Origin: Natrinema ejinorense | GTDB taxonomy: Archaea; Halobacteriota; Halobacteria; Halobacteriales; Natrialbaceae | Direction: 5' to 3' | Length of the DNA stretch: 64,000 bases | Assembly: GCF_002494345.1 (NCBI RefSeq) | Contig: NZ_NXNI01000001.1 | Coordinates: 2,294,001 to 2,358,000, forward strand | Shown here: positions 1 to 64,000 of the stretch, in pieces | Position numbering within the stretch: position 1 is the stretch's first letter | Layout: each line of letters begins with the position of its first letter | Position numbers and translations under genes: made by a program | The notes under the pieces: model-generated | Told to the model about the DNA's origin: nothing | What the model saw: the letters and a program-made list of their open reading frames with translations, nothing else | Databases searched by the model: none

Positions 1-659
1 TCGACGGCGTCCATCGTGGCGCGAATGCTCTTTACTCGACCGTCGGAACTCTCTCTGACGGCCGAACAGACGTCGCTGGTACAGCGGTCGAGTTCGGGCC
101 TGAGCGCCCTGGTCGTAGCGTTGATGAAGGCGTCGAGGGCCTTCTTGCTATCGGCTTTCGATCGTCGGCTCACGGCGTCCAGCGCCGAATCGACGTGGCC
201 CAACAGTTCCCGTTCGACCTCGAGTACCGTGGCGTGGCTGTCGTCGTTGGCGTCGTCGCCGTCGTCGGACTGGTCCCACCACTCGCTGCTCGGTTTGTTC
301 GACCGCGAGGAGTTGTAGTCCTGTGCCTTCGTGACGGCGCTGGTGCTCCACCCCTCGAGATCGAGCTCGCCGGAGAGGAAGCCGGCACCGCCCCGAATCG
401 TGGCCGGCACGTACCGGACGTCCGTCGGGCCTGCCCCGTACGCGCGGATCGCCTCGGTACCCGACGTCGCGCGTGTGGCGTCGCCGTCGTAGTATGCGGC
501 CGGTGAGGCCCCGGTGTTCGTCGTCGCGCCCGCAACCCGCTCGAGACACCCGCTCAGCCCACCTGCGGCGAGAATGCCACCGGTTGCGAGTAATTGTCGG
601 CGCGTCACAGTCGGGTTTCGATCGCCCACCGGCGTCTCGATGCGCTGCGTATTCTCCAT
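1..659 (-). CDS. Tat-exported lipoprotein, 3' end cut by window edge
   Basis: The minus frame stays open from an ATG at 657-659 to the window edge (219 codons seen), so the C-terminus is missing. The N-terminus has a twin-arginine motif (VTRRQLL, about residues 18-24), a short hydrophobic stretch and a lipobox LSGC near residue 38, which indicates folded export and lipid anchoring on the outer face of the membrane. The mature part has an Ala/Gly/Thr-rich stretch, a segment with YVPATIRGGAGFLSGE, an acidic Asp/Asn-rich loop and a helical Lys/Arg/Glu-rich region with two cysteines (CTSDVC). I do not recognise the family and assign no function. The export signal is seen directly; the surface location is inferred from it. 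Confidence 0.8.
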   Translation of the reverse strand, partial: MENTQRIETPVGDRNPTVTRRQLLATGGILAAGGLSGCLERVAGATTNTGASPAAYYDGDATRATSGTEAIRAYGAGPTDVRYVPATIRGGAGFLSGELDLEGWSTSAVTKAQDYNSSRSNKPSSEWWDQSDDGDDANDDSHATVLEVERELLGHVDSALDAVSRRSKADSKKALDAFINATTRALRPELDRCTSDVCSAVRESSDGRVKSIRATMDAV

Positions 660-762
660 AAACGACGTATATATGTTTCGGAAGGTATTAAGTGTGTGTA
701 TCTCTAACGAACGAGACTGTATTCCACTCGAGCATCGGAGAACGAGCGAGAACCGACTGAAC

Positions 763-992
763 GGTACACAGAAGAGACTCGACGAGGAAGCTTCCGAGCG
801 CTGAAGGCTCGGAAGAAGGGCGGACAACGCTTCAGTGAACCCGTCAAGCGCCTCGCAGGAGAACGGTTCTGGAACGAGGTCGCAGGCATTCGTTCCGAGG
901 CGCCAGCCCTCGAGGCCGCCATCGAAGAGGGGCCAACGACGTCTAGAGAACGGAGTGACCGTCTCACTGCGGAACGAGTATCGGTCACGTAG
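763..992 (+). pseudogene. Degenerate VapB-type (COG1753-like) antitoxin
   Basis: Two adjacent frames join into one antitoxin-like sequence. The first reads GTQKRLDEEASER and stops at a TGA near 802. The second, from 801, reads LKARKKGGQRFSEPVKRLAGERF and continues to a TAG at 990-992. Restoring one base at about 799-801 rejoins them as ...DEEASERLKARKK..., the usual pattern of haloarchaeal VapB/RelB-like antitoxins (LDEEAYERLKARK, SF.EVV.RL.GER). No start codon is visible before the first part. No PIN-domain VapC toxin follows. I read it as a decayed, toxin-less antitoxin gene; the family assignment is by motif memory. Confidence 0.5.
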
Positions 993-1024
993 TGACCAGT
1001 CGAGACGTGATTCGTTGGTGCTAT

Positions 1025-1372
1025 CTACTGGTCGATTTCTTCGTGAATCGACTCGCCAGTACCGGGTTTTGATTCCCACTCCCACTCGTCCACGACTCTA
1101 ATACGTCCATCGTCGAGGTGTTCGACGTCACCGACGGAGTGGCCAGTTGCGGTTTCGTTATCCGTATTTATTTGGGTGTATCTGATGTCCCATTGCTCCC
1201 CGTCGAACGTCCCAACCAAGTGTCCATCCACGATCTCGCCACCAGCGTAGTTCGCATAGATTCGTTCACCGGTCTGCTCGAAGTGGAAGACGGTATCTGC
1301 ACCCACTTCCCCGTCTTCGTCATTTGCAACGCCAGCGAGTGTCCGGCCATCAAACGATATTTCGTCTCCCAT
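1025..1372 (-). CDS. Conserved 115-aa protein, N-acetylglutamate-synthase-like annotation family
   Basis: This small soluble protein has the pattern DGRTLAGVANDEDGEVGADTVF, then HF.Q.G..IYANY.GG.I..GHLVG, then RYTQIN and GRIRVVDEWEWES. It closely resembles a bacterial and archaeal family of about 110 aa whose members are often labelled N-acetylglutamate synthase. That label is doubtful, because no GNAT fold or acetyl-CoA loop is visible and the pattern suggests a small beta-barrel or lipocalin-like fold. The start ATG at 1370-1372 fits the family N-terminus. It has no operon partners and lies next to the antitoxin remnant. Function unknown. Confidence 0.75.
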   Translation of the reverse strand: MGDEISFDGRTLAGVANDEDGEVGADTVFHFEQTGERIYANYAGGEIVDGHLVGTFDGEQWDIRYTQINTDNETATGHSVGDVEHLDDGRIRVVDEWEWESKPGTGESIHEEIDQ

Positions 1373-1970
1373 ACGTTAGATGACTCGAATAAGTCGATAA
1401 CAGTTCCGGAGTGCTGTTCGCACGTATCGTGTTCACTGGTTCTGGCAATCGGCCCACTTCTCGAACTCCCGCCGTTGAACGTCGTTCTATGAGTTCCGTC
1501 GTACCTGCGAGTGCGAGTCGTCTAGAAGGTAGTTCTGCACCCTGACTAGAAGCTGGTTCGTGCATCGATCGGTGTTTCTGCCTGCCGCCAGTTGATCACA
1601 CCAGCCAAACAAGGGTTTAGACACATCTAATATCTATGTGATACCTGTAGGGCTGCTCTGGAGGCGATCGATCTCTGACGCTCATCAGCGAGGTCCAACT
1701 CGGAGTGATCTGACAGCGTCTTCAGGGGGAGCCAGTGCGTTCACTGTCTGTCAGGCCCTTGTAGGCCGTAATTGGGTGCTGCTCGACCGTCTCTGTGTAT
1801 ATCGTACGCCACGTTGATCCGATCTGTCGGTTCTCGACCCCACCAAGCGAGTTTTCGACCGTACCGAAAATTAGCCTAGACGCAATCAAAGTTTAGCCCC
1901 ATCAAATACAAATAGGCAGTCGTCTAACAGCGTCGTATGAGGAGCCGAAACACGGTGTGGAGATGAGCAT
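1373..1970. other. Intergenic region, no supported gene
   Basis: About 600 bases hold no convincing coding frame. The stretch is more AT-rich than the surroundings, notably 1610-1640 and 1865-1920. A Shine-Dalgarno-like GGAG near 1958 precedes the multicopper oxidase start. A minus-strand run around 1735-1810 reads like a short protein remnant (VEQHPITAYKGL) but cannot be assigned. Confidence 0.5.
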
Positions 1971-3233
1971 ATGACACCGATAGAGTACTATAGCGCAGCT
2001 GAAATCACAGAACGGCTCGAACAGCGACTCGTCAAGTCACTCGGGAGTGATACGAGCGTCGACCGGCGGACGGTACTCGGCGGTCTCGGTATCGCTGGGA
2101 GTGCAGCAGTAGGGTTCGGGAGCACTCGGGGGAGTGCCGGCCCCGCCCACGATGACGAGGACGAACACGGCAACTTCGGTGCAGTCGACGAATATCGTGA
2201 TACGGACTTCGACCCACACGAGTTTCTGACTACGTTCAACACCGGAGAGAGCGGTCAAGCGTCCGTCCCGCAACGAGTCTCCGAAGAGAACGGGCGGACT
2301 GTTCGGGAGTTCGAGTTCAACGCAGTCGACACGACGATTACGATCGCACCGGGCCTCGAGTTCGAAGCATGGGCGTTCAACGGGCAAGTTCCCGGGCCGA
2401 CGATTCGAGCCGTCGAGGGCGATCTCGTTCGAATCGAGTTCACGAATTTCGGGCAGCACGCCCACACAATCCATCCACACCTGAAGAATCTCAATCCAGA
2501 GATGGATGGCACGCCGCCGAATGGTCCTGGGGTACTCGATACTGGCGAGTCCTTCACGTACGAGTGGATCGCCCAACCCGCCGGTGTTCACTTCTATCAC
2601 TGCCACTCACTCCCGCTGAAAGAACACCTCCATCGAGGGCTCTACGGGACAATTATCGTCGATCCCGACCCCGAACGCGTCAGCGACAATCCGGGCGACT
2701 ACGTAACCGATCATCCGAGCCAGATCACTGACGCGATGCGTGATGATCTGGTCGACGAAGCCAAGACGCGGAACCACGAGTACGCGGAGAACGATGCCGT
2801 CAACGAGATGGTGATGGTGATGAACTCGTTCGATACCAATTTCGACGGTGAGAACGAGGTCTACGCCGCGAATACGCGGGCCTTCGCGTACGGCGTCGGC
2901 GAAACCGATGCCAACGGTAACTGGACGGCGGGCGAGACAAAACGTCCCATTCAGATCGACAAGAACGAACGACAGCGGGTGTATCTCGTCAATGCAACGG
3001 AGTTCGACTTCATCAATTCGTTCCATACGCACTCTCAGTTCTTCGATTATTACGACCACGGAACGACCCTGATGCCGACGAGCCAAACCGTTGATACGAT
3101 CATGCAGACGCAGGCTCAGCGCGGCATCATCGAACTGGATTACGCCGATCACCAGCCAGGGCTATATATGTTCCACGCTCACCAGTCGGAGTTCGCCGAA
3201 CTCGGCTGGATGAGCTTCTTCGAGGTGATATAA
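1971..3233 (+). CDS. Two-domain multicopper oxidase, exported
   Basis: A 420-aa extracytoplasmic copper oxidase. A Tat-like motif (DRRTVLGG, residues 31-38) and an Ala/Gly-rich hydrophobic stretch precede the mature protein. Domain 1 has the T2/T3 motif HTIHPH (165-170) and HFYHCH (207-212) followed by HLHRGL, which supplies the type-1 copper Cys-His pair. Domain 2 has FHTH (351-354) and FHAHQSEF (401-408) for the trinuclear site but no Cys, so the type-1 copper sits in domain 1, as in nitrite-reductase-like two-domain oxidases. The usual axial Met is Leu here (HRGL), which in the family goes with a higher-potential site. The substrate is unknown; metal oxidation is plausible because a ZIP transporter gene starts immediately after the stop codon. 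Confidence 0.85.
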   Translation: MTPIEYYSAAEITERLEQRLVKSLGSDTSVDRRTVLGGLGIAGSAAVGFGSTRGSAGPAHDDEDEHGNFGAVDEYRDTDFDPHEFLTTFNTGESGQASVPQRVSEENGRTVREFEFNAVDTTITIAPGLEFEAWAFNGQVPGPTIRAVEGDLVRIEFTNFGQHAHTIHPHLKNLNPEMDGTPPNGPGVLDTGESFTYEWIAQPAGVHFYHCHSLPLKEHLHRGLYGTIIVDPDPERVSDNPGDYVTDHPSQITDAMRDDLVDEAKTRNHEYAENDAVNEMVMVMNSFDTNFDGENEVYAANTRAFAYGVGETDANGNWTAGETKRPIQIDKNERQRVYLVNATEFDFINSFHTHSQFFDYYDHGTTLMPTSQTVDTIMQTQAQRGIIELDYADHQPGLYMFHAHQSEFAELGWMSFFEVI

Positions 3234-4484
3234 ATGACGGGCAAAGACCGAGAGACGACGACAGACGGCGGGGTAACGGCTGACAAAGAGATCGCACAGC
3301 CTCTCGGGCTCCCTCGCTGGGTCTTCGCGTTGCTCCCCATCGTGTTGCTCGCACTGGTCTTGGGCGTGTTTGTGTTCACGTCGCCGCTCGCCGACGTTCG
3401 AAGCGGCGACCCACTCCCCGATGTGACGGTCAGCCACGCTACCTTGCCCAGTGACGATACGGTCGTCCTCCATGTCACTAACAACGGCCCGGAGGAGGTT
3501 ACGATCGCCCAGGTGCTCGTCGATGAAGCCTACTGGAACTTCCGGGTCGAAGGAGCCGGTGGTGACAAAACGATCGAATCTCGAGAAAGCGCGCGCGTCG
3601 TTGTTCCATATCACTGGAATCCCGGATGGGATTTGGCAGTCGATCTCGTCCTCTCGGACGGGACAACGATCCCCCACGATGTCGAAGCTCCCCAACAGTC
3701 GCCCGGATTCAGTACTGACGTCTTGTGGACGCTGGCGCTCATCGGGCTGTTCGTCGGGGTGATCCCGGTCGTACTTGGAATGCTGTGGTTCCCGTTCCTC
3801 CGGACGATGAGCGATCGCGCTTTGCACGCCGTCCTCTTGTTCGCCACCGGTGTGCTCGGCTTTCTCGCGTTCGATGCCGGGTTCGAGGCGTTCGAACTCG
3901 CCGAGCGAATTCCGGGCGCCTACGAAGGCAAACTGCTGGTTGTTTCCGGCATCCTCGGTGCGCTGTTACTCGTGCAGGCGATCAGTTCGTGGCGCGAGGG
4001 GCGCGTCGCCGCCGGTGACAGTCGAGCGAGCAGCGGGCTCTGGATCGCGTATCTGGTAGCCCTCGGGATCGGCCTCCACAATCTCGCCGAGGGATTGGCG
4101 ATCGGTAGTTCGTTCGCGCTGGGGCGTGTCTCGCTCGGTGCGTTCCTCGTCATCGGGTTCATGCTCCATAACGTGACCGAAGGGCCGGCGGTCGTCGCAC
4201 CGGTTGCCCGCGACGAGCGCCCGGCGTTGAGGCACTTCGCGGCACTCGGGCTCCTCGCCGGCGCGCCCGTCATCCTCGGCGGGTGGATCGGGAGTCTCGC
4301 CTACTCGCCGACGATCGGTGCGTTCTTCCTCGCGATCGGCGTCGGTGCGATCCTCCAGGTCGATTGGGAAATCGCACGAATGGTTCGGGACGCGGGTGGG
4401 CGCGTGGCGAGCGCCACGAACCTGTTGGCCTTCCTGATCGGCTTCGGTGTGATGTACGCGACCGACCTCTTCGTGGCTCTCTAA
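3234..4484 (+). CDS. ZIP-family metal transporter with extracellular N-terminal domain
   Basis: A 416-aa membrane protein whose ATG directly follows the TAA of the multicopper oxidase, so the two are probably co-transcribed and translationally coupled. One N-terminal membrane helix (about 29-50) is followed by a roughly 100-residue extracellular beta-rich domain (VLHVTNNGPEEVTIAQVLVD). The ZIP core comes next, with about eight helices. The metal-site signatures are HNLAEGLAIG in one helix and HNVTEGPAV in the next. ZIP proteins move divalent metals into the cytoplasm. The extra domain is unusual for the family and could dock the oxidase or bind metal; that is inference. Which metal is carried cannot be told from sequence. 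Confidence 0.87.
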   Translation: MTGKDRETTTDGGVTADKEIAQPLGLPRWVFALLPIVLLALVLGVFVFTSPLADVRSGDPLPDVTVSHATLPSDDTVVLHVTNNGPEEVTIAQVLVDEAYWNFRVEGAGGDKTIESRESARVVVPYHWNPGWDLAVDLVLSDGTTIPHDVEAPQQSPGFSTDVLWTLALIGLFVGVIPVVLGMLWFPFLRTMSDRALHAVLLFATGVLGFLAFDAGFEAFELAERIPGAYEGKLLVVSGILGALLLVQAISSWREGRVAAGDSRASSGLWIAYLVALGIGLHNLAEGLAIGSSFALGRVSLGAFLVIGFMLHNVTEGPAVVAPVARDERPALRHFAALGLLAGAPVILGGWIGSLAYSPTIGAFFLAIGVGAILQVDWEIARMVRDAGGRVASATNLLAFLIGFGVMYATDLFVAL

Positions 4485-4944
4485 TAGAACAGCTACTGGA
4501 AGGAGATTCCGTAATCGGACAGGCGATACACGGTCTAAAATAGCCGTTTTCAGCTACCGTTTCTCACGCTGCTCTACTTTGTTCAGGCATATAAAACCAT
4601 AATGACTGTCTGTGAAAATAGGGTGTGTTTCCGGTTTAAGGGTGCCGATATCAGCTGTTACAGCCCTCGAAACGTAACCGCATACAAAGAATCGTCGATG
4701 GTGAATGTGAGGCTTTGTTGGAAACCTCAATCGCTAATAGGTTTAAACAGCCGTGCTGAATACAGGGTGTGAATGCAGCACTCCACGAGGCCGACCGACT
4801 TGACCGACGCGTCCGAACAGTCTCGAGAAGATCGACTCCTCCGCGCTTTGAGACGCAAGTGTGTGTCCACGTTCTGTTGCAACCTGGCGCAAATACTGGG
4901 AATTATATACGAGAGATAGACCATTGTGAGTTAGGAACGGTACA
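4485..4944. other. Intergenic region containing an aroQ-like 3' end
   Basis: About 460 bases with no convincing gene. It contains a minus-strand copy of the chorismate mutase 3' end (listed separately) and then a markedly AT-richer stretch (4587-4760). No intact insertion sequence was seen. The PiT gene begins at its right edge. Confidence 0.5.
4553..4586 (-). repeat. Displaced copy of the chorismate mutase 3' end (att-like)
   Basis: Read on the minus strand this encodes LNKVEQREKR plus a stop. It matches the end of the real aroQ gene (6995-7028, LNKVEQRENR plus stop) at about 30 of 34 bases, including 25 of 26 in the core 4561-4586. The two copies are in direct orientation and bound a 2.4 kb segment. 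Confidence 0.75.
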
Positions 4945-6189
4945 ATGGTGTCACTACTCGCCGTAGCTGGTGTCGTTGTCGCCGTATTCGTCGGGTTCAA
5001 TATTGGCGGGTCATCAACGGGCGTCGCATTCGGTCCGGCAGTCGGCTCACGCCTCGTTCGGAAGACAACCGCGGGGGGCTTGTTCGTCGGCTTCGCCCTT
5101 CTTGGTGCGTGGACTGTTGGTCGGAACGTCATCGCAACAATGAGTAGCAGCATCGTGCCAGCAACCCAATTCACACCTGCCGCAAGTGTTGCCGTCTTGT
5201 TTTTCACCGGCGCGTCGCTACTCATCTCGAATCTCTACGGCGTTCCAGCCTCAACCTCGATGACGGCTGTCGGCGCTATTGTTGGGCTCGGTCTTGCGTC
5301 TGGGACACTCAACCAGGCACTCATGTTTACTATCGTTTCGGCGTGGATTATTGCGCCGCTATTCAGTTTGACCATCGGGGTCGTGGTAGGCCGCTACATC
5401 TACCCATATCTCGATCGCTACGTAGCGTTCACGACGTTCAATCTCCATCTCATCCAACTCGACCGCTCGGGATCGATTCCACGTCCGCGATTTAATTCGA
5501 ATGCGTCACTACAGGACATCGCTGGATCGCTCTCGGTGGTCGTCATTGCCTGTTATATGGCGTTCTCCGCAGGTGCGTCAAACGCGGCGAACGCCGTGGC
5601 TCCCCTCGTTGGTGAGGGAGGATCACTGACGGTCAATCAGGGGGTCCTGCTCGCGGTGTTCGCCTTCGGGCTGGGCAGTTTCACCATTGCCCGCCGCACG
5701 CTGGAGACGGTCGGAGACGATATTACGGAGCTCCCAATCCTCGCGTCGCTGATTGTTTCCGTCGTGGGCGGCACAGTCATCACGATCCTCTCCTATTTGG
5801 GGATACCTGCGAGTCTTGCGGTGAGTACCACATCGGCGATTATCGGGCTCGGGTGGGGTCGGGCAAGTCGAGCGGCGACACTGGTAGAACTGGCGGCACC
5901 TGCGCCTGAAAATCCGGACCTGGAGGTTTCGACAGGAGCGTTGGTTACCTCACGCGTCGAGGGAGCCCCTGCGAGCCCGACAATCGGAGATATTGCCCGA
6001 CATGAGGAACCAATGGACAAACCGAAGGAGATACCGGACGTGCCGGATATCGGCGCGGAAGGACCGGCTGATCTTGACGAGCGAAGTCTCTTCGATCCGA
6101 GAGCAGCCAAGCGTATCGTTGTATTTTGGGTGTTGACACCAGCGCTATCGGTTGCCGCTTCCTATCCGGTATTCGTATTCTTATTGTGA
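4945..6189 (+). CDS. PiT-family inorganic phosphate transporter
   Basis: A 414-aa polytopic membrane protein. PiT carriers move phosphate with a coupling cation, as a metal-phosphate complex or with Na+/H+. Both halves of the inverted repeat are visible: GFNIGGSSTGVAFGPAVGS near the N-terminus, and FSAGASNAANAVAPLVG in the middle, which corresponds to the family GANDVANA signature. After the transport core comes a roughly 100-residue hydrophilic acidic segment (about 305-390) with Pro/Glu/Asp-rich stretches, then one last C-terminal helix. The start ATG directly opens the first helix. Codon use looks somewhat less GC-rich than the neighbours by eye. The gene lies inside the segment bounded by duplicated aroQ ends, so it may have arrived by transfer. 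Confidence 0.88.
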   Translation: MVSLLAVAGVVVAVFVGFNIGGSSTGVAFGPAVGSRLVRKTTAGGLFVGFALLGAWTVGRNVIATMSSSIVPATQFTPAASVAVLFFTGASLLISNLYGVPASTSMTAVGAIVGLGLASGTLNQALMFTIVSAWIIAPLFSLTIGVVVGRYIYPYLDRYVAFTTFNLHLIQLDRSGSIPRPRFNSNASLQDIAGSLSVVVIACYMAFSAGASNAANAVAPLVGEGGSLTVNQGVLLAVFAFGLGSFTIARRTLETVGDDITELPILASLIVSVVGGTVITILSYLGIPASLAVSTTSAIIGLGWGRASRAATLVELAAPAPENPDLEVSTGALVTSRVEGAPASPTIGDIARHEEPMDKPKEIPDVPDIGAEGPADLDERSLFDPRAAKRIVVFWVLTPALSVAASYPVFVFLL

Positions 6190-6222
6190 GCGAGAGTTGA
6201 GGAACTTGCAGAAGCGAAGCTC

Positions 6223-6718
6223 TTAGTCCCGGATGCTCTGGACGAAATTGGCGTCGTATTCCGTGAATTCGCGGTACTCGGTTGTGTGTTCTCAATACAC
6301 CCCACGGCTCTTCTACCGATCCGACGATGACGCTGATCCCGCTGACGATGTTGTGGCTGGTGAGCAACTCGGGACCCGAGAAGCGCTCTTCGGTTCGGAG
6401 ATCATCGACGAGGACTGGTTGCTCAGAGTGGAGCATGAATCCTGCCTGCGAATCTCGATCTGTTGGGACGGTAGTGTTTCCGACGAGGCCATCGCTCCAG
6501 TCGACGCCCTATCGGAGGAAGACCTCGTCGTCACCAGGAAGTAATTCAAAAACCTTTGCGTATTCGTTGTTGAGCGTTTCTGCGACGGCAACAGCAGCAT
6601 CGTGCATCAACTGGTCAAGATCATCGGTTTCGAGCGCTTGCTTTCCGAGTTCGACGACCACCTCCTGCTGCTGAATCCGAGTATGGAGTTCGGTGGCCCG
6701 CTCAGAAGTCGAATCCAT
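6223..6718 (-). pseudogene. Broken GAF-domain signalling protein
   Basis: The ATG at 6716-6718 opens a frame (DSTSERATELHTRIQQQEVV, then VFELLPGDDEVFLR) that hits an in-frame TAG at about 6505. Past it the same frame continues as GVDWSDGLVGNTT...GFMLHSEQPVLVDDLRTE and ...EEPWGVL. A frameshift near 6280 then moves the expected ending (TEYREFTEYDANFVQSI) into another frame, which stops at 6223-6225. The whole is a typical GAF sensor domain as found in haloarchaeal histidine kinases and Bat-type regulators, without any output domain. It carries one nonsense and one frameshift mutation and is not functional as encoded. Confidence 0.75.
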
Positions 6719-6994
6719 TACCACGGTTAAAAGAGAGGGGTAAAACCCTCTATTTCTCAACTGAGCATAATGATCAGTCCGCAGGTCTACCGATTGGCTG
6801 GTTCAGTGGCTTCAGCACGAAACAAACGAAGCCGTTTCGCTGAACTCACGATGTTTTCGTCCGTACAGTACGAGGAGAATTCGGGACCAATCGAACGGAG
6901 GAGAACTCGAACTCTTCCTGATGGGTCATCGATGTTCGCTAATCGTACCTCAAAATACAAGTATCGGTCTGTCCCATTCTCTTCCCCGTGTATT

Positions 6995-7028
6995 GTTATC
7001 GGTTCTCACGCTGCTCAACTTTGTTCAG
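6995..7028 (-). repeat. 3' end of aroQ matching the copy at 4553-4586
   Basis: This is the coding end of the intact chorismate mutase gene. With the copy at 4553-4586 it forms a direct repeat pair 2.4 kb apart. The arrangement is that left when an element recombines into the 3' end of a gene and restores the reading frame from its own copy. Confidence 0.7.
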
Positions 7029-7331
7029 TTCGATCAACAGCCGAAAGATCGCCTTGACGAGGTTCGCGTCGACGTCGAACTGTTCGGCGTTGTCGCCCGC
7101 CCGTTCCATGACCTGCTGTTCCTGTTTCTCGTCCGTCGTCGGCAGCCCCTGTTCGTCTTTGACCGCCGCGATCGTGTCCGCGACGTAGGTTCGCTGGGCG
7201 ATCAACTCGACGATCTCCTGATCGATCGTCCGGATCTCCTCGCGGAGTTCGTCGAGGTCCATCTCCTCGGGCGTGCGTTCCTCGTCGTCGATTCCCCCGT
7301 CCGTCACCGTGTCCGTTGGCTCTCGAGTCAT
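6996..7331 (-). CDS. aroQ: Chorismate mutase (AroQ type)
   Basis: A 111-aa protein that converts chorismate to prephenate, towards phenylalanine and tyrosine. The AroQ helical fold is clear: DELREEIRTIDQEIVELIAQR is the first long helix with the catalytic Arg, then TYVADTIAAVKDEQGLP and QQVMERAG..., ending in LVKAIFRLLIELNKVEQ. The first 30 residues are an acidic extension. The ATG overlaps the TGA of the shikimate kinase gene by four bases (ATGA), so the two are translationally coupled. The 3' end matches a second copy at 4553-4586, which suggests recombination at this gene end. Confidence 0.92.
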   Translation of the reverse strand: MTREPTDTVTDGGIDDEERTPEEMDLDELREEIRTIDQEIVELIAQRTYVADTIAAVKDEQGLPTTDEKQEQQVMERAGDNAEQFDVDANLVKAIFRLLIELNKVEQRENR

Positions 7332-8200
7332 GTCGTTCGTGTTCCGTCCGTTCGCGTCTCCAGTAATCGTGTCGTTCCCGCTCGCTCGTCCCACCGCCGT
7401 TGGACCGCCTCGAGCGTCTCCCGCTCCCCGACGGCGACGTAGCTCGGCCCCGTTCCGGACAGCGAGACGCCGGCGACGTCGGGCAAGGCGTCGATCATCG
7501 GTCCCGTCGAGAACTCGAGTGCGGCCGAGAACGCGAAGCCGTTGACGGTCATCGCCTCGCCGTACCGGCCCTCGAGTGCGAGTTCTTCGACGAGCTGGGC
7601 CATCGGCGCGATGCGCTCGCAGGCCGAGACATCGGCATCGGCGCTGTAGGACTGTTCGGGCGGGGTGTAGACCAGTGCGTGCCAGTCGACTTCCTCGCGG
7701 GCGAGCAACGCATCGGCGGTGTTGTCGGTGACCGTCACGCCGCCGAGCATGCTCGCGCTGGCGTCGTCGAACGCGCCAGTGACCGTCACGCCGGCGTCGC
7801 GAGCCGCCCGAACGCCGAGGCGGCAGGCCTCGATTCGCTCGACCGAATCGGCGACCGCGAGGGCGTCGAGCGTCGCGAGTACCGTCGCGTTGGCCGCGGC
7901 GCTGGAACTCTTCAACCCGGACGCCATCGGGACCTCGCTGTCGGTCCGGACGCGAGCGCCGACGGTCGACTCGTCCAGCCCGGCCTGCGCGGCGTAATCG
8001 TCGATCGTCATCGCAGCACAGCGTTCGACGAGCGTCGTGTCGGCCTCGGGCTGGCCGGCGACCTCGCCGACGACGTCGCCGTCCTCGGTAAGTTCGACGG
8101 TCGCCGTCGTCTCGAGGTCGATCGCGAACGCCGAGCCGGTCCCGGTCGCGAGCGCGTTGAGTACCGTTCCGGCTGCGGGAGCGACAGCACGGCCATCCAT
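7328..8200 (-). CDS. aroK: Archaeal shikimate kinase (GHMP family)
   Basis: A 290-aa cytoplasmic enzyme that phosphorylates shikimate with ATP. It belongs to the GHMP kinase fold used by archaea instead of the bacterial P-loop AroK. Seen are the start MDGRAVAPAAGTVLNALATG, the phosphate-binding loop PMASGLKSSSAAANA (about residues 92-106), and the C-terminal glycine motif SLSGTGPSYVAVG. The length fits the family. It is followed with ATGA overlap by chorismate mutase, giving a two-gene aromatic amino acid unit. Confidence 0.93.
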   Translation of the reverse strand: MDGRAVAPAAGTVLNALATGTGSAFAIDLETTATVELTEDGDVVGEVAGQPEADTTLVERCAAMTIDDYAAQAGLDESTVGARVRTDSEVPMASGLKSSSAAANATVLATLDALAVADSVERIEACRLGVRAARDAGVTVTGAFDDASASMLGGVTVTDNTADALLAREEVDWHALVYTPPEQSYSADADVSACERIAPMAQLVEELALEGRYGEAMTVNGFAFSAALEFSTGPMIDALPDVAGVSLSGTGPSYVAVGERETLEAVQRRWDERAGTTRLLETRTDGTRTT

Positions 8201-8285
8201 ACACGGACTCTCTCAGAGGGCGTACTTACGGCTAACGATCCGTGGAAGTCGCGGCTCGCGCGCGTCTGGACCGGGATCCCCGGAC

Positions 8286-8798
8286 TCAGAACTCGGCGTC
8301 GAGGATCCCATAGAGGACGGCATTCACGCGCCGTCCGTCGACGTAATAGTGGTCCCGGAGCCGTCCCTCCTCCCGAAAGCCGAGTTTCTCGAGCACCCGC
8401 ATCGAGGCGTCGTTGTCCTCGAAGACCCGGGCGATGACCTTTCGGAGGTTTCGTTCGTCGACGGCGTAGCGGAGACAGAGCCGTGCGGCCTCGGTCGCGT
8501 ACCCCTGCCCGGACTCGGCGGTCGCGATCCAGTAGCCGAGTTCGGCGTTCCCGTGGACGTCGCTCACCTGGAACAGCCAGGTCAGGCCGATCGGCTCGCC
8601 GTCTCGGCAGGAAAGGAAATGGACCGTATCGTCGGTCGCGAGGAGGTCCGCGATGTCCGACTCGGTTACGGGGGTGTATCTGTTGGTCCCGTGGCGGACG
8701 ATGGGATCGTTCCAGTGGCGGGCCAGGAACCCGTAATCGTCCGGCTCGACTGGCCGAAGCGTGAGGCGGTCTCCCGAAAGAAACTGTGTACCCGGCAT
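8286..8798 (-). CDS. GNAT N-acetyltransferase, RimJ/RimL type
   Basis: A 170-aa acetyltransferase. It opens with FLSGDRLTLRPVEPDDYGFLARHWND, the standard start of RimJ/RimL-like GNATs. The acetyl-CoA loop region is IATAESGQGYATEAARLCLRYAV, and the C-terminal part is IARVFEDNDASMRVLEKLGFREEGRLRDHY. The frame could extend upstream, but the ATG at 8796-8798 fits the family start. The substrate (protein N-terminus, antibiotic or small amine) cannot be deduced. It shares no obvious operon with its neighbours. Confidence 0.88.
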   Translation of the reverse strand: MPGTQFLSGDRLTLRPVEPDDYGFLARHWNDPIVRHGTNRYTPVTESDIADLLATDDTVHFLSCRDGEPIGLTWLFQVSDVHGNAELGYWIATAESGQGYATEAARLCLRYAVDERNLRKVIARVFEDNDASMRVLEKLGFREEGRLRDHYYVDGRRVNAVLYGILDAEF

Positions 8799-8923
8799 GG
8801 GGCGACAGTCTCGCGTCCGACGCAAATAGCTTCCGCCAACGCAGGCCGGAAACGAGGGCGGGCACTCGGCCCCACGAACGACGGAGCACACTGTTTTTCC
8901 CTCCGCCAATCCAAGACGTGACA

Positions 8924-9355
8924 ATGAGCGCGCGCAACAACGTCCCCCCCAGTACGATCGGCGTCGATCTCGTCGACGGTGGCGTGGTCGTCGAGTACCA
9001 CGACGGTCGAGAGGTGTTCTACCACGGCCCCCCCGAGCCCGTCGAGGGGGCGCTGACGACCCCACCGGGGAAGGAGGTCCACGTCCTCGTCACCGACCCC
9101 GACGGCGTCGAAGGCGTCATGACGTACGTCAACGACCGCAACACCCACGACGACATCCTCGAGACCACGGGGGTCGGCCGCGTGATGCTCGAGCGCGACG
9201 ACGAGGAAGAGCTGTTCCCCGGCGTCACCGTCGCGACGGAGGCCTACTCGGTCCGCGTCGAAGCCGATCTCTCGGTCGTCGACGGCCGCGTGTTCGTCTT
9301 CGCCGAGGACGAGATGAGCGAACACGCCTACGAACTCGTCGAGAGCGCCGACTGA
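8924..9355 (+). CDS. Conserved haloarchaeal protein (DUF5796-like)
   Basis: A 143-aa acidic soluble protein. It has a beta-rich N-terminal part (GVDLVDGGVVVEYHDGREVFYHG), a middle HVLVTDP...EGVMTYVNDR.THDDILE.TGVGRV, and a C-terminal VRVEADLSVVDGRVFVF. I associate the pattern with the DUF5796 family of Halobacteria; function unknown. A T-rich TATA-like element lies about 27 nt before the ATG, as expected for a leaderless transcript. Its TGA overlaps the next ATG by one base, so the two genes are probably co-translated. Confidence 0.8.
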   Translation: MSARNNVPPSTIGVDLVDGGVVVEYHDGREVFYHGPPEPVEGALTTPPGKEVHVLVTDPDGVEGVMTYVNDRNTHDDILETTGVGRVMLERDDEEELFPGVTVATEAYSVRVEADLSVVDGRVFVFAEDEMSEHAYELVESAD

Positions 9356-9600
9356 TGCCGTTGCAAAAACCCTGGCGCGACCTCGAGCGGGAGACGGTCG
9401 CCGCCGCGCCGGATCGACCCGGCGTCTACGAACTCGGCGACGCTTCGGGAACGGTGCTGGCGGTCGACCACGGCGTCCTCCGAGACGAACTCAAGACCGC
9501 GCTGGCCTATGGCGACGGCGACCGCGTCCGCTGGACGGAGACCCACACGCTCGATGGGGCCGGCGAGCTCGCAGCCGAGCATCGCGAACGCCTCGAGTAG
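9355..9600 (+). CDS. Small GIY-YIG-like conserved protein (DUF7508-like)
   Basis: An 81-aa protein coupled to the preceding gene by a TGATG overlap. The sequence PDRPGVYELGDASGTVLAVDHG followed by LRDEL resembles the core of GIY-YIG nuclease domains (PGVYEL-x-D-x-G). It lacks the second Tyr-x-Gly and the downstream catalytic Arg and Glu, so it is unlikely to cut DNA. I recall it as a haloarchaeal conserved family; the DUF number is from memory and uncertain. Function unknown. Confidence 0.7.
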   Translation: MPLQKPWRDLERETVAAAPDRPGVYELGDASGTVLAVDHGVLRDELKTALAYGDGDRVRWTETHTLDGAGELAAEHRERLE

Positions 9601-9602
9601 CG

Positions 9603-9737
9603 TTACTGGATGTAGGACGGATCGCTCTCGTCGCATCGCTTCTCGTGTTCCGTCGCGTCCGACTTCTCGTCGAATAGCAGGCCACAGGTTTCACACTCGT
9701 ACCAGGTGGTGTCGTCGCGCTCTGTCTGGACGACCAT
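9603..9737 (-). CDS. 44-aa zinc-finger microprotein
   Basis: From the ATG at 9735-9737 the product has CETCGLLF followed by HEKRC, a CxxC...HxxxC zinc-binding set as in C2H2-like fingers, with acidic flanks. The longer upstream frame has no family support. It resembles haloarchaeal zinc-finger microproteins (DUF7128-like, from memory). It converges tail-to-tail with the gene at 9355 with only two bases between stops. A structural or regulatory role is likely, but nothing specific can be said. Confidence 0.75.
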   Translation of the reverse strand: MVVQTERDDTTWYECETCGLLFDEKSDATEHEKRCDESDPSYIQ

Positions 9738-9822
9738 AGTACCTGCTGGGACACGAACGACAAAAGGCGTTTCTCCGGCCCCGGCGGCCCGCGACCCCCA
9801 CTCCAAGCGGTCGATCTTGCGA

Positions 9823-10725
9823 TCAGGCCTCGAGTTCGGTCAGTTCGTCGACGTCGGGGATCTGCTCGCTCGCGGAGGTGATCTGTTGCATCCGCTGTTC
9901 GTGTTTCGTGTACGCGTAGTCGGCCAGATCGGCGGGGCTCGGACCGGGACCGGATTCGGAACTCGCTCCGTCGTCGCCCGCCAGACTCTCCTGAACCAGC
10001 GGCACCAGTTCGTCGACCGTCTCTCGGAGGAGGTCGGGTTCGACCTCGCCCTCGCTCACGAGCGACTTGAGTTTCGCCATCCCGAAGCCGACGTGGCGTC
10101 CCTCGTCGCTACGGACCAGTTTGAGCCCCTCGACGAGTCCCGGCAGGTCCGGCAGTTCGGGCTCGTTCTCTCCGTACGCGAGGGTGAGTCCGTAGTAGCC
10201 GGTCTGGGCCAGAATCCCTTCGATCGTCAGGTGGTAGTGACAGTGGGCCCTCGCGCGGTTTTCGGGCGTATCGTCCTCGAGAAGTCGAGCCATGGCCTGC
10301 TCGTTGCGCTCGAACAGTTCGTCGTAGGGCTCGTTGAACCACTTCTCGTCGGTCGGCGACGAGAGCTCCTGCCCGCGGCGCTCCTCTTCGGTGTGGATCA
10401 CTTCGCGCCAGTAGCGATCGAAGAAGTCCGTGTGTTTGGACTCCTCGTAGAGTTGCGTGGTGAGGAACATCTGGTCGCCGATGTCCTCGAGGACGACCGC
10501 CAGCGGCGCGAGGTCTTCGGTCACCGACTCCTCGCCCGCACCGAACAGCGCGAGGGACTGTTTGAGTCCGACAAACGCCGGTTCGGGGAGTTCGGCGGCT
10601 CCCTCGAGGTCGGCCTCGAGATCGATCTCGTGAGGGTCCCAGTGTTTCTCGACGGCGTTTCGGTAGTAGTTGTGCGCTCGAGTGCCCGTACTGAGTTGCA
10701 TCGCGGGGTCTTCGCTGCTGGCCAT
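9823..10725 (-). CDS. R2-like ligand-binding oxidase (R2lox-type), RNR-R2 superfamily
   Basis: A 300-aa ferritin-fold di-metal protein often annotated as ribonucleotide reductase beta subunit. Metal ligands by pattern are E65 (GEESVT), E95 and H98 (YEESKH), E169 (LTIEG) and E208 and H211 (DEGRH). V68 and Y164 sit at the spacing from E65 and E169 that, in characterised R2lox proteins, forms the Tyr-Val ether cross-link. That points to R2lox, a Mn/Fe oxidase that binds a fatty-acid-like ligand, rather than a radical-generating R2. No R1 (NrdA) gene is adjacent, and the window's reductase is the B12-dependent NrdJ, which needs no R2. Substrate unknown. The start ATG is at 10723-10725. Confidence 0.75.
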   Translation of the reverse strand: MASSEDPAMQLSTGTRAHNYYRNAVEKHWDPHEIDLEADLEGAAELPEPAFVGLKQSLALFGAGEESVTEDLAPLAVVLEDIGDQMFLTTQLYEESKHTDFFDRYWREVIHTEEERRGQELSSPTDEKWFNEPYDELFERNEQAMARLLEDDTPENRARAHCHYHLTIEGILAQTGYYGLTLAYGENEPELPDLPGLVEGLKLVRSDEGRHVGFGMAKLKSLVSEGEVEPDLLRETVDELVPLVQESLAGDDGASSESGPGPSPADLADYAYTKHEQRMQQITSASEQIPDVDELTELEA

Positions 10726-10811
10726 TGTCAGCCGAACATATGCGTCGCCGTCCGATCAACCTGTATCTCATGGATTAGGGCATTTAAGTACTATCGGGCG
10801 AACGTGGTCGT

Positions 10812-11444
10812 ATGGGCCTGATCGCGGAGTTCCAACTCAATTCGTCGGACCTGCCGTTGACGGATGCAGTCGCGGCCGTTCCGGACATCACGCTCTATAT
10901 CGAACGGATCCTCGTCGTCGACCCCGACCGACCGGTCGTCCTCTGTCGGGCCGTCGAGGCGAGCGACGACTTTTCGGAGGCGCTTGCACGCGATCCGACG
11001 GTCGACGCGTACACGATGCTCGACGCGCGGGACGGCGGTGACATGTATCGAATCAGGTTACGGGATCCCCCGCTCCCGATCTACCGGAAGTACGTCGAAC
11101 TGGGGACCACGCCGCTGGGAGGGATCGTGACCGTCGACGGCTGGTGGGGGCGAGCACGGTTCCCCGACAGGGAAGCCCTCGCTGAGTACCGGCGCTTCTG
11201 TACGGACCGTGGTGGAACCTTCAAGCTCGAACGACTCACCCGCGAGTCGTCGACGGACGACCCACCGTTTGGCCTCACTCGGGAGCAACACGAGGCGCTG
11301 CTCGTCGCCCGCGACGAGGGATACTTCGCGGTCCCGCGCGAGGCGTCGACCGAGGACGTCGGCGATCGACTGGGGATCTCGGCACCGTCGGCCTCCGAGC
11401 GACTGCGACGAGGTATCGATCGGCTCCTCGAGAGCGCGCTGTGA
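10812..11444 (+). CDS. Bacterio-opsin-activator (HTH_10) type transcriptional regulator
   Basis: A 210-aa cytoplasmic regulator. The N-terminal 150 residues are the Bat-associated sensor-like domain (MGLIAEFQL...LPLTDAV, then YRKYVELGTTPLGG). The C-terminus (LTREQHEALLVARDEGYFAVPRE...DVGDRLGISAPSASERLRRG) is the HTH_10 DNA-binding domain. A TATA-like TTTAAGTA lies about 25 nt before the ATG, so the transcript is probably leaderless. It is divergent from the R2lox-like gene, with which it shares an 86-bp promoter region; a regulatory link is possible but unproven. Confidence 0.87.
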   Translation: MGLIAEFQLNSSDLPLTDAVAAVPDITLYIERILVVDPDRPVVLCRAVEASDDFSEALARDPTVDAYTMLDARDGGDMYRIRLRDPPLPIYRKYVELGTTPLGGIVTVDGWWGRARFPDREALAEYRRFCTDRGGTFKLERLTRESSTDDPPFGLTREQHEALLVARDEGYFAVPREASTEDVGDRLGISAPSASERLRRGIDRLLESAL

Positions 11445-11484
11445 TGGGACAATTCTCAAGGGAACTGGCCCGAAAGGAACAGGT

Positions 11485-13716
11485 ATGAGCTCGTCGGAAT
11501 CGGACGATGTGACGCTGTCCGTTCGCGCTGCTGAGAAAGGGGACGCCGGCCGGGGCGTCGCTCGAATACCGGAGCCCGTTCGGCGACGGCTCGGGGTTCT
11601 CAGCGGCGATACCGTCGTCATCGAGGGCGACGAGACGACCGTCGCCAAGATGTGGCCCGCCGACCAGTCGGTCCCGGACACCGCGATTCAGATCGACGGG
11701 GACACTCGTGCGAACGCCGGCGTCCACGTGGGCGAGACGGTTGCGGTCCGGGCCAAAGACAAGTCCACGATTACCGACGCCAAGCGGGTCACGCTGGCCG
11801 CGCCGTCGGCACTCCCCGAGCGCCAGCGTCGAGCCGCGGAACGCGAAGCCACGGAGAAGCTCCGCAATCGGCCGGTCCGGGCCGGCGAGCAGATCAGAAT
11901 CGAGGGAGTCGACCAGCAGCCGTTCAGCGTCACCGACACGGACCCCGCCGGCGACGTTCGAATCACCGAAGCGACGACGATCCGGATCGTCGACACCGGG
12001 GGCAGGCCGAGTGGCACCCCACGCTCGGCGGGATCTGGACAGTCCGGCCGTGACCCCACCACCGCCGAATCGACGGAGGCCGCGGTCGGCGGCCCCGGTT
12101 CCGACGGCGATGCCGACGCTCCGACCCCGAGTTCCGGCGTTACCTACGAAGACATCGGCGGGCTCGACGAGGAACTCGAGCTCGTCCGCGAGATGATCGA
12201 GCTCCCGCTGTCGGAGCCCGAGCTGTTCCGTCGACTCGGTGTCGAACCGCCCTCCGGCGTCCTCCTGTACGGCCCGCCGGGCACCGGGAAGACGCTGATC
12301 GCCCGCGCGGTGGCCAACGAGGTCGACGCAAACTTCGAGACGATCTCCGGACCGGAGATCATGTCGAAGTACAAAGGCGAGAGCGAGGAACGGCTTCGCG
12401 AGGTGTTCGAGCGCGCCGAGGCGAACGCGCCGACGATCGTCTTCTTCGACGAGATCGACTCGATCGCCGGCCAGCGCGACGACGACGGCGACGCCGAAAA
12501 CAGGATCGTCGGCCAGCTGTTGACCCTGATGGACGGCCTCGACGCCCGCGGCGAGGTGATCGTCATCGGCGCGACCAACCGCGTCGATACGATCGACCCC
12601 GCGCTCCGACGGGGCGGCCGCTTCGACCGCGAGATCCAGATCGGCGTCCCCGACGAGGAAGGCCGCCGCGAGATCCTCGAGGTCCACACGCGCGGGATGC
12701 CCCTCTCCGACGACGTCGACGTCGACGGGATCGCGCGGCGGACCCACGGGTTCGTCGGGGCGGACTTAGACGCCGTCGCGAGCGAGGCCGCGATGGCCGC
12801 GATCCGCGATCGGCCGACCGACACGGACGAGCGTCGCGACTGGAACCGGAACCCGACGGTACGAAAGGCCCACTTCGACGCCGCGCTCGCGTCCGTCGAA
12901 CCGTCCGCGATGCGCGAGTACGTCGCCGAATCGCCGACCACCGACTTCGCGGACGTCGGCGGGCTCGAGGCGGCGAAACAGACGCTCCGCGAGTCGGTGG
13001 AGTGGCCACTGACCTACGATCGACTCTTCGAGGAGACGAACACCGCCCCACCGTCGGGCGTCCTGTTGTACGGCCCACCGGGAACCGGGAAGACGCTGCT
13101 CGCTCGCGCGCTGGCGGGCGAAACCGACGTCAACTTCGTCCGCGTCGATGGCCCCGAAATCATCGACCGGTACGTCGGCGAATCGGAGAAGGCGATCCGC
13201 GAGGTGTTCGAACGCGCTCGCCAGTCGGCCCCGTCGATCGTCTTCTTCGACGAGATCGACGCGATCACGGCCGCCCGCGGCGAGGGCCACGAGGTCACCG
13301 AGCGCGTCGTCTCACAACTGTTGACCGAACTCGACGGGATGCGAGAGAACCCCAACCTCGTGGTACTGGCCGCGACCAACCGCAAGGACCAGATCGACCC
13401 CGCACTGCTCCGACCCGGCCGACTCGACACGCACGTCTTCGTCGGCGAACCCGACCTGGAAGCTCGAGAGAAGATCCTCGCGGTTCACACGGAGGGCAAA
13501 CCGCTGGCCGACGACGTCGACATCTCCGAACTCGCCGCCGAACTCGAGGGGTACACCGGTGCCGACCTCGAGGCACTGGTGAGGAACGCCTCGATGCGGG
13601 CGATCCGCGAGGTCGCCAGCGAGCACGGTCCCGAAGCGGCGAACGAACGGGCCTCGGACGTCGTCGTCGAGCGCCGCCATCTCGAGACTGCTCGCGAGGA
13701 GACGGACGTCTCGTAA
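11485..13716 (+). CDS. CDC48/p97-family AAA+ ATPase, divergent paralog
   Basis: A 743-aa unfoldase. After the N-domain (VRAAEKGDAGRGVARIPEPVRRRLG) comes a Gly/Ser/Asp-rich linker longer than in the second copy, then two AAA modules. Walker A GPPGTGKT occurs near residues 263 and 530; Walker B is VFFDEIDSIA and VFFDEIDAIT. The first arginine-finger region reads RRGGRFDRE, where RRPGRFDRE is usual. Such proteins unfold ubiquitin-like-tagged or misfolded proteins, often for the proteasome. The ATG at 11485 was preferred over upstream in-frame codons because it opens the conserved N-domain. The gene is tail-to-tail with a second CDC48 gene. The linker and substitutions suggest the more specialised copy. 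Confidence 0.92.
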   Translation: MSSSESDDVTLSVRAAEKGDAGRGVARIPEPVRRRLGVLSGDTVVIEGDETTVAKMWPADQSVPDTAIQIDGDTRANAGVHVGETVAVRAKDKSTITDAKRVTLAAPSALPERQRRAAEREATEKLRNRPVRAGEQIRIEGVDQQPFSVTDTDPAGDVRITEATTIRIVDTGGRPSGTPRSAGSGQSGRDPTTAESTEAAVGGPGSDGDADAPTPSSGVTYEDIGGLDEELELVREMIELPLSEPELFRRLGVEPPSGVLLYGPPGTGKTLIARAVANEVDANFETISGPEIMSKYKGESEERLREVFERAEANAPTIVFFDEIDSIAGQRDDDGDAENRIVGQLLTLMDGLDARGEVIVIGATNRVDTIDPALRRGGRFDREIQIGVPDEEGRREILEVHTRGMPLSDDVDVDGIARRTHGFVGADLDAVASEAAMAAIRDRPTDTDERRDWNRNPTVRKAHFDAALASVEPSAMREYVAESPTTDFADVGGLEAAKQTLRESVEWPLTYDRLFEETNTAPPSGVLLYGPPGTGKTLLARALAGETDVNFVRVDGPEIIDRYVGESEKAIREVFERARQSAPSIVFFDEIDAITAARGEGHEVTERVVSQLLTELDGMRENPNLVVLAATNRKDQIDPALLRPGRLDTHVFVGEPDLEAREKILAVHTEGKPLADDVDISELAAELEGYTGADLEALVRNASMRAIREVASEHGPEAANERASDVVVERRHLETAREETDVS

Positions 13717-13740
13717 TCGGTTTGCTGTCCCGATTTCCCG

Positions 13741-13769
13741 GTGGGACCGCAGGGCGGTCCCGGTCCCAC
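13741..13769. terminator. Hairpin between convergent CDC48 genes
   Basis: GTGGGACCG at 13741-13749 pairs perfectly with CGGTCCCAC at 13761-13769, with an alternative 8-bp stem nested inside. It lies 25 bp past the stop of the plus-strand gene and before the stop of the convergent gene. There is no long T-run, so a terminator role is an inference from position. Confidence 0.45.
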
Positions 13770-13901
13770 CGGCACTGACGGACAGGAGACCATATCAGTC
13801 GAACGGTGGCCGCCGATCCGCCGTGCTCTCCGTCCGATAGTGCTCGCCGAACGCAGACCCGCAAAAACCGCGCTGAAATCCCGCCGACGGCGACGGTCGG
13901 C

Positions 13902-16130
13902 TTATTGGAAGCCGATCCGGCTGCCGCGACGACCCGTCGGATCGGGACCGCTCGTGCCGCCCTGGAACTCCTCTTCGATCTGCTCGTAGTAGTCGAGGAT
14001 GTCGTCGGTGATCGTCGGCCGGACGTTCTCCATGGCCTGTCGGAAGTGGCGCATCTCGACGATGTCCGCCTCCTCGTCCTCGCGCAGCGCCTCGATGGCC
14101 GCCTCGCGGGCGATCGACTCGAGGTCGCTGCCGACGTAGCCGTCCGTGATCTCGGCGATCTCGCGCAGGGTGACGTCGGCGGCCAGTGGCGTGTCCTCGG
14201 TGTGGATCTCGAGGATGCGTTCGCGGCCGTCGACGTCGGGTTCGCCGATCATGACCAGCCGGTCGAACCGCCCCGAGCGAAGCAGTGCGGGGTCGATCAT
14301 GTCCGGCCGGTTGGTCGCGCCGATGACCATGACGTTGCCCATCTCCTCTAACCCGTCGAGTTCGGTCAGCAGCTGGTTGACGACGCGTTCGGAGACGTTC
14401 GAGCCGACTTCACCGCCTCGACCCGGCGCGAGCGCGTCGAGTTCGTCGAAGAAGATGACCGTCGGGGAGACCTGGCGGGCCTTGCGGAAGGTCTGCCGGA
14501 TGGCCTTCTCCGATTCGCCGACCCACTTCGAGAGGAGTTGTGGACCACGCACGGAGATGAAGTTCGCGTTGGTCTCGTTGGCGACGGCTTTCGCCATGAG
14601 CGTCTTCCCGGTGCCCGGCGGGCCGTACAGCAAGACGCCGGCCGGCGGATCGATCCCCAGCCGCTCGAACCGTTCGGGCGTCGAGAGGGGCCACTCGACG
14701 GACTCCTGGACCTGGTCCTTGGCGTCCTGGAGGCCGCCGACGTCCTCCCAGGAGATCTTCGGGAGTTCCACCAGGACTTCCCGCATCGCGGAGGGTTCGA
14801 CCTCGTTCAACGCACCCCGGAAGTCCTCGCGCTTGACAATCATCCGGTCGATCAGGCTCGGCGGGATGTCCTCCTCGTCGAGATCGATCTCGGGGAGGTA
14901 ACGCCGCAGGGCCTTCATCGCCGCCTCTTTGGTCAGGCTCTCGATGTCGGCACCGACGAAGCCGTGGGTCTCATCGGCCAGATGTCCGAGGCTGACGTCG
15001 TCGGAGAGGGGCATCCCGCGCGTGTGGATCTGCAGGATCTCCTCGCGGCCCGTCTCGTCGGGGACGCCGATCTCGATCTCGCGGTCGAAGCGGCCGGGTC
15101 GGCGCAGGGCTGGGTCGACCGAGTCGACCCGGTTCGTCGCCGCGATGACGATCACCTGGCCACGGGACTCGAGGCCGTCCATCATCGTCAGCAACTGGGC
15201 GACGACCCGTCGCTCGACCTCGCCGGTGACGTCTTCGCGTTTCGGGGCGATGGAGTCGAGTTCGTCGATGAAGATGATCGACGGCGACTCCTCGGTCGCG
15301 TCCTCGAAGATCTCCCTGAGTTGTTGTTCGGATTCACCGTAGTACTTCGAGATGATCTCCGGACCGGCGATAGAGAAGAAACTGGCGGAGGTCTCGTTGG
15401 CGACGGCCTTGGCCAGCAAGGTCTTCCCGGTGCCCGGCGGGCCATGCAGGAGGACGCCCTGTGGCGGCTCGATGCCGAGTTTCTTGAAGATCTGCGGGTG
15501 CTTCATCGGGAGTTCGACCATCTCCCGGACCCGCTGGATCTCGCCTTGCAGGCCGCCGATGTCCTCGTAGGTGATCCCGCCGCCGGTCTTCTCGAAGCCC
15601 GAAATCGGCTCCTCCCGGAGTTCGACGTCGGTGTCTTCGGTGACGAGCACGACGCCTTCGGGTTCGGTCTCGACGGCGATCAGCGGAATTGCTTGCCCCG
15701 GCGACCGCATGAACGGGTGGTTCGTCGAACTCATCACGGGGACGATATCTCGGCCGACGACCGGGCGCTTGAGGATCTGGCGTTTCACCATGCCCGCAGC
15801 GTCGGACCCGAACTGGACCGACGCCTCCTCGGGCGGTGCGAGCACCAGCTTCTCGGCTTTCGTCGCTTCGGCCTTCCGGATCGTTACCCGCTCGCCGATA
15901 CCGACATCGGCGTTCTGACGGGTGAACCCGTCGATACGGACGGTATCCGTGTTCCAGTCTTGCCGATCCGCACGCCAGACCTTCGCCGCAGTCGTATCCG
16001 CACCCTCGATCTCGATGATGTCGCCCGGACTGAGCTTTAAATGCAACAGCGTGTCCGGGTCGAGTCGGGCGATACCACGACCCGAGTCGTTCGGGTACGC
16101 CTTCGCAACCTCCAGTTGGACTTCGTTCAT
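13902..16130 (-). CDS. CDC48/p97-family AAA+ ATPase, canonical paralog
   Basis: A 742-aa archaeal VAT/CDC48 protein. The N-domain ([22 protein letters not shown]) is followed by two AAA modules with Walker A GPPGTGKT (first at 230-237), Walker [13 protein letters not shown] and [12 protein letters not shown], and arginine-finger regions RRPGRFDRE and RSGRFDR. All expected residues are present. The C-terminal tail is Gly/Arg-rich and polar. It forms a hexameric unfoldase feeding the proteasome and remodelling complexes. The ATG at 16128-16130 matches the family start. Divergent from larC, it shares a 218-bp region with an AT-rich element near 16178-16190. Confidence 0.95.
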
Positions 16131-16348
16131 GATTTAGGAACCGCGATGTCAGTGACTCCGATTCGTGACCGGATAGGTTTTTTGCTAGCGCAAGTCATCT
16201 CCTGTTAATCCTGTGCTAGTTGCTACCATGCCTAGTTGGGCTGGACGCTACAAAGATGTACCGGCATCGGTTGGTTTCGGTCCCTATCGATCCCGCCCGT
16301 CAGGGCGGAGACGGATGGCTTTTTGCCGCTTGCGTTCCGAACGTAGCC

Positions 16349-17716
16349 ATGCGTATTCTCGCCTTCGACGGCCACATGGGAGCCAGCGGCGACATGATCC
16401 TCGCCACGCTCCTCGATGCCGGCGGCGACCCCGACGCCCTCGAGCCCGTTACGGACCGACTCGACGTAGCGTACCGGATCGACGAGGCCGACAAGAGCGG
16501 TATCGCCGCGACGGCGGTCGACGTGCTCCTGACGGACACGGCGTCCCCTGCCGACGACGATCACGGCCACGATACCTCACACGACGATTCGGACCGCGAT
16601 CACGGCGACTCGGATCACGACGGCCACGATCACCACGGCGACGGTCCACACGACGGCCACACGCACGACCACGGACACGCGCACGACGACAGCCACGCCG
16701 AAGGCCACGGCCCCCATCGCAGCTATCTCGAGGTCCGCGAGATCGTCGCCGACATGGCCCTCGAGCCGGCGGTCGAACGCGACGCACTCGCGATCTTCGA
16801 GTTGCTCGGCGAGGCGGAAGCGAGCGTTCACGGCGAGGACCTCGAGGAGATCCACTTCCACGAGGTCGGGGCCGACGACGCCATCGCGGACGTGGTCGGT
16901 GCCGCGGCCTTGCTCCACGACCTCGAGCCCGACCGGGTCGTGACGACGCCGCTGGCGACCGGCGGCGGAACGGTCTCGATGAGCCACGGCGAGTATCCCG
17001 TGCCGACGCCGGCGGTCGTCGAAATCGCCCAGCGGGCCGACTGGTCGCTTCGTGGCGGGCCCGTCGACGCGGAACTCCTCACCCCGACCGGCGCGGCGAT
17101 CCTGGGCCACGTCGCCGAGGGCGTCGATTCGGTGCCCGCCCTCTCGGTCGATGCCGCGGGGTATGGCGCGGGCGGCTACGACCTCGATCCGCATCCGAAC
17201 GTCCTGCGGGTACTGGTCGGCTCGGACGAGGGCGGCAGTGAACTCGTCAAAGACGACATCGCGGTCCTCGAGACGAACCTCGACGACGCACCGCCCGAAG
17301 TGCTGGGCGGCCTCCAGGAAACGCTCGCTGCCGCGGGCGCACGCGACGTCTCGATCCTCCCCGCGACGATGAAGAAGTCCCGACCCGGTCATCTGGTGAA
17401 GGTCATTTGCAAACCTGCGGATCGGGAGCGCGTCGCCCGGAAACTGGCCGATGAGACCGGCACGCTGGGCGTTCGGGATGCGGGGGCCACCCACCGATGG
17501 ATCGCGAATCGGCAGTTCGAGACGGCCTCCCTCGAGATCGACGGCGACGAGTACGCGGTCAGCGTCAAACTCGCGAGCGACGCCGACGGCGAGGTCTACG
17601 ACGTCAGCGCGGAGTACGACGACGCGCTGGCAGTCGCGGGCCAGACTTCCCTCCCGGTTCGAGCCGTGATGGAGCGAGCGGAAGCGGCCGTCCGAGCCGA
17701 TCACGGGCCCGAGTAA
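16349..17716 (+). CDS. larC: LarC-type nickel insertion protein
   Basis: A 455-aa cytoplasmic protein that in the Lar pathway inserts nickel into pyridinium-3,5-bisthiocarboxylic acid mononucleotide to make the nickel-pincer cofactor. Markers are DGHMGASGDMILATLLDAG at the N-terminus, HFHEVGADDAIADVVG, TPLATGGGTV, the LTPTGAAIL segment and the late DVSILPATMKKSRPGHLVKVI. A roughly 50-residue His/Asp-rich insert (about residues 70-125, many HDH and HGH runs) is likely a nickel store. The ATG at 16349 was chosen over an upstream in-frame start because it opens the family motif; a T-rich box lies about 27 nt before it. No larA, larB or larE is in the window. Confidence 0.9.
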   Translation: MRILAFDGHMGASGDMILATLLDAGGDPDALEPVTDRLDVAYRIDEADKSGIAATAVDVLLTDTASPADDDHGHDTSHDDSDRDHGDSDHDGHDHHGDGPHDGHTHDHGHAHDDSHAEGHGPHRSYLEVREIVADMALEPAVERDALAIFELLGEAEASVHGEDLEEIHFHEVGADDAIADVVGAAALLHDLEPDRVVTTPLATGGGTVSMSHGEYPVPTPAVVEIAQRADWSLRGGPVDAELLTPTGAAILGHVAEGVDSVPALSVDAAGYGAGGYDLDPHPNVLRVLVGSDEGGSELVKDDIAVLETNLDDAPPEVLGGLQETLAAAGARDVSILPATMKKSRPGHLVKVICKPADRERVARKLADETGTLGVRDAGATHRWIANRQFETASLEIDGDEYAVSVKLASDADGEVYDVSAEYDDALAVAGQTSLPVRAVMERAEAAVRADHGPE

Positions 17717-18152
17717 CTGATATGCGGTGGCGCGCGCTGTCGACTGTCCGAGGGATACCGAGGGCAGTCGACGACAGTGTGCGAGGTCTTCGCGAACGCT
17801 GTGAGCGAAGGCGTGGAAGACGCGTCGCGTCTTCCAATGGATGACAAGCGACCACAGGGAGCGAGCGAATCGGCTGGGGAGGGTGTGGGTACTCCCTGTT
17901 GCCACGGGAGCAGGACGCTTCGTTCCGGTCATCCCAATCGAACACCGCGCTCGAGACACTGGAATCTTGCTCACGCGTTTCACCGCTGTCCGCCGTGGCA
18001 GACAGTGTGCCGATCCGATCTGACTGGACTCGAGGCCCGGTTCCGAGCCGACCGGCCGCCGATCGTGTCGACGGAGTGGTGGTGTGTCGTCCGTTCGACG
18101 CGCACCGCCGACCGGTCGGCTACCCGGCGGGGCTCGAGCGCCGAGCCCCGCG
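17717..18152. other. Intergenic region with hairpins after larC
   Basis: No gene is supported in these 436 bases. GTCGACTG (17739-17746) pairs with CAGTCGAC (17765-17772). A near-perfect palindrome built on GGAAGACGCG lies at 17815-17835. Both sit just downstream of larC and could terminate or stabilise its transcript. Confidence 0.4.
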
Positions 18153-18395
18153 TTACTCGTCGGTCCCGTCGTCGTGCTCGCGATGGACGCTGCTGGCGCG
18201 CTCGCGGTGGATGCCGCTGTCGGCCTCGCGGTGGATCAGCCCAGGGGCGACCGAACAGCCACAGGGCCTGACGACGCCGGTATGGGGCCCGGTCGACGTC
18301 AGCGCGGTAATGGGCTGGCCGCAACTGGGACACGAGAGCAGCGCCGAGTCGTCCGCTCGTCGATCGTCGTGATCCCCCGTCTCGTCGCTACACAT
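18153..18395 (-). CDS. 80-aa zinc-ribbon-like haloarchaeal protein
   Basis: The product has CPSCGQPI followed about 20 residues later by RPCGCSV, a four-cysteine set fitting a small zinc ribbon. The ends are acidic and His/Glu/Arg-rich (VHREHDDG). Small CPxCG-type zinc-finger proteins are common in haloarchaea and often regulatory, but this one has no named function I can support. The ATG at 18393-18395 is the only good start. It stands alone, tail-to-tail with larC. Confidence 0.65.
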   Translation of the reverse strand: MCSDETGDHDDRRADDSALLSCPSCGQPITALTSTGPHTGVVRPCGCSVAPGLIHREADSGIHRERASSVHREHDDGTDE

Positions 18396-18468
18396 CGCGA
18401 TCGCACCTCGCGATCGAGCGCGGCGTCGACACTGGTCGCGTCTGGCGATTCTGTCGTCGTGCGGGACG

Positions 18469-18475
18469 TTTATAT
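18469..18475 (+). promoter_or_regulatory. TATA-like box for the 18497 transcript
   Basis: TTTATAT is centred 25 nt before the ATG at 18497, the spacing expected for a leaderless haloarchaeal transcript beginning at or next to that ATG. It supports transcription of the otherwise empty interval. Confidence 0.5.
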
Positions 18476-18496
18476 CCCGGTAGAATCAACGTAATC

Positions 18497-18607
18497 ATGC
18501 TTCGAAACCCTCGCGGGTTTGGAAGCGAGTCTCGGGTGGTCACAGCACCCGGGGCATTTCGATACAGCCCCCTGTCGCTGGAGACCGGCTTCCAGTTTTC
18601 GGTTTGA
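18497..18607 (+). CDS. Candidate 36-aa microprotein or small RNA
   Basis: A 36-codon frame (MLRNPRGFGSESRVV... to ...GFQFSV) starts exactly where a leaderless transcript from the TATA box at 18469-18475 should begin. The same stretch folds well as RNA: CTTC.AAACCC pairs with GGGTTT.GAAG near the start, and two further GC-rich stems follow (GGGTG/CACCC and CTGGAGACCGGCTTCCAG). It may therefore be a structured small RNA rather than a gene for a peptide. I know no family for it. Confidence 0.35.
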   Translation: MLRNPRGFGSESRVVTAPGAFRYSPLSLETGFQFSV

Positions 18608-18932
18608 CGTGTTGTAACTTATATCTACTGTTAACAGTTCGTAATCATATCGCCTCGAGCGGTGGGGCTCGCGCCGGGATCGACCCCGACTCGAGAACGG
18701 GCTCCAAAACCAGTTGCTGGGATCGCTCCCACCGCGAGCGGTCGTTCGACGCGACTCCCGTGAACCCGAGCGCGGAATTTAGAGTCGCCGTCACTCGGCC
18801 TCGAGTCGGTCCGGAGTCACCGTCACTCGGTCTCGAGTCGGTCACGAACTCGTAGTCGAGACGGTCACGTGGTCGACTCGAGCACAGCGCACAAAAAAAA
18901 GCGAACGTGGAATCGTCCGGAGAGTGACCGTC
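18608..18932. other. Gene-free stretch with a short direct repeat
   Basis: No coding frame is supported. A 22-base sequence, GTCACTCGG(C/T)CTCGAGTCGGTC, occurs at 18790-18811 and again at 18822-18843 with one mismatch. An A-run at 18893-18901 lies past the end of the minus-strand gene. These could mark the terminator region of that gene. Confidence 0.4.
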
Positions 18933-19745
18933 TCAGCCGGAGACGATCGCGGCCAGGTCGCCACTGAAGGCGTCCGCACTGGCGCTCTGCGTGTTCGAGT
19001 TCGACGCGTCGGCGTTCTGTTCGATTAGCTGGTTGACGGTCTGGTCACCAACGGATCCTTCGATGCCGTCGGTGACGTCGCCGTTATCACCGTTGTCGCC
19101 GTTGTCACCGTTGCCACCGTTGTCCGTCTCACATGCTTCAACACTCCCTTCCAGTTGGGCGTCTCCATACTCGAAGGTACACGTCGTCCCATCAGAATTG
19201 GTCACAAGGGCCCGGACCGGCGTTTGGGCTTCGCTCTGGCCCGGTGGGTCGAAGGTCCAGGTAGCGGCCAGCGGATTGCCGTCACTGGCACGCGCTTCTC
19301 CAGGGGTTAGGTCGATGTTATCTCCCTGACCCGTACTAGATGCTAGGTCGAACTCATCGTCATCACCATCCCATTCGAACGTAGCGTAGGGTTGATTTCC
19401 TTCTTCGCGAATGAACGTCACGGTCTGGATTCCGGTTTGGGTATCCTCACCGTTATCGCCGTCAGTACCATCATCACCGTCGTCGCCATCGTCCATGATG
19501 TCCTCGAGGTCGATGTCGACCCCGGTCGCGTCCTGATCGGCGAACTGGCTCGCGTTCTGCTCGATCACGTTCGTCTGCGATACGCTCTGTGACTGACTGA
19601 CGCTCGAGGCCGCAAGGCTATCGTCGCTGCTGTCGCCGTCGTCATCGTGATGGCCGCCGCCTGCAGCAGCCATTCCTGCAAAGCCAACGAAGGCCATGCT
19701 GCCGACGAGAGCGAGCGTCATCAGTACCGTTATTGTCCGTCTCAT
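18933..19745 (-). CDS. Secreted Q/N-repeat protein A (curlin-like)
   Basis: A 270-aa secreted protein. The signal peptide (RRTITVLMTLALVGSMAFVGFAG) ends near AAAGGG, followed by an Asp/Ser-rich stretch. Core 1 is SVSQSQSVSQTNVIEQNASQ; core 2, at the C-terminus, is GDQTVNQLIEQNADASNSNTQ followed by SASADAF. Between them lie an Asp-rich segment, a beta-rich domain (TVTFIREEGNQPYATFEW) with two Cys, and GDN repeats. The same signal-core-core layout occurs in the gene at 20263, and related cores repeat five times in the gene at 21447. The spacing of Gln and Asn resembles curlin repeats that stack into beta-solenoid fibres, but no database family can be confirmed. The ATG at 19743-19745 opens the signal peptide. 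Confidence 0.8.
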   Translation of the reverse strand: MRRTITVLMTLALVGSMAFVGFAGMAAAGGGHHDDDGDSSDDSLAASSVSQSQSVSQTNVIEQNASQFADQDATGVDIDLEDIMDDGDDGDDGTDGDNGEDTQTGIQTVTFIREEGNQPYATFEWDGDDDEFDLASSTGQGDNIDLTPGEARASDGNPLAATWTFDPPGQSEAQTPVRALVTNSDGTTCTFEYGDAQLEGSVEACETDNGGNGDNGDNGDNGDVTDGIEGSVGDQTVNQLIEQNADASNSNTQSASADAFSGDLAAIVSG

Positions 19746-20262
19746 AGTTTGGTAGATCGTTTGTCCGGGTGGGCACACACGTGTCATGCGGGATTTCCGA
19801 TAGGACACTGGCCGTCGCAACACACGACACCGCGTACCGACCGCGTCTCGGTCTCTTCCCGCATTGACGTGGTGCCTCGCCCGGTCAGATCGGACCATAG
19901 CAGCCCATATGAAGGCAAATCACTGTTCACAGTGCTATCCGATTCCTACATTGTGCAGACCCATATATTATCTAAAATTACAGAATAGCATCACCACTTG
20001 TATTTCGAGAACAGAATAGTGTTTGGGATCAGTCATAGTGCTTCGAACGGTAGTAAAAACCAACACAGACGGCGACTCCAGCCCCTGACGGCTGGCACCG
20101 AAATCAGGGTCGTACTATCGATTGCTATCCGACTGCTACAGTCGGCCCCCTCGCGAGTCGACTCGGAGTCAGGAGACTCGAGACCGGTCGGTCGAACGGC
20201 TCCAGTTTCCATCCCGCTTCGGTAAAAAAGTACTATCCCGAATCGAGCGGCGAGTCGCGTCG
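19746..20262. other. Upstream region of Q/N-repeat gene A
   Basis: No gene is supported. The stretch 19905-20040 is AT-rich and holds candidate minus-strand promoter elements near 19960-19980. CACTG-TTCA-CAGTG forms a small inverted repeat at 19921-19934. The 9-mer CATATGAAG at 19906-19914 recurs upstream of gene B at 20886-20894. From 20060 on there are short GC-rich inverted repeats of no clear meaning. Confidence 0.4.
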
Positions 20263-20745
20263 TTAGAAGCCGAAGTTAGCAGCGGACGCAGTGCCAACCT
20301 GGGAGTTCGTGTTGGACGCCTCGGCCGACTGGCTGATGTTCTGCTCTATCGTCTGGTCACCAGTGGTGCCGATCTCGACGCTGATGCCATCTCCGTTATC
20401 GTTGTTATCGTTGACGTTATCGGTCGAAGCCCCACTGTCGGCTGCGCTCCCGAGTGGGAACGGGAACTCGTTATCTTCATTGAAGCTGTCGTCGACAGTG
20501 ACCTCGAATCCAGTTGCCTCCTGCTCGGCAGTCTGGTTGGCGTTCTGGTCGATGTCGTTAACCTGAGCGACCTCTTGGTTCTGGACGACAGCTGCTGCCG
20601 CGAGCTGATTATCGTCATCGTCGTCGACGTCTGCTGTGTCAGCCGTATCGGCGGTACCACTTGCTGCTGCCGTTCCGGCGAAGCCAACCAGCAGCAGGCT
20701 GGCGACGAGTACGAGCGTCAGGATCGTGTTCCGTGTCACATTCAT
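20263..20745 (-). CDS. Secreted Q/N-repeat protein B (curlin-like)
   Basis: A 160-aa secreted paralog of the protein at 18933. The signal peptide TLVLVASLLLVGFAG then TAAAS is very similar to that of protein A. A short Asp run leads to core 1, VVQNQEVAQVNDIDQNANQ then TAEQEATGFEV, and an Asn/Asp-rich spacer to core 2, GDQTIEQNISQSAEASNTNSQ, ending SAANFGF. The terminal aromatic and the regular Q-x-N-x-Q spacing fit a short stackable subunit. It is divergently arranged to the large repeat gene at 21447. Function inferred only: surface fibre, matrix or adhesion component. Confidence 0.8.
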   Translation of the reverse strand: MNVTRNTILTLVLVASLLLVGFAGTAAASGTADTADTADVDDDDDNQLAAAAVVQNQEVAQVNDIDQNANQTAEQEATGFEVTVDDSFNEDNEFPFPLGSAADSGASTDNVNDNNDNGDGISVEIGTTGDQTIEQNISQSAEASNTNSQVGTASAANFGF

Positions 20746-21446
20746 AGTTGGAATCTTGGTATCGGTTCGAGAGACACGAACGCTACCGAGCCGGCATGCG
20801 ACGGATAGCTGCGGCTCGTCGGACGTAACCGCCGTTAGCCTCCCGTTCGCTGCGTGTCTCCCGACTAAGGCTCACTTCGGAGATTCATATGAAGACGGGG
20901 CATGGTTTCGTTCCATAGCAACGGTTGACCAGATCGTTTCAGTTCCTATCTCGAATTGACCGATCGTTTCAGCGCAGACTCGAAATTCGAGACTATCGAT
21001 CGCGTATGGCGTCCGTACCGATCCGAAGCTGGGGCTCGGACCGATGCGTGGGTGGGGCGTTTTCCGGCTCGAGAGGGGGATTTTCCGCCGGTATACTCGA
21101 TCTCTCGCCGATCCTAACCCGAACTTTCCGCTATGTAACAGCTACTCGAGTTACCGGTCAGATACTCTGACAGTATCGGCGTCGCGATGGTCCCGCGGAA
21201 ACGATGCTTCGGGGGGTTCGATCGGACCTGGGTCTTCTGTGGTGCTGGGAGGGTCTCAGCGAGTGTGCCGACGGTCGCGGTTCGGGCCAGTCTCGAGGCA
21301 GCTCGCGTAATGGCCCCCCTTCAGTTCGGTATCAGTCTTCTTCGCCGCGGAAATATACAGATAACAAAGTCTGTAATCGGGATAGGAGGGTTTGCGACGC
21401 ACAGACCTAGCAAGAAATCACAATCACGACACAAATCAAACGATCA
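20746..21446. other. Divergent control region between Q/N-repeat genes
   Basis: Seven hundred bases without a supported gene separate gene B (minus) and gene C (plus). A TATA-like AAATATAC at 21351-21358 and AGGAGG at 21384-21389 lie before gene C, implying a 5' leader of about 60 nt. The 9-mer CATATGAAG at 20886-20894 is shared with the upstream region of gene A. A short inverted repeat TCGAAATTCGA is at about 20980-20990. The length suggests regulator binding. Confidence 0.45.
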
Positions 21447-23000
21447 ATGAGAAACAAGACAACGAGACGCTCACGAACTACGACACTCCTTATGGCCTGT
21501 ATGGTCGTCTTGTCGATGGTAGCGGCCGGTGTGCCGACGGCCGCGGCAGGCGGCGACGGCGACCTCGAGAACGGAACGGTCCACGCGCTCGAGGATGGCG
21601 AGGAGCTGTACCTGGTCTTCGGAGCGGACCTCGGCGAGCAATCGCTCGAAGACTATATCGACGAGCACGCGGAGGGCGAAGCCGACTCCGCGGCCGAAGT
21701 CATCCAGTACCAAGACGTCGATCAAGTCAACATCAACGAGCAAGGCTCGGCGGTGTCGATATCGATCGACGGTGGCGAGGCGACCGCCATTCAGGAGGCA
21801 AACCAGTACAACGACAACGAACAGCGCGGGTCGGCCAACGCCGAGAGTCGCCTCCAGAGCGCACAAACGCAGTTCGAAGACGTCGGCGACGTCAACATCA
21901 TCATCGGCAACGGCGGCGATCAACAGTTCGACGGCTGGGGGGTCAAAGACAAGAAGGGTGACGACGAGACGATCACCCAGGAGGCCCTCGCTTCCGTGAC
22001 CCAGTCACAGGAGGTCGCTCAGGTCAACTACAACAACCAGAGTACCGCCTTCGCCCTCGCCGTCGACGACAGCGAGGCGACCGCCGTCCAGCAGTCCTAC
22101 CAGCGCAACGAGAACCTCCAGGAAGGGGTCGCCAACGCGTCCAACGTCTACCTCGGCGACGGCGAGTTCGGCCACAAGAAGGACAAGTCAGGCGACCACG
22201 GTCCGTCCACCGGCCAGGACGCTGACGCGACGGTCACGCAACAACAGGACGTCGAACAGGCGAACCTCAACGAACAGCGCGGTGCCGTCGCCATCGCGAT
22301 CGGCGAGAACAGCACCGCCACGGCGATCCAGTTCACCGACCAGAGCAACCTCAACGAACAGCTCGGGAGTGCCGACGCCACGAACCTGCTGGCCTCGAGC
22401 GTCGGGATGAACGTCGCGACCGCGGGCAACGTGAGCAGTGACGTCCTCTCGACGCACACCGACACGCACAAGCCCGACAAGAAGAGCGACGACGGGGGCG
22501 AGCAGACGGCGACCGCCGGCGTGGCCCAAGAGCAGGGGGTCGAGCAGCGAAACATCAACCTGCAAAACAGCGCCATGGCGATCGCACAGAACGGGAGCGA
22601 TGCCACGGCCATCCAGCTGGCCTACCAGCAAAACTACAACGCTCAGATCGCCTACGCCGACGCACTCAACGTCTACGCGAGTCCGGGCTACGTCTCCGAC
22701 GACATCACCCGAACCTCGAGTACGACGGCGACGATCGACGGCAATGCGGGCGACTCCAACCCCGGCATGTCGTACGATTACGCCGGCAACGCCACGCAGA
22801 CGAACGACGGCGATCAGACGGCGAGCGCGGCGATCGAACAACACCAGTTCATCACCCAGGAGAACATCAACGAGCAACACACCTCCGTCGCGGTCGCCGA
22901 AGACGGTGGGAGTGCCGGTAGCTCGCAGATCACCATGCAGGAGAACGAGAACATCCAGTTCACGTCCGTCGCCTCGACGAACACCTGGGTCGGCGCATAA
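21447..23000 (+). CDS. Large secreted Q/N-repeat protein C with five curlin-like cores
   Basis: A 517-aa protein with a signal peptide (TTTLLMACMVVLSMVAAGV, cleavage near AAAGG) and five cores of about 52 residues at roughly 83-135, 182-233, 260-314, 355-411 and 460-513, joined by polar, Asp/Lys/Gly-rich linkers. Each core has two halves. The first is like VTQQQDVEQANLNEQ then an A-x-A strand; the second is like ATAIQFTDQSNLNEQ then a short Ala-rich strand. Gln and Asn recur at fixed spacing, as in ladder-forming beta-solenoids and curlin. The linkers contain Asn-x-Ser/Thr sites that could be glycosylated. No membrane anchor or sorting signal is seen at the C-terminus, which ends TNTWVGA. Likely an extracellular fibre or scaffold; unproven. 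Confidence 0.82.
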   Translation: MRNKTTRRSRTTTLLMACMVVLSMVAAGVPTAAAGGDGDLENGTVHALEDGEELYLVFGADLGEQSLEDYIDEHAEGEADSAAEVIQYQDVDQVNINEQGSAVSISIDGGEATAIQEANQYNDNEQRGSANAESRLQSAQTQFEDVGDVNIIIGNGGDQQFDGWGVKDKKGDDETITQEALASVTQSQEVAQVNYNNQSTAFALAVDDSEATAVQQSYQRNENLQEGVANASNVYLGDGEFGHKKDKSGDHGPSTGQDADATVTQQQDVEQANLNEQRGAVAIAIGENSTATAIQFTDQSNLNEQLGSADATNLLASSVGMNVATAGNVSSDVLSTHTDTHKPDKKSDDGGEQTATAGVAQEQGVEQRNINLQNSAMAIAQNGSDATAIQLAYQQNYNAQIAYADALNVYASPGYVSDDITRTSSTTATIDGNAGDSNPGMSYDYAGNATQTNDGDQTASAAIEQHQFITQENINEQHTSVAVAEDGGSAGSSQITMQENENIQFTSVASTNTWVGA

Positions 23001-23009
23001 TTACAGTCC

Positions 23010-23039
23010 GTCACACGGTCGGTTTTCGACCGACGTGAC
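23010..23039 (+). terminator. Stem-loop after Q/N-repeat gene C
   Basis: CGGTCG (23016-23021) pairs with CGACCG (23027-23032) around a T-rich loop, and flanking GTCAC/GTGAC extend the stem. It lies 10-39 bases past the stop of the 517-aa gene. The terminator role is inferred. Confidence 0.5.
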
Positions 23040-23149
23040 TGACAGTTTCCGTTTCTTTCGGCGGCTCGCTCGGGAGCTCTGCTCGGCGGTCGGGGACGCC
23101 GTTCCACGTGTGTCCCGCTCGGACCGACGAACCGCATTCTACGGGGTGG

Positions 23150-23923
23150 CTACGAACCGTCGGAGCCGTCCGTTCCTGTCGTCTCCGTCGCCGTGTCGTC
23201 GTCACGATGCTCGGCGAGTGCCTCGTCGATGGTCAACTCGCCGGCAGCGACTCGACGGGCGAGTAGCTCGTCGATCGCCCGATTGTGCTCGCTCTCCTCG
23301 CGGGAGCGATCCTTGATCACCTGAATCTCGCCGTCCGTCGGTTCGATCTCGCGTGCATCGACGACGTCTCCCTCGAGTCGGGCGATGTTGACCGCGGCGA
23401 GGACGTCACCCATCCCTCGGGCACCCGTCCCGAGATACGGGGTCGTCCCGGTTTCGTCGACGAGTTCGACCGTCACGTCGTCGAGTTCGTTGACGAGTTT
23501 CGCGCTCTCGAGGCGGGAGCCGTCGCCGATTCGGACGATCGGCGACGGGGCGTCGGCGGCTTCGCGTTGGATCACGTCGACGGCGTCGCCGAGGGGGACC
23601 TGAAAGGCGGCGACGATCGTCTCGCCAGTGAGCACGGCGATGCCGGGCCGTTGGCCCGGGTCGACGCCGATGACCGTCCGGCCGCCGTTGCCCCGAACCG
23701 CGGCCAGTGCCTGATCGACCGCACGCCGTGGCTCGTCCGGATCGGCGACGACCGTCGTTGCGTCCGCGAACGTCTCGGCGTTGTCGGCCCCGGTGACGAC
23801 GACGGTGGCTCGCTCGGGCAACTCCTCGTCGGGCTCGAGGGTCGTAAACGCCGTTCCGCGCTCGCGAAGTTCGTTGACGACGCCGTGGTATACCTCGAAG
23901 TCTGCCGTGGCGACGACGATCAC
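23150..23923 (-). CDS. RNase H-fold (RuvC/RuvX-like) conserved euryarchaeal protein
   Basis: A 257-aa protein. The N-terminal half (VIVVATADFEVYHGVVNEL, then TLEPDEELPERATVVVTG) looks Rossmann-like. The middle (TVIGVDPGQRPGIAVLTG) is the first strand-turn of an RNase H fold with an Asp, as in Holliday-junction resolvase relatives, followed by an acidic region and a helical tail rich in Arg/Glu (DRSREESEHNRAIDELLARRVA). I choose the GTG at 23923 as start: a GTTTATT box lies 25-31 nt upstream, and the family begins at this residue; an upstream in-frame extension has no support. A nucleic-acid role is plausible but not established. Confidence 0.78.
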   Translation of the reverse strand: MIVVATADFEVYHGVVNELRERGTAFTTLEPDEELPERATVVVTGADNAETFADATTVVADPDEPRRAVDQALAAVRGNGGRTVIGVDPGQRPGIAVLTGETIVAAFQVPLGDAVDVIQREAADAPSPIVRIGDGSRLESAKLVNELDDVTVELVDETGTTPYLGTGARGMGDVLAAVNIARLEGDVVDAREIEPTDGEIQVIKDRSREESEHNRAIDELLARRVAAGELTIDEALAEHRDDDTATETTGTDGSDGS

Positions 23924-23947
23924 AGGTCGACCTTCGGAGCGACGGGG

Positions 23948-23954
23948 AATAAAC
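23948..23954 (-). promoter_or_regulatory. TATA box supporting the GTG start at 23923
   Basis: Read on the minus strand, GTTTATT lies 25-31 nt before the GTG. This is the leaderless-promoter spacing and the main reason for rejecting the longer upstream frame. Confidence 0.6.
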
Positions 23955-24048
23955 GTACGCGAACTCCGTTCTGATCGGTGGGAAATGGTATCCGTGCGCC
24001 GACAGGAGAGCGACTCGGTAATCGTCCTACGGGTTTCCCCCAACCCCG

Positions 24049-24130
24049 ATAGTAGCAACTGAAACGATGTACACACTGATCGCAACGCTGTCGTGCGATC
24101 AGGTGCGCAATGACTGTCAGTTGCTACTAT
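24049..24130. mobile_element. 82-bp MITE-like element
   Basis: Perfect 14-bp terminal inverted repeats, ATAGTAGCAACTGA (24049-24062) and TCAGTTGCTACTAT (24117-24130), flank a 54-bp centre. The centre itself holds a perfect 9-bp stem, CTGATCGCA with TGCGATCAG. The size and nested palindromes fit a miniature inverted-repeat transposable element; I recall similar repeats in other haloarchaea but cannot check. It supplies the last codons and the stop of the adjacent hydrolase gene. A strong bidirectional terminator is the alternative reading. Confidence 0.6.
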
Positions 24131-24935
24131 AGTCGGTGACCCACTCGAGAACGTCCTGTCGACAATCGAGCAACGTCCCGAGATGGTCGCTGTCCCTGCT
24201 TATCAGGGTACCGTGCGTATCCTCGAGGAATGTCTCGACGGGAGAGAGTGGTGTGTTCTCGTCTTGGACTCCGTGCCACGCGCGGACTGGAATGTCGGAT
24301 CGAACCGAGTCGAACGAACTGTCGGCGAACATCCGGGTCTCGCGCATAACGGCGTCTTCACCCTGTCGGACTCCTTCATGAAAGTCGTCTGCGACCGCCG
24401 TCCGCACAGGGTCAGACACCGACCGGTCGGTGTATTGCTGGACGACCGCGTCCGGCCCGCGGACGCGGGCGATCGACTTGGAGAGTCGAAAGAGGATGCG
24501 CAGCGCGAACGGGACCCTCGAGAGCGTGGTGAGTTTGTTCTCGGCGGGTGGAACGACGGTACTGACCAGTCCGATTTGGCTCGTTCGGTCGGCCGTCGCT
24601 GCTGCGAGTGCAAATGGGCCTCCACCGGAGAATCCGACGAACGGGACCCGATCGATCGACTCGGCGTCGAGCAGTTCGTGCAGGTCGTCCTGCCAGTCGT
24701 TCCAGGTCCAGTCATGCGGTGGCGACGTCGATCGCCCGTACCCGGGCCGATCCGGAACGACGAGCTGGATGTCGTTCCGAGCGGCAGCATCGGAACACAC
24801 TGCTGCGAATAATCGAGAGCCAGGTGTCCCGTGGTGAACGATGACAGGATTCCCCTGCGGGTCGCCGCCGATAGCGTAGGAGAGCGTTCGTCCGTCCGAG
24901 AGCGTACATTCAGCGGTTGACAGTTCCGATGTCAT
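24117..24935 (-). CDS. Alpha/beta-hydrolase
   Basis: A 272-aa cytoplasmic hydrolase. HHGTPGSR is the oxyanion-hole HG region, GFSGGGPFALA the nucleophile elbow with catalytic Ser, DENTPLSPVE carries the acid residue and DSDHLG the catalytic His. PDRPGYGRS is typical of the family. The substrate is unknown (ester, epoxide or amide). The last residues (YSSN and stop) are encoded by the inverted repeat of the MITE-like element at 24049-24130, so the natural C-terminus may have been replaced by a few residues. The catalytic set is complete, so activity may be kept. The ATG at 24935 fits the family start. Confidence 0.88.
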   Translation of the reverse strand: MTSELSTAECTLSDGRTLSYAIGGDPQGNPVIVHHGTPGSRLFAAVCSDAAARNDIQLVVPDRPGYGRSTSPPHDWTWNDWQDDLHELLDAESIDRVPFVGFSGGGPFALAAATADRTSQIGLVSTVVPPAENKLTTLSRVPFALRILFRLSKSIARVRGPDAVVQQYTDRSVSDPVRTAVADDFHEGVRQGEDAVMRETRMFADSSFDSVRSDIPVRAWHGVQDENTPLSPVETFLEDTHGTLISRDSDHLGTLLDCRQDVLEWVTDYSSN

Positions 24936-24993
24936 AGTCGTGCTCGGAGTCGTGATTCGTGAATTGTAGTTGAATTGTAATTAGATTTCGATA

Positions 24994-25557
24994 CTAGTCA
25001 ACAGAATAGACGCAGGTTGAGGGCCGGTCTCCGAACCAGTCGTTCGACGAGCGGTGCTGCTCGGCGGATACCGGCACGCCGAGCGGTTTGCTCGGCGAAC
25101 CAGTACCCGGCCGGTATTCCTGCACCCAGAGCGTGCCGAGACTCGCGACGTTGATCGACAGGACGTTCTCGAGCGTGCTGATCGTCACGTAGCCCCCTTC
25201 TTGAACCCAGATGTCCCGGAGTTCGTCCACGAGGGCTTCGATATCCGCCGTCCCAGTCGGAACGAACACGAGTGCACCGTACTCCCGCCGGCACGTTTCG
25301 TCGGTGAGAAAATACTCGACATCGGACGCCGCGAGCATCGTCTCGACGGCGTTTCGTTTCCCGACGGGGAGGCGATCTGCAACAGGCGCATCTCTCAGCG
25401 CCCTGGCAGTCACGTTACCAAACCGTTCACAACCAACGACGGCGAGACCCCGACCCGCGTGCGGGATCGGTCGTAGTCGAAGCGTGGAGCCGATGTCTCG
25501 TACATCCGACACGCCGGAACGATCGAGCCGGGTCGGTTCCGGGGCCTTTTTGCGCAT
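24994..25557 (-). CDS. Haloarchaeal protein of unknown function
   Basis: A 187-aa soluble protein. The middle reads RLPVGKRNAVETMLAASDVEYFLTDETCRREYGALVFVP, followed by VDELRDIWVQEGGYVTISTLENVLSIN, suggesting an alpha/beta domain of one or two repeats. I do not recognise the family. The ATG at 25555-25557 is only 18 nt from the divergent radB start, with no TATA box at the right place, so a downstream GTG near 25512 (before SDVRDIGSTLRL) may be the true start. No transmembrane or signal segment is seen. Confidence 0.6.
   Translation of the reverse strand: MRKKAPEPTRLDRSGVSDVRDIGSTLRLRPIPHAGRGLAVVGCERFGNVTARALRDAPVADRLPVGKRNAVETMLAASDVEYFLTDETCRREYGALVFVPTGTADIEALVDELRDIWVQEGGYVTISTLENVLSINVASLGTLWVQEYRPGTGSPSKPLGVPVSAEQHRSSNDWFGDRPSTCVYSVD
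25546..25552 (+). promoter_or_regulatory. Promoter element of radB
   Basis: A T-rich CCTTTTT box lies about 26 nt before the radB GTG and inside the 5' part of the divergent gene as annotated. This supports a leaderless radB transcript and casts doubt on the divergent gene's longest start. Confidence 0.45.
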
Positions 25558-25575
25558 ACCCGGTCAACTCGAACC

Positions 25576-26325
25576 GTGACCGACGAGGCGATTCCAACCG
25601 GCTGTGGCCCGGTCGACGAGTTGCTCGGTGGCGGGTTCGAACGCGGCACCGTCACGCAGTTGTACGGCCCGCCGGCCGCCGGGAAAACGAATCTCGCGCT
25701 GTCGGCCGCCGTCGAGACGGCCGTCGGCGGCGGCACGGCGGTCTACATCGATACCGAGGGCGTCTCGCTCGACCGCTTCCAGCAGTTGCTCGAGGCCGCG
25801 GTCGGCGGACCGGCTCGCGATCGGACCGGGGCACCGCGAGACGGCGAGACCGACGACGTCGAGGCCGTCGCCTCGCGGATCGTCATCGAGGACGCGCTGG
25901 ATTTCGAGGAACAGGCCGAGGCCGTCCGCGACGCCGAGGAGTTCGCCGAGCGCGCCGAACTCATCGTCCTCGACAGCGCGACCGGCTTCTACCGGCTCGA
26001 GCGGACGGCCGACGGCGACGAGGGCGAGGCACTGCGCAGCGTCACCAGACAGGTGACGCATCTCCTCTCGCTGGCCCGAAAACACGACCTGGCGGTCGTC
26101 CTGACGAATCAGGTCTTCGCCGATCCCGACTCCGATCGGACCCGCGGACTGGGTGGCAATACCTTGGAACACTGGACGGGAACCGTCGTCCGCCTCGAGC
26201 GGTTTCGCGGTGGCAAACGACGGGCGACCCTCGAGAAACACCGCTCGAAACCCGCCGGTGAATCGGTCCAGTTCCGAATCACGGATACGGGTCTCGAGGG
26301 CGGAGACGAGACCGGACGGCCCTGA
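25576..26325 (+). CDS. radB: RadB recombinase paralog
   Basis: A 249-aa RecA-fold ATPase that in archaea assists RadA in homologous recombination. Walker A is GPPAAGKTN (about residues 34-42), preceded by TGCGPVDELLGGGFERG; Walker B is ELIVLDSATGFYR. The C-terminal HLLSLARKHDLAVVLTNQVF is characteristic. It lacks the N-terminal helix-hairpin-helix domain of RadA, as expected for RadB. The start is a GTG supported by a T-rich box 26 nt upstream. It stands alone, divergent from an unknown gene. Confidence 0.93.
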   Translation: MTDEAIPTGCGPVDELLGGGFERGTVTQLYGPPAAGKTNLALSAAVETAVGGGTAVYIDTEGVSLDRFQQLLEAAVGGPARDRTGAPRDGETDDVEAVASRIVIEDALDFEEQAEAVRDAEEFAERAELIVLDSATGFYRLERTADGDEGEALRSVTRQVTHLLSLARKHDLAVVLTNQVFADPDSDRTRGLGGNTLEHWTGTVVRLERFRGGKRRATLEKHRSKPAGESVQFRITDTGLEGGDETGRP

Positions 26326-26419
26326 GCCGCGTCCACTGTCGAGTAGTCGGGTCGGATTCTCATCGGTAAAAATACGATCGGGAGCGGTCGAGGCGCGGTC
26401 GGTCAGCGCCGCCGGACCG

Positions 26420-27577
26420 TTAGATCTGGTTGAGCTTCCGCAGGAGCTGGCCGCGGTACTCCTCGTCGCTGGTAACGCCTTTGAGTTCCAAGACGTTGCG
26501 CTCGAGTTTGTCCAGCGCGACGCGGAAGGCGTTCTCCGAGCCGTAGCCTTCGCCGGTGCCGGCGACCTGGTCTTTGTTGGTTCGCAGGCGGATCTGACAC
26601 TGCACGAGCGGGGTGCCACGGAGTTTCTCGTTGTGTTCGTGGAACCGAACGTGGGCGTGCATCACTTGCATGTCGGCGTACTTGTCGGCGACGGCCTCGA
26701 TGTCCTGGACGATCGATTCACGGGTGATGGTGTCGAGCATCGAGATGTTGGTGATCTGAACGTCCATGTGTTCCTCCTCCGTGAACGTCAGCGCGCGCAG
26801 GACGTCCGTCTTGGTGATGACGCCGATGACGAGCCGGTCGTCGTCCTCGGGCGTGACCATCAACCCCGCGTAGTCGTCCTCGAGCATCGCTTCGACGGCT
26901 TCCTTGGCAGTCGCGTCGAGCGTCGTCGTCTCGACGGGGCTGGTCATGATGTCGTAGACCGGCACGTCGAGCAGGCGCTGGCTGTCGCCGACCCGGTCGC
27001 CGGTCGTCGTCGTGTGGTTCTCCCGGATGACGAAGTCCGCGATGTCGTGGGTCGTCACGACCCCCGAAAGGTAGCCGTTCTCGTTGAGAATCGGCAGCCG
27101 AGAGATACCGTGTTCGCGCAGGAGGTTGATCGCCTTCCCGATTCCGTCGTCCTCGGTCAGCGTGACCGGATCGTCGGTGTAGATGTCCGCGACGGTCAGC
27201 GTATCGAGGTTCTCGAGGATGGACTCGAGGATGGCGTCGTCGGTGATGACGCCCCAGAGGTCGCCGTTCTCGAAGACCGGCGCGACCTTCGCGTTGCTCT
27301 CGACGAGCACGCGTGCGGTCTCTCGGACGTCCTCCTGGCGGTCGACCTTGGGCGAGGGCGTGCTCCGGCTGGGTTTCGTGAGCGCCGCCACCTTGGCGTC
27401 GTCCTCGACGTGGGACTGGAGGACCTCTCGCTCGCTGATGACGCCCTCGTACTCCCCATCGTTGGTGACGATGATCCCCTTGGGGTTGCCGTTCTCGAAC
27501 ATCGAACGGACCTTCCCCATGCGCGTTCCAACATCGACTTCGATAAACTCCGTGGTAGCAATATCAGCGATATTCAT
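26420..27577 (-). CDS. Four-CBS protein fused to a ribosome-hibernation-factor-like domain
   Basis: A 385-aa cytoplasmic protein. Four CBS motifs form two Bateman modules (residues about 1-270), with typical GIIVTNDGEYEGVISEREVL, WGVITDDAI, LSGVVTTHDI and VIGVITKTDVLRAL. The last roughly 100 residues (MDVQITNISMLD, then MHAHVRFHEHN...QCQIRLRTNKDQV, then NAFRVALDKLERNVLELK) look like the HPF/S30AE fold that binds stalled ribosomes. The combination suggests ribosome hibernation gated by adenine nucleotides, which CBS pairs commonly bind; that is inference. The ATG at 27575-27577 matches the family start MNIADIAT. Confidence 0.85.
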   Translation of the reverse strand: MNIADIATTEFIEVDVGTRMGKVRSMFENGNPKGIIVTNDGEYEGVISEREVLQSHVEDDAKVAALTKPSRSTPSPKVDRQEDVRETARVLVESNAKVAPVFENGDLWGVITDDAILESILENLDTLTVADIYTDDPVTLTEDDGIGKAINLLREHGISRLPILNENGYLSGVVTTHDIADFVIRENHTTTTGDRVGDSQRLLDVPVYDIMTSPVETTTLDATAKEAVEAMLEDDYAGLMVTPEDDDRLVIGVITKTDVLRALTFTEEEHMDVQITNISMLDTITRESIVQDIEAVADKYADMQVMHAHVRFHEHNEKLRGTPLVQCQIRLRTNKDQVAGTGEGYGSENAFRVALDKLERNVLELKGVTSDEEYRGQLLRKLNQI

Positions 27578-27652
27578 CCTTCTACATGAGCGTAGAGCCG
27601 CCGGGGTATTTAACATACTGCCCGTTTTATCCGGGTGGCTCTAGACCTGAGA

Positions 27653-27662
27653 CTTTTTATAT
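27653..27662 (+). promoter_or_regulatory. TATA box of the lycopene-cyclase-domain gene
   Basis: TTTTTATATA sits about 26 nt before the ATG at 27684, the leaderless spacing. It fixes the start at MLDISVFG rather than the in-frame codon 15 bases upstream. Confidence 0.6.
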
Positions 27663-27683
27663 ACGCCGTTGAATCGGCGGCTA

Positions 27684-27983
27684 ATGCTCGACATCAGCGT
27701 TTTCGGTCGCTACACCTACCTCGTCACCGAAATCGTGTGGGGAACCGTCGCCGCCCTGTTGCTCCGGCGGGCAAACGCCTGCCGGAAGGCTGTGATTACC
27801 ATCCTCGCGCTCTATCCGATCGCCTACGTCTGGGACCGATACACGCTCGCCGTCGGCGTCTTCGACATCAAACTCCGGACCGGGATCGATATCGCCGGGA
27901 TCCCGCTCGAGGAACACCTCTTCATGGCGGTCGTCCCCGGACTCGTCGTCGGGGTCCACGAGACGATCTTCGGAGACGACTGA
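27684..27983 (+). CDS. Single-domain lycopene-cyclase-type membrane protein
   Basis: A 99-aa protein with about three membrane helices. The sequence YTYLVTEIVWGTVAALLLRR, then AYVWDRYTLAVGVFD, then GIDIAGIPLEEHLFMAVVP carries the PLEE-xx-F motif of CarR/CrtYcd carotenoid cyclase domains. Full archaeal lycopene cyclases have two such domains; here there is only one, as in the half-size heterodimeric bacterial subunits. It could be a partner of another half, a carotenoid-binding protein or a divergent relative. No other carotenoid gene is in the window. Confidence 0.75.
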   Translation: MLDISVFGRYTYLVTEIVWGTVAALLLRRANACRKAVITILALYPIAYVWDRYTLAVGVFDIKLRTGIDIAGIPLEEHLFMAVVPGLVVGVHETIFGDD

Positions 27984-28234
27984 GACGGGCTGGTGTACCG
28001 ATGTTCCGGCGCACCCACACGGCGGGTCGCGACCGGGCCGGCACTGACTGACGGACGTCCGTACGACGGGTCGAAAACGCAGGTGTCGTAACCGTCCGCC
28101 AGTCTCCTATCCGCGATCGACTGTATGGCCGATCAGGGTCGATCCAAATGGCGGCGCGACACGCCGACCGGTCGTCTCTCACTGAGTGGGATCGTCCGCG
28201 ACTATCTTGTGTCGACAGACCAAAACGTAATTCG

Positions 28235-28975
28235 ATGGACGGCCGGCGATCCGAGATGACAGCGACCGATACTGACGGCAACCCTGACCGTGCCCTCCTG
28301 CGGGGACTGGTGACGGTCCTTCTCGGGGCACTCATCGTCTGCTCGCTCGCGCTCGGAACCACACTGCTTGCACCCCAGCTCGTCGACGGGCTCGAACTCG
28401 GGGGCAGCGCCGAACCCAGTCCCGATCCGCCACCGGCCGGCGAGCGCAACCCCGCGGTGACCGATCCGGCCGATCCCGGCAACTCGAGTTACGAAACCGA
28501 CGTCGAGACGGTTACCTCATCGACCGTCGAGGACTTCGTCCACGCCGAGATCAACGAGCGCCGGGCCGAGCACGGCCTGGAGCCCCTCGAGTGGGACGGG
28601 ACGATCGCGTCCGTCGCACGCGCTCACAGTTACGAGATGGCCCAAAAAGATTACTTCGCGCACACGAACCCCGACGGAGAGCAGCCGTACGACCGATTCC
28701 GGAGCGTCGACAACTACTGCCGGGGATACGGCGAGAACATCGCCAGGACGTGGGTCGATCGGCGCGTCGAGCGCTCCAGCGGCGATGTCGTCCGCTACCG
28801 AACTGCCGAAACCCTCGCGAACGGGCTGGTCAATCAGTGGATGAACTCCACGGCCCACCGGGAAGCGATCCTCGAGACTGGCGAGACGCCCCAGTGGGAT
28901 CGAGCGGGCGTCGGCGTCTACATCGGCCCGGACGGCTCGGTTTACGCCGGTCAGAACTTCTGTCACGAGCGGTGA
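28235..28975 (+). CDS. Membrane-anchored CAP/SCP-domain protein
   Basis: A 246-aa protein with one N-terminal membrane helix (LLRGLVTVLLGALIVCSLALG), then a Pro/Ser/Asp-rich spacer, then an extracellular CAP domain. The domain shows HAEINERRAEHGLEPLEWD, RAHSYEMAQKDYFAHTNPDG, GYGENIAR, LVNQWMNSTAHREAIL and GVGVYIGPDGSVYAGQNFC. The usual His/Glu quartet is present. CAP proteins in prokaryotes are often linked to cell-surface or envelope roles; the molecular activity is unknown. Start choice is uncertain: ATG at 28235 (used here) or 28256, seven codons later. Confidence 0.82.
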   Translation: MDGRRSEMTATDTDGNPDRALLRGLVTVLLGALIVCSLALGTTLLAPQLVDGLELGGSAEPSPDPPPAGERNPAVTDPADPGNSSYETDVETVTSSTVEDFVHAEINERRAEHGLEPLEWDGTIASVARAHSYEMAQKDYFAHTNPDGEQPYDRFRSVDNYCRGYGENIARTWVDRRVERSSGDVVRYRTAETLANGLVNQWMNSTAHREAILETGETPQWDRAGVGVYIGPDGSVYAGQNFCHER

Positions 28976-29103
28976 TGCTGTCGCTGTCGACGGCCCGGAA
29001 CGCGCTCACTCGAGCGGTGACGGGGTGACTGGACCGGGGACTGGCTCACGCAGGAACTGCGAACGACTTACACGTTATTGGACCTGACCGTCGGAGTGAC
29101 TGT

Positions 29104-29886
29104 ATGGAACTCCCCGAGTCACTCACGCTGATCTATCGGACGGCGAGCGACCGCGATCTGACCTTTCTCGCGGCCGGGTTCGCCTACTACGCGTTCGTCT
29201 CGCTGATCCCGCTGGTCTTGCTCGCGCTCGTGGTCGGCTCGCTGTTGGGTGGGGAGCAAACGGCCCAGCGGCTGATCAGGGTCGCCGGCGACTTCCTTCC
29301 GGCAGCGGGCGAGCAACTGGTCACCGACGCCCTGACGACCGAGTCCGGTCGGGCCGAGGCGACCGTCGTCGCACTCGGCGTCGCTACCTGGGGCGCGCTC
29401 AAGGTCTTTCGCGGCCTGAGTCTGGCGTTCGACATGGTCTACGACGAGGTCACCGAGGACACGCTCGTCGATCAGATCCGGGACGGGCTCACGGTGATCG
29501 TCGCCGGCGCGGGCGCGCTCGTCCTGATGCTCGGGATCGGGGCCGTACTCAGCCTCGTCGCCGACACTGTTCCGTTCGCCGGGTTCGTGAGCTGGCTCAC
29601 ATTGCTCGCCGGGCTCATCCTCGTCTTCCTCCCGATCTACTACGTCCTCCCGCCCGTTCCGGTCGAGGTGAGCGAGATCCTCCCCGGAACGGTTTTCGCC
29701 GCCGTCGGCTGGACCGTCCTCCAGTTTGGCTTCCAGCTGTACGCGGCAAACGCCGCCCAGTACGAAGCCTACGGGGCCGTCGGTGCCGTGCTCCTCTTCG
29801 TCACCTGGCTCTACTTCGCGGGCATCATCATTCTCGTCGGTGCCGTGCTCAACGTCGTCCGAGCGCGCCCCTCGCTGGCCGCGTAG
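29104..29886 (+). CDS. YihY/BrkB-family membrane protein
   Basis: A 260-aa polytopic membrane protein with six predicted helices. It opens with TASDRDLTFLAAGFAYYAFVSLIPL and has the late signature EVSEILPGTVFAAVGWTVLQFGFQLY and YGAVGAVLLFVTWLYFAGIIIL. Family members were once thought to be ribonucleases (RNase BN) but are integral membrane proteins of uncertain role, possibly transport or envelope maintenance. A GTTATT box lies about 27 nt before the ATG, so the mRNA is probably leaderless. No clear operon partners. Confidence 0.88.
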   Translation: MELPESLTLIYRTASDRDLTFLAAGFAYYAFVSLIPLVLLALVVGSLLGGEQTAQRLIRVAGDFLPAAGEQLVTDALTTESGRAEATVVALGVATWGALKVFRGLSLAFDMVYDEVTEDTLVDQIRDGLTVIVAGAGALVLMLGIGAVLSLVADTVPFAGFVSWLTLLAGLILVFLPIYYVLPPVPVEVSEILPGTVFAAVGWTVLQFGFQLYAANAAQYEAYGAVGAVLLFVTWLYFAGIIILVGAVLNVVRARPSLAA

Positions 29887-29975
29887 GGATCGACTCGAGC
29901 CGACCGTCGGTCGGTGGGTCCCGAGCCCCCTGTACAGGGGAACAATTATGTCCCCAGCAGCGACAGATCTCCACC

Positions 29976-30695
29976 ATGAGCGACGAGCGATCATCCAGTC
30001 CCGCCGCGGCCGATGGACCCGCGACGGCCGACGACGCAGACGCGGGCGATCCCCTCGAGCCCGGCGGTGGTCCCCAGCGCGTCGTCTCCGAGGAGAGCGT
30101 CGACGACATCCTCGACTCCCTCGGCTCGACGGAATCGGATTCGGCAAAACCGGCGTCGGCGGACTCGAGCGACGAGACGACGAGTGACGCCGACGACACC
30201 GTGACGAGCGAGTTCGACGAGACGGCTATCCCAGCCGCCGAGACTGGACCTGGTACCGACGAGCAGTCGTCGGCGGCAACGGACGACACCGAGCCGTCGA
30301 CCGAGGCGGACTCGGCGACAGATGCGGACCCGGCGACCGACGCGGGCGCCGAGGACGATCCGTCGCTCGAGGAACTCGCAGCCCGCGTCGAGGACGGAAC
30401 CGTCACCGGCGCGGACGTCCGCGCGGCCGAGGCCGGAGACGGGCGCGAATCGACTCCCGACATCGACGAAGTCGAACTCTCGATGGACGACCTCGAGACG
30501 ACGGGAGCCAGCGGAACCGCTGCCGAGGCGACCCGCCCCGACGACGCCGGCCCGCTCGCCGGTTCGATCGATCCCGACGACGCCGGCCCGCTTGCCGACT
30601 CGAGCGATCGCGACGGGGACGCCGACTCGAGTGCCGACCGACAGTCCGACGGGACCGGACTGCTCGGCCGGCTCAAGGGGCTTTTCTCGCGATAG
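29976..30695 (+). CDS. Acidic, low-complexity protein with C-terminal amphipathic helix
   Basis: A 239-aa protein dominated by Asp, Ala, Ser, Glu and Thr, with no folded domain except short helical segments: SEESVDDILDSLG near the N-terminus, PSLEELAARVEDG in the middle, and GLLGRLKGLFSR at the C-terminus. DDAGPLA is repeated twice at about 188-208. The final basic amphipathic helix suggests peripheral membrane or protein binding. Haloarchaea carry conserved proteins of this kind without known function. A TATA-like CAATTATG lies about 30 nt upstream. Confidence 0.7.
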   Translation: MSDERSSSPAAADGPATADDADAGDPLEPGGGPQRVVSEESVDDILDSLGSTESDSAKPASADSSDETTSDADDTVTSEFDETAIPAAETGPGTDEQSSAATDDTEPSTEADSATDADPATDAGAEDDPSLEELAARVEDGTVTGADVRAAEAGDGRESTPDIDEVELSMDDLETTGASGTAAEATRPDDAGPLAGSIDPDDAGPLADSSDRDGDADSSADRQSDGTGLLGRLKGLFSR

Positions 30696-30881
30696 GATCT
30701 CGAGACGGGTGTCGGAGAATCCGTCTCCCAAGTGCGATTTCGCCCGCCGGCTCGAGGTTCAATCCGGAGTGAAACGCTGTTCGCCTGCACTGAGGAATCC
30801 AGTTCGCACACCACCGGGACGAGACGCTGTCTCTGCCACCTCCGTTCGAGGGACACGCCGACGACTCGAGTCGTGATGGCG

Positions 30882-31640
30882 TCAGGCCCGGAGGTGGTCC
30901 CGGTTCCGAACCGTCACCACGCGAAATTCGGTCGCGCCCGCGACGAAGAGCAGCCCCCCGACGCTCGCGAGGAGGGCAGTGACGACCGGCGGTGAGAGGC
31001 CCCCGGCGAGGACGCCACCGCCGACGGCACCGGCGACGAAGCCGAGTTGAACCGCGACGACGCTCGCGATCCCCCAGCCGCGACCGACGGGCGCGTACAG
31101 TCCACCGACGGCAGCCGTTTCGGCGATGGCGTGTCCCGTCAGGAGCGCCAGCGCGAGCACTCCGAAGGAGGTGGTCGTCGCATAGATGCCCGCGATGAGG
31201 ATCCCTTCGACGACCCGGTGGGCCAGTATCGCGCCGAGCGCCGCGTCCGCACAACCGGCGTGCGGTGAGAGCCCGCGAGTTCGGCCGACCCACGCGATCA
31301 CACCGCCGAGGATCCCGGCCCCGATCGTCAGGAGCGACGCCTGTGTGAGGGCCGCGAGCAACGCCACGAGGCCGAGCACGACCACGAGTACCGCGACTTC
31401 CCGCCGCGTCCCCACACCGTTATGGCCGGCGGACCCGAGAGCGGATCGATAGTACGAGACTATTCCGAGTCCGAACGCGACGCTGAGGACCACCGAGAGG
31501 CCGATCGCGACGACGAACGGAACCGCCGGCTCCTGGCTCCCCGCGTGCGTGCCGACGTCGTGAGCGCTGACGGGAACGGGCCAGCCGGCGACGATCCAGA
31601 CCGGAATCGCGACGAGCGCGGTTGCGATGGCTCGCCTCAT
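30882..31640 (-). CDS. ZIP-like metal permease, divergent
   Basis: A 252-aa membrane protein with an N-terminal signal-like helix, a short His-containing extracellular stretch (SAHDVGTHAGSQ) and about seven further helices. Two helices carry ZIP-like metal motifs, HRVVEGI and HAIAETAAVGG, where ZIP proteins have HN-x-x-EG. The remainder is Gly/Ala/Val-rich. It is most likely a small divergent ZIP relative, but could be a related permease. It follows the selenium-binding-protein gene in the same orientation after 112 bp, so the two may be co-expressed. Confidence 0.7.
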   Translation of the reverse strand: MRRAIATALVAIPVWIVAGWPVPVSAHDVGTHAGSQEPAVPFVVAIGLSVVLSVAFGLGIVSYYRSALGSAGHNGVGTRREVAVLVVVLGLVALLAALTQASLLTIGAGILGGVIAWVGRTRGLSPHAGCADAALGAILAHRVVEGILIAGIYATTTSFGVLALALLTGHAIAETAAVGGLYAPVGRGWGIASVVAVQLGFVAGAVGGGVLAGGLSPPVVTALLASVGGLLFVAGATEFRVVTVRNRDHLRA

Positions 31641-31752
31641 CTCTCCCGCCTCTCAGCGCTTTCATTGATCGAATGCTGACTCATCTCTCGTGTCCGTCGG
31701 GTCCGATCGTTGCGACCACAGGTTGCAGTTCGAGGTGTTCCCGACGATCGGC

Positions 31753-33195
31753 TCACATCCACACGTCGCTCGTGCAGTCGCCGTCGGGCCACCGGATTTC
31801 GTGGGCGCGAGCCGGCCCCTCGGGGAGCGTCCCGAAGTCGACCAGGAACTCCTCGTCGAGGGTCATCGTTCCGTTTCGTGGGTCCACGTCGGCTTTCAGC
31901 ATCACGGAGCCCTGCTCGCCTTCGGCGGGGAAGAACTGGTCGTCCCAGGTCGAGTACAGCGACGTCGTGAAGTAGAGCCGCTCGCCGTCGAGGGAGAGCT
32001 GGAGCATCTGTGGCCCGGCGTTGATCGGCCGCTCCTTCACCTCGCTGACATCGCCGAAGAGCCCGCCGACGGAGATCGTGTCCGTCAGTCGCGGATTCGA
32101 CGGGTCGGAGATGTCGTACATGCGAACCTCCCCGTGGAGCCAGTTCACGAAGAACAGGTAGCGATCGTCCATCGAAACCACGAGGTCCGTGATGAGTCCG
32201 GGGACCGGCATGTCCCAGTCCTCGTGCTCGCGCGCCTCGACGTCGATGACGGTCTCCGCGTGCCACTCGCCGCGTGCTCTCGGTTCGCCGCCGCTGGTCT
32301 CATCCGCGCCGCCACGCGTCGCGCTCCCCTCCCTGTACAGGTGGAACACGTTCGACGAGAGCGCAGCACCGACGTAGGCGTGCTCGGCCTCCGGACTGTG
32401 GAGGAAGCGGACCTCGAGCGGGATCATCCCCTCGTCACCGAGATCGATCGTCTGCTCGACCGTCCGGTCCTCCCAGTTCCAGAAGTGGAGCTTCTGGCCG
32501 TACTTTCCGGCTTCGACATCCTCGAGGTCGAACCCCGGCTGGTAGGTCGACGGGGCGGCCCACTCGGAGGAGATCATCACGTTCCGGCGTGGCTGGTACC
32601 AGAAGTCGTAGTTCATCTGAATGTCCCCCGGCGTATCCCATCGGCCCGCGATCTCGAAGTTCTCGTCGAGAAGGAGGAACCCGCCCGGAAGCTCGCCGTC
32701 GGCGTTCCCGAGCATGCTGATCATGATCATCCCGTCCGGGATACAGTGGACGGTATGGGGGGCCGAGAGATCGTACTCGAAGACCTCCTCCGGTTCGATG
32801 ACGTCGACGAGTTCGGGGTTCTCGCGGTCGTCGGTGTCGACGATGTGGATCCGAGACGAGCGGTTGCCGGGAACGACGAGGTACCGTCGCTCCGCGTCCT
32901 CGACGTGGCAGGACGACGAGCAGGCGTTCCAGCCGAAGTGGTGGAGTTCGTCACCCACGGTCGGCATCTCGATCCGGTCGATGACCTCACAGTAGGTCGA
33001 CGATTCCGGATCGACGTCGACGACGGTCAGCACGTCGGGGGCGTCGGTCTCGGTCTCGACGTACAGTGCTGGCACGTACGCGACAGTCTCTCGAGGAGCC
33101 TGCTCGATGGCGGCCTGTGGCGTCGCATACCCGACTGCACTCGCGTGGTGTTCGTGGACATGGCTCTCATCGGATGGTTTTGAGTGGGAGCTCAT
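31753..33195 (-). CDS. Selenium-binding protein / methanethiol-oxidase-like
   Basis: A 480-aa cytoplasmic beta-propeller-type protein of the SELENBP1 family. Conserved landmarks are YVPALYVE, HHFGWNACSSSCH with a Cys cluster, HTVHCIPDGMIMISMLGN, GDIQMNYDFWYQPRRNVMISSEWA, HFWNWEDRTVEQTIDLG and the C-terminal ARAHEIRWPDGDC. The human homologue oxidises methanethiol and binds copper; other family members bind selenium. The archaeal substrate is unknown. The N-terminus is His/Ser-rich and might bind metal. A short Gly/Glu-rich insert occurs around residues 293-308. A ZIP-like gene follows, consistent with a metal link. Confidence 0.88.
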   Translation of the reverse strand: MSSHSKPSDESHVHEHHASAVGYATPQAAIEQAPRETVAYVPALYVETETDAPDVLTVVDVDPESSTYCEVIDRIEMPTVGDELHHFGWNACSSSCHVEDAERRYLVVPGNRSSRIHIVDTDDRENPELVDVIEPEEVFEYDLSAPHTVHCIPDGMIMISMLGNADGELPGGFLLLDENFEIAGRWDTPGDIQMNYDFWYQPRRNVMISSEWAAPSTYQPGFDLEDVEAGKYGQKLHFWNWEDRTVEQTIDLGDEGMIPLEVRFLHSPEAEHAYVGAALSSNVFHLYREGSATRGGADETSGGEPRARGEWHAETVIDVEAREHEDWDMPVPGLITDLVVSMDDRYLFFVNWLHGEVRMYDISDPSNPRLTDTISVGGLFGDVSEVKERPINAGPQMLQLSLDGERLYFTTSLYSTWDDQFFPAEGEQGSVMLKADVDPRNGTMTLDEEFLVDFGTLPEGPARAHEIRWPDGDCTSDVWM

Positions 33196-33529
33196 GTCCT
33201 ATCTTACGACGACCAGCAGCATAAACGAATATCGTGGAAAACAATGAGGATTTTCTCGGTCAGGTGTTTCGGTGTGATGGGTTCGTGCAGCAAAAAGTGG
33301 AACTCCAAGAGACGGAGAGGCGACCAACGGCAGCGGGTCGCCCGACCGGCTCGAGCGGTCTGCACCCGATGAGAAGGGGACTGACGTGGGGCAAGCCCCG
33401 CGTCCGCCCCCGCTCGAGGACGGGTCGTCGACGGCGTTTCACACCCGTTCTCGAGCACCTCGAGTCGATCCGACTGTGAGTTTTCGGTCACCGGAATAGG
33501 AATACCTCCGTATTGAATAGTGGCGACTG
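33196..33529. other. Intergenic region, nothing supported
   Basis: The 334 bases between the divergent selenium-binding-protein gene and a small membrane-protein gene contain a few short frames with no family resemblance, and no clear promoter or repeat beyond GC-rich stretches. Confidence 0.4.
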
Positions 33530-33739
33530 ATGTCGTCGGACGCAGGACGCTCTTGGGCCGGGAGCCAAGAGACGACGAACCTGCTTCTCGGAGCGAATAT
33601 CGTGGTTCTCGCGGCCAGATTCGTTCGGCTCGGTCACGTCGGCCCGTGGCCGGTTCGGGTACTGTCCGAACTGATACTCCTCCTCGTCCTGCTCGCCGCG
33701 GTGGTCCTCGTCGTCGGGGGCCTGTACAGCCACGAGTAG
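33530..33739 (+). CDS. Small two-helix membrane protein
   Basis: A 69-aa protein with two hydrophobic segments: TTNLLLGANIVVLAARFVRL and VRVLSELILLLVLLAAVVLVVGGLY. It ends SHE. Codon use is GC-rich at third positions, as expected for a real haloarchaeal gene, and the frame is uninterrupted to a TAG. I do not know the family. A gene rather than a chance frame is likely because both helices are cleanly hydrophobic. Confidence 0.5.
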   Translation: MSSDAGRSWAGSQETTNLLLGANIVVLAARFVRLGHVGPWPVRVLSELILLLVLLAAVVLVVGGLYSHE

Positions 33740-33852
33740 GACCGACTGCTCGGCCTCCGTATTCCGACTGCGACGCACGGCCTCTCGGTCGTGTCGGTAA
33801 CAATGGGTCGGAGCGGTGCCGATCCTGTCGCTCACGGATCGGTTCGCGACAG

Positions 33853-33880
33853 AAGTAGTGGGTTGGAGCAGAGTTGAACT
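33853..33880 (-). repeat. Partial duplicate of tRNA-Val 3' end
   Basis: This 28-base stretch matches 33968-33995, the 3' part of the tRNA-Val gene and its flank, with one mismatch, in the same orientation 115 bp away. It lacks the rest of the tRNA. Such 3' tRNA fragments are left by integration or excision of site-specific elements. Confidence 0.7.
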
Positions 33881-33973
33881 ACGGCGAGACGTACGCTGTG
33901 CGCGTCTCGTCTCGTTCAAATATGCACAACATGACGAATTCGCTGCTCGCGAATTTGCTCGCAGCAAAAGTAG

Positions 33974-34048
33974 TGGGTTGGAGCAGATTTGAACTGCCGG
34001 CCTCCTCCATGTCAAGGAGGTGTCGTAACCAGACTAGACCACCAACCC
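33974..34048 (-). tRNA. tRNA-Val (anticodon GAC)
   Basis: On the minus strand the acceptor arms GGGTTGG and CCAACCC pair, with A as discriminator. The anticodon arm is CCTCC-TTGACAT-GGAGG, giving anticodon GAC. The T arm contains TTCAAAT. No CCA is encoded and no intron is seen. The duplicate of the 3' end at 33853-33880 shows that this tRNA has served as an integration site. Confidence 0.92.
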
Positions 34049-34177
34049 TGGTTTTGCGTTCGTTCGCGGCGCGCGTCGCCACGCTTCCTGACTGCACTCG
34101 TTCGTTGCCCGCCACCGTAATTGAAGGTTTCGAATCGATCCCCGTACGCGAGTCGCCACCACGCACCCGGTCGATAC

Positions 34178-34236
34178 GCTTAAGTCGATGTACTGATTTG
34201 GTCATTACAAGACAACTACGTACATTGGTGTCCACT
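34178..34236 (+). promoter_or_regulatory. Promoter and short leader of the trp operon
   Basis: GCTTAAG at 34178-34184 is a TATA-like box and predicts a transcript start near 34208, leaving about 30 nt of leader. The leader and flank contain two TGTAC/GTACA-type motifs (34189-34193 and 34219-34224, approximate), which could be operator half-sites. No attenuator-like Trp-rich peptide is seen. Confidence 0.4.
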
Positions 34237-35249
<1,013 letters not shown>

Positions 35250-35253
<4 letters not shown>

Positions 35254-35900
35254 CGCGCGTCAAGATCTGTGGGCTGACCAGCGAATCCGACCTCGCGGCG
35301 GCCATCGACGCGGGTGCGGACGCAGTCGGCATCATCTGTGACGTCTCGGTCGAGACGCCACGGGAGGTCTCGATCGAGCAGGCCACGGCGCTTGCAGCGG
35401 CCACGCCGCCGTTCGTGACGAGCGTGCTCGTGACGATGCCCGGCGATCCCGAGGAGGCGATCGAACTCGTCGAGGAGATCGAGCCCGACGCGATTCAGAT
35501 TCACAGCGAACTGTGTGCCGGTGACCTCGCATATCTGCGCGCGAACCTCGAGACGGAACTCCTGCTCGCAGTCGACGCCGACGATCCAACGGCCGCCGAA
35601 GCCTACGACGACATCGTCGACGCCCTCCTCGTCGATACCGTGAGCGAGGAGGGTGGTGGCGGAACCGGTCGCACGCACGACTGGGACCGGACCCGACTGG
35701 CAATCGAGGATCTCGAGTCGCCGCTGATCCTCGCGGGCGGACTCACGCCGGCGAACGTCGGGGACGCGGTCCGGACCGTCGAACCCTTTGCGGTCGACGT
35801 GGCGAGCGGCGTCGAGGAGCGCGGCGGCGTCAAGGACATCGACGCCGTCCGATCGTTCGTCGACCGAGCCAAGAACGCCCGCAAACCGGTCGAGCCCTAA
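35250..35900 (+). CDS. trpF: Phosphoribosylanthranilate isomerase
   Basis: A 216-aa TIM-barrel enzyme acting after TrpD. It starts TRVKICGLTSESDLAAAIDAGADAVGII with the catalytic Cys in KICGLT; the catalytic Asp is expected near LLLAVDADD, and the C-terminal phosphate-binding region is PLILAGGLTPANVGDAV followed by DVASGVE. The length fits the family. An ATGA overlap with trpD shows translational coupling. Confidence 0.94.
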
Positions 35901-35911
35901 CGGTGACCAGT

Positions 35912-37645
35912 ATGCACGATTCCGAATCCGCGTCGGCCAACCCGACGTTCGACATCGACCGGGAGACGTTCAGCGACCACGCGGGCACGAACGCGGACCG
36001 AGGGGATCGGCCCGTCGTCGTCCGCACCGTCGCGACACTCGAGTGTGAAACGACGCCGCTTGCAGCCTACGCCGCGTTGACGGGCCGCTCCGACGCGAGC
36101 GATCGCGAGCGCTCGCCGTACGCGTTCCTGCTCGAGAGCGCGGAGAAGACCGCCTCGAGCGATCCCGACGGCGCGTTCCGACCGAGCGGGGCGGACGCCG
36201 AGCGCCACGCGCGATACTCCTACGTCGGCTACGACCCCGAGGCCGTCGTGACGGTCGAATCCGGGGCGGCCACCGTCGACGCACTGTCCGACGACGCACC
36301 GCTGGAGGCGATCCGGACCGATGCCGACGGCGATACCGTCGACGCGCTTCGAGCCGCGATGCCGGACGTCCGCCTCGCGAACATGCCCGACCACGAGCGC
36401 CAGCACCTCGAGGGCGGACTGGTCGGCTTTCTGGCCTACGACGCCGTCTACGACCTCTGGCTCGAGGAGGTCGGGCTCGAGCGGCCCGACTCGCGGTTCC
36501 CGGACGCGCAGTTCCTGCTGACGACGAAGACGCTGGCCTTCGACGAGCGCGACGGGACGGTCTCGCTGGTCTTCACGCCCGTGCTCGAGGCCGACGACGA
36601 CCCCGAGGCGGTGTACGACGCCCTGCGACGGGAAGCCGCCGACGTGGCGGCGACGCTTCGCGAGGCCGACCGACCCGAGACGGGTGGGTTCGTCCGCGAA
36701 GACGAGGTCGCAGGCTCCAGAGCGGCGTACGAGGAAAGCGTTCGGCGGGCTAAAGAGCACGTCCTCGACGGAGACATCTACCAGGGCGTCATCTCGCGGA
36801 CGCGGGAACTCTACGGCGACGTCGATCCGATCGGCTTCTACGAGGCGATGCGGGAGGTGAACCCGTCGCCTTACATGTATCTCCTCGACCACGACGACCT
36901 GACGGTCGTCGGAGCCAGCCCCGAGACGCTCGTCTCCGTCCGCGGTCGTGAGGTCATGTCCAATCCGATCGCCGGGACCTGTAACCGGGGCTCGAGTCCC
37001 GTCGAGGACCGCCGGCTCGCAGGGGAGATGCTGGCCGACGGGAAGGAACGTGCCGAACACACGATGTTGGTCGATCTCGCGCGCAACGACGTGCGCCGCG
37101 TCTCGGAGCCGGGTTCGGTCCGCGTCGACGAATTCATGAACGTCCTCAAGTACAGCCACGTCCAGCACATCGAGTCGACGGTGACGGGCACACTGGCCGC
37201 CGACGCCGACGGGTTCGACGCGACCCGCGCGTCGTTCCCCGCCGGGACCCTCTCGGGCGCGCCGAAGATCCGGGCCATGGAAATCATCGACGACCTCGAG
37301 TCCGAGCCACGCGGCCTCTATGGAGGCGGCGTCGGCTACTACTCCTGGACCGGCGACACGGACTTCGCGATCGTCATTCGGACCGCAACGGTGGAGGAGG
37401 GCGCGGCGCCACGCGCCGCGGATGGGCGAGCGGGGAGAGACGACCCGCGAGACGATGGCGAGCGGGATCGGATCACGGTTCAGGCCGGCGCGGGACTGGT
37501 CGCCGACAGCGATCCGGCCGCCGAGTACGAGGAAACCGAGAAGAAGATGGGCGGCGTCCTCGCCGCGCTCGAGGAGATCGAACACCCGGCCGCGGAATCG
37601 AACGCGGACGACGAGTCCGAAACGACGGCGGAGGTGCGTCGATGA
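35912..37645 (+). CDS. trpE: Anthranilate synthase component I
   Basis: A 577-aa chorismate-using enzyme that makes anthranilate with ammonia from TrpG. Landmarks are YVGYDPEAVVTV, GGLVGFLAYDAVYDLW, GASPETLVSVRG, NPIAGTCNRG, LADGKERAEHTMLVDLARND and FPAGTLSGAPKIRAMEII. The N-terminus has an acidic extension. The ATG at 35912 is used; a GTG nine bases upstream is an alternative. Between residues about 495 and 520 there is a poorly conserved Glu/Arg/Asp-rich insert before the end. The TGA overlaps trpG by four bases. Probably feedback-controlled by tryptophan like its relatives, but that is family knowledge. Confidence 0.95.
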   Translation: MHDSESASANPTFDIDRETFSDHAGTNADRGDRPVVVRTVATLECETTPLAAYAALTGRSDASDRERSPYAFLLESAEKTASSDPDGAFRPSGADAERHARYSYVGYDPEAVVTVESGAATVDALSDDAPLEAIRTDADGDTVDALRAAMPDVRLANMPDHERQHLEGGLVGFLAYDAVYDLWLEEVGLERPDSRFPDAQFLLTTKTLAFDERDGTVSLVFTPVLEADDDPEAVYDALRREAADVAATLREADRPETGGFVREDEVAGSRAAYEESVRRAKEHVLDGDIYQGVISRTRELYGDVDPIGFYEAMREVNPSPYMYLLDHDDLTVVGASPETLVSVRGREVMSNPIAGTCNRGSSPVEDRRLAGEMLADGKERAEHTMLVDLARNDVRRVSEPGSVRVDEFMNVLKYSHVQHIESTVTGTLAADADGFDATRASFPAGTLSGAPKIRAMEIIDDLESEPRGLYGGGVGYYSWTGDTDFAIVIRTATVEEGAAPRAADGRAGRDDPRDDGERDRITVQAGAGLVADSDPAAEYEETEKKMGGVLAALEEIEHPAAESNADDESETTAEVRR

Positions 37646-38271
37646 GTGCGACTGGCGATAGTCGTCGGGCCGACGGTGACGCCGACCTCGTCACGGTCCT
37701 GTTCGTCGACAACTACGACTCCTTTACCTACAACCTCGTGGAGTACGTCAGCCAACTGCCGGGCACCGAGACCGAGGTACGCAAGAACACCGCCTCGCTC
37801 GCGGCTATCCGCGCCGTCGATCCCGACGCGATCGTCATCAGTCCCGGACCCGGTCACCCGAAGAACGACCGGGACGTCGGCGTTACGATGGACGTGCTTC
37901 GGGAACTCTCCCCGGAGATACCGACGCTTGGCGTCTGTCTGGGGCTCGAGGCCGCCGTCTACGAGTACGGCGGCAGCGTCGGCCGGGCACCCGAACCGAT
38001 TCACGGGAAAGCCTCCGCGGTCGAGCACGACGGACAAGGCGTCTTCGCGGGGCTCGAGCAGGGCTTTCGGGCGGGTCGCTACCACTCGCTTATCGCGACC
38101 GAGGTGCCCGACTCCTTCGAGGTGTCGGCGACCGCAGACCACGCAGACGAGACGCTCGTCATGGGCGTACGCCACCGAGAGTTCCCACTCGAGTGCGTGC
38201 AGTTCCATCCCGAAAGCGTACTCACGGCGCGGGGCCACGACGTGATCGAGAACTTCCTCTCGAGCGTCTAG
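37642..38271 (+). CDS. trpG: Anthranilate synthase component II (glutamine amidotransferase)
   Basis: A 209-aa class I amidotransferase that frees ammonia from glutamine for TrpE. FVDNYDSFTYNLVEYV opens the domain, SPGPGHP supports the oxyanion site, GVCLGLE carries the catalytic Cys (usually GVCLGHQ; here E follows) and FHPES the His-Glu pair. A short N-terminal acidic extension precedes the domain. Last gene of the operon, overlapping trpE by ATGA. Confidence 0.94.
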   Translation: MSATGDSRRADGDADLVTVLFVDNYDSFTYNLVEYVSQLPGTETEVRKNTASLAAIRAVDPDAIVISPGPGHPKNDRDVGVTMDVLRELSPEIPTLGVCLGLEAAVYEYGGSVGRAPEPIHGKASAVEHDGQGVFAGLEQGFRAGRYHSLIATEVPDSFEVSATADHADETLVMGVRHREFPLECVQFHPESVLTARGHDVIENFLSSV

Positions 38272-38351
38272 TCCCGTTCCACCCGTCGATTGCAGAGTCG
38301 ACGAGGAGCAGACCGCCGAATTCGACTCCTCAGTGCAGGCGTGGACCGCCA

Positions 38352-38537
38352 CTAGATGCCGGGAAGCAACTCGAGTTGGCCGACCGCGTAGAGGGCTGCG
38401 AGGACGACTGCGGCGACGATCCCGACGCGGACGGCCAGTTTGATTGCGATCCGGATCGCGATGACGGCGACCGCGAACGCGGCGAGCAGGGCAAGCACCA
38501 GGAGGACCGGTGGTACCGATGGCAGTGCATCGATCAT
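38352..38537 (-). CDS. Small membrane protein
   Basis: A 61-aa protein that is almost entirely hydrophobic, with two helices (PPVLLVLALLAAFAVAVIAI and VGIVAAVVLAALYAVGQL). It is placed tail-to-tail with trpG. No family known to me. The clean TM pattern and GC-rich codons favour a real gene. It starts only six bases after the stop of the preceding minus-strand frame. Confidence 0.55.
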   Translation of the reverse strand: MIDALPSVPPVLLVLALLAAFAVAVIAIRIAIKLAVRVGIVAAVVLAALYAVGQLELLPGI

Positions 38538-38543
38538 ACGACA

Positions 38544-38786
38544 TCACCCGCGCTGCACGGACGTAATCTTTCTGGAGACCGTGACTGTCTCGACGGGATG
38601 AGCGATCCGTGACAACGACTGCGTCGGTTCCAATCGGAAAAAGTGAAAATCACCGGACTGCGAGGCCGTTTCGTCGGTGACAGTCACTTTCAGTCCGGTC
38701 TGAAAATGGTTAAGAGCGTCGACGGCGTAGGTGTTGATAGCCACGCAGGCGGCCGTCTCGGCGGCCGTGGGAGACCCAGAAACCAT
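38544..38786 (-). CDS. Possible 80-aa protein, unknown
   Basis: This frame (SPTAAETAACVAINTYAVDALNHF, then LKVTVTDETASQSGDFHFF) has moderate coding character and reads like a small alpha/beta protein. It is adjacent to the small membrane-protein gene, which starts six bases after its stop. No motif I can name, no membrane helix. The start ATG has no well-placed TATA box. It may be a chance frame. Confidence 0.35.
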   Translation of the reverse strand: MVSGSPTAAETAACVAINTYAVDALNHFQTGLKVTVTDETASQSGDFHFFRLEPTQSLSRIAHPVETVTVSRKITSVQRG

Positions 38787-38966
38787 AGGTTATAGACTCA
38801 TCTGTACAACCACATTTGTATTACTACAAGAAAAGTAGGACAACAACACCACGTTTTATGATGGATGCATGAATACCGAACCTTCGTCACGAATGATGAG
38901 AGCAAGGACTCCGACTCACGCCAGAATCGGCACGCGGCACCGGTATAGCGACGAGGTGGCGCGCGC

Positions 38967-41900
38967 ATGAGCGACACCGAACTATCTGCGGCCGATCTCA
39001 CCCTCCCGATCAAACGCTCCGACGGGGACACCCTCGAGGAGCGATTGACCGACAACGCCTATCAGAACATTCTCCCGGCTCGTTATCTCCGCAAGGACGC
39101 CAACGGCGACCTGATCGAGACCCAAGAGGATCTCTTCGACCGCGTCGGCAAGAACATCGCGCTGGCCGAAGCCGTCTACGAGGCCGAAAAGCGTGACCTC
39201 GAGATCACGGTCACGCCCGATCAGCTCAAGCCCGACCACCCGCGCCGGGACGACCTCGCCGAGGAGGTCTTCGGTGAGGGCGTCACCGCGGACGACGACG
39301 CCGAGACGACGCTCACCGAGCGCAACGTCAACAAGTTCGCCTACGACACGGTCGTCCCCGAACTCCCCGACGAGGTACGCAGCCACGTCGAGGACGTCGC
39401 CGGGACCTTTACCGAAGGCATGGAATCGCTTTCGTTCATGCCGAACTCGCCGACCCTGATGAACGCCGGCGACGAACTCCAGCAGCTTTCGGCCTGCTTC
39501 GTCATGTCGCCCGACGACGACCTCTCGGACATCCACGAGACCGCCAAGAAGGCGGCCGAGGTCTTCCAGTCCGGCGGCGGCGTCGGCTATGGCTTCTGGC
39601 AGTTGCGCCCCTACGGCGACTCGGTCGGCTCGACCGGCGGCATCGCCTCCGGCCCGATCACCTTCATGCGGACCTACGACCAGCTCTGTGAGACCATCGC
39701 CCAGGGCGGGACCCGCCGGGGTGCCCAGATGGGCATCATGCGCGTCTCCCACCCCGACGTCATCGAGTTCATCCACGCCAAGAACAAGGACGTCTCGCTG
39801 GCGCACACGCTGCGACTGAACGACCCCGACGACTACACCTACACGACCTTCTCGGAAGCGCTCGAGGAAGCCCGGGACCTGATCGACGAGGACGGGCGCG
39901 TCCCCAAGCACCTGCGCAACGCCGTCGAGGGCCATCTCTCGAACTTCAACATCTCCGTCGGCGTCACCGACGACTTCATGGACGCCGTCCAGAACGGCGA
40001 GGAGTACACCTTCACCAACCCGCGAACGGAGGAACCCCACATCGCCACCGAGGAGACCAAAGAGATGTACAGCCGCTACGACCTCGGCGAGCACGTCGAG
40101 GTCGGCGAACCGCTCTCCGTTCCCGCGGAACTCGTCTGGGAGCGCATCGTTCAGGGAGCCCACGAGAACGGCGAACCGGGCGTCATCTACCTCGAGCGAG
40201 TCAACAAGGAACACTCCTTCGACGTCGAGAAGGAAGACGACCACCGAATGCTCGCGACCAACCCCTGTGGCGAGCAGCCCTTAGAGGAGTACGAGGCCTG
40301 TAACCTCGGCCACATCAACCTCTCGACGCTGGCGGATCTCGACGCCCCCGACTGGCGCGTCTGGTCCGACGAGCACGGCGACGAGTACGACTCGCAAGAA
40401 GCGGCCGTCTCGGCGTTCCTCGAGGAGGCCATCGACTTCGAGGAGTTCGACGAGCGCATCGAGTACGGTACGCGCTTCCTCGAGAACGTCGTCACGATGT
40501 CGGACTTCCCGGTCGAGGAGATCGAGGAGAAGGTCCGGGACATGCGCAAGATCGGTCTCGGCGTCATGGGACTCGCCCAGCTGTACGTCCAGCTTGGCAT
40601 CAAGTACGGCAGCGACGAGGGCAACGAGGTCGCCAGCCAGCTGATGACCCACATCAACCACGGCGCGAAGGCCAAGAGCCACGAACTCGCCCAAGAGCGC
40701 GGGTCGTTCAACGACTGGGACGAGTCGAAGTACGCGACCCCGACCGAGTACCGCGAGTGGTTCGAGCGCCAGACCGGCGAGGACGCCGACGACTGGGAAG
40801 ACGGCTTCCCCATCCGCAACCACAACGTCACGACCATCGCCCCGACCGGGACGACCTCGATGGTCGGCAACACGACGGGTGGCTGCGAGCCCATCTACAA
40901 CGTCGCCTACTACAAGAACGTCACCGACGACGTCCAGGGCGACGAGATGCTCGTCGAGTTCGACGACTACTTCCTGCGCACGCTGGAGGCCAACGACATC
41001 GACGTCGACGCCGTCAAGGAGGAGGCCCAAGAGCAGATGGCCACCAACCAGTTCGACGGCGTCGAAGGGCTGTCGACCGTTCCGGACGCGATCGGCGAAC
41101 TCTTCGTCATCACCTCGGATCTCACCGCGAAACAGCACGCGGCGGTCCAGTGTGCCTGCCAGAACGGCGTCGACTCCGCCATCTCGAAGACGGTCAACGC
41201 ACCTAACGACTCCACGCTCGAGGACGCCAAGGAGGTCTTCGAGTGGGTCTACGAGAACGGCGGGAAAGGCGTCACCTACTACCGCGACGGCACCCGCAGC
41301 AAGCAGGTGCTGACCACGCGCGCGGACAACGCCGACTTCGCCGACGAGACCGAAGCCGCCCAGGCCCTCGTCGAGCAGATCGACGAGATCTTCGGCGGCC
41401 TCGAGGCCTTCCTCGAGAGCGACGAGGTCCGGGACGTTCTCGAAGAAGACATCGGCTCGCTGGCCGACGACGACCGCCAGCCGGTCGAGGTCGACTTCAC
41501 CGAAAAGCGCGAGCGACCGGACGCCCTCCAGGGCGTCAGCCAGCGCATCGACACCGGCTACGGGAAGATCTACGTGACGATCAACGAGGATCCCGAGACT
41601 GGCCAGCCGTTCGAACTGTTCGCGAACATCGGCCACTCCGGTGGCTTCACGAACTCCTTTACCGAGGCGCTGGCGAAGGTCATCTCGACCTCGCTGCGCT
41701 CGGGCGTCGATCCCGAGGAGATCGTCGACGAACTCTGTGGCACGCGCTCGCCGAAAGTGGCCTGGGACAAGGGCGAACAGATCCAGTCCATCCCGGACGC
41801 CATCGGCACCGCGATGCGACGATACCTCGAGGGCGAGATCGACAAACCCTACCCGAAACAGCAGACCCTCGAGGAGTCGGCCGACGCCGAGATCGCCGAC

Positions 41901-42089
41901 TACGACGGTCCCAAGACCGACGGCGGTGGGGCCGCCGCACAAGGCAGTGCGCCCGCGGACGCCGACGACACGACCCAGGACCTCATCGACGCCGGCGAGT
42001 CGCCGGAGTGTCCCGACTGTGGCTCGATGACCCTGTACTTCTCCGAAGGCTGCAAGACGTGCGAATCGTGTGGCTGGAGCGAGTGTTGA
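38967..42089 (+). CDS. nrdJ: Adenosylcobalamin-dependent ribonucleotide reductase (class II)
   Basis: A 1040-aa enzyme that reduces ribonucleotides with a B12-derived thiyl radical, independent of oxygen and of any R2 subunit. Landmarks are LSACFVMSPDDDLSDI (near 171), QSGGGVGYGFWQLRPYGDSVGSTGG, NPCGEQPLEEYEACNLGHIN (near 431; active-site Asn, Cys, Glu), APTGTTSMVGNTTGGCEPIYN, and a C-terminal ECPDCGSMTLYFSEGCKTCESCGWSEC. The tail has two CxxC pairs, either zinc-binding or reducing cysteines. An AGGTGG sequence seven bases upstream may be the ribosome binding site. No cobalamin riboswitch was seen upstream. Transcribed alone. Confidence 0.95.
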   Translation: MSDTELSAADLTLPIKRSDGDTLEERLTDNAYQNILPARYLRKDANGDLIETQEDLFDRVGKNIALAEAVYEAEKRDLEITVTPDQLKPDHPRRDDLAEEVFGEGVTADDDAETTLTERNVNKFAYDTVVPELPDEVRSHVEDVAGTFTEGMESLSFMPNSPTLMNAGDELQQLSACFVMSPDDDLSDIHETAKKAAEVFQSGGGVGYGFWQLRPYGDSVGSTGGIASGPITFMRTYDQLCETIAQGGTRRGAQMGIMRVSHPDVIEFIHAKNKDVSLAHTLRLNDPDDYTYTTFSEALEEARDLIDEDGRVPKHLRNAVEGHLSNFNISVGVTDDFMDAVQNGEEYTFTNPRTEEPHIATEETKEMYSRYDLGEHVEVGEPLSVPAELVWERIVQGAHENGEPGVIYLERVNKEHSFDVEKEDDHRMLATNPCGEQPLEEYEACNLGHINLSTLADLDAPDWRVWSDEHGDEYDSQEAAVSAFLEEAIDFEEFDERIEYGTRFLENVVTMSDFPVEEIEEKVRDMRKIGLGVMGLAQLYVQLGIKYGSDEGNEVASQLMTHINHGAKAKSHELAQERGSFNDWDESKYATPTEYREWFERQTGEDADDWEDGFPIRNHNVTTIAPTGTTSMVGNTTGGCEPIYNVAYYKNVTDDVQGDEMLVEFDDYFLRTLEANDIDVDAVKEEAQEQMATNQFDGVEGLSTVPDAIGELFVITSDLTAKQHAAVQCACQNGVDSAISKTVNAPNDSTLEDAKEVFEWVYENGGKGVTYYRDGTRSKQVLTTRADNADFADETEAAQALVEQIDEIFGGLEAFLESDEVRDVLEEDIGSLADDDRQPVEVDFTEKRERPDALQGVSQRIDTGYGKIYVTINEDPETGQPFELFANIGHSGGFTNSFTEALAKVISTSLRSGVDPEEIVDELCGTRSPKVAWDKGEQIQSIPDAIGTAMRRYLEGEIDKPYPKQQTLEESADAEIADYDGPKTDGGGAAAQGSAPADADDTTQDLIDAGESPECPDCGSMTLYFSEGCKTCESCGWSEC

Positions 42090-42199
42090 GCGCTGAGTGA
42101 GGTCGGTTCGGCGCTGTATTTCGTCGGTGCGTTTTCCCTCGGTTTCGATAGGCTACCGCAAACACCACACTTAGCACCGGCTGGCGAGAACCGTCTCGT

Positions 42200-42403
42200 A
42201 TGACTGCCGACGGTGTGGATGGTGCTGCTGGGAGTGCCACGACGGATGCCACCGCGAGTGGCGGCGATGCGGATCGTTCGAGCGACCGAACGGCGGGTGC
42301 GCCGCGCTGTCCACACTGTGACGCGCCGATGTACAAGCGCCACTGCAAGTACGTCTGTCCCCAGCACGGAGTCATTATCGATTGCAGCGACCCCTTCCGT
42401 TGA
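42200..42403 (+). CDS. Small zinc-finger protein, HVO_2523-like
   Basis: A 67-aa protein with an acidic Ala/Asp/Ser-rich N-terminal half and a C-terminal zinc finger RCPHCDAPMYKRHCKYVCPQHG. The Cys and His pattern matches what I recall as the HVO_2523 family of haloarchaeal zinc-finger microproteins. The finger ends VIIDCSDPF. Location 3' of nrdJ in the same orientation, but about 110 bp apart and probably separately transcribed. Role unknown. Confidence 0.8.
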   Translation: MTADGVDGAAGSATTDATASGGDADRSSDRTAGAPRCPHCDAPMYKRHCKYVCPQHGVIIDCSDPFR

Positions 42404-42473
42404 ACCCCCGTGTTGTCGGGAGTAACCCGGTCGGTGAGCCGCCCCGGAATTGCGACGGCGACCGATCGACCAC

Positions 42474-43214
42474 TCACCCGTCCGTCGATCGACTCGATTC
42501 CTCCGCTGGCGTTCGGTTCGTCGCCCGAAGCGTCCGGTAGACGGGGCCAGCCAGTAGGACGACGGCAGCACCGACGCAGGCGATCGAGAACGTCAGCCCG
42601 AGTTCGCCGACCCCGCTCGAGGTGATCGTCGCCATCGAAGCCCCTACCGTGACCGCGGCGATCGTCCACGGCAGTTCGCCGAGTACCGTCCCGACGACGA
42701 GGTGCCGGAGTTCGACCCCGCTGACAGCGGCGGCACCCGTCGCGACGTCCGACGGAATCGGTGCCAGGCGCGAGGCGGTGACTCCACGGAGCGGCCCCGC
42801 CGTGTCGTAGTACCGGGCGACGACAGCGCTCGTTCGATCGAGGAGACCGCCTCCGTCGCCGTCGCGCTCGGGCCGGTCGGACGGCCCGCCTCGAGCGCGC
42901 TGCGTCGTCGCCCATCGGATGGCGAGGAATACGGGGAGGACGGTCACGACGACGCCGGCGAGTGCGATCGGGACGCCGATCGCCACGCCGAAGCCGTAGC
43001 CGGCGACGACCGCGAGGGGCGTCGTGGGCCAGGCCAACAGCGGTCGCACGAGGTAGAGCCCGGCGACGAGGAGACCGAAGCGAACCGGGTCCGCAACGAG
43101 GGAATCGACGGTCCCGACGATCGTCGACGGCGAGACGAGGAGGCCCGCGGCGACCGCGCCGCTGGCCACGACGACGCCTGCGAGCGCACGCATCCGAACC
43201 GACGAGGCCGGCAT
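42474..43214 (-). CDS. TVP38/TMEM64 (VTT-domain) membrane protein
   Basis: A 246-aa polytopic membrane protein of the DedA/TVP38 superfamily. After an N-terminal helix, the core RPLLAWPTTPLAVVAGYGFGVAIGVPIALAG and the later RLAPIPSDVATGAAAVSGVELRHLVVGTVLGELPWTI match the VTT pattern. A Gly/Asp/Arg-rich cytoplasmic loop separates the halves. Family members are suspected lipid scramblases or transporters; no specific role here. The ATG at 43212-43214 was preferred over the long upstream extension, which is not conserved-looking. Confidence 0.85.
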   Translation of the reverse strand: MPASSVRMRALAGVVVASGAVAAGLLVSPSTIVGTVDSLVADPVRFGLLVAGLYLVRPLLAWPTTPLAVVAGYGFGVAIGVPIALAGVVVTVLPVFLAIRWATTQRARGGPSDRPERDGDGGGLLDRTSAVVARYYDTAGPLRGVTASRLAPIPSDVATGAAAVSGVELRHLVVGTVLGELPWTIAAVTVGASMATITSSGVGELGLTFSIACVGAAVVLLAGPVYRTLRATNRTPAEESSRSTDG

Positions 43215-43333
43215 CGATCGACAGTTTCGCTCGAGGGTTGAAGGCTTTGTGTCTCCCGTCGTTCGACCGACCCGTCGATTGTGGGGTGCAGTTCGTGTGA
43301 CCCAGCCGCAGTCGCCGACCCAAAGGAAAGGGC

Positions 43334-43340
43334 TTTTATA
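43334..43340 (+). promoter_or_regulatory. TATA box of tRNA-Leu
   Basis: TTTTATA is located 40 nt upstream of the mature tRNA 5' end, giving a short 5' leader for RNase P to remove. Confidence 0.5.
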
Positions 43341-43379
43341 ATCACACTGGATACGAGTGAGTGCAGACAGAGACCGCGA

Positions 43380-43464
<85 letters not shown>

Positions 43465-43758
43465 TCGCACACGGCGGAAACACCGCCACCAACGATGCAG
43501 GTGATCTCCCTTCGAGGACATCACCCACGCATAATCCTTTCCGACACTACACCGACGAGCGATAGCGCCAAGCGCGGCGGAGAGTTCGTCCCACGGAGAC
43601 ATTTTCACGGCCGATGCAGTATTCTGGCGTTTTCCTATCCGATGGAACGCTTCTGTGCGTGACTCGGCCGCCTAACGAGCACTGGGACCGACCACAGGAA
43701 GGGGCGGATCATCCTCGTTCAGCAACATGTATGCCGTTCCGAATCCCCGTTGCTGGTA

Positions 43759-44007
43759 ATGCCCGCGTTGTCCCTGTTCGGTCTCGTCGTAATCGTTCTC
43801 CAGTTCGGTATCGGCTATCACGTCTCCCAGTCTCTCGCTGCCGCCGGGAGCGTGAGCGGGGTGCTCGCCGGAGTGATCGCTGCGGTCGCAGGTATCGTCG
43901 TCCTGTTTCAGTACGGGATACTGGCGACGATCGTAGTCGATTTCCTCCTCCTGGTCGTGTCCGCATTGCTGAGGGACCGCGTCGACCGAAGGCCTGCCGC
44001 GAGGTAG
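43759..44007 (+). CDS. Small hydrophobic membrane protein
   Basis: An 82-aa protein with two or three membrane helices (LSLFGLVVIVLQFGIGYHV, LAGVIAAVAGIVVLFQYG and ILATIVVDFLLLVVSALL), ending in Arg-rich RDRVDRRPAAR. GC at third positions is high and there is a plain ATG. I know no family. It precedes a DUF420 gene in the same direction by about 100 bp and could be co-transcribed. Confidence 0.55.
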   Translation: MPALSLFGLVVIVLQFGIGYHVSQSLAAAGSVSGVLAGVIAAVAGIVVLFQYGILATIVVDFLLLVVSALLRDRVDRRPAAR

Positions 44008-44113
44008 GAGCATCCGTCGTGCGCCGTCGGCTCCCGGTTCGTCGACCTGTACCCTCGCGGCGGTCTCCAGTACAGAAGGTAACCGCTTTGCCGCTCCGGT
44101 CGAACGATCGCAC

Positions 44114-44677
44114 ATGGAATACGTCCCTCGAGAGCGCGTGCGTCTCCTCACTGCCGTCTTGAGCGTCGTCTCGTTGGCGGTCGTCTTCGCGGCTGCAGGA
44201 GGGCGGATCCCGTCCTCGAGCGTGCCGGCGGCACCGGAGTGGGTCATCGAAACGATTCCGCTCGTCAACGCCGTGATCAGCGCGGTCGCGATCGGGACGA
44301 TCACGATCGGCTGGCGGGCGATCCGTCGCGGGGCGATCGAGCGCCACCGGGTCGCGATGGTCGCCTCGTTCGGGCTGTTCGTCGGATTCCTCGCGCTCTA
44401 TCTCTATCGGTTGACGGTGACCGGTGGGCCACAGCCGTTTCCCGGTCCCGACCCGGTCTACCAGTTCGTTTATCTCCCGCTGCTGGCGATTCACATCTTC
44501 CTCGCGGTCGTCTGTATCCCCCTGCTCTACTACGTCTTGTTGCTCGCGTTCGCCCATCCGATCGCGGACATTCCGAAGACGAGCCACGCCCGCGTCGGCC
44601 GGATCGCGGCGACGCTGTGGCTGATCTCGTTCTCGCTCGGGATCGTCGTCTTCGTGTTGCTCCACGTCGTCTACTGA
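44114..44677 (+). CDS. DUF420-domain membrane protein
   Basis: A 187-aa membrane protein with about five helices. IETIPLVNAVISAVAIGTITIGWRAIRRG and the pattern ERHRVAMVASFGLFVGFLALYLYRL are typical of DUF420; LAIHIFLAVVCIPLLYYVLLLA follows with a conserved His in a helix. In bacteria related proteins (CtaM) assist cytochrome oxidase assembly. That role is family-level knowledge; here no oxidase genes are adjacent. Confidence 0.85.
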   Translation: MEYVPRERVRLLTAVLSVVSLAVVFAAAGGRIPSSSVPAAPEWVIETIPLVNAVISAVAIGTITIGWRAIRRGAIERHRVAMVASFGLFVGFLALYLYRLTVTGGPQPFPGPDPVYQFVYLPLLAIHIFLAVVCIPLLYYVLLLAFAHPIADIPKTSHARVGRIAATLWLISFSLGIVVFVLLHVVY

Positions 44678-44811
44678 CCGATCGGGAGCACGGGAGTGAT
44701 CGGGTATCGACGGGCGCGCTCGCGAGAGGTCATCCGATCCGTTGTACCGCTGTCCCGGCGCGACCGCAGGCGGTCCGCGATTGCGCCGTCGATGACGCAC
44801 AGTAGCCCGTC

Positions 44812-45009
44812 TCAGTCGAGAATGTCGCCGATGCGTCGGGGTTCGCCCTGCAGGTTCGGCTGTTCCGCGACGATCTGCAGCACTTCGTGATCGGTCACGT
44901 CGTAGTAGGACTTTTCGGTGGCTTCCTCGACGAGGTCCCGCTCGAGGCGGAACTCGGTGCCTTCGTAGACGACGTCGACGCCGTCGTCGTCGAACGCGAG
45001 CGTAGTCAT
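44812..45009 (-). CDS. Conserved haloarchaeal small protein (DUF5800-like)
   Basis: A 65-aa acidic protein: TLAFDDDGVDVVYEGTEFRLE, then EEATEKSYYDVTDHEVLQIV and RRIGDIL. I recall the pattern as DUF5800; function unknown. The ATG at 45007-45009 was chosen because the family begins at it, while the upstream extension contains prolines and is not alike. Tail-to-tail with the DUF420 gene. Confidence 0.75.
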   Translation of the reverse strand: MTTLAFDDDGVDVVYEGTEFRLERDLVEEATEKSYYDVTDHEVLQIVAEQPNLQGEPRRIGDILD

Positions 45010-45155
45010 GCTCGGTCGTACGGGGTGGGGGTCTAAAAGCAAGGCGACTGCCCGCGACAGTAACGGGAAACGGGGCCGATGGGGGCGGACGGACGTCAGA
45101 CGAGCGGCTGACGACGCGCGAGGTTTATTAGGCGGTACTCCCTTTGGATGCGAGT

Positions 45156-46013
45156 GTGGCCTTCAGCAGGGACCCGCTCGACGAACTCGTCGTTCCCGAC
45201 GGAACGGAAGCCCAGGAACGAGACCTCGTGACCGACGGGGATATCCTCGTGGGGAGTCGCTCGACCGTCGAGTTCGGCGTGCGCGGTCGGAACGTCCTGG
45301 CCGGCGAAGCGGCCGAGTTCGGCGGTGCGATCGAGGCCGACGGCGACTGTCGGCTCGACATGTGGTGTGACGTCGTCGAGAACGTGTTGGTCGGCCAGGA
45401 CGCCTACATCGGGGAGCGCGTCCACATCGGCGGCCGACTGAAAGTCGCCGGCGACCTCGACATCGGCGACGACGTCGAGATCGAGGAGGGGTTCGAGGCC
45501 AACGGCTGGATCGTCATTCGGAACCCGATGCCGACGATCGTCTTCCTGTTCGTCTACCTCAAACATCTCCTGTTGATCGGCGAGGAAGACACCGCACAGC
45601 GACTCATCGACGAACTCGTCGACGACGAGGACGGCGAACCCGACGCGGAGCCGCTCGTGATCCCCCGGAACGCGACCGTCGGCGACGACGCCTGGCGCGT
45701 CTCGACGCCGGCGACCATCGGTGACGACTGCCGTCTTCACGGCAACGTTCGTGCCGAAACGGTCGACGTCGGCGCGGACTGCAACGTCTTTGGCAGTCTC
45801 CGTGCGCGCGGCGACGTCACCGTCGGCGAGGGAACCCGTATCCACGGCGACGCGACCACCCGCGACGGCGACGTGGTCATCGAGCCCGACGCCCGTATCC
45901 TCGGTGACGTCTCCTGTGACGACCTCGAGATCGGGCCCGACGCCGAAATCGACGGCACGATCCGGGCCGACGGCGAGATCACGATGGGGACGACCGAACG
46001 CGAGCGGGAGTAA
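45156..46013 (+). CDS. Bactofilin-like/hexapeptide-repeat beta-helix protein
   Basis: A 285-aa protein. It is built from left-handed-helix or bactofilin-like turns: VGSRSTVEFGVRGRNVLAGEAAEFGG, VGQDAYIGERVHIGGRLKVAGDLDIGDDVEIEEGF and, after a roughly 80-residue segment with one hydrophobic stretch (PTIVFLFVYLKHLLLI), further turns (IGDDCRLHGNVRAETVDVGADCNVFGS). It probably polymerises or scaffolds at the membrane; no acyltransferase active site is seen. I start at GTG 45156 because TTTATT lies 28-33 nt before it and homologs begin with AFS-x-DPLDEL; the longer TTG start is rejected. Confidence 0.78.
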   Translation: MAFSRDPLDELVVPDGTEAQERDLVTDGDILVGSRSTVEFGVRGRNVLAGEAAEFGGAIEADGDCRLDMWCDVVENVLVGQDAYIGERVHIGGRLKVAGDLDIGDDVEIEEGFEANGWIVIRNPMPTIVFLFVYLKHLLLIGEEDTAQRLIDELVDDEDGEPDAEPLVIPRNATVGDDAWRVSTPATIGDDCRLHGNVRAETVDVGADCNVFGSLRARGDVTVGEGTRIHGDATTRDGDVVIEPDARILGDVSCDDLEIGPDAEIDGTIRADGEITMGTTERERE

Positions 46014-46197
46014 CACGATCCGTCCGACGACGCCGGTGCCCGCTGAACCGACGGCCGAGCGCCAGCCGGCGGGACCGTCACTCGAATGGGATAGCATCCG
46101 TTAGCGACGGCGTCGCGCGGGCGTGGAGTCCCCATTTCGAGGGAGTCTGGGGGGACTCGGAATATTCGTCCCGTTCTATCGGTGATTTTCACCCGTA

Positions 46198-46267
46198 TTC
46201 TTAATACTGATAATTACGATAGAGAGAGACGAGTATGCTAACGACAGACACACAACAGCGACGGAGG
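46198..46267 (+). promoter_or_regulatory. Promoter and ribosome binding site of the etf operon
   Basis: TTCTTAATAC at 46198-46207 is a TATA-like box; GGAGG at 46263-46267 is a Shine-Dalgarno motif six bases before the etfB ATG. This operon therefore has a leader of about 45 nt, unlike most genes here, which look leaderless. Confidence 0.6.
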
Positions 46268-46272
46268 GATCC

Positions 46273-47136
46273 ATGCGATCGATCGTACTGACGAAAGGAG
46301 TCCCGGACTTCTCGGAGGGAGCGGTCTCCTTCGACGAGGACGGCCATCTCGAGCGCGGGAAGACGCCGACGGTGATGAACCCGAACGACGAGTTCGCGCT
46401 GCGGGCCGCACTCCAGACGACGGTCCGCCACGGCGGCCACGTCAGCGGGATGAGCATGGGGCCGCCGGGGTACGCCGACGTGTTGCAAGGGGCCATGGAG
46501 ACGGTGTACACCGACGACAGCTACCTGCTTTCCGACCGGGAGCTGGCTGCCTCCGACACGTGGGCGACGGCAATCACGCTCAGTGCGGGCCTCGAGAAAT
46601 ACCAGGCGGAGGTCGCGGAGATCGACGTCGTCTTCGCGGGATTCAAGACCGCGGACGGCGAGACCGGACAGACCGGCCCACAGACGTGCTGGGCGATGGA
46701 CTGGCCGATCGTCACCCACGTCATCGCGCTCGACATCGACCCCGACGAGCGAACGCTGCGGGCGAAACGGCTCGTCGAGGGAGACGTCGACGAGATCGAG
46801 ACGGTCGAAGCACCCTTGCCCTGTTTCGTCGTCACCGATCCCGAGTTCGAACCGACCTATCGGAAGGCCTCCCATCGGCTGACGCACAAGGAGTTACGAG
46901 CCGAAACCGAGGAACGGGCCGCCGAGCACGACGATCATCTGACGACGTGGGACCACACCGATTTGAACCTCGATCCCGACTACATCGGGCTCGATGGCTC
47001 ACCCACGATCGTCTCGTCGGTCGATCCGATCCCCAAAGCGCCCTCCGAACGGGAGGCGACGATGCTCGAGCCCGACGACGGACTGGACGAGGTACTCGGA
47101 GAGATGCAACCATACGCAGCGGGAGCAGGTGAGTGA
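46273..47136 (+). CDS. etfB: Electron transfer flavoprotein beta subunit (FixA type)
   Basis: A 287-aa cytoplasmic subunit that binds FAD/AMP and passes electrons with EtfA. VLTKGVPDF opens the fold; NPNDEFALRAAL and SMGPPGYADVLQGAMETVYTDDSYLLSDRELAASDTWATA follow the family order; FAGFKTADGETGQTGPQTCWAMDWP is the nucleotide-binding loop and PLPCFVVTDPEFEPTYRKAS the recognition segment. The C-terminal half is acidic. Its stop is one base from the etfA start region, so this is a tight operon with etfA and fixC. Confidence 0.93.
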   Translation: MRSIVLTKGVPDFSEGAVSFDEDGHLERGKTPTVMNPNDEFALRAALQTTVRHGGHVSGMSMGPPGYADVLQGAMETVYTDDSYLLSDRELAASDTWATAITLSAGLEKYQAEVAEIDVVFAGFKTADGETGQTGPQTCWAMDWPIVTHVIALDIDPDERTLRAKRLVEGDVDEIETVEAPLPCFVVTDPEFEPTYRKASHRLTHKELRAETEERAAEHDDHLTTWDHTDLNLDPDYIGLDGSPTIVSSVDPIPKAPSEREATMLEPDDGLDEVLGEMQPYAAGAGE

Positions 47137-47137
47137 A

Positions 47138-48739
47138 ATGACAGCACTAGATCCGGACGATCACACGGTCGAGGAACTGACCGAGGAACTCGAAACGATC
47201 GACGACGAAGACGAACTGGGGGCGATCCTCGAGGCCGAGCGGGCCGGCCAGGATCGGGCGACGGCCCGGGAGGCGGTCCACCGGCGGCTCGAGGAGATCG
47301 GTGCCGACGGGGCCGGCGAGAGCGACGGCGTCGAGGAGGGAACGGAGACGGAAGGCGAGTACGAGGAGACGAGCGAAGCCGTCGGCGAGGACGCGGATGG
47401 CGAGGACCGCGACGAGGACGAGATCGACGACTCGGCGACGGAATCGGACGACACGGAGGACGAAGAAGCGGAGACGGACGCCGAGGACGACGCGGACGAC
47501 GGGCTCAGCCATCCGACCCGGGACAAGAAACACGTTCGAGCGCTCGAGGACGGCGACTACGCGGACATGTGGGTCTTCTGTGAGACCCAGGGCGGAGAGT
47601 TGCTCGACGTGTCGACGGAGATGCTCGGCAAGGCACGGGAGCTGATGGATGGGTTCGAAGCGGAGTACGGCGACGAGGAGAACGTCGTCGCCTTCCTGAT
47701 GGGCGACGACTGCGAGGGTCTCGCCGAGGAGTGTATCGCCTACGGGGCCGACGTCGCCGTCTATCACGACGACGAGCGTCTCGAGCGGTTCCTGCACAAG
47801 CCCTACACAGAGATCGCGGCCCACATGGCTCGTGGGCAGGGAACCGTCGAGAGCACCGACTGGCGGGACTACGACGAGCCACGCTACATCCTGTTCCCGG
47901 CGACGAACAACGGGCGGGACCTCTCGGCGAAGGTCCAGGCCGAACTCGACTCCGGGTTAGCTTCGGACTGTTCGGACCTGTTCATCGAGAACAACGAGAT
48001 TTCGAACCCGGTCAAGACCGGCGAGCCCGGCGTCAAGAAGACCGTCGAGAAGGTCCTGCACATGAAGCGGCCGGACTTCTCGGGCTTTGAGTACTCGACG
48101 ATTCTCTGTCTCGATAATCCGGATCGGGACTTCCACCCGCAGGGGTGTTCGGTCATCCCCGGCAGCTTCGACCCGCTCGAGCCGGACTACGATCGGGACG
48201 GGCTGGTCGTCGAACACGATATGGACCTCGAGGACGACTGGTTCCGGGTCGCGATCACCGAGTACGACCGACTCGAGGCCGGGATCGATCTCACCGGCCA
48301 CGACGTGATCGTCTGTCTCGGTCGCGGAATCGCCGACGCGCCGACCGAGGGGATGGAGCTGGGTCTCGATCTCGTGGACGCGTTCGACGACGCCGAACTC
48401 GGCATTACGCGAGGGATCGTCACCTCCACCTACCAGTTCGAGGGCCACGTCGAGGAGTACTCCAAGGAGGAACGCCAGATCGGCGAGACCGGACAGGTCG
48501 TCGCACCCGATGTCTACATCGCGGCGGGCGTTTCGGGTGCCGTCCAGCACAAGGTCGGCATGGACGAGTCCGACACGATCGTCGCGATCAACACCGATAC
48601 CGACGCCCGCATCAGGGACTTCAGCGATTACTTCATCCAGGGGGATCTCTTCGAGGTCCTGCCGCGTCTGACGGCGGCCGTCCAAGCGGGTGAGACGGAT
48701 CTCGAGCCGGAGGCCGTCGCCGACGGAGGTGACGAGTGA
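47138..48739 (+). CDS. etfA: Electron transfer flavoprotein alpha subunit (FixB type) with acidic insert
   Basis: A 533-aa subunit, longer than the usual 320-350 because of an N-terminal helical stretch (LTEELETIDDEDELGAILEAERAGQ) and a roughly 70-residue Glu/Asp-rich linker (about 55-125) before the ETF domain. The ETF domain begins at MWVFCETQGGELLDVS and ends with the FAD site: GRGIADAPTEGMELGLDLVDAF, RQIGETGQVVAPDVYIAAGVSGAVQHKVGM and INTDTDARI. The 30-residue SKEERQIGETGQ stretch is standard. Pairs with EtfB; the linker is probably flexible solvent-exposed tether. The ATG at 47138 lies one base past the etfB stop. Confidence 0.93.
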   Translation: MTALDPDDHTVEELTEELETIDDEDELGAILEAERAGQDRATAREAVHRRLEEIGADGAGESDGVEEGTETEGEYEETSEAVGEDADGEDRDEDEIDDSATESDDTEDEEAETDAEDDADDGLSHPTRDKKHVRALEDGDYADMWVFCETQGGELLDVSTEMLGKARELMDGFEAEYGDEENVVAFLMGDDCEGLAEECIAYGADVAVYHDDERLERFLHKPYTEIAAHMARGQGTVESTDWRDYDEPRYILFPATNNGRDLSAKVQAELDSGLASDCSDLFIENNEISNPVKTGEPGVKKTVEKVLHMKRPDFSGFEYSTILCLDNPDRDFHPQGCSVIPGSFDPLEPDYDRDGLVVEHDMDLEDDWFRVAITEYDRLEAGIDLTGHDVIVCLGRGIADAPTEGMELGLDLVDAFDDAELGITRGIVTSTYQFEGHVEEYSKEERQIGETGQVVAPDVYIAAGVSGAVQHKVGMDESDTIVAINTDTDARIRDFSDYFIQGDLFEVLPRLTAAVQAGETDLEPEAVADGGDE

Positions 48740-50421
48740 TGGCCGCCGCGACCGACGACTACGAACACTACGAGGCGGTCGTCGTGGGTTGTGGCCCCGG
48801 CGGAGCCGCGGCGGCCGCGCGGCTGGCCGATCACGGCGTCGAGACGCTCGTCCTCGAGCGCGGGACAGAAGCGGGCTCGAAGAACGTCTCCGGCGGATTG
48901 ATCTACGCCGAGGACTCGGCGCCCTACGCGATCGACGACCTCTTCGACGGCTTTCGCGAGGCGGCCGCCGAACGACCCGTCACGGACTACTACATCCACA
49001 ACGTCGCCGGAAACACGGTCAAGACCTACGATCTGACCGATCTCCACGAGCACGATACGGACTGGTGTGACGCCGTGCTCCGCCGGGAGATGGACTCCTG
49101 GCTCGAGCGGCGGGTCCACGAGAAGACGAGCGAGACCGGTGGCGGCGTGTTGACGAACGTTCGGGTCAACGGGCTGCTCGAGGAAAACGGCGAGATCGTC
49201 GGCGTCACCTGCGACGAGCTCGATCCGATCGAAGCGGATCTGATCGTCGCGGCCGACGGGGCCAACTCGGAACTCGCACGTGCGGCCGGGTTGATGGACT
49301 GGGAGGAGCCCGAGGAGTGGTTCCAGGGCGTCAAGGCCGTCGTGGACATGGACCCCGACGCGATCGACGACCGGTTCGACCTCGAGACCGACGAGGGCGT
49401 CGCCCACCTGTTCTCGGGGGACCTCTTCGAGGACGTCCGTGGGGGCGGCTTCCTGTATACCAACGAGGAGTCGCTCTCGATCGGGACCGTCTTCCACCTC
49501 GACAGTCTCGTCGAGCAAGAAGCCGAGCCACACGAACTGCTCGATGCTTTGCTGACCCACCCGCTGCTCGCGGGCTGGTTCAAAAACGAGTACCACGAAC
49601 GGGAGTACGCGGCGAAGCTCGTCCCCGACTCGAAGAAGGTCGCCCACCGCGAGCCCTATCGTGACCGACTCGTGCTCGTCGGCGACGCCGCCGGTCAGAT
49701 GCAGGCCCAGGGACCGATCATCAAGGGCATGAACCACGCCGTCACCGCCGGCGCGCTCGCGGCCGATGCGTTCGCCGTCACCCGGGGGAACACGGATCCC
49801 GAGGCCGCCGGCCGCCGGTACACCAAGATGCTCGAGGACTCGGGGACGATGGACAAGCTCCGGCCCCGGCGATACGAGCTCTCCCGAACGGTCGGCGAGC
49901 ACGACGCCGTGACGAACGCGGTCGAGCGGGTCCTCGAGTCGCCGATCGGCTCGCTCGCGATCGGGAATCCGATCGCGGATCGCCTGCTGAAGCGGGCGTA
50001 CAACTCGCCGTTTCTGGTGTCGATGCTCCCCGATACGAAGACCGGCTACGTCTCCCTGCCGACGCTGATCGCCGAGGAACACGGCAAAACGATCCACTGG
50101 GAGAACGACATCGAACCGCCGAGCCTCGAGGAGCGAATCGGCGATCTCACGTACGACACCGACGTGGGGAACCCCCATATCGAGCTCGTCGATGCCACAG
50201 CCGCTGCGAGCGGCGCGGCGGTCACCGCCTGTCCGGTCAGCGCCGAGGACTTCGGCGGGGGTTGCTACCGGTCGGAAACTGTCAAGACGAACGGGACCGA
50301 GGAGACGCTGATCAGCCTCGATACCCAGCCCTGCGTCGAGTGTGGGACCTGCGCGATCGTCGCCGATACCGAGTGGGAACACCCGCGGGGCGGCAAGGGT
50401 GTCGAATACCGCGAGGGGTAA
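48739..50421 (+). CDS. fixC: FixC-type ETF-quinone oxidoreductase fused to a FixX-like ferredoxin
   Basis: A 560-aa flavoprotein that accepts electrons from EtfAB and passes them to the quinone pool, at the inner face of the membrane. GCGPGGAAAAARLADHGV is the FAD-binding GxGxxG, KNVSGGLIYAE a family landmark, LVLVGDAAGQMQAQGPIIKGMNHAV the second FAD segment. The C-terminus from about residue 490 (VTACPVSAEDFGGGCYRSETV, then CVECGTCAIVADTEWEHPRGGKG) is the FixX ferredoxin with Cys ligands for a 4Fe-4S cluster. FixC and FixX are separate in many bacteria; here they are one polypeptide. The ATG overlaps the etfA TGA (TGATG). Confidence 0.92.
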   Translation: MAAATDDYEHYEAVVVGCGPGGAAAAARLADHGVETLVLERGTEAGSKNVSGGLIYAEDSAPYAIDDLFDGFREAAAERPVTDYYIHNVAGNTVKTYDLTDLHEHDTDWCDAVLRREMDSWLERRVHEKTSETGGGVLTNVRVNGLLEENGEIVGVTCDELDPIEADLIVAADGANSELARAAGLMDWEEPEEWFQGVKAVVDMDPDAIDDRFDLETDEGVAHLFSGDLFEDVRGGGFLYTNEESLSIGTVFHLDSLVEQEAEPHELLDALLTHPLLAGWFKNEYHEREYAAKLVPDSKKVAHREPYRDRLVLVGDAAGQMQAQGPIIKGMNHAVTAGALAADAFAVTRGNTDPEAAGRRYTKMLEDSGTMDKLRPRRYELSRTVGEHDAVTNAVERVLESPIGSLAIGNPIADRLLKRAYNSPFLVSMLPDTKTGYVSLPTLIAEEHGKTIHWENDIEPPSLEERIGDLTYDTDVGNPHIELVDATAAASGAAVTACPVSAEDFGGGCYRSETVKTNGTEETLISLDTQPCVECGTCAIVADTEWEHPRGGKGVEYREG

Positions 50422-50422
50422 C

Positions 50423-50860
50423 GTGAGTCGATACGGGCCTCGAATAGCCGCACTCGCCCGCCGAGCCGAGCGCGAGCGGGCGGCGTTCGATCCTGATCGT
50501 CGATCGGCCGACGCGGTCGATACGACCGGGAGCCCCGAGGACGCCGACGCGTACCTCCGGGACGGTGCAGGGCGGGCCATCTGGCTCTACGTCGAGGCAC
50601 GCACCGGCGGTCGGCTGGTTCCGTTTACCCAGGCCGAGCTTACCGCCCTCGAGGGCGCGATGAATCGCTGGCTCGAGTGTTACACATGCTGTCACGGCGT
50701 CGCACTCGAGGCCGACTTCACCGTTCGAGAGGCGGCCCAACTCCTGCTCGAAACGCGAAATATCGACGACACGGCGCAGTTGCTGACCCGCGTTCCCGAG
50801 CGTGGCCGGCGAACGAAATCGGCGGGACGAGACGCCGGACGCGCCGATCACGTCGGCTGA
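50423..50860 (+). CDS. Unknown protein downstream of the etf/fix operon
   Basis: A 145-aa protein. Its GTG starts two bases after the fixC stop, so it is most likely the last gene of the etfB-etfA-fixC operon. The N-terminus is Arg-rich (RIAALARRAERERAA), the middle (GRAIWLYVEARTGGRLVPFTQAELTALEGAMNRWLECYTCCHG) is compact and has a YTCC cysteine cluster, and the C-terminal part is helical (LEADFTVREAAQLLLETRNIDDTAQLLTRVP). I know no family; a helper for the flavoprotein complex is a guess. Confidence 0.65.
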   Translation: MSRYGPRIAALARRAERERAAFDPDRRSADAVDTTGSPEDADAYLRDGAGRAIWLYVEARTGGRLVPFTQAELTALEGAMNRWLECYTCCHGVALEADFTVREAAQLLLETRNIDDTAQLLTRVPERGRRTKSAGRDAGRADHVG

Positions 50861-50959
50861 CCCGAAACTCGCGACGAATTTCGTGCAAACCGGCGCACAC
50901 TTGAGTCCCACGCAGTCGACGGGTGTTCGACTATCCTCGTTGGTCACAAATGGAGCGTG

Positions 50960-51595
50960 ATGGCACGAGATGATCGGTTATCCCGACGGCGAGTACTTCA
51001 GTTGACAGGTGGCGCGGCATCGATGGCAGTCATTGCAGGCTGTGGTGGCGGTGGTGGCGGAAACGGCGGAAACGGCGGAAACGGTGGAAACGGCAACGAA
51101 AGCGGCAACGGTGGGAGCGCCGAGGGCTTCGAAATCGAGCCCGGTACGACGATCGAGTTTAGCGGCCAGACCAGCCACTGGGAAGGACTCGCACCGTCCG
51201 ACATCGAGGGCGAAGAGAACCCGACGCTCATCCTCCAGGAGGGCGAAGACTACACGATCGGCTGGACGGAGGGTAACGACCAACCGCACAACATCGAGAT
51301 CCGAAACGATAACGACGAAGTCATCGGCGACCTCTCGACGGAAGTGGTTTCCGAACCCGACGAAAACCAGATGCTGGACATCACGGCCAGCAGCGAGATG
51401 GCCACGTACGTCTGTCAGCCCCACGAGACCCAGATGGTCGGCGACCTCCAGATCGAAGGCGGTAACGGTGGCGCCGCCAACGAGACCGAGGGCAACGAAA
51501 CCGAGGGCAACGAAACCGAGGGCAACGAAACCGGTGGCAACGAGACTACCAACGAAACCGGTGGTAACGAGAGCGACAACGAGACGAGCGAGTGA
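50960..51595 (+). CDS. Exported type-1 copper protein (halocyanin-like)
   Basis: A 211-aa surface lipoprotein. The Tat motif RRRVLQL and the lipobox VIAGC are followed by a Gly/Asn-rich linker. The cupredoxin domain carries type-1 copper ligands: His in QPHNIEI and the Cys-His-Met set in YVCQPHETQM. It probably carries electrons on the outer face. The C-terminal tail repeats GNETEG three times and then GGNET/NESDNET; each N-x-T/S is a potential N-glycosylation site. The ATG at 50960 is used; a GTG three bases earlier is in frame. Just downstream of the etf/fix cluster, in the same direction. Confidence 0.86.
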   Translation: MARDDRLSRRRVLQLTGGAASMAVIAGCGGGGGGNGGNGGNGGNGNESGNGGSAEGFEIEPGTTIEFSGQTSHWEGLAPSDIEGEENPTLILQEGEDYTIGWTEGNDQPHNIEIRNDNDEVIGDLSTEVVSEPDENQMLDITASSEMATYVCQPHETQMVGDLQIEGGNGGAANETEGNETEGNETEGNETGGNETTNETGGNESDNETSE

Positions 51596-51713
51596 CGGCG
51601 TTCGCCGTCGATAGCGTACCGCACGAACCGAACACCCACGCGCCGACTGCACTGTCGAACCTGGGGGATGGGTACCCCGACAGTGTCTGCAGCGGGCGGT
51701 CGTCCACGCAGCG

Positions 51714-52385
51714 TCAGTAGATGAGTTCGTCGTCGTTTTCGACCATGTACAGCGTCCGCGCAGCGATGTTCACCGTATGATCGCCGACCCGCTCGAGGTC
51801 ACGGATCGTCAACAGGAGCCGTGAGACGTCCTGCAGGATCTGTTCGACCTCGTCGGCGGACTCGAGTTCGCGCTCGATGAGATCCCGGACGACGATCTCG
51901 CTGGCCCGCTCGGCGAACTGGTCGAGGTCGTCGTCGCGGCCGGCCAGTTCCCGGCAGGCGTCCGTGTTCTCGGTGTCGTAGGCGATCATCGCGTCCTCGA
52001 GCATATCGAGGGTCAGTTCCCCCATCTCCTGGACGTCGACGTCGGGGAACAGGTCCCGTTCGGCGTCCATCGTGTACTCGCCGAGGTTGGTCGCGAGGTC
52101 GGCGATCCGCTCCAAGTCGGTGATGATCTTGAACGAGGCCGCGATGAATCGCAGATCGCTCGCGACCGGCTGCTGGAGCGCAAGCAGGTCGATACAGTCC
52201 TGCTCGAGGTCGAGATACATCCGGTTGATCTCGCCGTCGCCCTCGATCACTTCGCGGGCGAGGTCCTCGTCTTTCTGCTCGAGCGCGTCGAGTCCCATGC
52301 GAAGCCGCTCCATGACGACTTCGCTCATGTAGAGAACGTCCTCACGGAGTTCCGTGAGCTTGTCCTGGTAGGATTGTCTGGCCAT
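51714..52385 (-). CDS. phoU: PhoU phosphate-signalling regulator
   Basis: A 223-aa all-helical protein with the two PhoU repeats. DKLTELREDVLYMSEVVMERL opens repeat 1, DLRFIAASFKIITDLERIADLATNLGEYT is the central signature, and TIRDLERVGDHTVNIAARTLYMVENDDELIY ends repeat 2. Each repeat carries the E/D-x-x-x-D metal-binding pattern. PhoU acts with the Pst importer to signal phosphate sufficiency. A TATA-like box and AGGTGG (about 52391-52396) precede the ATG. It is oriented like the pst operon that begins upstream at 57352, but separated from pstB by about 1.3 kb of decayed genes. Confidence 0.92.
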   Translation of the reverse strand: MARQSYQDKLTELREDVLYMSEVVMERLRMGLDALEQKDEDLAREVIEGDGEINRMYLDLEQDCIDLLALQQPVASDLRFIAASFKIITDLERIADLATNLGEYTMDAERDLFPDVDVQEMGELTLDMLEDAMIAYDTENTDACRELAGRDDDLDQFAERASEIVVRDLIERELESADEVEQILQDVSRLLLTIRDLERVGDHTVNIAARTLYMVENDDELIY

Positions 52386-52583
52386 ATTGCAGCCACCTTT
52401 GCGGGCAAGGATATAGTTTGTGCTCGTCGCAGCGATCGTGAGAGAGACCGTCCCCCATTGAAACCGACTCGATCGGGTGTGAGGGACGGGAGTTTCCCCG
52501 TCACCGTTCACCACACCACCTCAGTCGACGATTCTTCTCGAAGCCTTGCTCGCAAAGTAATCGCTGTACGACCGTAGTTAATA

Positions 52584-52814
52584 TTGGCATATCGAAAACC
52601 AATCAACGGATATCTCAGTTGTAACTCCGACGGATGGGGTAAATACGCCGAAAAAGCGGCGGCAGTCGGATTCGATTTGACTGACCTCGCGACCGGATGG
52701 GCGGCCGACCTCGCGGAGGACGCCGAAGCGCGCGGCCTCGGGGCGACGCCGGTCGTTCGAACCGGACACCCGGTCGTGACGGTCCGTCCTGACGGCAGCA
52801 TCGATGCCGCCTGA
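52584..52814 (+). CDS. Doubtful 76-aa frame, possible gene remnant
   Basis: The frame has coding-like C-terminal sequence (DLTDLATGWAADLAEDAEAR, then TPVVRTGHPVVTVRPDGS), but its only start is a TTG, and an AT-rich patch lies at its 5' end. It sits beside two degraded genes. I treat it as a probable remnant with unknown origin. Confidence 0.3.
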   Translation: MAYRKPINGYLSCNSDGWGKYAEKAAAVGFDLTDLATGWAADLAEDAEARGLGATPVVRTGHPVVTVRPDGSIDAA

Positions 52815-52837
52815 CCGTCACTGTTCGTCGGCACGGC

Positions 52838-52945
52838 TCACGGCGTGGGGAGGACCTTCGTCACGCCCTCCTCGCGCTCGTCGAACCGTTCGCCCATTTC
52901 GGGGACGTCCTCGAGGGCGGTGCGGTGGGAAATCACGCGCAGGCC
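52838..52945 (-). pseudogene. C-terminal fragment of a zinc alcohol dehydrogenase
   Basis: On the minus strand this reads RVISHRTALEDVPEMGERFD, then EREEGVTKVLPTP and a stop. This is the usual end of medium-chain zinc alcohol dehydrogenases (ISHR..LED.PE...RFD..E.G..KV). Nothing upstream in any frame continues the gene. The remainder appears deleted. Confidence 0.65.
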
Positions 52946-53016
52946 ACCGGACGAGTCCCACCGAGACCGGCCGGGGAGTCGCTCCGGGACGCCACGTCGT
53001 TGCAACACGGCGGCCG

Positions 53017-53522
53017 TCATCGGAGCCACTCGACGACCGAATCCGGAGTGTGGGGTGCGACTCGAGACCGGGGATCCGATTTCATACCGATCAGCCCGCC
53101 GAGAATTACAGTCACTGCGAGGATCGACGTGAGGGCATTCAGTAGCAACCAATCGATCGACAGTCCGTACACCGTGTTGTCGACGGGTGCGAGCAGTCGA
53201 ACGCCGCCGCTCAGGAGATCCGTCGCGACGTGAGAGCCGAACCCGATGGCAGCGGCCCACCAGGGGCCGACAGCGGAACAGAGGGCGATCACGACGACCC
53301 CGACGCGACGACCCCGACGAGGAGCGAGTGCGTAAGCGCTCGGTGACTCCAGAGCACTCCCCCGACGTGTCCGAACTCCACCAGCGGGCCAAAGACGAAC
53401 GTATCGATGTCGGGGAGGGCGGCGGCGAGTGCCGCGACGAGGTACGGTTCGGCCCGCCTGGACCGACCGATCACCGTGACCAGTGCCATCCCGAGCAGGA
53501 CGTGTACCCCGGTGGCGACCAT
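53017..53522 (-). pseudogene. Frameshifted YdjM/DUF457-type membrane metal-dependent hydrolase
   Basis: From ATG at 53520-53522 the frame encodes HVLLGMALVTVIGRSRRAEPYLVAALAAALPDIDTF with the metal motifs GVLWSHRALTHSLLVGVV, then stops early. A second frame resumes with VVVIALCSAVGPWWAAAIGFGSHVATDLLSGGVRLL and DNTVYGLSIDWLLLN. The join is exactly a tandem 14-bp duplication at 53292-53319; taking out one copy restores SLLVGVVVIALCSAVGPWW. All metal-binding His/Asp residues are present once joined. It is either a recent pseudogene, a slippage-controlled on/off gene or a sequence error. Confidence 0.75.
53292..53319 (-). repeat. Tandem 14-bp duplication causing a frameshift
   Basis: CGACGACCCCGACG occurs twice in perfect head-to-tail order, 53292-53305 and 53306-53319, inside the hydrolase gene. 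Fourteen bases is not a multiple of three, so the reading frame is broken. Confidence 0.85.
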
Positions 53523-53695
53523 CGTCCCCGAAACCACACCATCTCAGATCATAAGTAGCATGGTCAGTACGAAAGACTCATTCTCCGTTCAGACGGTTTC
53601 TTTGGACTGATTGGAACTGTCTGAGGAAATATACACGGTGACAGAAACGGGTGGTTCGAACGGAAACGGCGACCGAATAGCGCGCGACGATGGCG

Positions 53696-54565
53696 CTATC
53701 CGAACTTGCCGGTGATGTAGTCCTCGACGCGGTCGTGTTCGGGGTTCTCGAAGATCTTGTCCGTGTCGTCGAATTCGACGAGTTCGCCGCCGGTGAGGAA
53801 GACCGCAGTCTTGTCCGAGATACGAGCGGCCTGCTGCATGTTGTGGGTGACGATAACGACCGTGTACTCCTCGGCGAGATCCTCGATCAGGTCCTCGATC
53901 TTCGAGGTCGCGACCGGGTCCAGCGCCGACGCCGGCTCGTCCATCAAGATGACGTCCGGATCGGGCGCGATCGCTCGCGCGATACAGAGCCGCTGTTGTT
54001 GCCCGCCCGAGAGGTCCAGCCCGCTCGAGTCGAGTTGATCCTCGACCTCCTCGAGCAGTGCCGCTCGCTCGAGGGCGGTTCGAACCTTCTCATCGACGTT
54101 ATCGTCTCTGCCCTGGACTTTGAGCCCGTAGGCGACGTTGTCGCGGATGCTCTTGGGGAAGGGGTTCGGCGACTGGAAGACCATGCCGATCTTCCGGCGC
54201 AGCGCGACGGGATCGACATCGTTGTCGTAGACGTTCTTTCCGTCGAACAGCAGTTCGCCTTCGACGTGAGCGCTGTCGACGAGGTCGTTCATCCGATTGA
54301 TACACCGGAGGAACGTGGACTTCCCACAGCCCGACGGTCCGATAACTGCCGTGACCTTCTTCTCGGGTATTTCGATGTCGACATCGGTGAGTGCCTGCTC
54401 CTCGCCGTAGTAGACGCTCAGGTCACGGGCCTCGAGGAGCGTTCGATCCGTCGTCGTCCGCTCGCCGGTATCGGTGGTGTCCGTAAGGCTGTCAGTTCCC
54501 GGCGTCGGGGCTGGCTGGTCGTCAGTCGGTTCCGTTTCTGAGGAGGTCATCTGTTCGTTAGTCAT
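53696..54565 (-). CDS. pstB: Phosphate ABC transporter ATPase PstB (operon 1)
   Basis: A 289-aa nucleotide-binding subunit. After an acidic Thr-rich N-terminal extension of about 45 residues come Walker [10 protein letters not shown], the NRMNDLV segment characteristic of PstB, the Q-loop region [14 protein letters not shown], signature LSGGQQQRL, Walker [12 protein letters not shown] and the H-loop [11 protein letters not shown]. It couples ATP hydrolysis to phosphate import. Last gene of pstS-pstC-pstA-pstB, two bases after pstA. The extension is more variable than the core; a second in-frame Met lies five codons on. Confidence 0.94.
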
Positions 54566-54567
54566 TG

Positions 54568-55458
54568 TCAGGTGCGCTGTTGATACCGATTCCGGATGAC
54601 GATCGCGATCGAGTTCATCGTCAGTAAGACGACGAGCAGTGTGACGACGCCGGCGGCGACGACTCCGTACTGGAACTCCGTCTGGGGGTAGGACGCCCAG
54701 TTGTAGATTTGCAGGGGCATGGCGCTGACCTTGCTAAAGAGGCTGGTCGGAGCTCCAAAAACGGTCGTTGGAGCTGCGATCATGATCAGCGGTGCCGTCT
54801 CGCCGATCGCGCGGCCGAGCGCGAGGATGGTTCCGGTCATGATACCGGGCATCGCCCGGGGCAAGACGACGTTGCGGATCGTCTGCCACTTCGTCGCGCC
54901 CATCCCGTAGGACGCCTGCCGCTGGGAGTCGGGTACTGCCCGGATGGCCTCCTGTGCCGAAATGATGACGATCGGCAGAATCAGCAGGGAGACGGTAAAC
55001 GCGGCGACCAGTATCGTCCCATAGCCGATGTTCAGGAGACCGATGAACAGTCCCAGTCCCAACAGGCCGTAGACGACCGACGGGACGCCGGCGAGATTGG
55101 CGATGTTGAGCTGGATGAATCGCGTGAGGTAGCTGTCGTTGGCGTACTCCTCGAGGTAGACTGCTGCGCCAACCCCCAGCGGGAACGTGATGAGCGCGAT
55201 CAAGAGCATGATCGCGATGGAGCCGATCAGTGCCGGGAGGAACCCTGCTTCGTACGGGTTCGGATGGGGCGGGTTCGTGAGGAACTGCCAGTCGAGCCAG
55301 CCGACGGCGTCGATAGCGACGTTCGCAAGCAACAGTGCGAGCGAGACGATACCGACGAGGGTCGCTGCCAGCGCGATCAGGCGGAAGGCGACGTCCTTCG
55401 TTCGGCTGATTCGACCGAAGCCCGCGTCGGCGGGTGCGTCCTTCGCGTCAGTCGCCAT
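54568..55458 (-). CDS. pstA: Phosphate ABC transporter permease PstA (operon 1)
   Basis: A 296-aa membrane permease with six helices. The start [14 protein letters not shown] is a short cytoplasmic tail; [33 protein letters not shown] and the EAA-like loop [54 protein letters not shown] are typical PstA. Forms the channel with PstC. TAATG overlap with pstC by one base. Confidence 0.94.
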
Positions 55459-56381
55459 TATCGATACACCTCCCGATAGCGCGACGCAACCAGTTCACTG
55501 ATGAGGTTCATGACGAATGTGATGATGAACAGGGTCAGTCCGACCGCAAAGAGGCTCTTGTACGCGACGCCCTGGCCGACGATGTCCCCCGTTCCGATCT
55601 GGACCATCGCGGCAGTCATGGTCTGAATCGAATCCAGGAACATCCCTGCCGGGTCGGTCACATCGGCCATCCGCGGGGTCTGTCCCGCGGCGATGGCGAC
55701 GATCATCGTCTCGCCGATCGCTCGCGAGAGCGCGAGAATGAACGAGGAGAAGATGCCCGATAGCGCCGCCGGGACGACGACGGACGTCGAGACGGTGAAC
55801 TTCGTCGCGCCGAGGCCGTAACTGGCCTCACGAAGCGAGTCCGGTACCGCACTCATCGAATCCTCGCTGATCGAGGAGACCATCGGGATGATCATGATTC
55901 CGACCATGATCGACGCCGAGAGCGCGTTAAACGTCGACAGCGGCAAGAACGTGTCCAGTACGGGCGTGACGTAGACGAGCGCGAAGTAGCCATAGACGAC
56001 CGTCGGGACGCCCGCCAACACCTCGAGTGCGGGCTTGAGGTACGCTCGCTGGCGCTCGGAAGCGTACTCGCTGAGATAGATCGCGGTCAACAGGCCGATG
56101 GGAAGCGCGATCAGCGCCGAGCCGACGGTGATGATCAGCGTCCCCGAGATAAGCGGCAGGACGCCGAACGCGATCGGTTCGTTCGTCGGACTCCATCGCG
56201 TTCCCGTGAGGAATTCGACGGGCGAAACGGTCTGGAAGAACGCGATTGCGTCGACGAGCAGCGTCAGAATGATTGCGGCGGTCGTCAGAATCGACAGGAG
56301 CGCACACAGCATGAAGAGGTATCGGAACACCGTTCCGCGTGCCGTGCGAATCCCGTCGTGAGAGAAGTCGGGCTGGCTCAT
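55458..56381 (-). CDS. pstC: Phosphate ABC transporter permease PstC (operon 1)
   Basis: A 307-aa membrane permease. EFLTGTRWSPTNEPIAFGVLPLISGTLIITVGSALIALPIGLLTAIYLSEYAS, PALEVLAGVPTVVYGYFAL and the loop AVPDSLREASYGLGATKFTVSTSVVVPAALSGIFSSFILALSRAIGETMIV match PstC. Pairs with PstA as the transmembrane pore. It overlaps pstS by ATGA and pstA by one base. Confidence 0.94.
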   Translation of the reverse strand: MSQPDFSHDGIRTARGTVFRYLFMLCALLSILTTAAIILTLLVDAIAFFQTVSPVEFLTGTRWSPTNEPIAFGVLPLISGTLIITVGSALIALPIGLLTAIYLSEYASERQRAYLKPALEVLAGVPTVVYGYFALVYVTPVLDTFLPLSTFNALSASIMVGIMIIPMVSSISEDSMSAVPDSLREASYGLGATKFTVSTSVVVPAALSGIFSSFILALSRAIGETMIVAIAAGQTPRMADVTDPAGMFLDSIQTMTAAMVQIGTGDIVGQGVAYKSLFAVGLTLFIITFVMNLISELVASRYREVYR

Positions 56382-57352
56382 TCGGTTACCTCCTCGATCG
56401 CGCTCTCGAGTTTCTCGAGGTTCTCGTCGCGCTGTGTTTCGGTAATTGGCACGTAGCCGACGTCGGAGACCAGATCGGTCGTAGCTTGGTCCATGTAGAA
56501 GCGAACGAAGTCCCGGACCGCCGGTTGCGTGAGCGACTCTTTGGCGACGTAAATGAACAGGGGTCGCGAGAGGGGCTTGTACTCGCCGGTTTTAGCAGTC
56601 TCGATCGACGGCTCGACGCAGCCGTTCCCGTTGTCGATCGAGACGGCTTTGATTCGGTCCGGATTCTCGCTGTAGTACGCGAAGCCGAAGTACCCGATCG
56701 CGTTCTGGGACCCGCGAACGCCCTGGACGATCGATCGATCGCGCTCGGTCGCGTAGTAGTCGCCCGTGTGGTTGGCTTCCTCCCCGAGGATCGCCTCGTT
56801 AAAGTAATCGAACGTGCCGGAGGTCGTCGCAGCGCCGTAGAGTTCGAACTCCTGGTCTGGCCACGACTCGTTGATATCGCTCCAGCGCTCGGCGCCGTCG
56901 GCACGCCAGATCTCGTGGAGTTGTTCGACGGTGAGACAGTCGACCCAGTCCGCGTCCGGATTGACGACGACCGTCAGTGCGTCCGTCGCGACCGGGAACT
57001 CGAGTGGCGTGACACCGCTGTCGTCACACTGGTCGATCTCGGCATCCGCGATCGAACGGCTTGCGTTGTTGATATCGGTTCGCCCCGCACAAAAGAAGTT
57101 CCCGAACCCACCACCCGTCCCGGTCTTACTGAGCGAGAGGTTGATAGTGGGATTCTTTTCGGAGAAGGCTGACGCGATCGCCTCGGTCACGGGAAACACC
57201 GTACTGCTTCCCGCGATGTTCACTTGGTTGCCCTCCGCGGCGAAGACGCCGGTACAGCCGGCCAGTCCGCCGGAGAGAGCAACACTTGCCGCGGCGAGAA
57301 AATCACGTCGGCCGAGTCCGGCCGACAAAGACGCCGTGGAATCTCTCGACAT
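56378..57352 (-). CDS. pstS: Phosphate-binding lipoprotein PstS (operon 1)
   Basis: A 324-aa substrate-binding protein on the outer membrane face. GRRDFLAA is a twin-arginine motif and LAGCTG the lipobox. GSSTVFPVTEAIASAF opens the phosphate-binding site, TGTGGGFGNFFCAGRTDINNASRSI follows, and DALTVVVNPDADWVDCLTVEQLHEIW is a family landmark. AATTSGTFDYFNEAILGE carries the second half of the site. Four cysteines occur in the mature domain. The ATG at 57350-57352 is used; a GTG one codon upstream is in frame. First gene of the operon, with an AT-rich control region directly upstream. Confidence 0.94.
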   Translation of the reverse strand: MSRDSTASLSAGLGRRDFLAAASVALSGGLAGCTGVFAAEGNQVNIAGSSTVFPVTEAIASAFSEKNPTINLSLSKTGTGGGFGNFFCAGRTDINNASRSIADAEIDQCDDSGVTPLEFPVATDALTVVVNPDADWVDCLTVEQLHEIWRADGAERWSDINESWPDQEFELYGAATTSGTFDYFNEAILGEEANHTGDYYATERDRSIVQGVRGSQNAIGYFGFAYYSENPDRIKAVSIDNGNGCVEPSIETAKTGEYKPLSRPLFIYVAKESLTQPAVRDFVRFYMDQATTDLVSDVGYVPITETQRDENLEKLESAIEEVTE

Positions 57353-57421
57353 CACCGTATCGAAGCCACAGAGTAAATAAGTATACTACTATGATCGCTA
57401 TATAGACCTATTTATCTATAG
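57353..57421 (-). promoter_or_regulatory. Promoter and probable phosphate-control region of pst operon 1
   Basis: On the minus strand TTATTTAC (57373-57380) is a TATA-like box about 25 nt from the ATG. Upstream, CTATATAGACCTATTTATCTATAG (57398-57421) is flanked by inverted CTATA/TATAG ends, and GTATAC is at 57381-57386. AT-rich palindromic elements like these are reported before pst genes of haloarchaea as phosphate-response sites; the match to any published P-box is from memory. Confidence 0.5.
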
Positions 57422-57710
57422 TCCCGTCGGGACGTTCAGTGATCAGGGGAGATAATACCCCGGTTGGCACTTATGTATGACAATAGTTGTCACTGGCCGA
57501 AATCGACGTGAGCTACCGCACTGTCGATCCGAATTGTTCGGTCGAGCGTGTCCGGGAATATATAGACGGCGTAGTACTGCGGCTCGCAAGAATCGCTTGG
57601 AGAGCCAGGCTGCTGGCAGACGAACCGGTAGTAGAACGTCTCGCATCGAACGGATACGTTCGACGGCGGGCTCTGACGATGACTGAAAACGCGAGGCTCG
57701 AACGACGTGG
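57422..57710. other. Gene-free stretch between pstS and the phosphatase pseudogene
   Basis: No supported gene. The only notable features are a TATA-like TATATATTC on the minus strand near 57561-57568 and several AT-rich patches. It may carry the remnant of the downstream end of the phosphatase gene's transcript. Confidence 0.4.
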
Positions 57711-58157
57711 TTACTCGGCGGTGCTGAACTCGTCGAACAGTGCGATCACCCGCCGTTCGATCTCGGCGCGGATCTCGCGGACGCGTTCGGGGTCGCGGCC
57801 GTCCGGATCGTCGAGCCCCCAGTCGCGGACATCGACGCCGCTGCCGACCTCGCCAACATCGAGCGTCGAACAGCCCATCGTCGCGACGTAGTCGCACGAT
57901 TAGAGTTCCTCGAGGGAGATTTTTCGTGGCGTGCGATCGGCGAGATCGAACCCCGCGTCGGCCATCGCGTCGACGACCTCCTCGTGGACGCGGTCCGCGG
58001 GGTGGGTCCCGCCGGTCAGGAGTTCGACCTCGTCGGTGCGTTCCCGGCGCTCGCGTTCCCGCTCCGCGAACGCCGTCGACAGCTGGGAACGGCCCGCGTT
58101 CTGGACGCACATGAAGGCGATGCGAATCGTGTCGGTGGAATCGGTGTCGGAGGACAT
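57711..58157 (-). pseudogene. LMW-phosphatase/ArsC family gene with internal stop
   Basis: The frame begins MSSDTDSTDTIRIAFMCVQNAGRSQ, where C-V-Q-N-A-G-R-S is the CX5R phosphatase/arsenate-reductase signature. It continues through GGTHPADRVHEEVVDAMADAGFDL to KISLEEL, then hits TAA at 57900-57902. Past it the same frame reads SCDYVATMGCSTLDVGEVGSG, then DWGLDDPDGRDPERVREIRAEIERRV to a TAA at 57711-57713. The second part is intact and expected, so this is a single nonsense mutation. The catalytic half alone (85 aa) lacks the usual C-terminal part. Placed between the two pst operons, it may once have served arsenate or phosphate metabolism. Confidence 0.8.
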
Positions 58158-58249
58158 GGGTTCGTGTGTTGGTCGCGTGTCGATATCGGCTCATCGACGC
58201 CGGAACTGCCGGCGTTGCCGCACGGTTCCGATCTACGTCGGTCGTCGAA

Positions 58250-58978
58250 TCAGCGAAGCAGTTCCTCGCTATTCTCGAGGGCGTAGAGCGTCCGGGCGGC
58301 CACGTTCACCGCGTGATCGCCGACGCGCTCGAGGTCACGCGCGATCACGAACGTCCGCGAGACGTCCGCGATCACGTCCGCGATCACGTCCGCGACCGGT
58401 GGCCCTCCGGCATCGCCTTGGACTCGCCGCTCCCCGTCCGTCCCGCCCTCGACGTGCAACTCCATGAGGGTCCGGACGATCCGTTCGGCGACCCCGGCAC
58501 AGCGGGCGTCGAGTTCGTCGTCGCGCTCGGCGACGGCGAAACAGGCCTCGACATCGTCCGTGACGAACGCCTCGAGTGCGCGCTCGATCTGCTCGAGCGC
58601 GAGCGCGGTGATTCGCTCGAAGTCGACGTCCGGAAGCGGCGAGGCGGATCCGGTCGAATCCAGCGCATACTCGGCCAGGTTCGCCGCGAGGTCGGCCACT
58701 CGCTCGAGGTCGGTAACGATCTTGAACGCGGCCACGACGAAACGGAGGTCGCCGGCGACCGGCTGGTGTAGCGCGACCAGGTCGAGACACTCGCGTTCGA
58801 TCTCGAGACAGCGATCGTTGACGGTGGCGTCTGTCTCGACGACGACGCGTGCGAGTGCGAGGTCGTCGGTAAATAGGGCAGTAACGGCATCGTCGAGTTG
58901 CCCACAGACGCGATCGCCAATCGCGACGACGGCGTCGCGAAGCCGCTCGAGGCGTTCGCGATACTCGTGGCGGCCCAT
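58250..58978 (-). CDS. phoU: PhoU-family regulator (operon 2)
   Basis: A 242-aa PhoU protein, diverged from the one at 51714. EYRERLERLRDAVVAIGDRV opens repeat 1, DLRFVVAAFKIVTDLERVADLAANLAEYALD is the signature, and VIARDLERVGDHAVNVAARTLYALENSEELLR ends repeat 2. A short in-frame tandem repeat (VIADVIADV) lies near residue 203, caused by a 12-bp DNA repeat. The start ATG overlaps the pstB TGA by one base, so it is the last gene of pst operon 2. Confidence 0.9.
   Translation of the reverse strand: MGRHEYRERLERLRDAVVAIGDRVCGQLDDAVTALFTDDLALARVVVETDATVNDRCLEIERECLDLVALHQPVAGDLRFVVAAFKIVTDLERVADLAANLAEYALDSTGSASPLPDVDFERITALALEQIERALEAFVTDDVEACFAVAERDDELDARCAGVAERIVRTLMELHVEGGTDGERRVQGDAGGPPVADVIADVIADVSRTFVIARDLERVGDHAVNVAARTLYALENSEELLR
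58362..58397 (-). repeat. 12-bp in-frame tandem repeat in phoU
   Basis: ACGTCCGCGATC repeats at 58362-58373 and 58374-58385, with a near-copy at 58386-58397. The unit is a multiple of three, so copy changes would only alter protein length. Confidence 0.8.
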
Positions 58979-59898
58979 CACCCGAACTTGCCAGTGATGT
59001 AGTCCTCGACGCGCTGGCTCCGCGGATCCTCGAACACCTGATCGGTATCGCCGTACTCCACGAGTTCGCCGCCAGTAAGGAAGACCGCGGTCTGATCGGA
59101 GATGCGGGCGGCCTGTTGCATGTTGTGGGTAACGATGACGACCGTGTACTCCTCGGCGAGGTCCTCGATCAGGTCCTCGATCTTCGCGGTGGCGATCGGA
59201 TCCAGCGCCGAGGCTGGCTCGTCCATCAGGATGACTTCGGGATCGACGGCGAGACACCGGGCGATACAGAGCCGTTGTTGTTGCCCCCCCGAGATACCCA
59301 ACGCGTTGTCGTCGAGGCGGTCGGCAACCTCGTCCCAGAGAGCCGCGTCGCGGAGGCACTGCTCGACCAGTTCGTCCTCCTTGTCCTTCTCGTCGCGGCC
59401 GAGCAGCTTGGGGACGAGCCCCCGCTCGATGTCGCCGTGCTTTCGCGGGCCGTACGCGACGTTCTCCCGGATCGACTTCGGGAACGGGTTCGGGTGCTGG
59501 AACACCATCCCGATCCGCTTCCGGAGTTCGACGAGGTTGGTCCCGTCGGCGTAGATGTCCTCGCCGTTGAACTCGACGGCCCCCTCGATACGGGCGGCAT
59601 CGATCCGGTCGTTCATCCGGTTGAGACACCGGAGGAACGTCGACTTGCCACAACCCGAGGGGCCGATCAGCGCCGTGACGCTCTTTTCGGGAATGTCGAT
59701 CGAGATGTCCTGTAGCGCGTGGTCGTCGCCGTACCAGACGTTCAGGTCCTCGACCGACAGGACCCGCTTGCCGTAGAACGAGTACTCGCGCCACTCCGCT
59801 TTCGTCCGTTCGGTGCTTTCGCCGGTCGTCGTTTCGATGCTCGACGCAGTAGCGTCGGACTCGGTGCCGTCGGTCGTGGTAACGCTAGTTTCCGTCAT
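58978..59898 (-). CDS. pstB: Phosphate ABC transporter ATPase PstB (operon 2)
   Basis: A 306-aa ATPase. Walker [47 protein letters not shown], signature [16 protein letters not shown], Walker [12 protein letters not shown] and [11 protein letters not shown] are all present. Compared with the copy at 53696 it has a longer middle ([18 protein letters not shown] insertion) and a Thr/Ser-rich N-terminal extension. Coupled to pstA by ATGA overlap and to phoU by one base. Confidence 0.93.
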
Positions 59899-62081
59899 TG
59901 GTGTAGTTTACTCCTGAAATACCGTCGCGAGGCGATCCCCATCGCGTAGAAGGCCAGCACGACCCCGAGCAACACCAGCGTCGTCCCCCAGCCGAACGAC
60001 TCCTCCGCGCCGACGCCGGCGGTGATAACCGCGTACAGCTGGTAGGGGAGCGCGCTCGCCCGCTCGAGCAACGCCGGATTGGCGACGTGAAGGAACGGCG
60101 GCCGGAGGCCGACATCGACGGTGAACCCGGCGAGAATCCGCGGGGACGCGTTCGGGAAGTTCGGCCCGTTGAGGACGAGCAAGAGCGGCGCGGTCTCGCC
60201 CGCGATTCGACCGACGCCGAGGATGGCGCCGGTGATGACCCCCGGCATCGATGCGGGGATGACGACGCTTTTGATCGTGTCCCACTTCGAGACGCCCAGT
60301 GCGGCGCTCGCGTCCCGGTACTCGTCAGGGACACTTTTCATGGCCTCGCGGCTCGTGATTAGCACGAGCGGGAGCAGCATGAATCCCAGTACCAACTGGG
60401 TGACGAAGATCGAGGGACTGTCGCCGAACCGGGGCACCAGGAAGGCGAGCCCGAACAGACCGAAGACGATACTGGGCGTACTCCAGAGCCCGTTCGTGGC
60501 TATGTCGACCGCCTGTGTAAAACGGCTGTTTTCGGCGTACTCGGTGAGGAAGACGGCGGCACCGACGGCCAACGGGACGGCGAAAACGACCGCCCCGAGG
60601 ACGATCCAGACCGTCCCGACCAGCGCCGGCATCACGCCCTTCTGGATGCCGAGTCCCTGCGATGGATTCATCAGGAACGGCCAGTCGATGGTGCCGCTGC
60701 CGTCGATGCCGACCGCCCCGCCGAACGAGTTGCCGGTGACGACGCCGTGGAGACAGACGACGACGAACGCCCACAGTGCGAGGCTACCGGTCGATGGCAG
60801 TGGTGGCACCCACGCCGGCGGCGATCGATCCGCAGCGAGCCGCGTAGCCGCACGCGCTCCGGCGGCGATCACCGCGACGCCGGCGACGGTGAACGCAATC
60901 GTCGGAACGACCGCGATACCGACGACCGCGAGTTCGCCCCCGGTTCCCAGTTCGAGCAACGCGGTGACGATCATCGCGCCGGCCGCGACTCGAAGACCGC
61001 GAGCGACGGTTCGCCCCCGCTCCGTGGTCGGCACCCACGGTGACCGCGAGCGCCGGAGCACGGCCAGGACGATCGTTCCGACGAGCAGTCCCGGGGCCGC
61101 ACCGATCACGGCCGTCGGTTCGATCGTGACCGCGTACCCGGAGATGGACCGCCCCCTCACGATGACGACCGCCAGCGCGGCCCCGGCGAGCGCGAGCGTA
61201 CTTCCGACGGCGAGCCCGACGAACGAAAGCAGTTTGTCGGTGCCGTCGGCGGTCGCCGGATCGAGCCGGCCACTGCGGACCAGCGACGCGAGCGCCCCGA
61301 CGACAAGCAACAGCGCCGTCCCCGCGCCTACCGTGAGGTTCTCGAGAACGACCGTGATCCCGCGCTCGAAGACGAACACGAGCAGGAACGCGAGGACGGA
61401 CAGCGTCAGGAGGACGACAAGCGAGATCAGGAGAAAGGCCCCGTTCTGTCTGCCGCGCGTCCCGAAGCCGGCGTAGGCGGCGGCGCTCGCTCGGCCGGCG
61501 AAGAGACCGCCGACCATTGTCAACAGCGGGATCACGAGTCGTCCGGGGATCACGGCGTCGAATCCCGACGGTTCCCACGTCCAACTCGGCGCGATCACGC
61601 CGGTCGTGACGACGACGCCGACGAAACAGACGAACGCGGCGACGGGGAGGGTCGCGCTGATATCCTCGCGTGCGACGAGGGTAAGATAGCCAACGATCCC
61701 TCCGATCGGAACGCCGAGGAGCCAGCCGACCGCGTCGAGTCCGAGGGTGTTGCTCGCGATCGCACCGGCAGTGATCGTCCAGAGAACGAACTGGACGGTC
61801 GCACCGGCGAGGCCGACAGATCGGTCGGGTGTTGTCCGCACGCCACCCCAGCGCGAAAGCACGCCTAACGCACCGATCGCGGCGCCGAGCGCCAGCAACA
61901 CGGCACCGAAGTACGTGGCCGTCGACGCGCCGCTGACGGTGACGTCGATCGGGACCCACTCGAACAGCGCCGCGGCCCCGAGCGCAAAGGCCGCGAGCGA
62001 GCCGATGACGACCGCTATTGCGACCCGTTCGTAGGTCGTCCCTCCACCGTCGACGAGCCGCGTTTCGTAGGCGCCGCTCAT
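59895..62081 (-). CDS. pstA: Phosphate permease PstA with large N-terminal membrane extension
   Basis: A 728-aa protein, about 2.5 times normal PstA length. The last roughly 290 residues are Pst[69 protein letters not shown] and the EAA loop [48 protein letters not shown]. The first roughly 430 residues hold about 10-11 additional hydrophobic segments with no familiar motif. The frame is continuous, so this is a genuine fusion, not a misjoined pair. The extra part may help assembly, sense phosphate or be a separate permease. It overlaps pstB by ATGA. Confidence 0.87.
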
Positions 62082-63190
62082 TGTCCCTCCAGTTTGCGGT
62101 GCATCCGTCGTTCGATGAGCGACGAGACGATACCAAGCCCGGTGACGATGACTAACAGGAGGACGCCGGCGGCGAACAGCGTACTCCAGAACATCTCACC
62201 GGGTGTCACGTGGCCGTAACTCGCGGCGATAAACGTCGTCAGCGTCTCCGTGCTGTCGAAGGCGTTGTACAGTTCGGGCCGGGGCAACCGGCGGCTGTGC
62301 GAGATCATAACCGTCGCGGCCATAGTCTCGCCGATCGCGCGACCGATCCCGAGCAAGACGCCCGCGGATATCCCCGAGAACGCGGTCGGGACGGAGACGC
62401 TCTTCATCGTTTGCCATTCCGTCGCACCCATCGCCAGCGAGCCGTCTTTCATCGACTCCGGGACCGCCGAGAGGGCGTCCTCGGCTACCGAGACGACCGT
62501 CGGGAGTGCCATGAAGCCGATCACGAGTCCGATCACGAACAGCGCTCCGGGGTTGATCGAGAGGAGGTTCCCGACGTAAGGGTTGATGAGGGTAAAGCCG
62601 ATGAACCCGTACACAATCGACGGGATACCCGCCAGCAGTTCGACTGCCGGTTTGACGATTTCCCGGAGCCAGTCGGGCGCGATGTCGCTGATGAACAACG
62701 CGCCCGCGACGCCGAACGGCGCCGCCACGAGGATGGCGACGGCCGTCGTCAGCGCGGTCCCCCAGATCATCGGTACGAGCGAGTACTGCTCCGCCGAGGT
62801 ACTCCACTCGTTGGAACCGAACGGCCACACGAGGTCGAGACCGGCAGTGCGAAACGCCGGTAGCGCCTCCATCACCAGAAACACCGCGATGAGTCCGAGC
62901 GTCGACAGCGTCGCGACCGTCATCAGGAACGTCACGACCTTGGCGGTCAGCGCCTGCCGGGCGACCCAGCCAATACCGGCGATCATCAGGAACCCGTACA
63001 GGAACGTGATCGTCCACGCCGACTGTACGACGAAGCCGACGAACACCACGGTGGCGAACAGTATCTGTGCCAGCGCGAGAAGCAGACTCGGTCGGTCAAG
63101 CTCCGCCGCCGTCCGAATTATCGCCAGCATCTGTCCCCATACCCCCGACACCGTCTGCGATATCGTCCGTATACCAATCGTATTGAACAT
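62078..63190 (-). CDS. pstC: Phosphate ABC transporter permease PstC (operon 2)
   Basis: A 370-aa permease. Beyond the standard PstC core it has an N-terminal part with several helices (LLLALAQILFATVVFVGFVV, TITFLYGFLMIAGIGWVARQAL). The core shows FGSNEWSTSAEQYSLVPMIWGTALTTAVAILVAAPFGVAGALFISDIAP, KPAVELLAGIPSIVYGFIGF and the EAA loop AVPESMKDGSLAMGATEWQTMKSVSVPTAFSGISAGVLLGIGRAIGETMAA. It overlaps pstA by four bases. Confidence 0.92.
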   Translation of the reverse strand: MFNTIGIRTISQTVSGVWGQMLAIIRTAAELDRPSLLLALAQILFATVVFVGFVVQSAWTITFLYGFLMIAGIGWVARQALTAKVVTFLMTVATLSTLGLIAVFLVMEALPAFRTAGLDLVWPFGSNEWSTSAEQYSLVPMIWGTALTTAVAILVAAPFGVAGALFISDIAPDWLREIVKPAVELLAGIPSIVYGFIGFTLINPYVGNLLSINPGALFVIGLVIGFMALPTVVSVAEDALSAVPESMKDGSLAMGATEWQTMKSVSVPTAFSGISAGVLLGIGRAIGETMAATVMISHSRRLPRPELYNAFDSTETLTTFIAASYGHVTPGEMFWSTLFAAGVLLLVIVTGLGIVSSLIERRMHRKLEGQ

Positions 63191-63248
63191 GATAGCGTGA
63201 AATCAACGCGGTTCCACGACGGTCACCGACCGTCGCGGACGAGCCCGA

Positions 63249-64000
63249 CTACGCCTGATCGGCCAGCTTCCCGCGTTCCTCCTCGCGGCGCTCCTCCGGG
63301 AGCATGAAGTAGTTGTTCGGTTCGACGAAGTTCTGCTGTCCGAAGTCCGAGAGGATCATATTGAGGAACGCGCTCTCGCGTTCGTCGGTATCCTCGTAGG
63401 TGTAACAGTGGAGGTCACGGCTAAGCGGATACCCCTTGGCACCGAGGTTCTCGCCGTACTCGTAGAGGGTGCCGTCCAGCTCGAGGCCGATCGGCGGCGT
63501 CGCGCCGTCGGGGTCGACGAACGCGAGCGCGATGTAGGCGATCGCGTTGTCGTTTTGCTCGACGAGGGTCGCCACCTGCTGGTTCTGTCCGCGCCGCGTA
63601 TCGGGGCTGATCGGTTCGTCGGGGTCGCCGTAGAGGTTCGCCCGAAACGCGGTGTCAGTGCCGGAGTCCTCCGCACGACCGACGGCGTAAATCTCTTTGT
63701 CCGGGCCGCCGATCTCGTTCCAGTTCGTGATCTCCTGTTTGTAGATCGCTCGGAGCTCGTCACCGGTGACCTGCGTGACGCCGGCGTCGGCGATCTCCCT
63801 GCTCACGACGACCGGCTGGCCGTCGACGCCGACAACGTGATCGACGATGTTGTCCAGTTCGTCGCTGTCTTCGCCGAGGATGGACTGTGCCGTCGAACTC
63901 GCGTCACCGATATCGACGCGGTCGTTGATGACGGCCTCGACGCCGGTCCCGGAGTGACTCAGTGCCACCTGCGTCTGGAACGGCGGGACGCTACGCTCCT
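63249..64000 (-). CDS. pstS: Phosphate-binding protein PstS (operon 2), start beyond window
   Basis: The frame is open to the right edge, so the signal peptide and first residues are missing. The visible 249 residues are typical PstS: LSHSGTGVEAVINDRVDIGDASS, DHVVGVDGQPVVVSREIADAGVTQVTGDELRAIYKQEITNWNEIGG, then GRAEDSGTDTAFRANLYGDP as the phosphate contact loop, and AIAYIALAFVDP. It heads a second pst operon and is only distantly similar to the PstS at 56378. The TGA is 59 bases before the pstC start. Confidence 0.9.
   Translation of the reverse strand, partial: ERSVPPFQTQVALSHSGTGVEAVINDRVDIGDASSTAQSILGEDSDELDNIVDHVVGVDGQPVVVSREIADAGVTQVTGDELRAIYKQEITNWNEIGGPDKEIYAVGRAEDSGTDTAFRANLYGDPDEPISPDTRRGQNQQVATLVEQNDNAIAYIALAFVDPDGATPPIGLELDGTLYEYGENLGAKGYPLSRDLHCYTYEDTDERESAFLNMILSDFGQQNFVEPNNYFMLPEERREEERGKLADQA

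Follow-up and report, generated by a model that had tools for sequence, protein, structure and literature searches.

A dispersed 80-bp inverted-repeat element of haloarchaea at the stop codon of an alpha/beta-hydrolase gene

Why does an alpha/beta-hydrolase gene of Natrinema ejinorense end inside a hairpin? In the 64,000-nucleotide stretch of DNA analysed here (the window), the stop codon of this gene lies within an 82-bp near-palindrome that occupies positions 24049-24130. The initial annotation, made from the sequence alone, offered two readings: either a mobile mini-element had replaced the original 3' end of the gene, or a strong bidirectional terminator had been placed at the stop. The architecture on which both readings were built, an 82-bp span with a perfect 14-bp terminal inverted repeat and an inner 9-bp stem, is present as described (Table 1), and the open reading frame does end in YSSN followed by TGA within the repeat. 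The fold of the 24049-24130 segment is far beyond chance, with energies of -24.2 kcal/mol as DNA (z -5.65) and -42.9 kcal/mol as RNA (z -8.15), neither of which was reached by any of 200 shuffles. Rfam covariance models gave no match at E values up to 1 when run against positions 23900-24300, and assignment to an Rfam structured RNA family was rejected on that result. The mobile unit is 80 bp in length, the outer A and T of the 82 bp being parts of the flanking TA duplication. It is a short unit that lacks a transposase gene and has no space for one.

Table 1 Features of the hydrolase gene and of the inverted-repeat element at its 3' end (window coordinates).
Feature	Position	Strand	Evidence or remark
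80-bp mobile unit (MITE copy), TAGTAG...CTACTA	24050-24129		82-bp gain at empty sites of other copies (80 bp plus TA); 40 scored copies in the same genome
Duplicated target TA, right copy	24130-24131		56 of 69 copies are flanked by TA left and right
Target duplication, left copy, here GA (probable T to G change)	24048-24049		GA on the left with TA on the right in 4 of 69 copies
Outer stem, left arm	24049-24064	+	First 14 bases, ATAGTAGCAACTGA (24049-24062), pair perfectly with TCAGTTGCTACTAT (24117-24130)
Outer stem, right arm	24115-24130	+	Pairs with the left arm
Inner 9-bp stem, left arm, CTGATCGCA	24076-24084	+	Fold and copy alignment
Inner 9-bp stem, right arm, TGCGATCAG	24094-24102	+	Fold and copy alignment
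Alpha/beta-hydrolase ORF, 272 aa	24117-24935	-	Element and its TA contain the stop and the final four codons (24117-24131); Pfam Abhydrolase_1, E 8.3e-12

A search of the 4.48-Mb genome with a 101-bp query gave 40 scored copies (of 91 candidates), located on contigs C1 and C2 and having 83-100% identity over the matched parts. Six further, more diverged copies were present in stretches fetched around arm matches, and another 18 copies with E < 1e-9, full or partial, came from 20 stretches fetched around the remaining arm matches, 15 of which contained copies. The search for other copies that the initial annotation had suggested thus returned a total of at least 64 copies of the 80-bp element in this genome, decayed copies included, rather than a single one. 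Across the class Halobacteria the element was detected in 89 of 292 genomes and in 26 of 77 genera (E 1e-6). It is also carried by 44 of 72,556 public plasmid records; among the plasmid matches listed, 30 of 40 fell where no gene is annotated, and seven more records lacked annotation. None of 50,697 phage records matched the element at E 1e-5, and a phage origin was rejected on this count.

The copies have a common insertion context. Directly outside the 82 bp, 25 of 30 copies from the N. ejinorense genome had the dinucleotide CT on the left and 26 of the 30 had AG on the right, and the bases further out were unrelated. Of 69 copies, 56 had a TA at each end of the 80-bp unit. Not counted among the 69 are the tandem copies L096-L099, the partial or diverged copies L085 and L087, the L088 locus, which is where L002 lies together with a fragment, and L086, for which no row was obtained. 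CTAG was the insertion context of 42 of the 56 copies having both TAs, versus 17 of 1200 TA sites across the window, where CTAG is a rare sequence. Empty sites were sought in G091, a genome of the same species, by comparison of eight pairs, five of which were informative. After removal of 82 bp, the alignments at copies L006, L008 and L014 were ungapped at the junction and the G091 sites read CTAG, CTAG and ATAG, respectively, the only gaps in the L014 alignment being further from the junction. L013 and L011 also aligned ungapped at the junction, yet G091 has TC where TA was expected. Comparison with G091 was uninformative for L002, L007 and another match of L013, as was comparison with a second genome, G010, for L006 and L008. 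An empty site for L004 was found in a Halostella pelagica plasmid (CP040680), which is 82 bp shorter at this place, reads GTAG and likewise aligns ungapped at the junction. The filled sites of L006, L008, L014 and L004 have two TAs where their empty counterparts have one; together with the 82-bp difference this means that an insertion adds the 80-bp unit and one extra TA. Hence, the 80-bp element duplicates a TA target, and the insertions that have empty G091 sites are either younger than the split of the two strains or were lost in G091. The 24049-24130 sequence is a copy of this dispersed mobile element and not a terminator. Two loci have tandem head-to-tail pairs (L096 571-732 and L099 610-771) with one common CTATAG and a period of 80 bp, an arrangement that is not predicted by plain insertion with TA duplication.

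What did the insertion do to the hydrolase? The gene in the window ends GAC TAT AGT AGC AAC TGA, that is, in YSSN followed by TGA. In G010 the element is absent from the orthologous gene (85% protein identity), which ends ...DVLEWVTE followed by TAG, and a more distant ortholog (60%) ends ...LAWLAETA, also without YSSN. Removal of the element plus one TA from the window sequence would restore GAC TAG and would thereby place the original stop codon within a CTAG, read with the limits that the left TA is now GA and that G010 is too diverged to the left of the element for a base-by-base empty site. Judged from these sequences, no coding sequence seems to have been lost; the TAG stop was probably split and four residues (YSSN) were appended. 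The comparison of C-termini proposed in the initial annotation therefore gave two orthologs that stop earlier and lack YSSN. A mobile mini-element at the 3' end is borne out by the copies, the empty sites, the TA duplication and the orthologs, but the word "replaced" was slightly too strong for a stop codon that was split with the addition of four residues. YSSN is also the end of in-frame open frames of at least 60 codons (frames, not confirmed genes) at copies L003, L006, L007, L008, L013 and L017 of the same genome. A longer frame at L013 (378 codons, by eye an acyl-CoA dehydrogenase) has its stop instead in the CTA TAG at the edge of the element. When CT and AG flanks were added, 51 to 54 of 54 copies had a stop in each of the six frames, a raw count, uncontrolled by shuffling, from which we draw no conclusion as to a special design.

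Several neighboring frames in the window were also noted. The 187-aa ORF beside the hydrolase (24994-25557, minus strand) looks internally deleted relative to a 430-aa membrane protein found at the same place in G010 (L063 11-1303): by eye, the segment that finishes with GYVTIS continues, three residues later, with VLSINVASLGTLWVQ. The ORFs at 20263-20745 (minus strand) and 21447-23000 (plus strand) are divergent, apparently secreted and composed of Q/N-rich repeat units, and look curlin-like by eye; the latter ORF had no Pfam match at E 0.001.

The question then becomes what moves the element and why it is found at stop codons. We consider it probable that the family consists of MITEs mobilized in trans by a DDE transposase of the IS630/Tc1-mariner type with CTAG as target and TA as the duplicated sequence, that stop codons are hit as a side effect, and that the fold matters. 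Such a transposase would act in trans to cut the 80-bp unit at its ends, and the same enzyme would paste the unit into a CTAG, the TA being duplicated upon repair. CTAG often forms stop codons. At the copies from L002 to L030 having both TAs and CTAG, an ORF of 60 codons or more terminates at 6 of 21 sites, versus 10 of 40 control CTAGs (p 0.77), and a preference for stop codons beyond that for CTAG was rejected on this comparison. The stop codon link would thus be a by-product of the CTAG target, since CTAG is rare here and 10 of the 40 control sites also end such frames. The folded form, be it a cruciform, a single strand or an RNA hairpin, would matter to the element, or would be better tolerated by the host, because both stems show paired changes (see below).

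Duplication of TA is a mark of the IS630/Tc1-mariner group, and IS630 itself has a CTAG preference. Of 125 genomes from the family to which N. ejinorense belongs, 75 carry DDE_3 (IS630-family) genes, the remnant in N. ejinorense itself being counted. When the first 30 DDE_3 loci were searched with only TA required at both ends, the tip TATAGTA was found in 7. With TATAGTA required at both ends, 32 of 50 loci gave elements 1040-1080 bp long, and 27 of these 32 had a CTAG target. At 10 of 15 end positions the base most often seen in the IS630-type elements is also that of the 80-bp element. The search pattern itself fixed the first five of these 10, as well as the flanking TA; outside the required tip the agreement is 5 of 10. 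The CTAG preference and the end tip that the element has in common with the IS630 family therefore make an IS630/Tc1-mariner-type transposase the likely mobilizer. Two complete IS630-family elements were seen inside copies of the 80-bp element: one at L117 1363-2503, which by eye has TA on both sides where there is room for one, and another at about 797-2009 of L138, which has TA on both sides and lies in a copy with extra loop sequence.

The initial annotation had also proposed a search for a full-length transposon with the same ends. This part of its proposal drew a blank, in that our limited scans gave only IS630-family elements with partly similar ends and none whose ends matched in full. 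In the N. ejinorense genome a check of the arms in 20 stretches, of which 15 contained copies and 5 nothing convincing, showed no arm pair bounding a larger transposon. A scan of genome contigs for the arm plus A or T gave 16 loci but no exact partner; 10 had both arms within 85-123 bases and 6 had a single arm, four of the six being non-haloarchaeal bacterial records. At 17 other DDE_3 loci the ends could not be convincingly defined. As for the enzyme, the only DDE_3 sequence found in the N. ejinorense genome was a single 80-aa remnant, with no intact IS630 transposase and no IS630-type ends within two mismatches.

These results bear on a rival that is rather unlikely but retains some weight: the repeat is mobile but is moved by a transposase other than IS630, either of another family that duplicates the 2-bp TA or one that was domesticated or lost, and the likeness to IS630 is confined to tip and target. 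Such an enzyme would fit the lack of an intact IS630 in the N. ejinorense genome and the 5 of 10 agreement outside the required tip. No DDE_3 match was found in 20 of the 58 element-positive genomes of the family, and given this number the mobilizer may be another enzyme or may have been lost. Against this rival stand the CTAG preference common to the element (42 of 56) and IS630 (27 of 32), the TATAGTA tip in 7 of 30 loci even when only TA was required, and the distribution of DDE_3, which is found in 38 of 58 element-positive genomes (the N. ejinorense remnant counted) versus 5 of 16 listed element-negative genomes (Fisher p 0.02, kinship uncorrected). This co-occurrence is weak.

The fold was examined in an alignment of 54 distinct 82-base copies, which left out identical rows, copies of other lengths, L030 and several tandem or partial copies. 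Over these copies 92.9% of the cells of the 35-pair hairpin were paired, versus 90.5% upon shuffling and 26-41% for slid structures. Doubly changed cells numbered 42, versus 5-13 for slid structures and a shuffled mean of 15.2 that comes from shuffles leaving the kinship among copies in place (0 of 500 reached 42). Columns 9/74 supply 19 of these 42 cells by an A-T to C-G change that may be one event. Pairs with a change on both sides numbered 13, versus a shuffled mean of 4.9 but 12 when the structure was slid by -1, which makes this count a poor discriminator. RNAalifold predicts 19 of the 35 hairpin pairs. A single enzyme that binds both arms would be expected to keep them matched; the paired changes of the inner helix (columns 20/62, 26/55, 29/53, 30/52, 32/50 and 36/46) suggest, without proof, that the fold itself matters.

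It is improbable, though worth stating, that the 80-bp unit is kept folded by selection and spreads in genomes without a detectable IS630 transposase, an unrecognized or host enzyme reading the hairpin or cruciform and inserting it into the rare CTAG. Because CTAG often forms stop codons, genes would then be left intact by many insertions or would gain no more than a few residues, as with YSSN. Spread via a folded single strand, in the manner of REP or IS200/IS605 elements and with the flanking TA as a target motif rather than a duplication, would accommodate the paired changes of both stems and the tandem copies of period 80 with one common CTATAG. We regard it as very unlikely, because L006, L008, L014 and L004 have one TA when empty versus two when filled with a gain of 82 bp, and because, according to PMC3119063, IS605-type elements and the PATEs have neither terminal inverted repeats nor target duplications. 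In the 80-bp unit, unlike PATEs and IS605-type elements, the terminal inverted repeats extend to the very ends.

The terminator that the initial annotation had offered as its alternative found no support: the hairpin has no T-run after it on either strand, for which an intrinsic terminator was rejected, the terminator scan gave no terminator-like site, and according to the ORF list the next gene after the hydrolase has the same direction, such that the two do not converge. If the sequence were a bidirectional terminator of transcription, or a hairpin that stabilizes RNA, in place of a transposon, this would agree with the strong RNA fold and with the paired changes in the stems. Such a role is very unlikely in view of the missing terminator signals, the presence or absence of the 82 bp between strains and the 6 of 21 CTAG insertion sites at which an ORF of 60 codons or more terminates, a share not above that of the controls, and as the origin of the repeat it is contradicted by the empty sites.

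Reading the repeat as a mobile element has consequences for annotation. The YSSN tail of the window hydrolase is explained as foreign and element-derived. We suggest as a rule that an ORF ending TAT AGT AGC NNC TGA within such a palindrome be taken to have an inserted, non-ancestral C-terminus. An insertion rule is now attached to a repeat that is common in haloarchaea, and the presence of young copies in a genome without intact transposase makes the question of what moves the element directly testable.

The family is a MITE of known kind that was itself not found in the literature searched, which consisted mostly of open papers, with supplements and ISfinder outside its scope. Among published kinds, the SMR elements of Haloquadratum and an IS630-related MITE of Methanosarcina mazei (both below) come nearest to it. 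It is also akin to the haloarchaeal IS630-family elements of about 1055 bp seen in our data, which have the same CTAG preference, inverted ends and ends beginning TAGTA, but differ in encoding a DDE_3 transposase, in length and at 5 of 15 end positions. ISY100, another member of the IS630 family, is described as inserting into TA with TA duplication in vitro (PMC2170065), a duplication like that made by the 80-bp element. In Methanosarcina mazei an IS630-related MITE with ISMma9 as its partner is listed as 89 bp, with 5 copies, IR 16 and DR 0 (Table 4 of PMC3852290); it resembles the present family in size, inverted repeats, archaeal host and proposed IS630 partner, but differs in the DR of 0 and the few copies given in that table, and the two are set apart by description only. 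The SMR elements of Haloquadratum walsbyi are reported as 80-110 bp in length, without target duplication, with ends unrelated to known transposons and with the mobilizer unknown, the A type being mostly within PATEs and IS605-type elements (PMC3119063). They are like the 80-bp family in size, prominent inverted repeats, many copies and a haloarchaeal host, whereas the 80-bp family duplicates TA, a distinction made from the published description and not from sequence. The PATEs of Haloquadratum are likewise transposase-free palindromic mobile elements, but that same description gives them no terminal inverted repeats and groups them with IS605-type elements (PMC3119063). Finally, MITEPsy1 of Pseudomonas syringae, a MITE of 100 nt, is similar in that its insertion sites are CTAG or YTAA, but it is reported to duplicate four bases and is assigned, with a question mark, to IS5 (PMC3189936).
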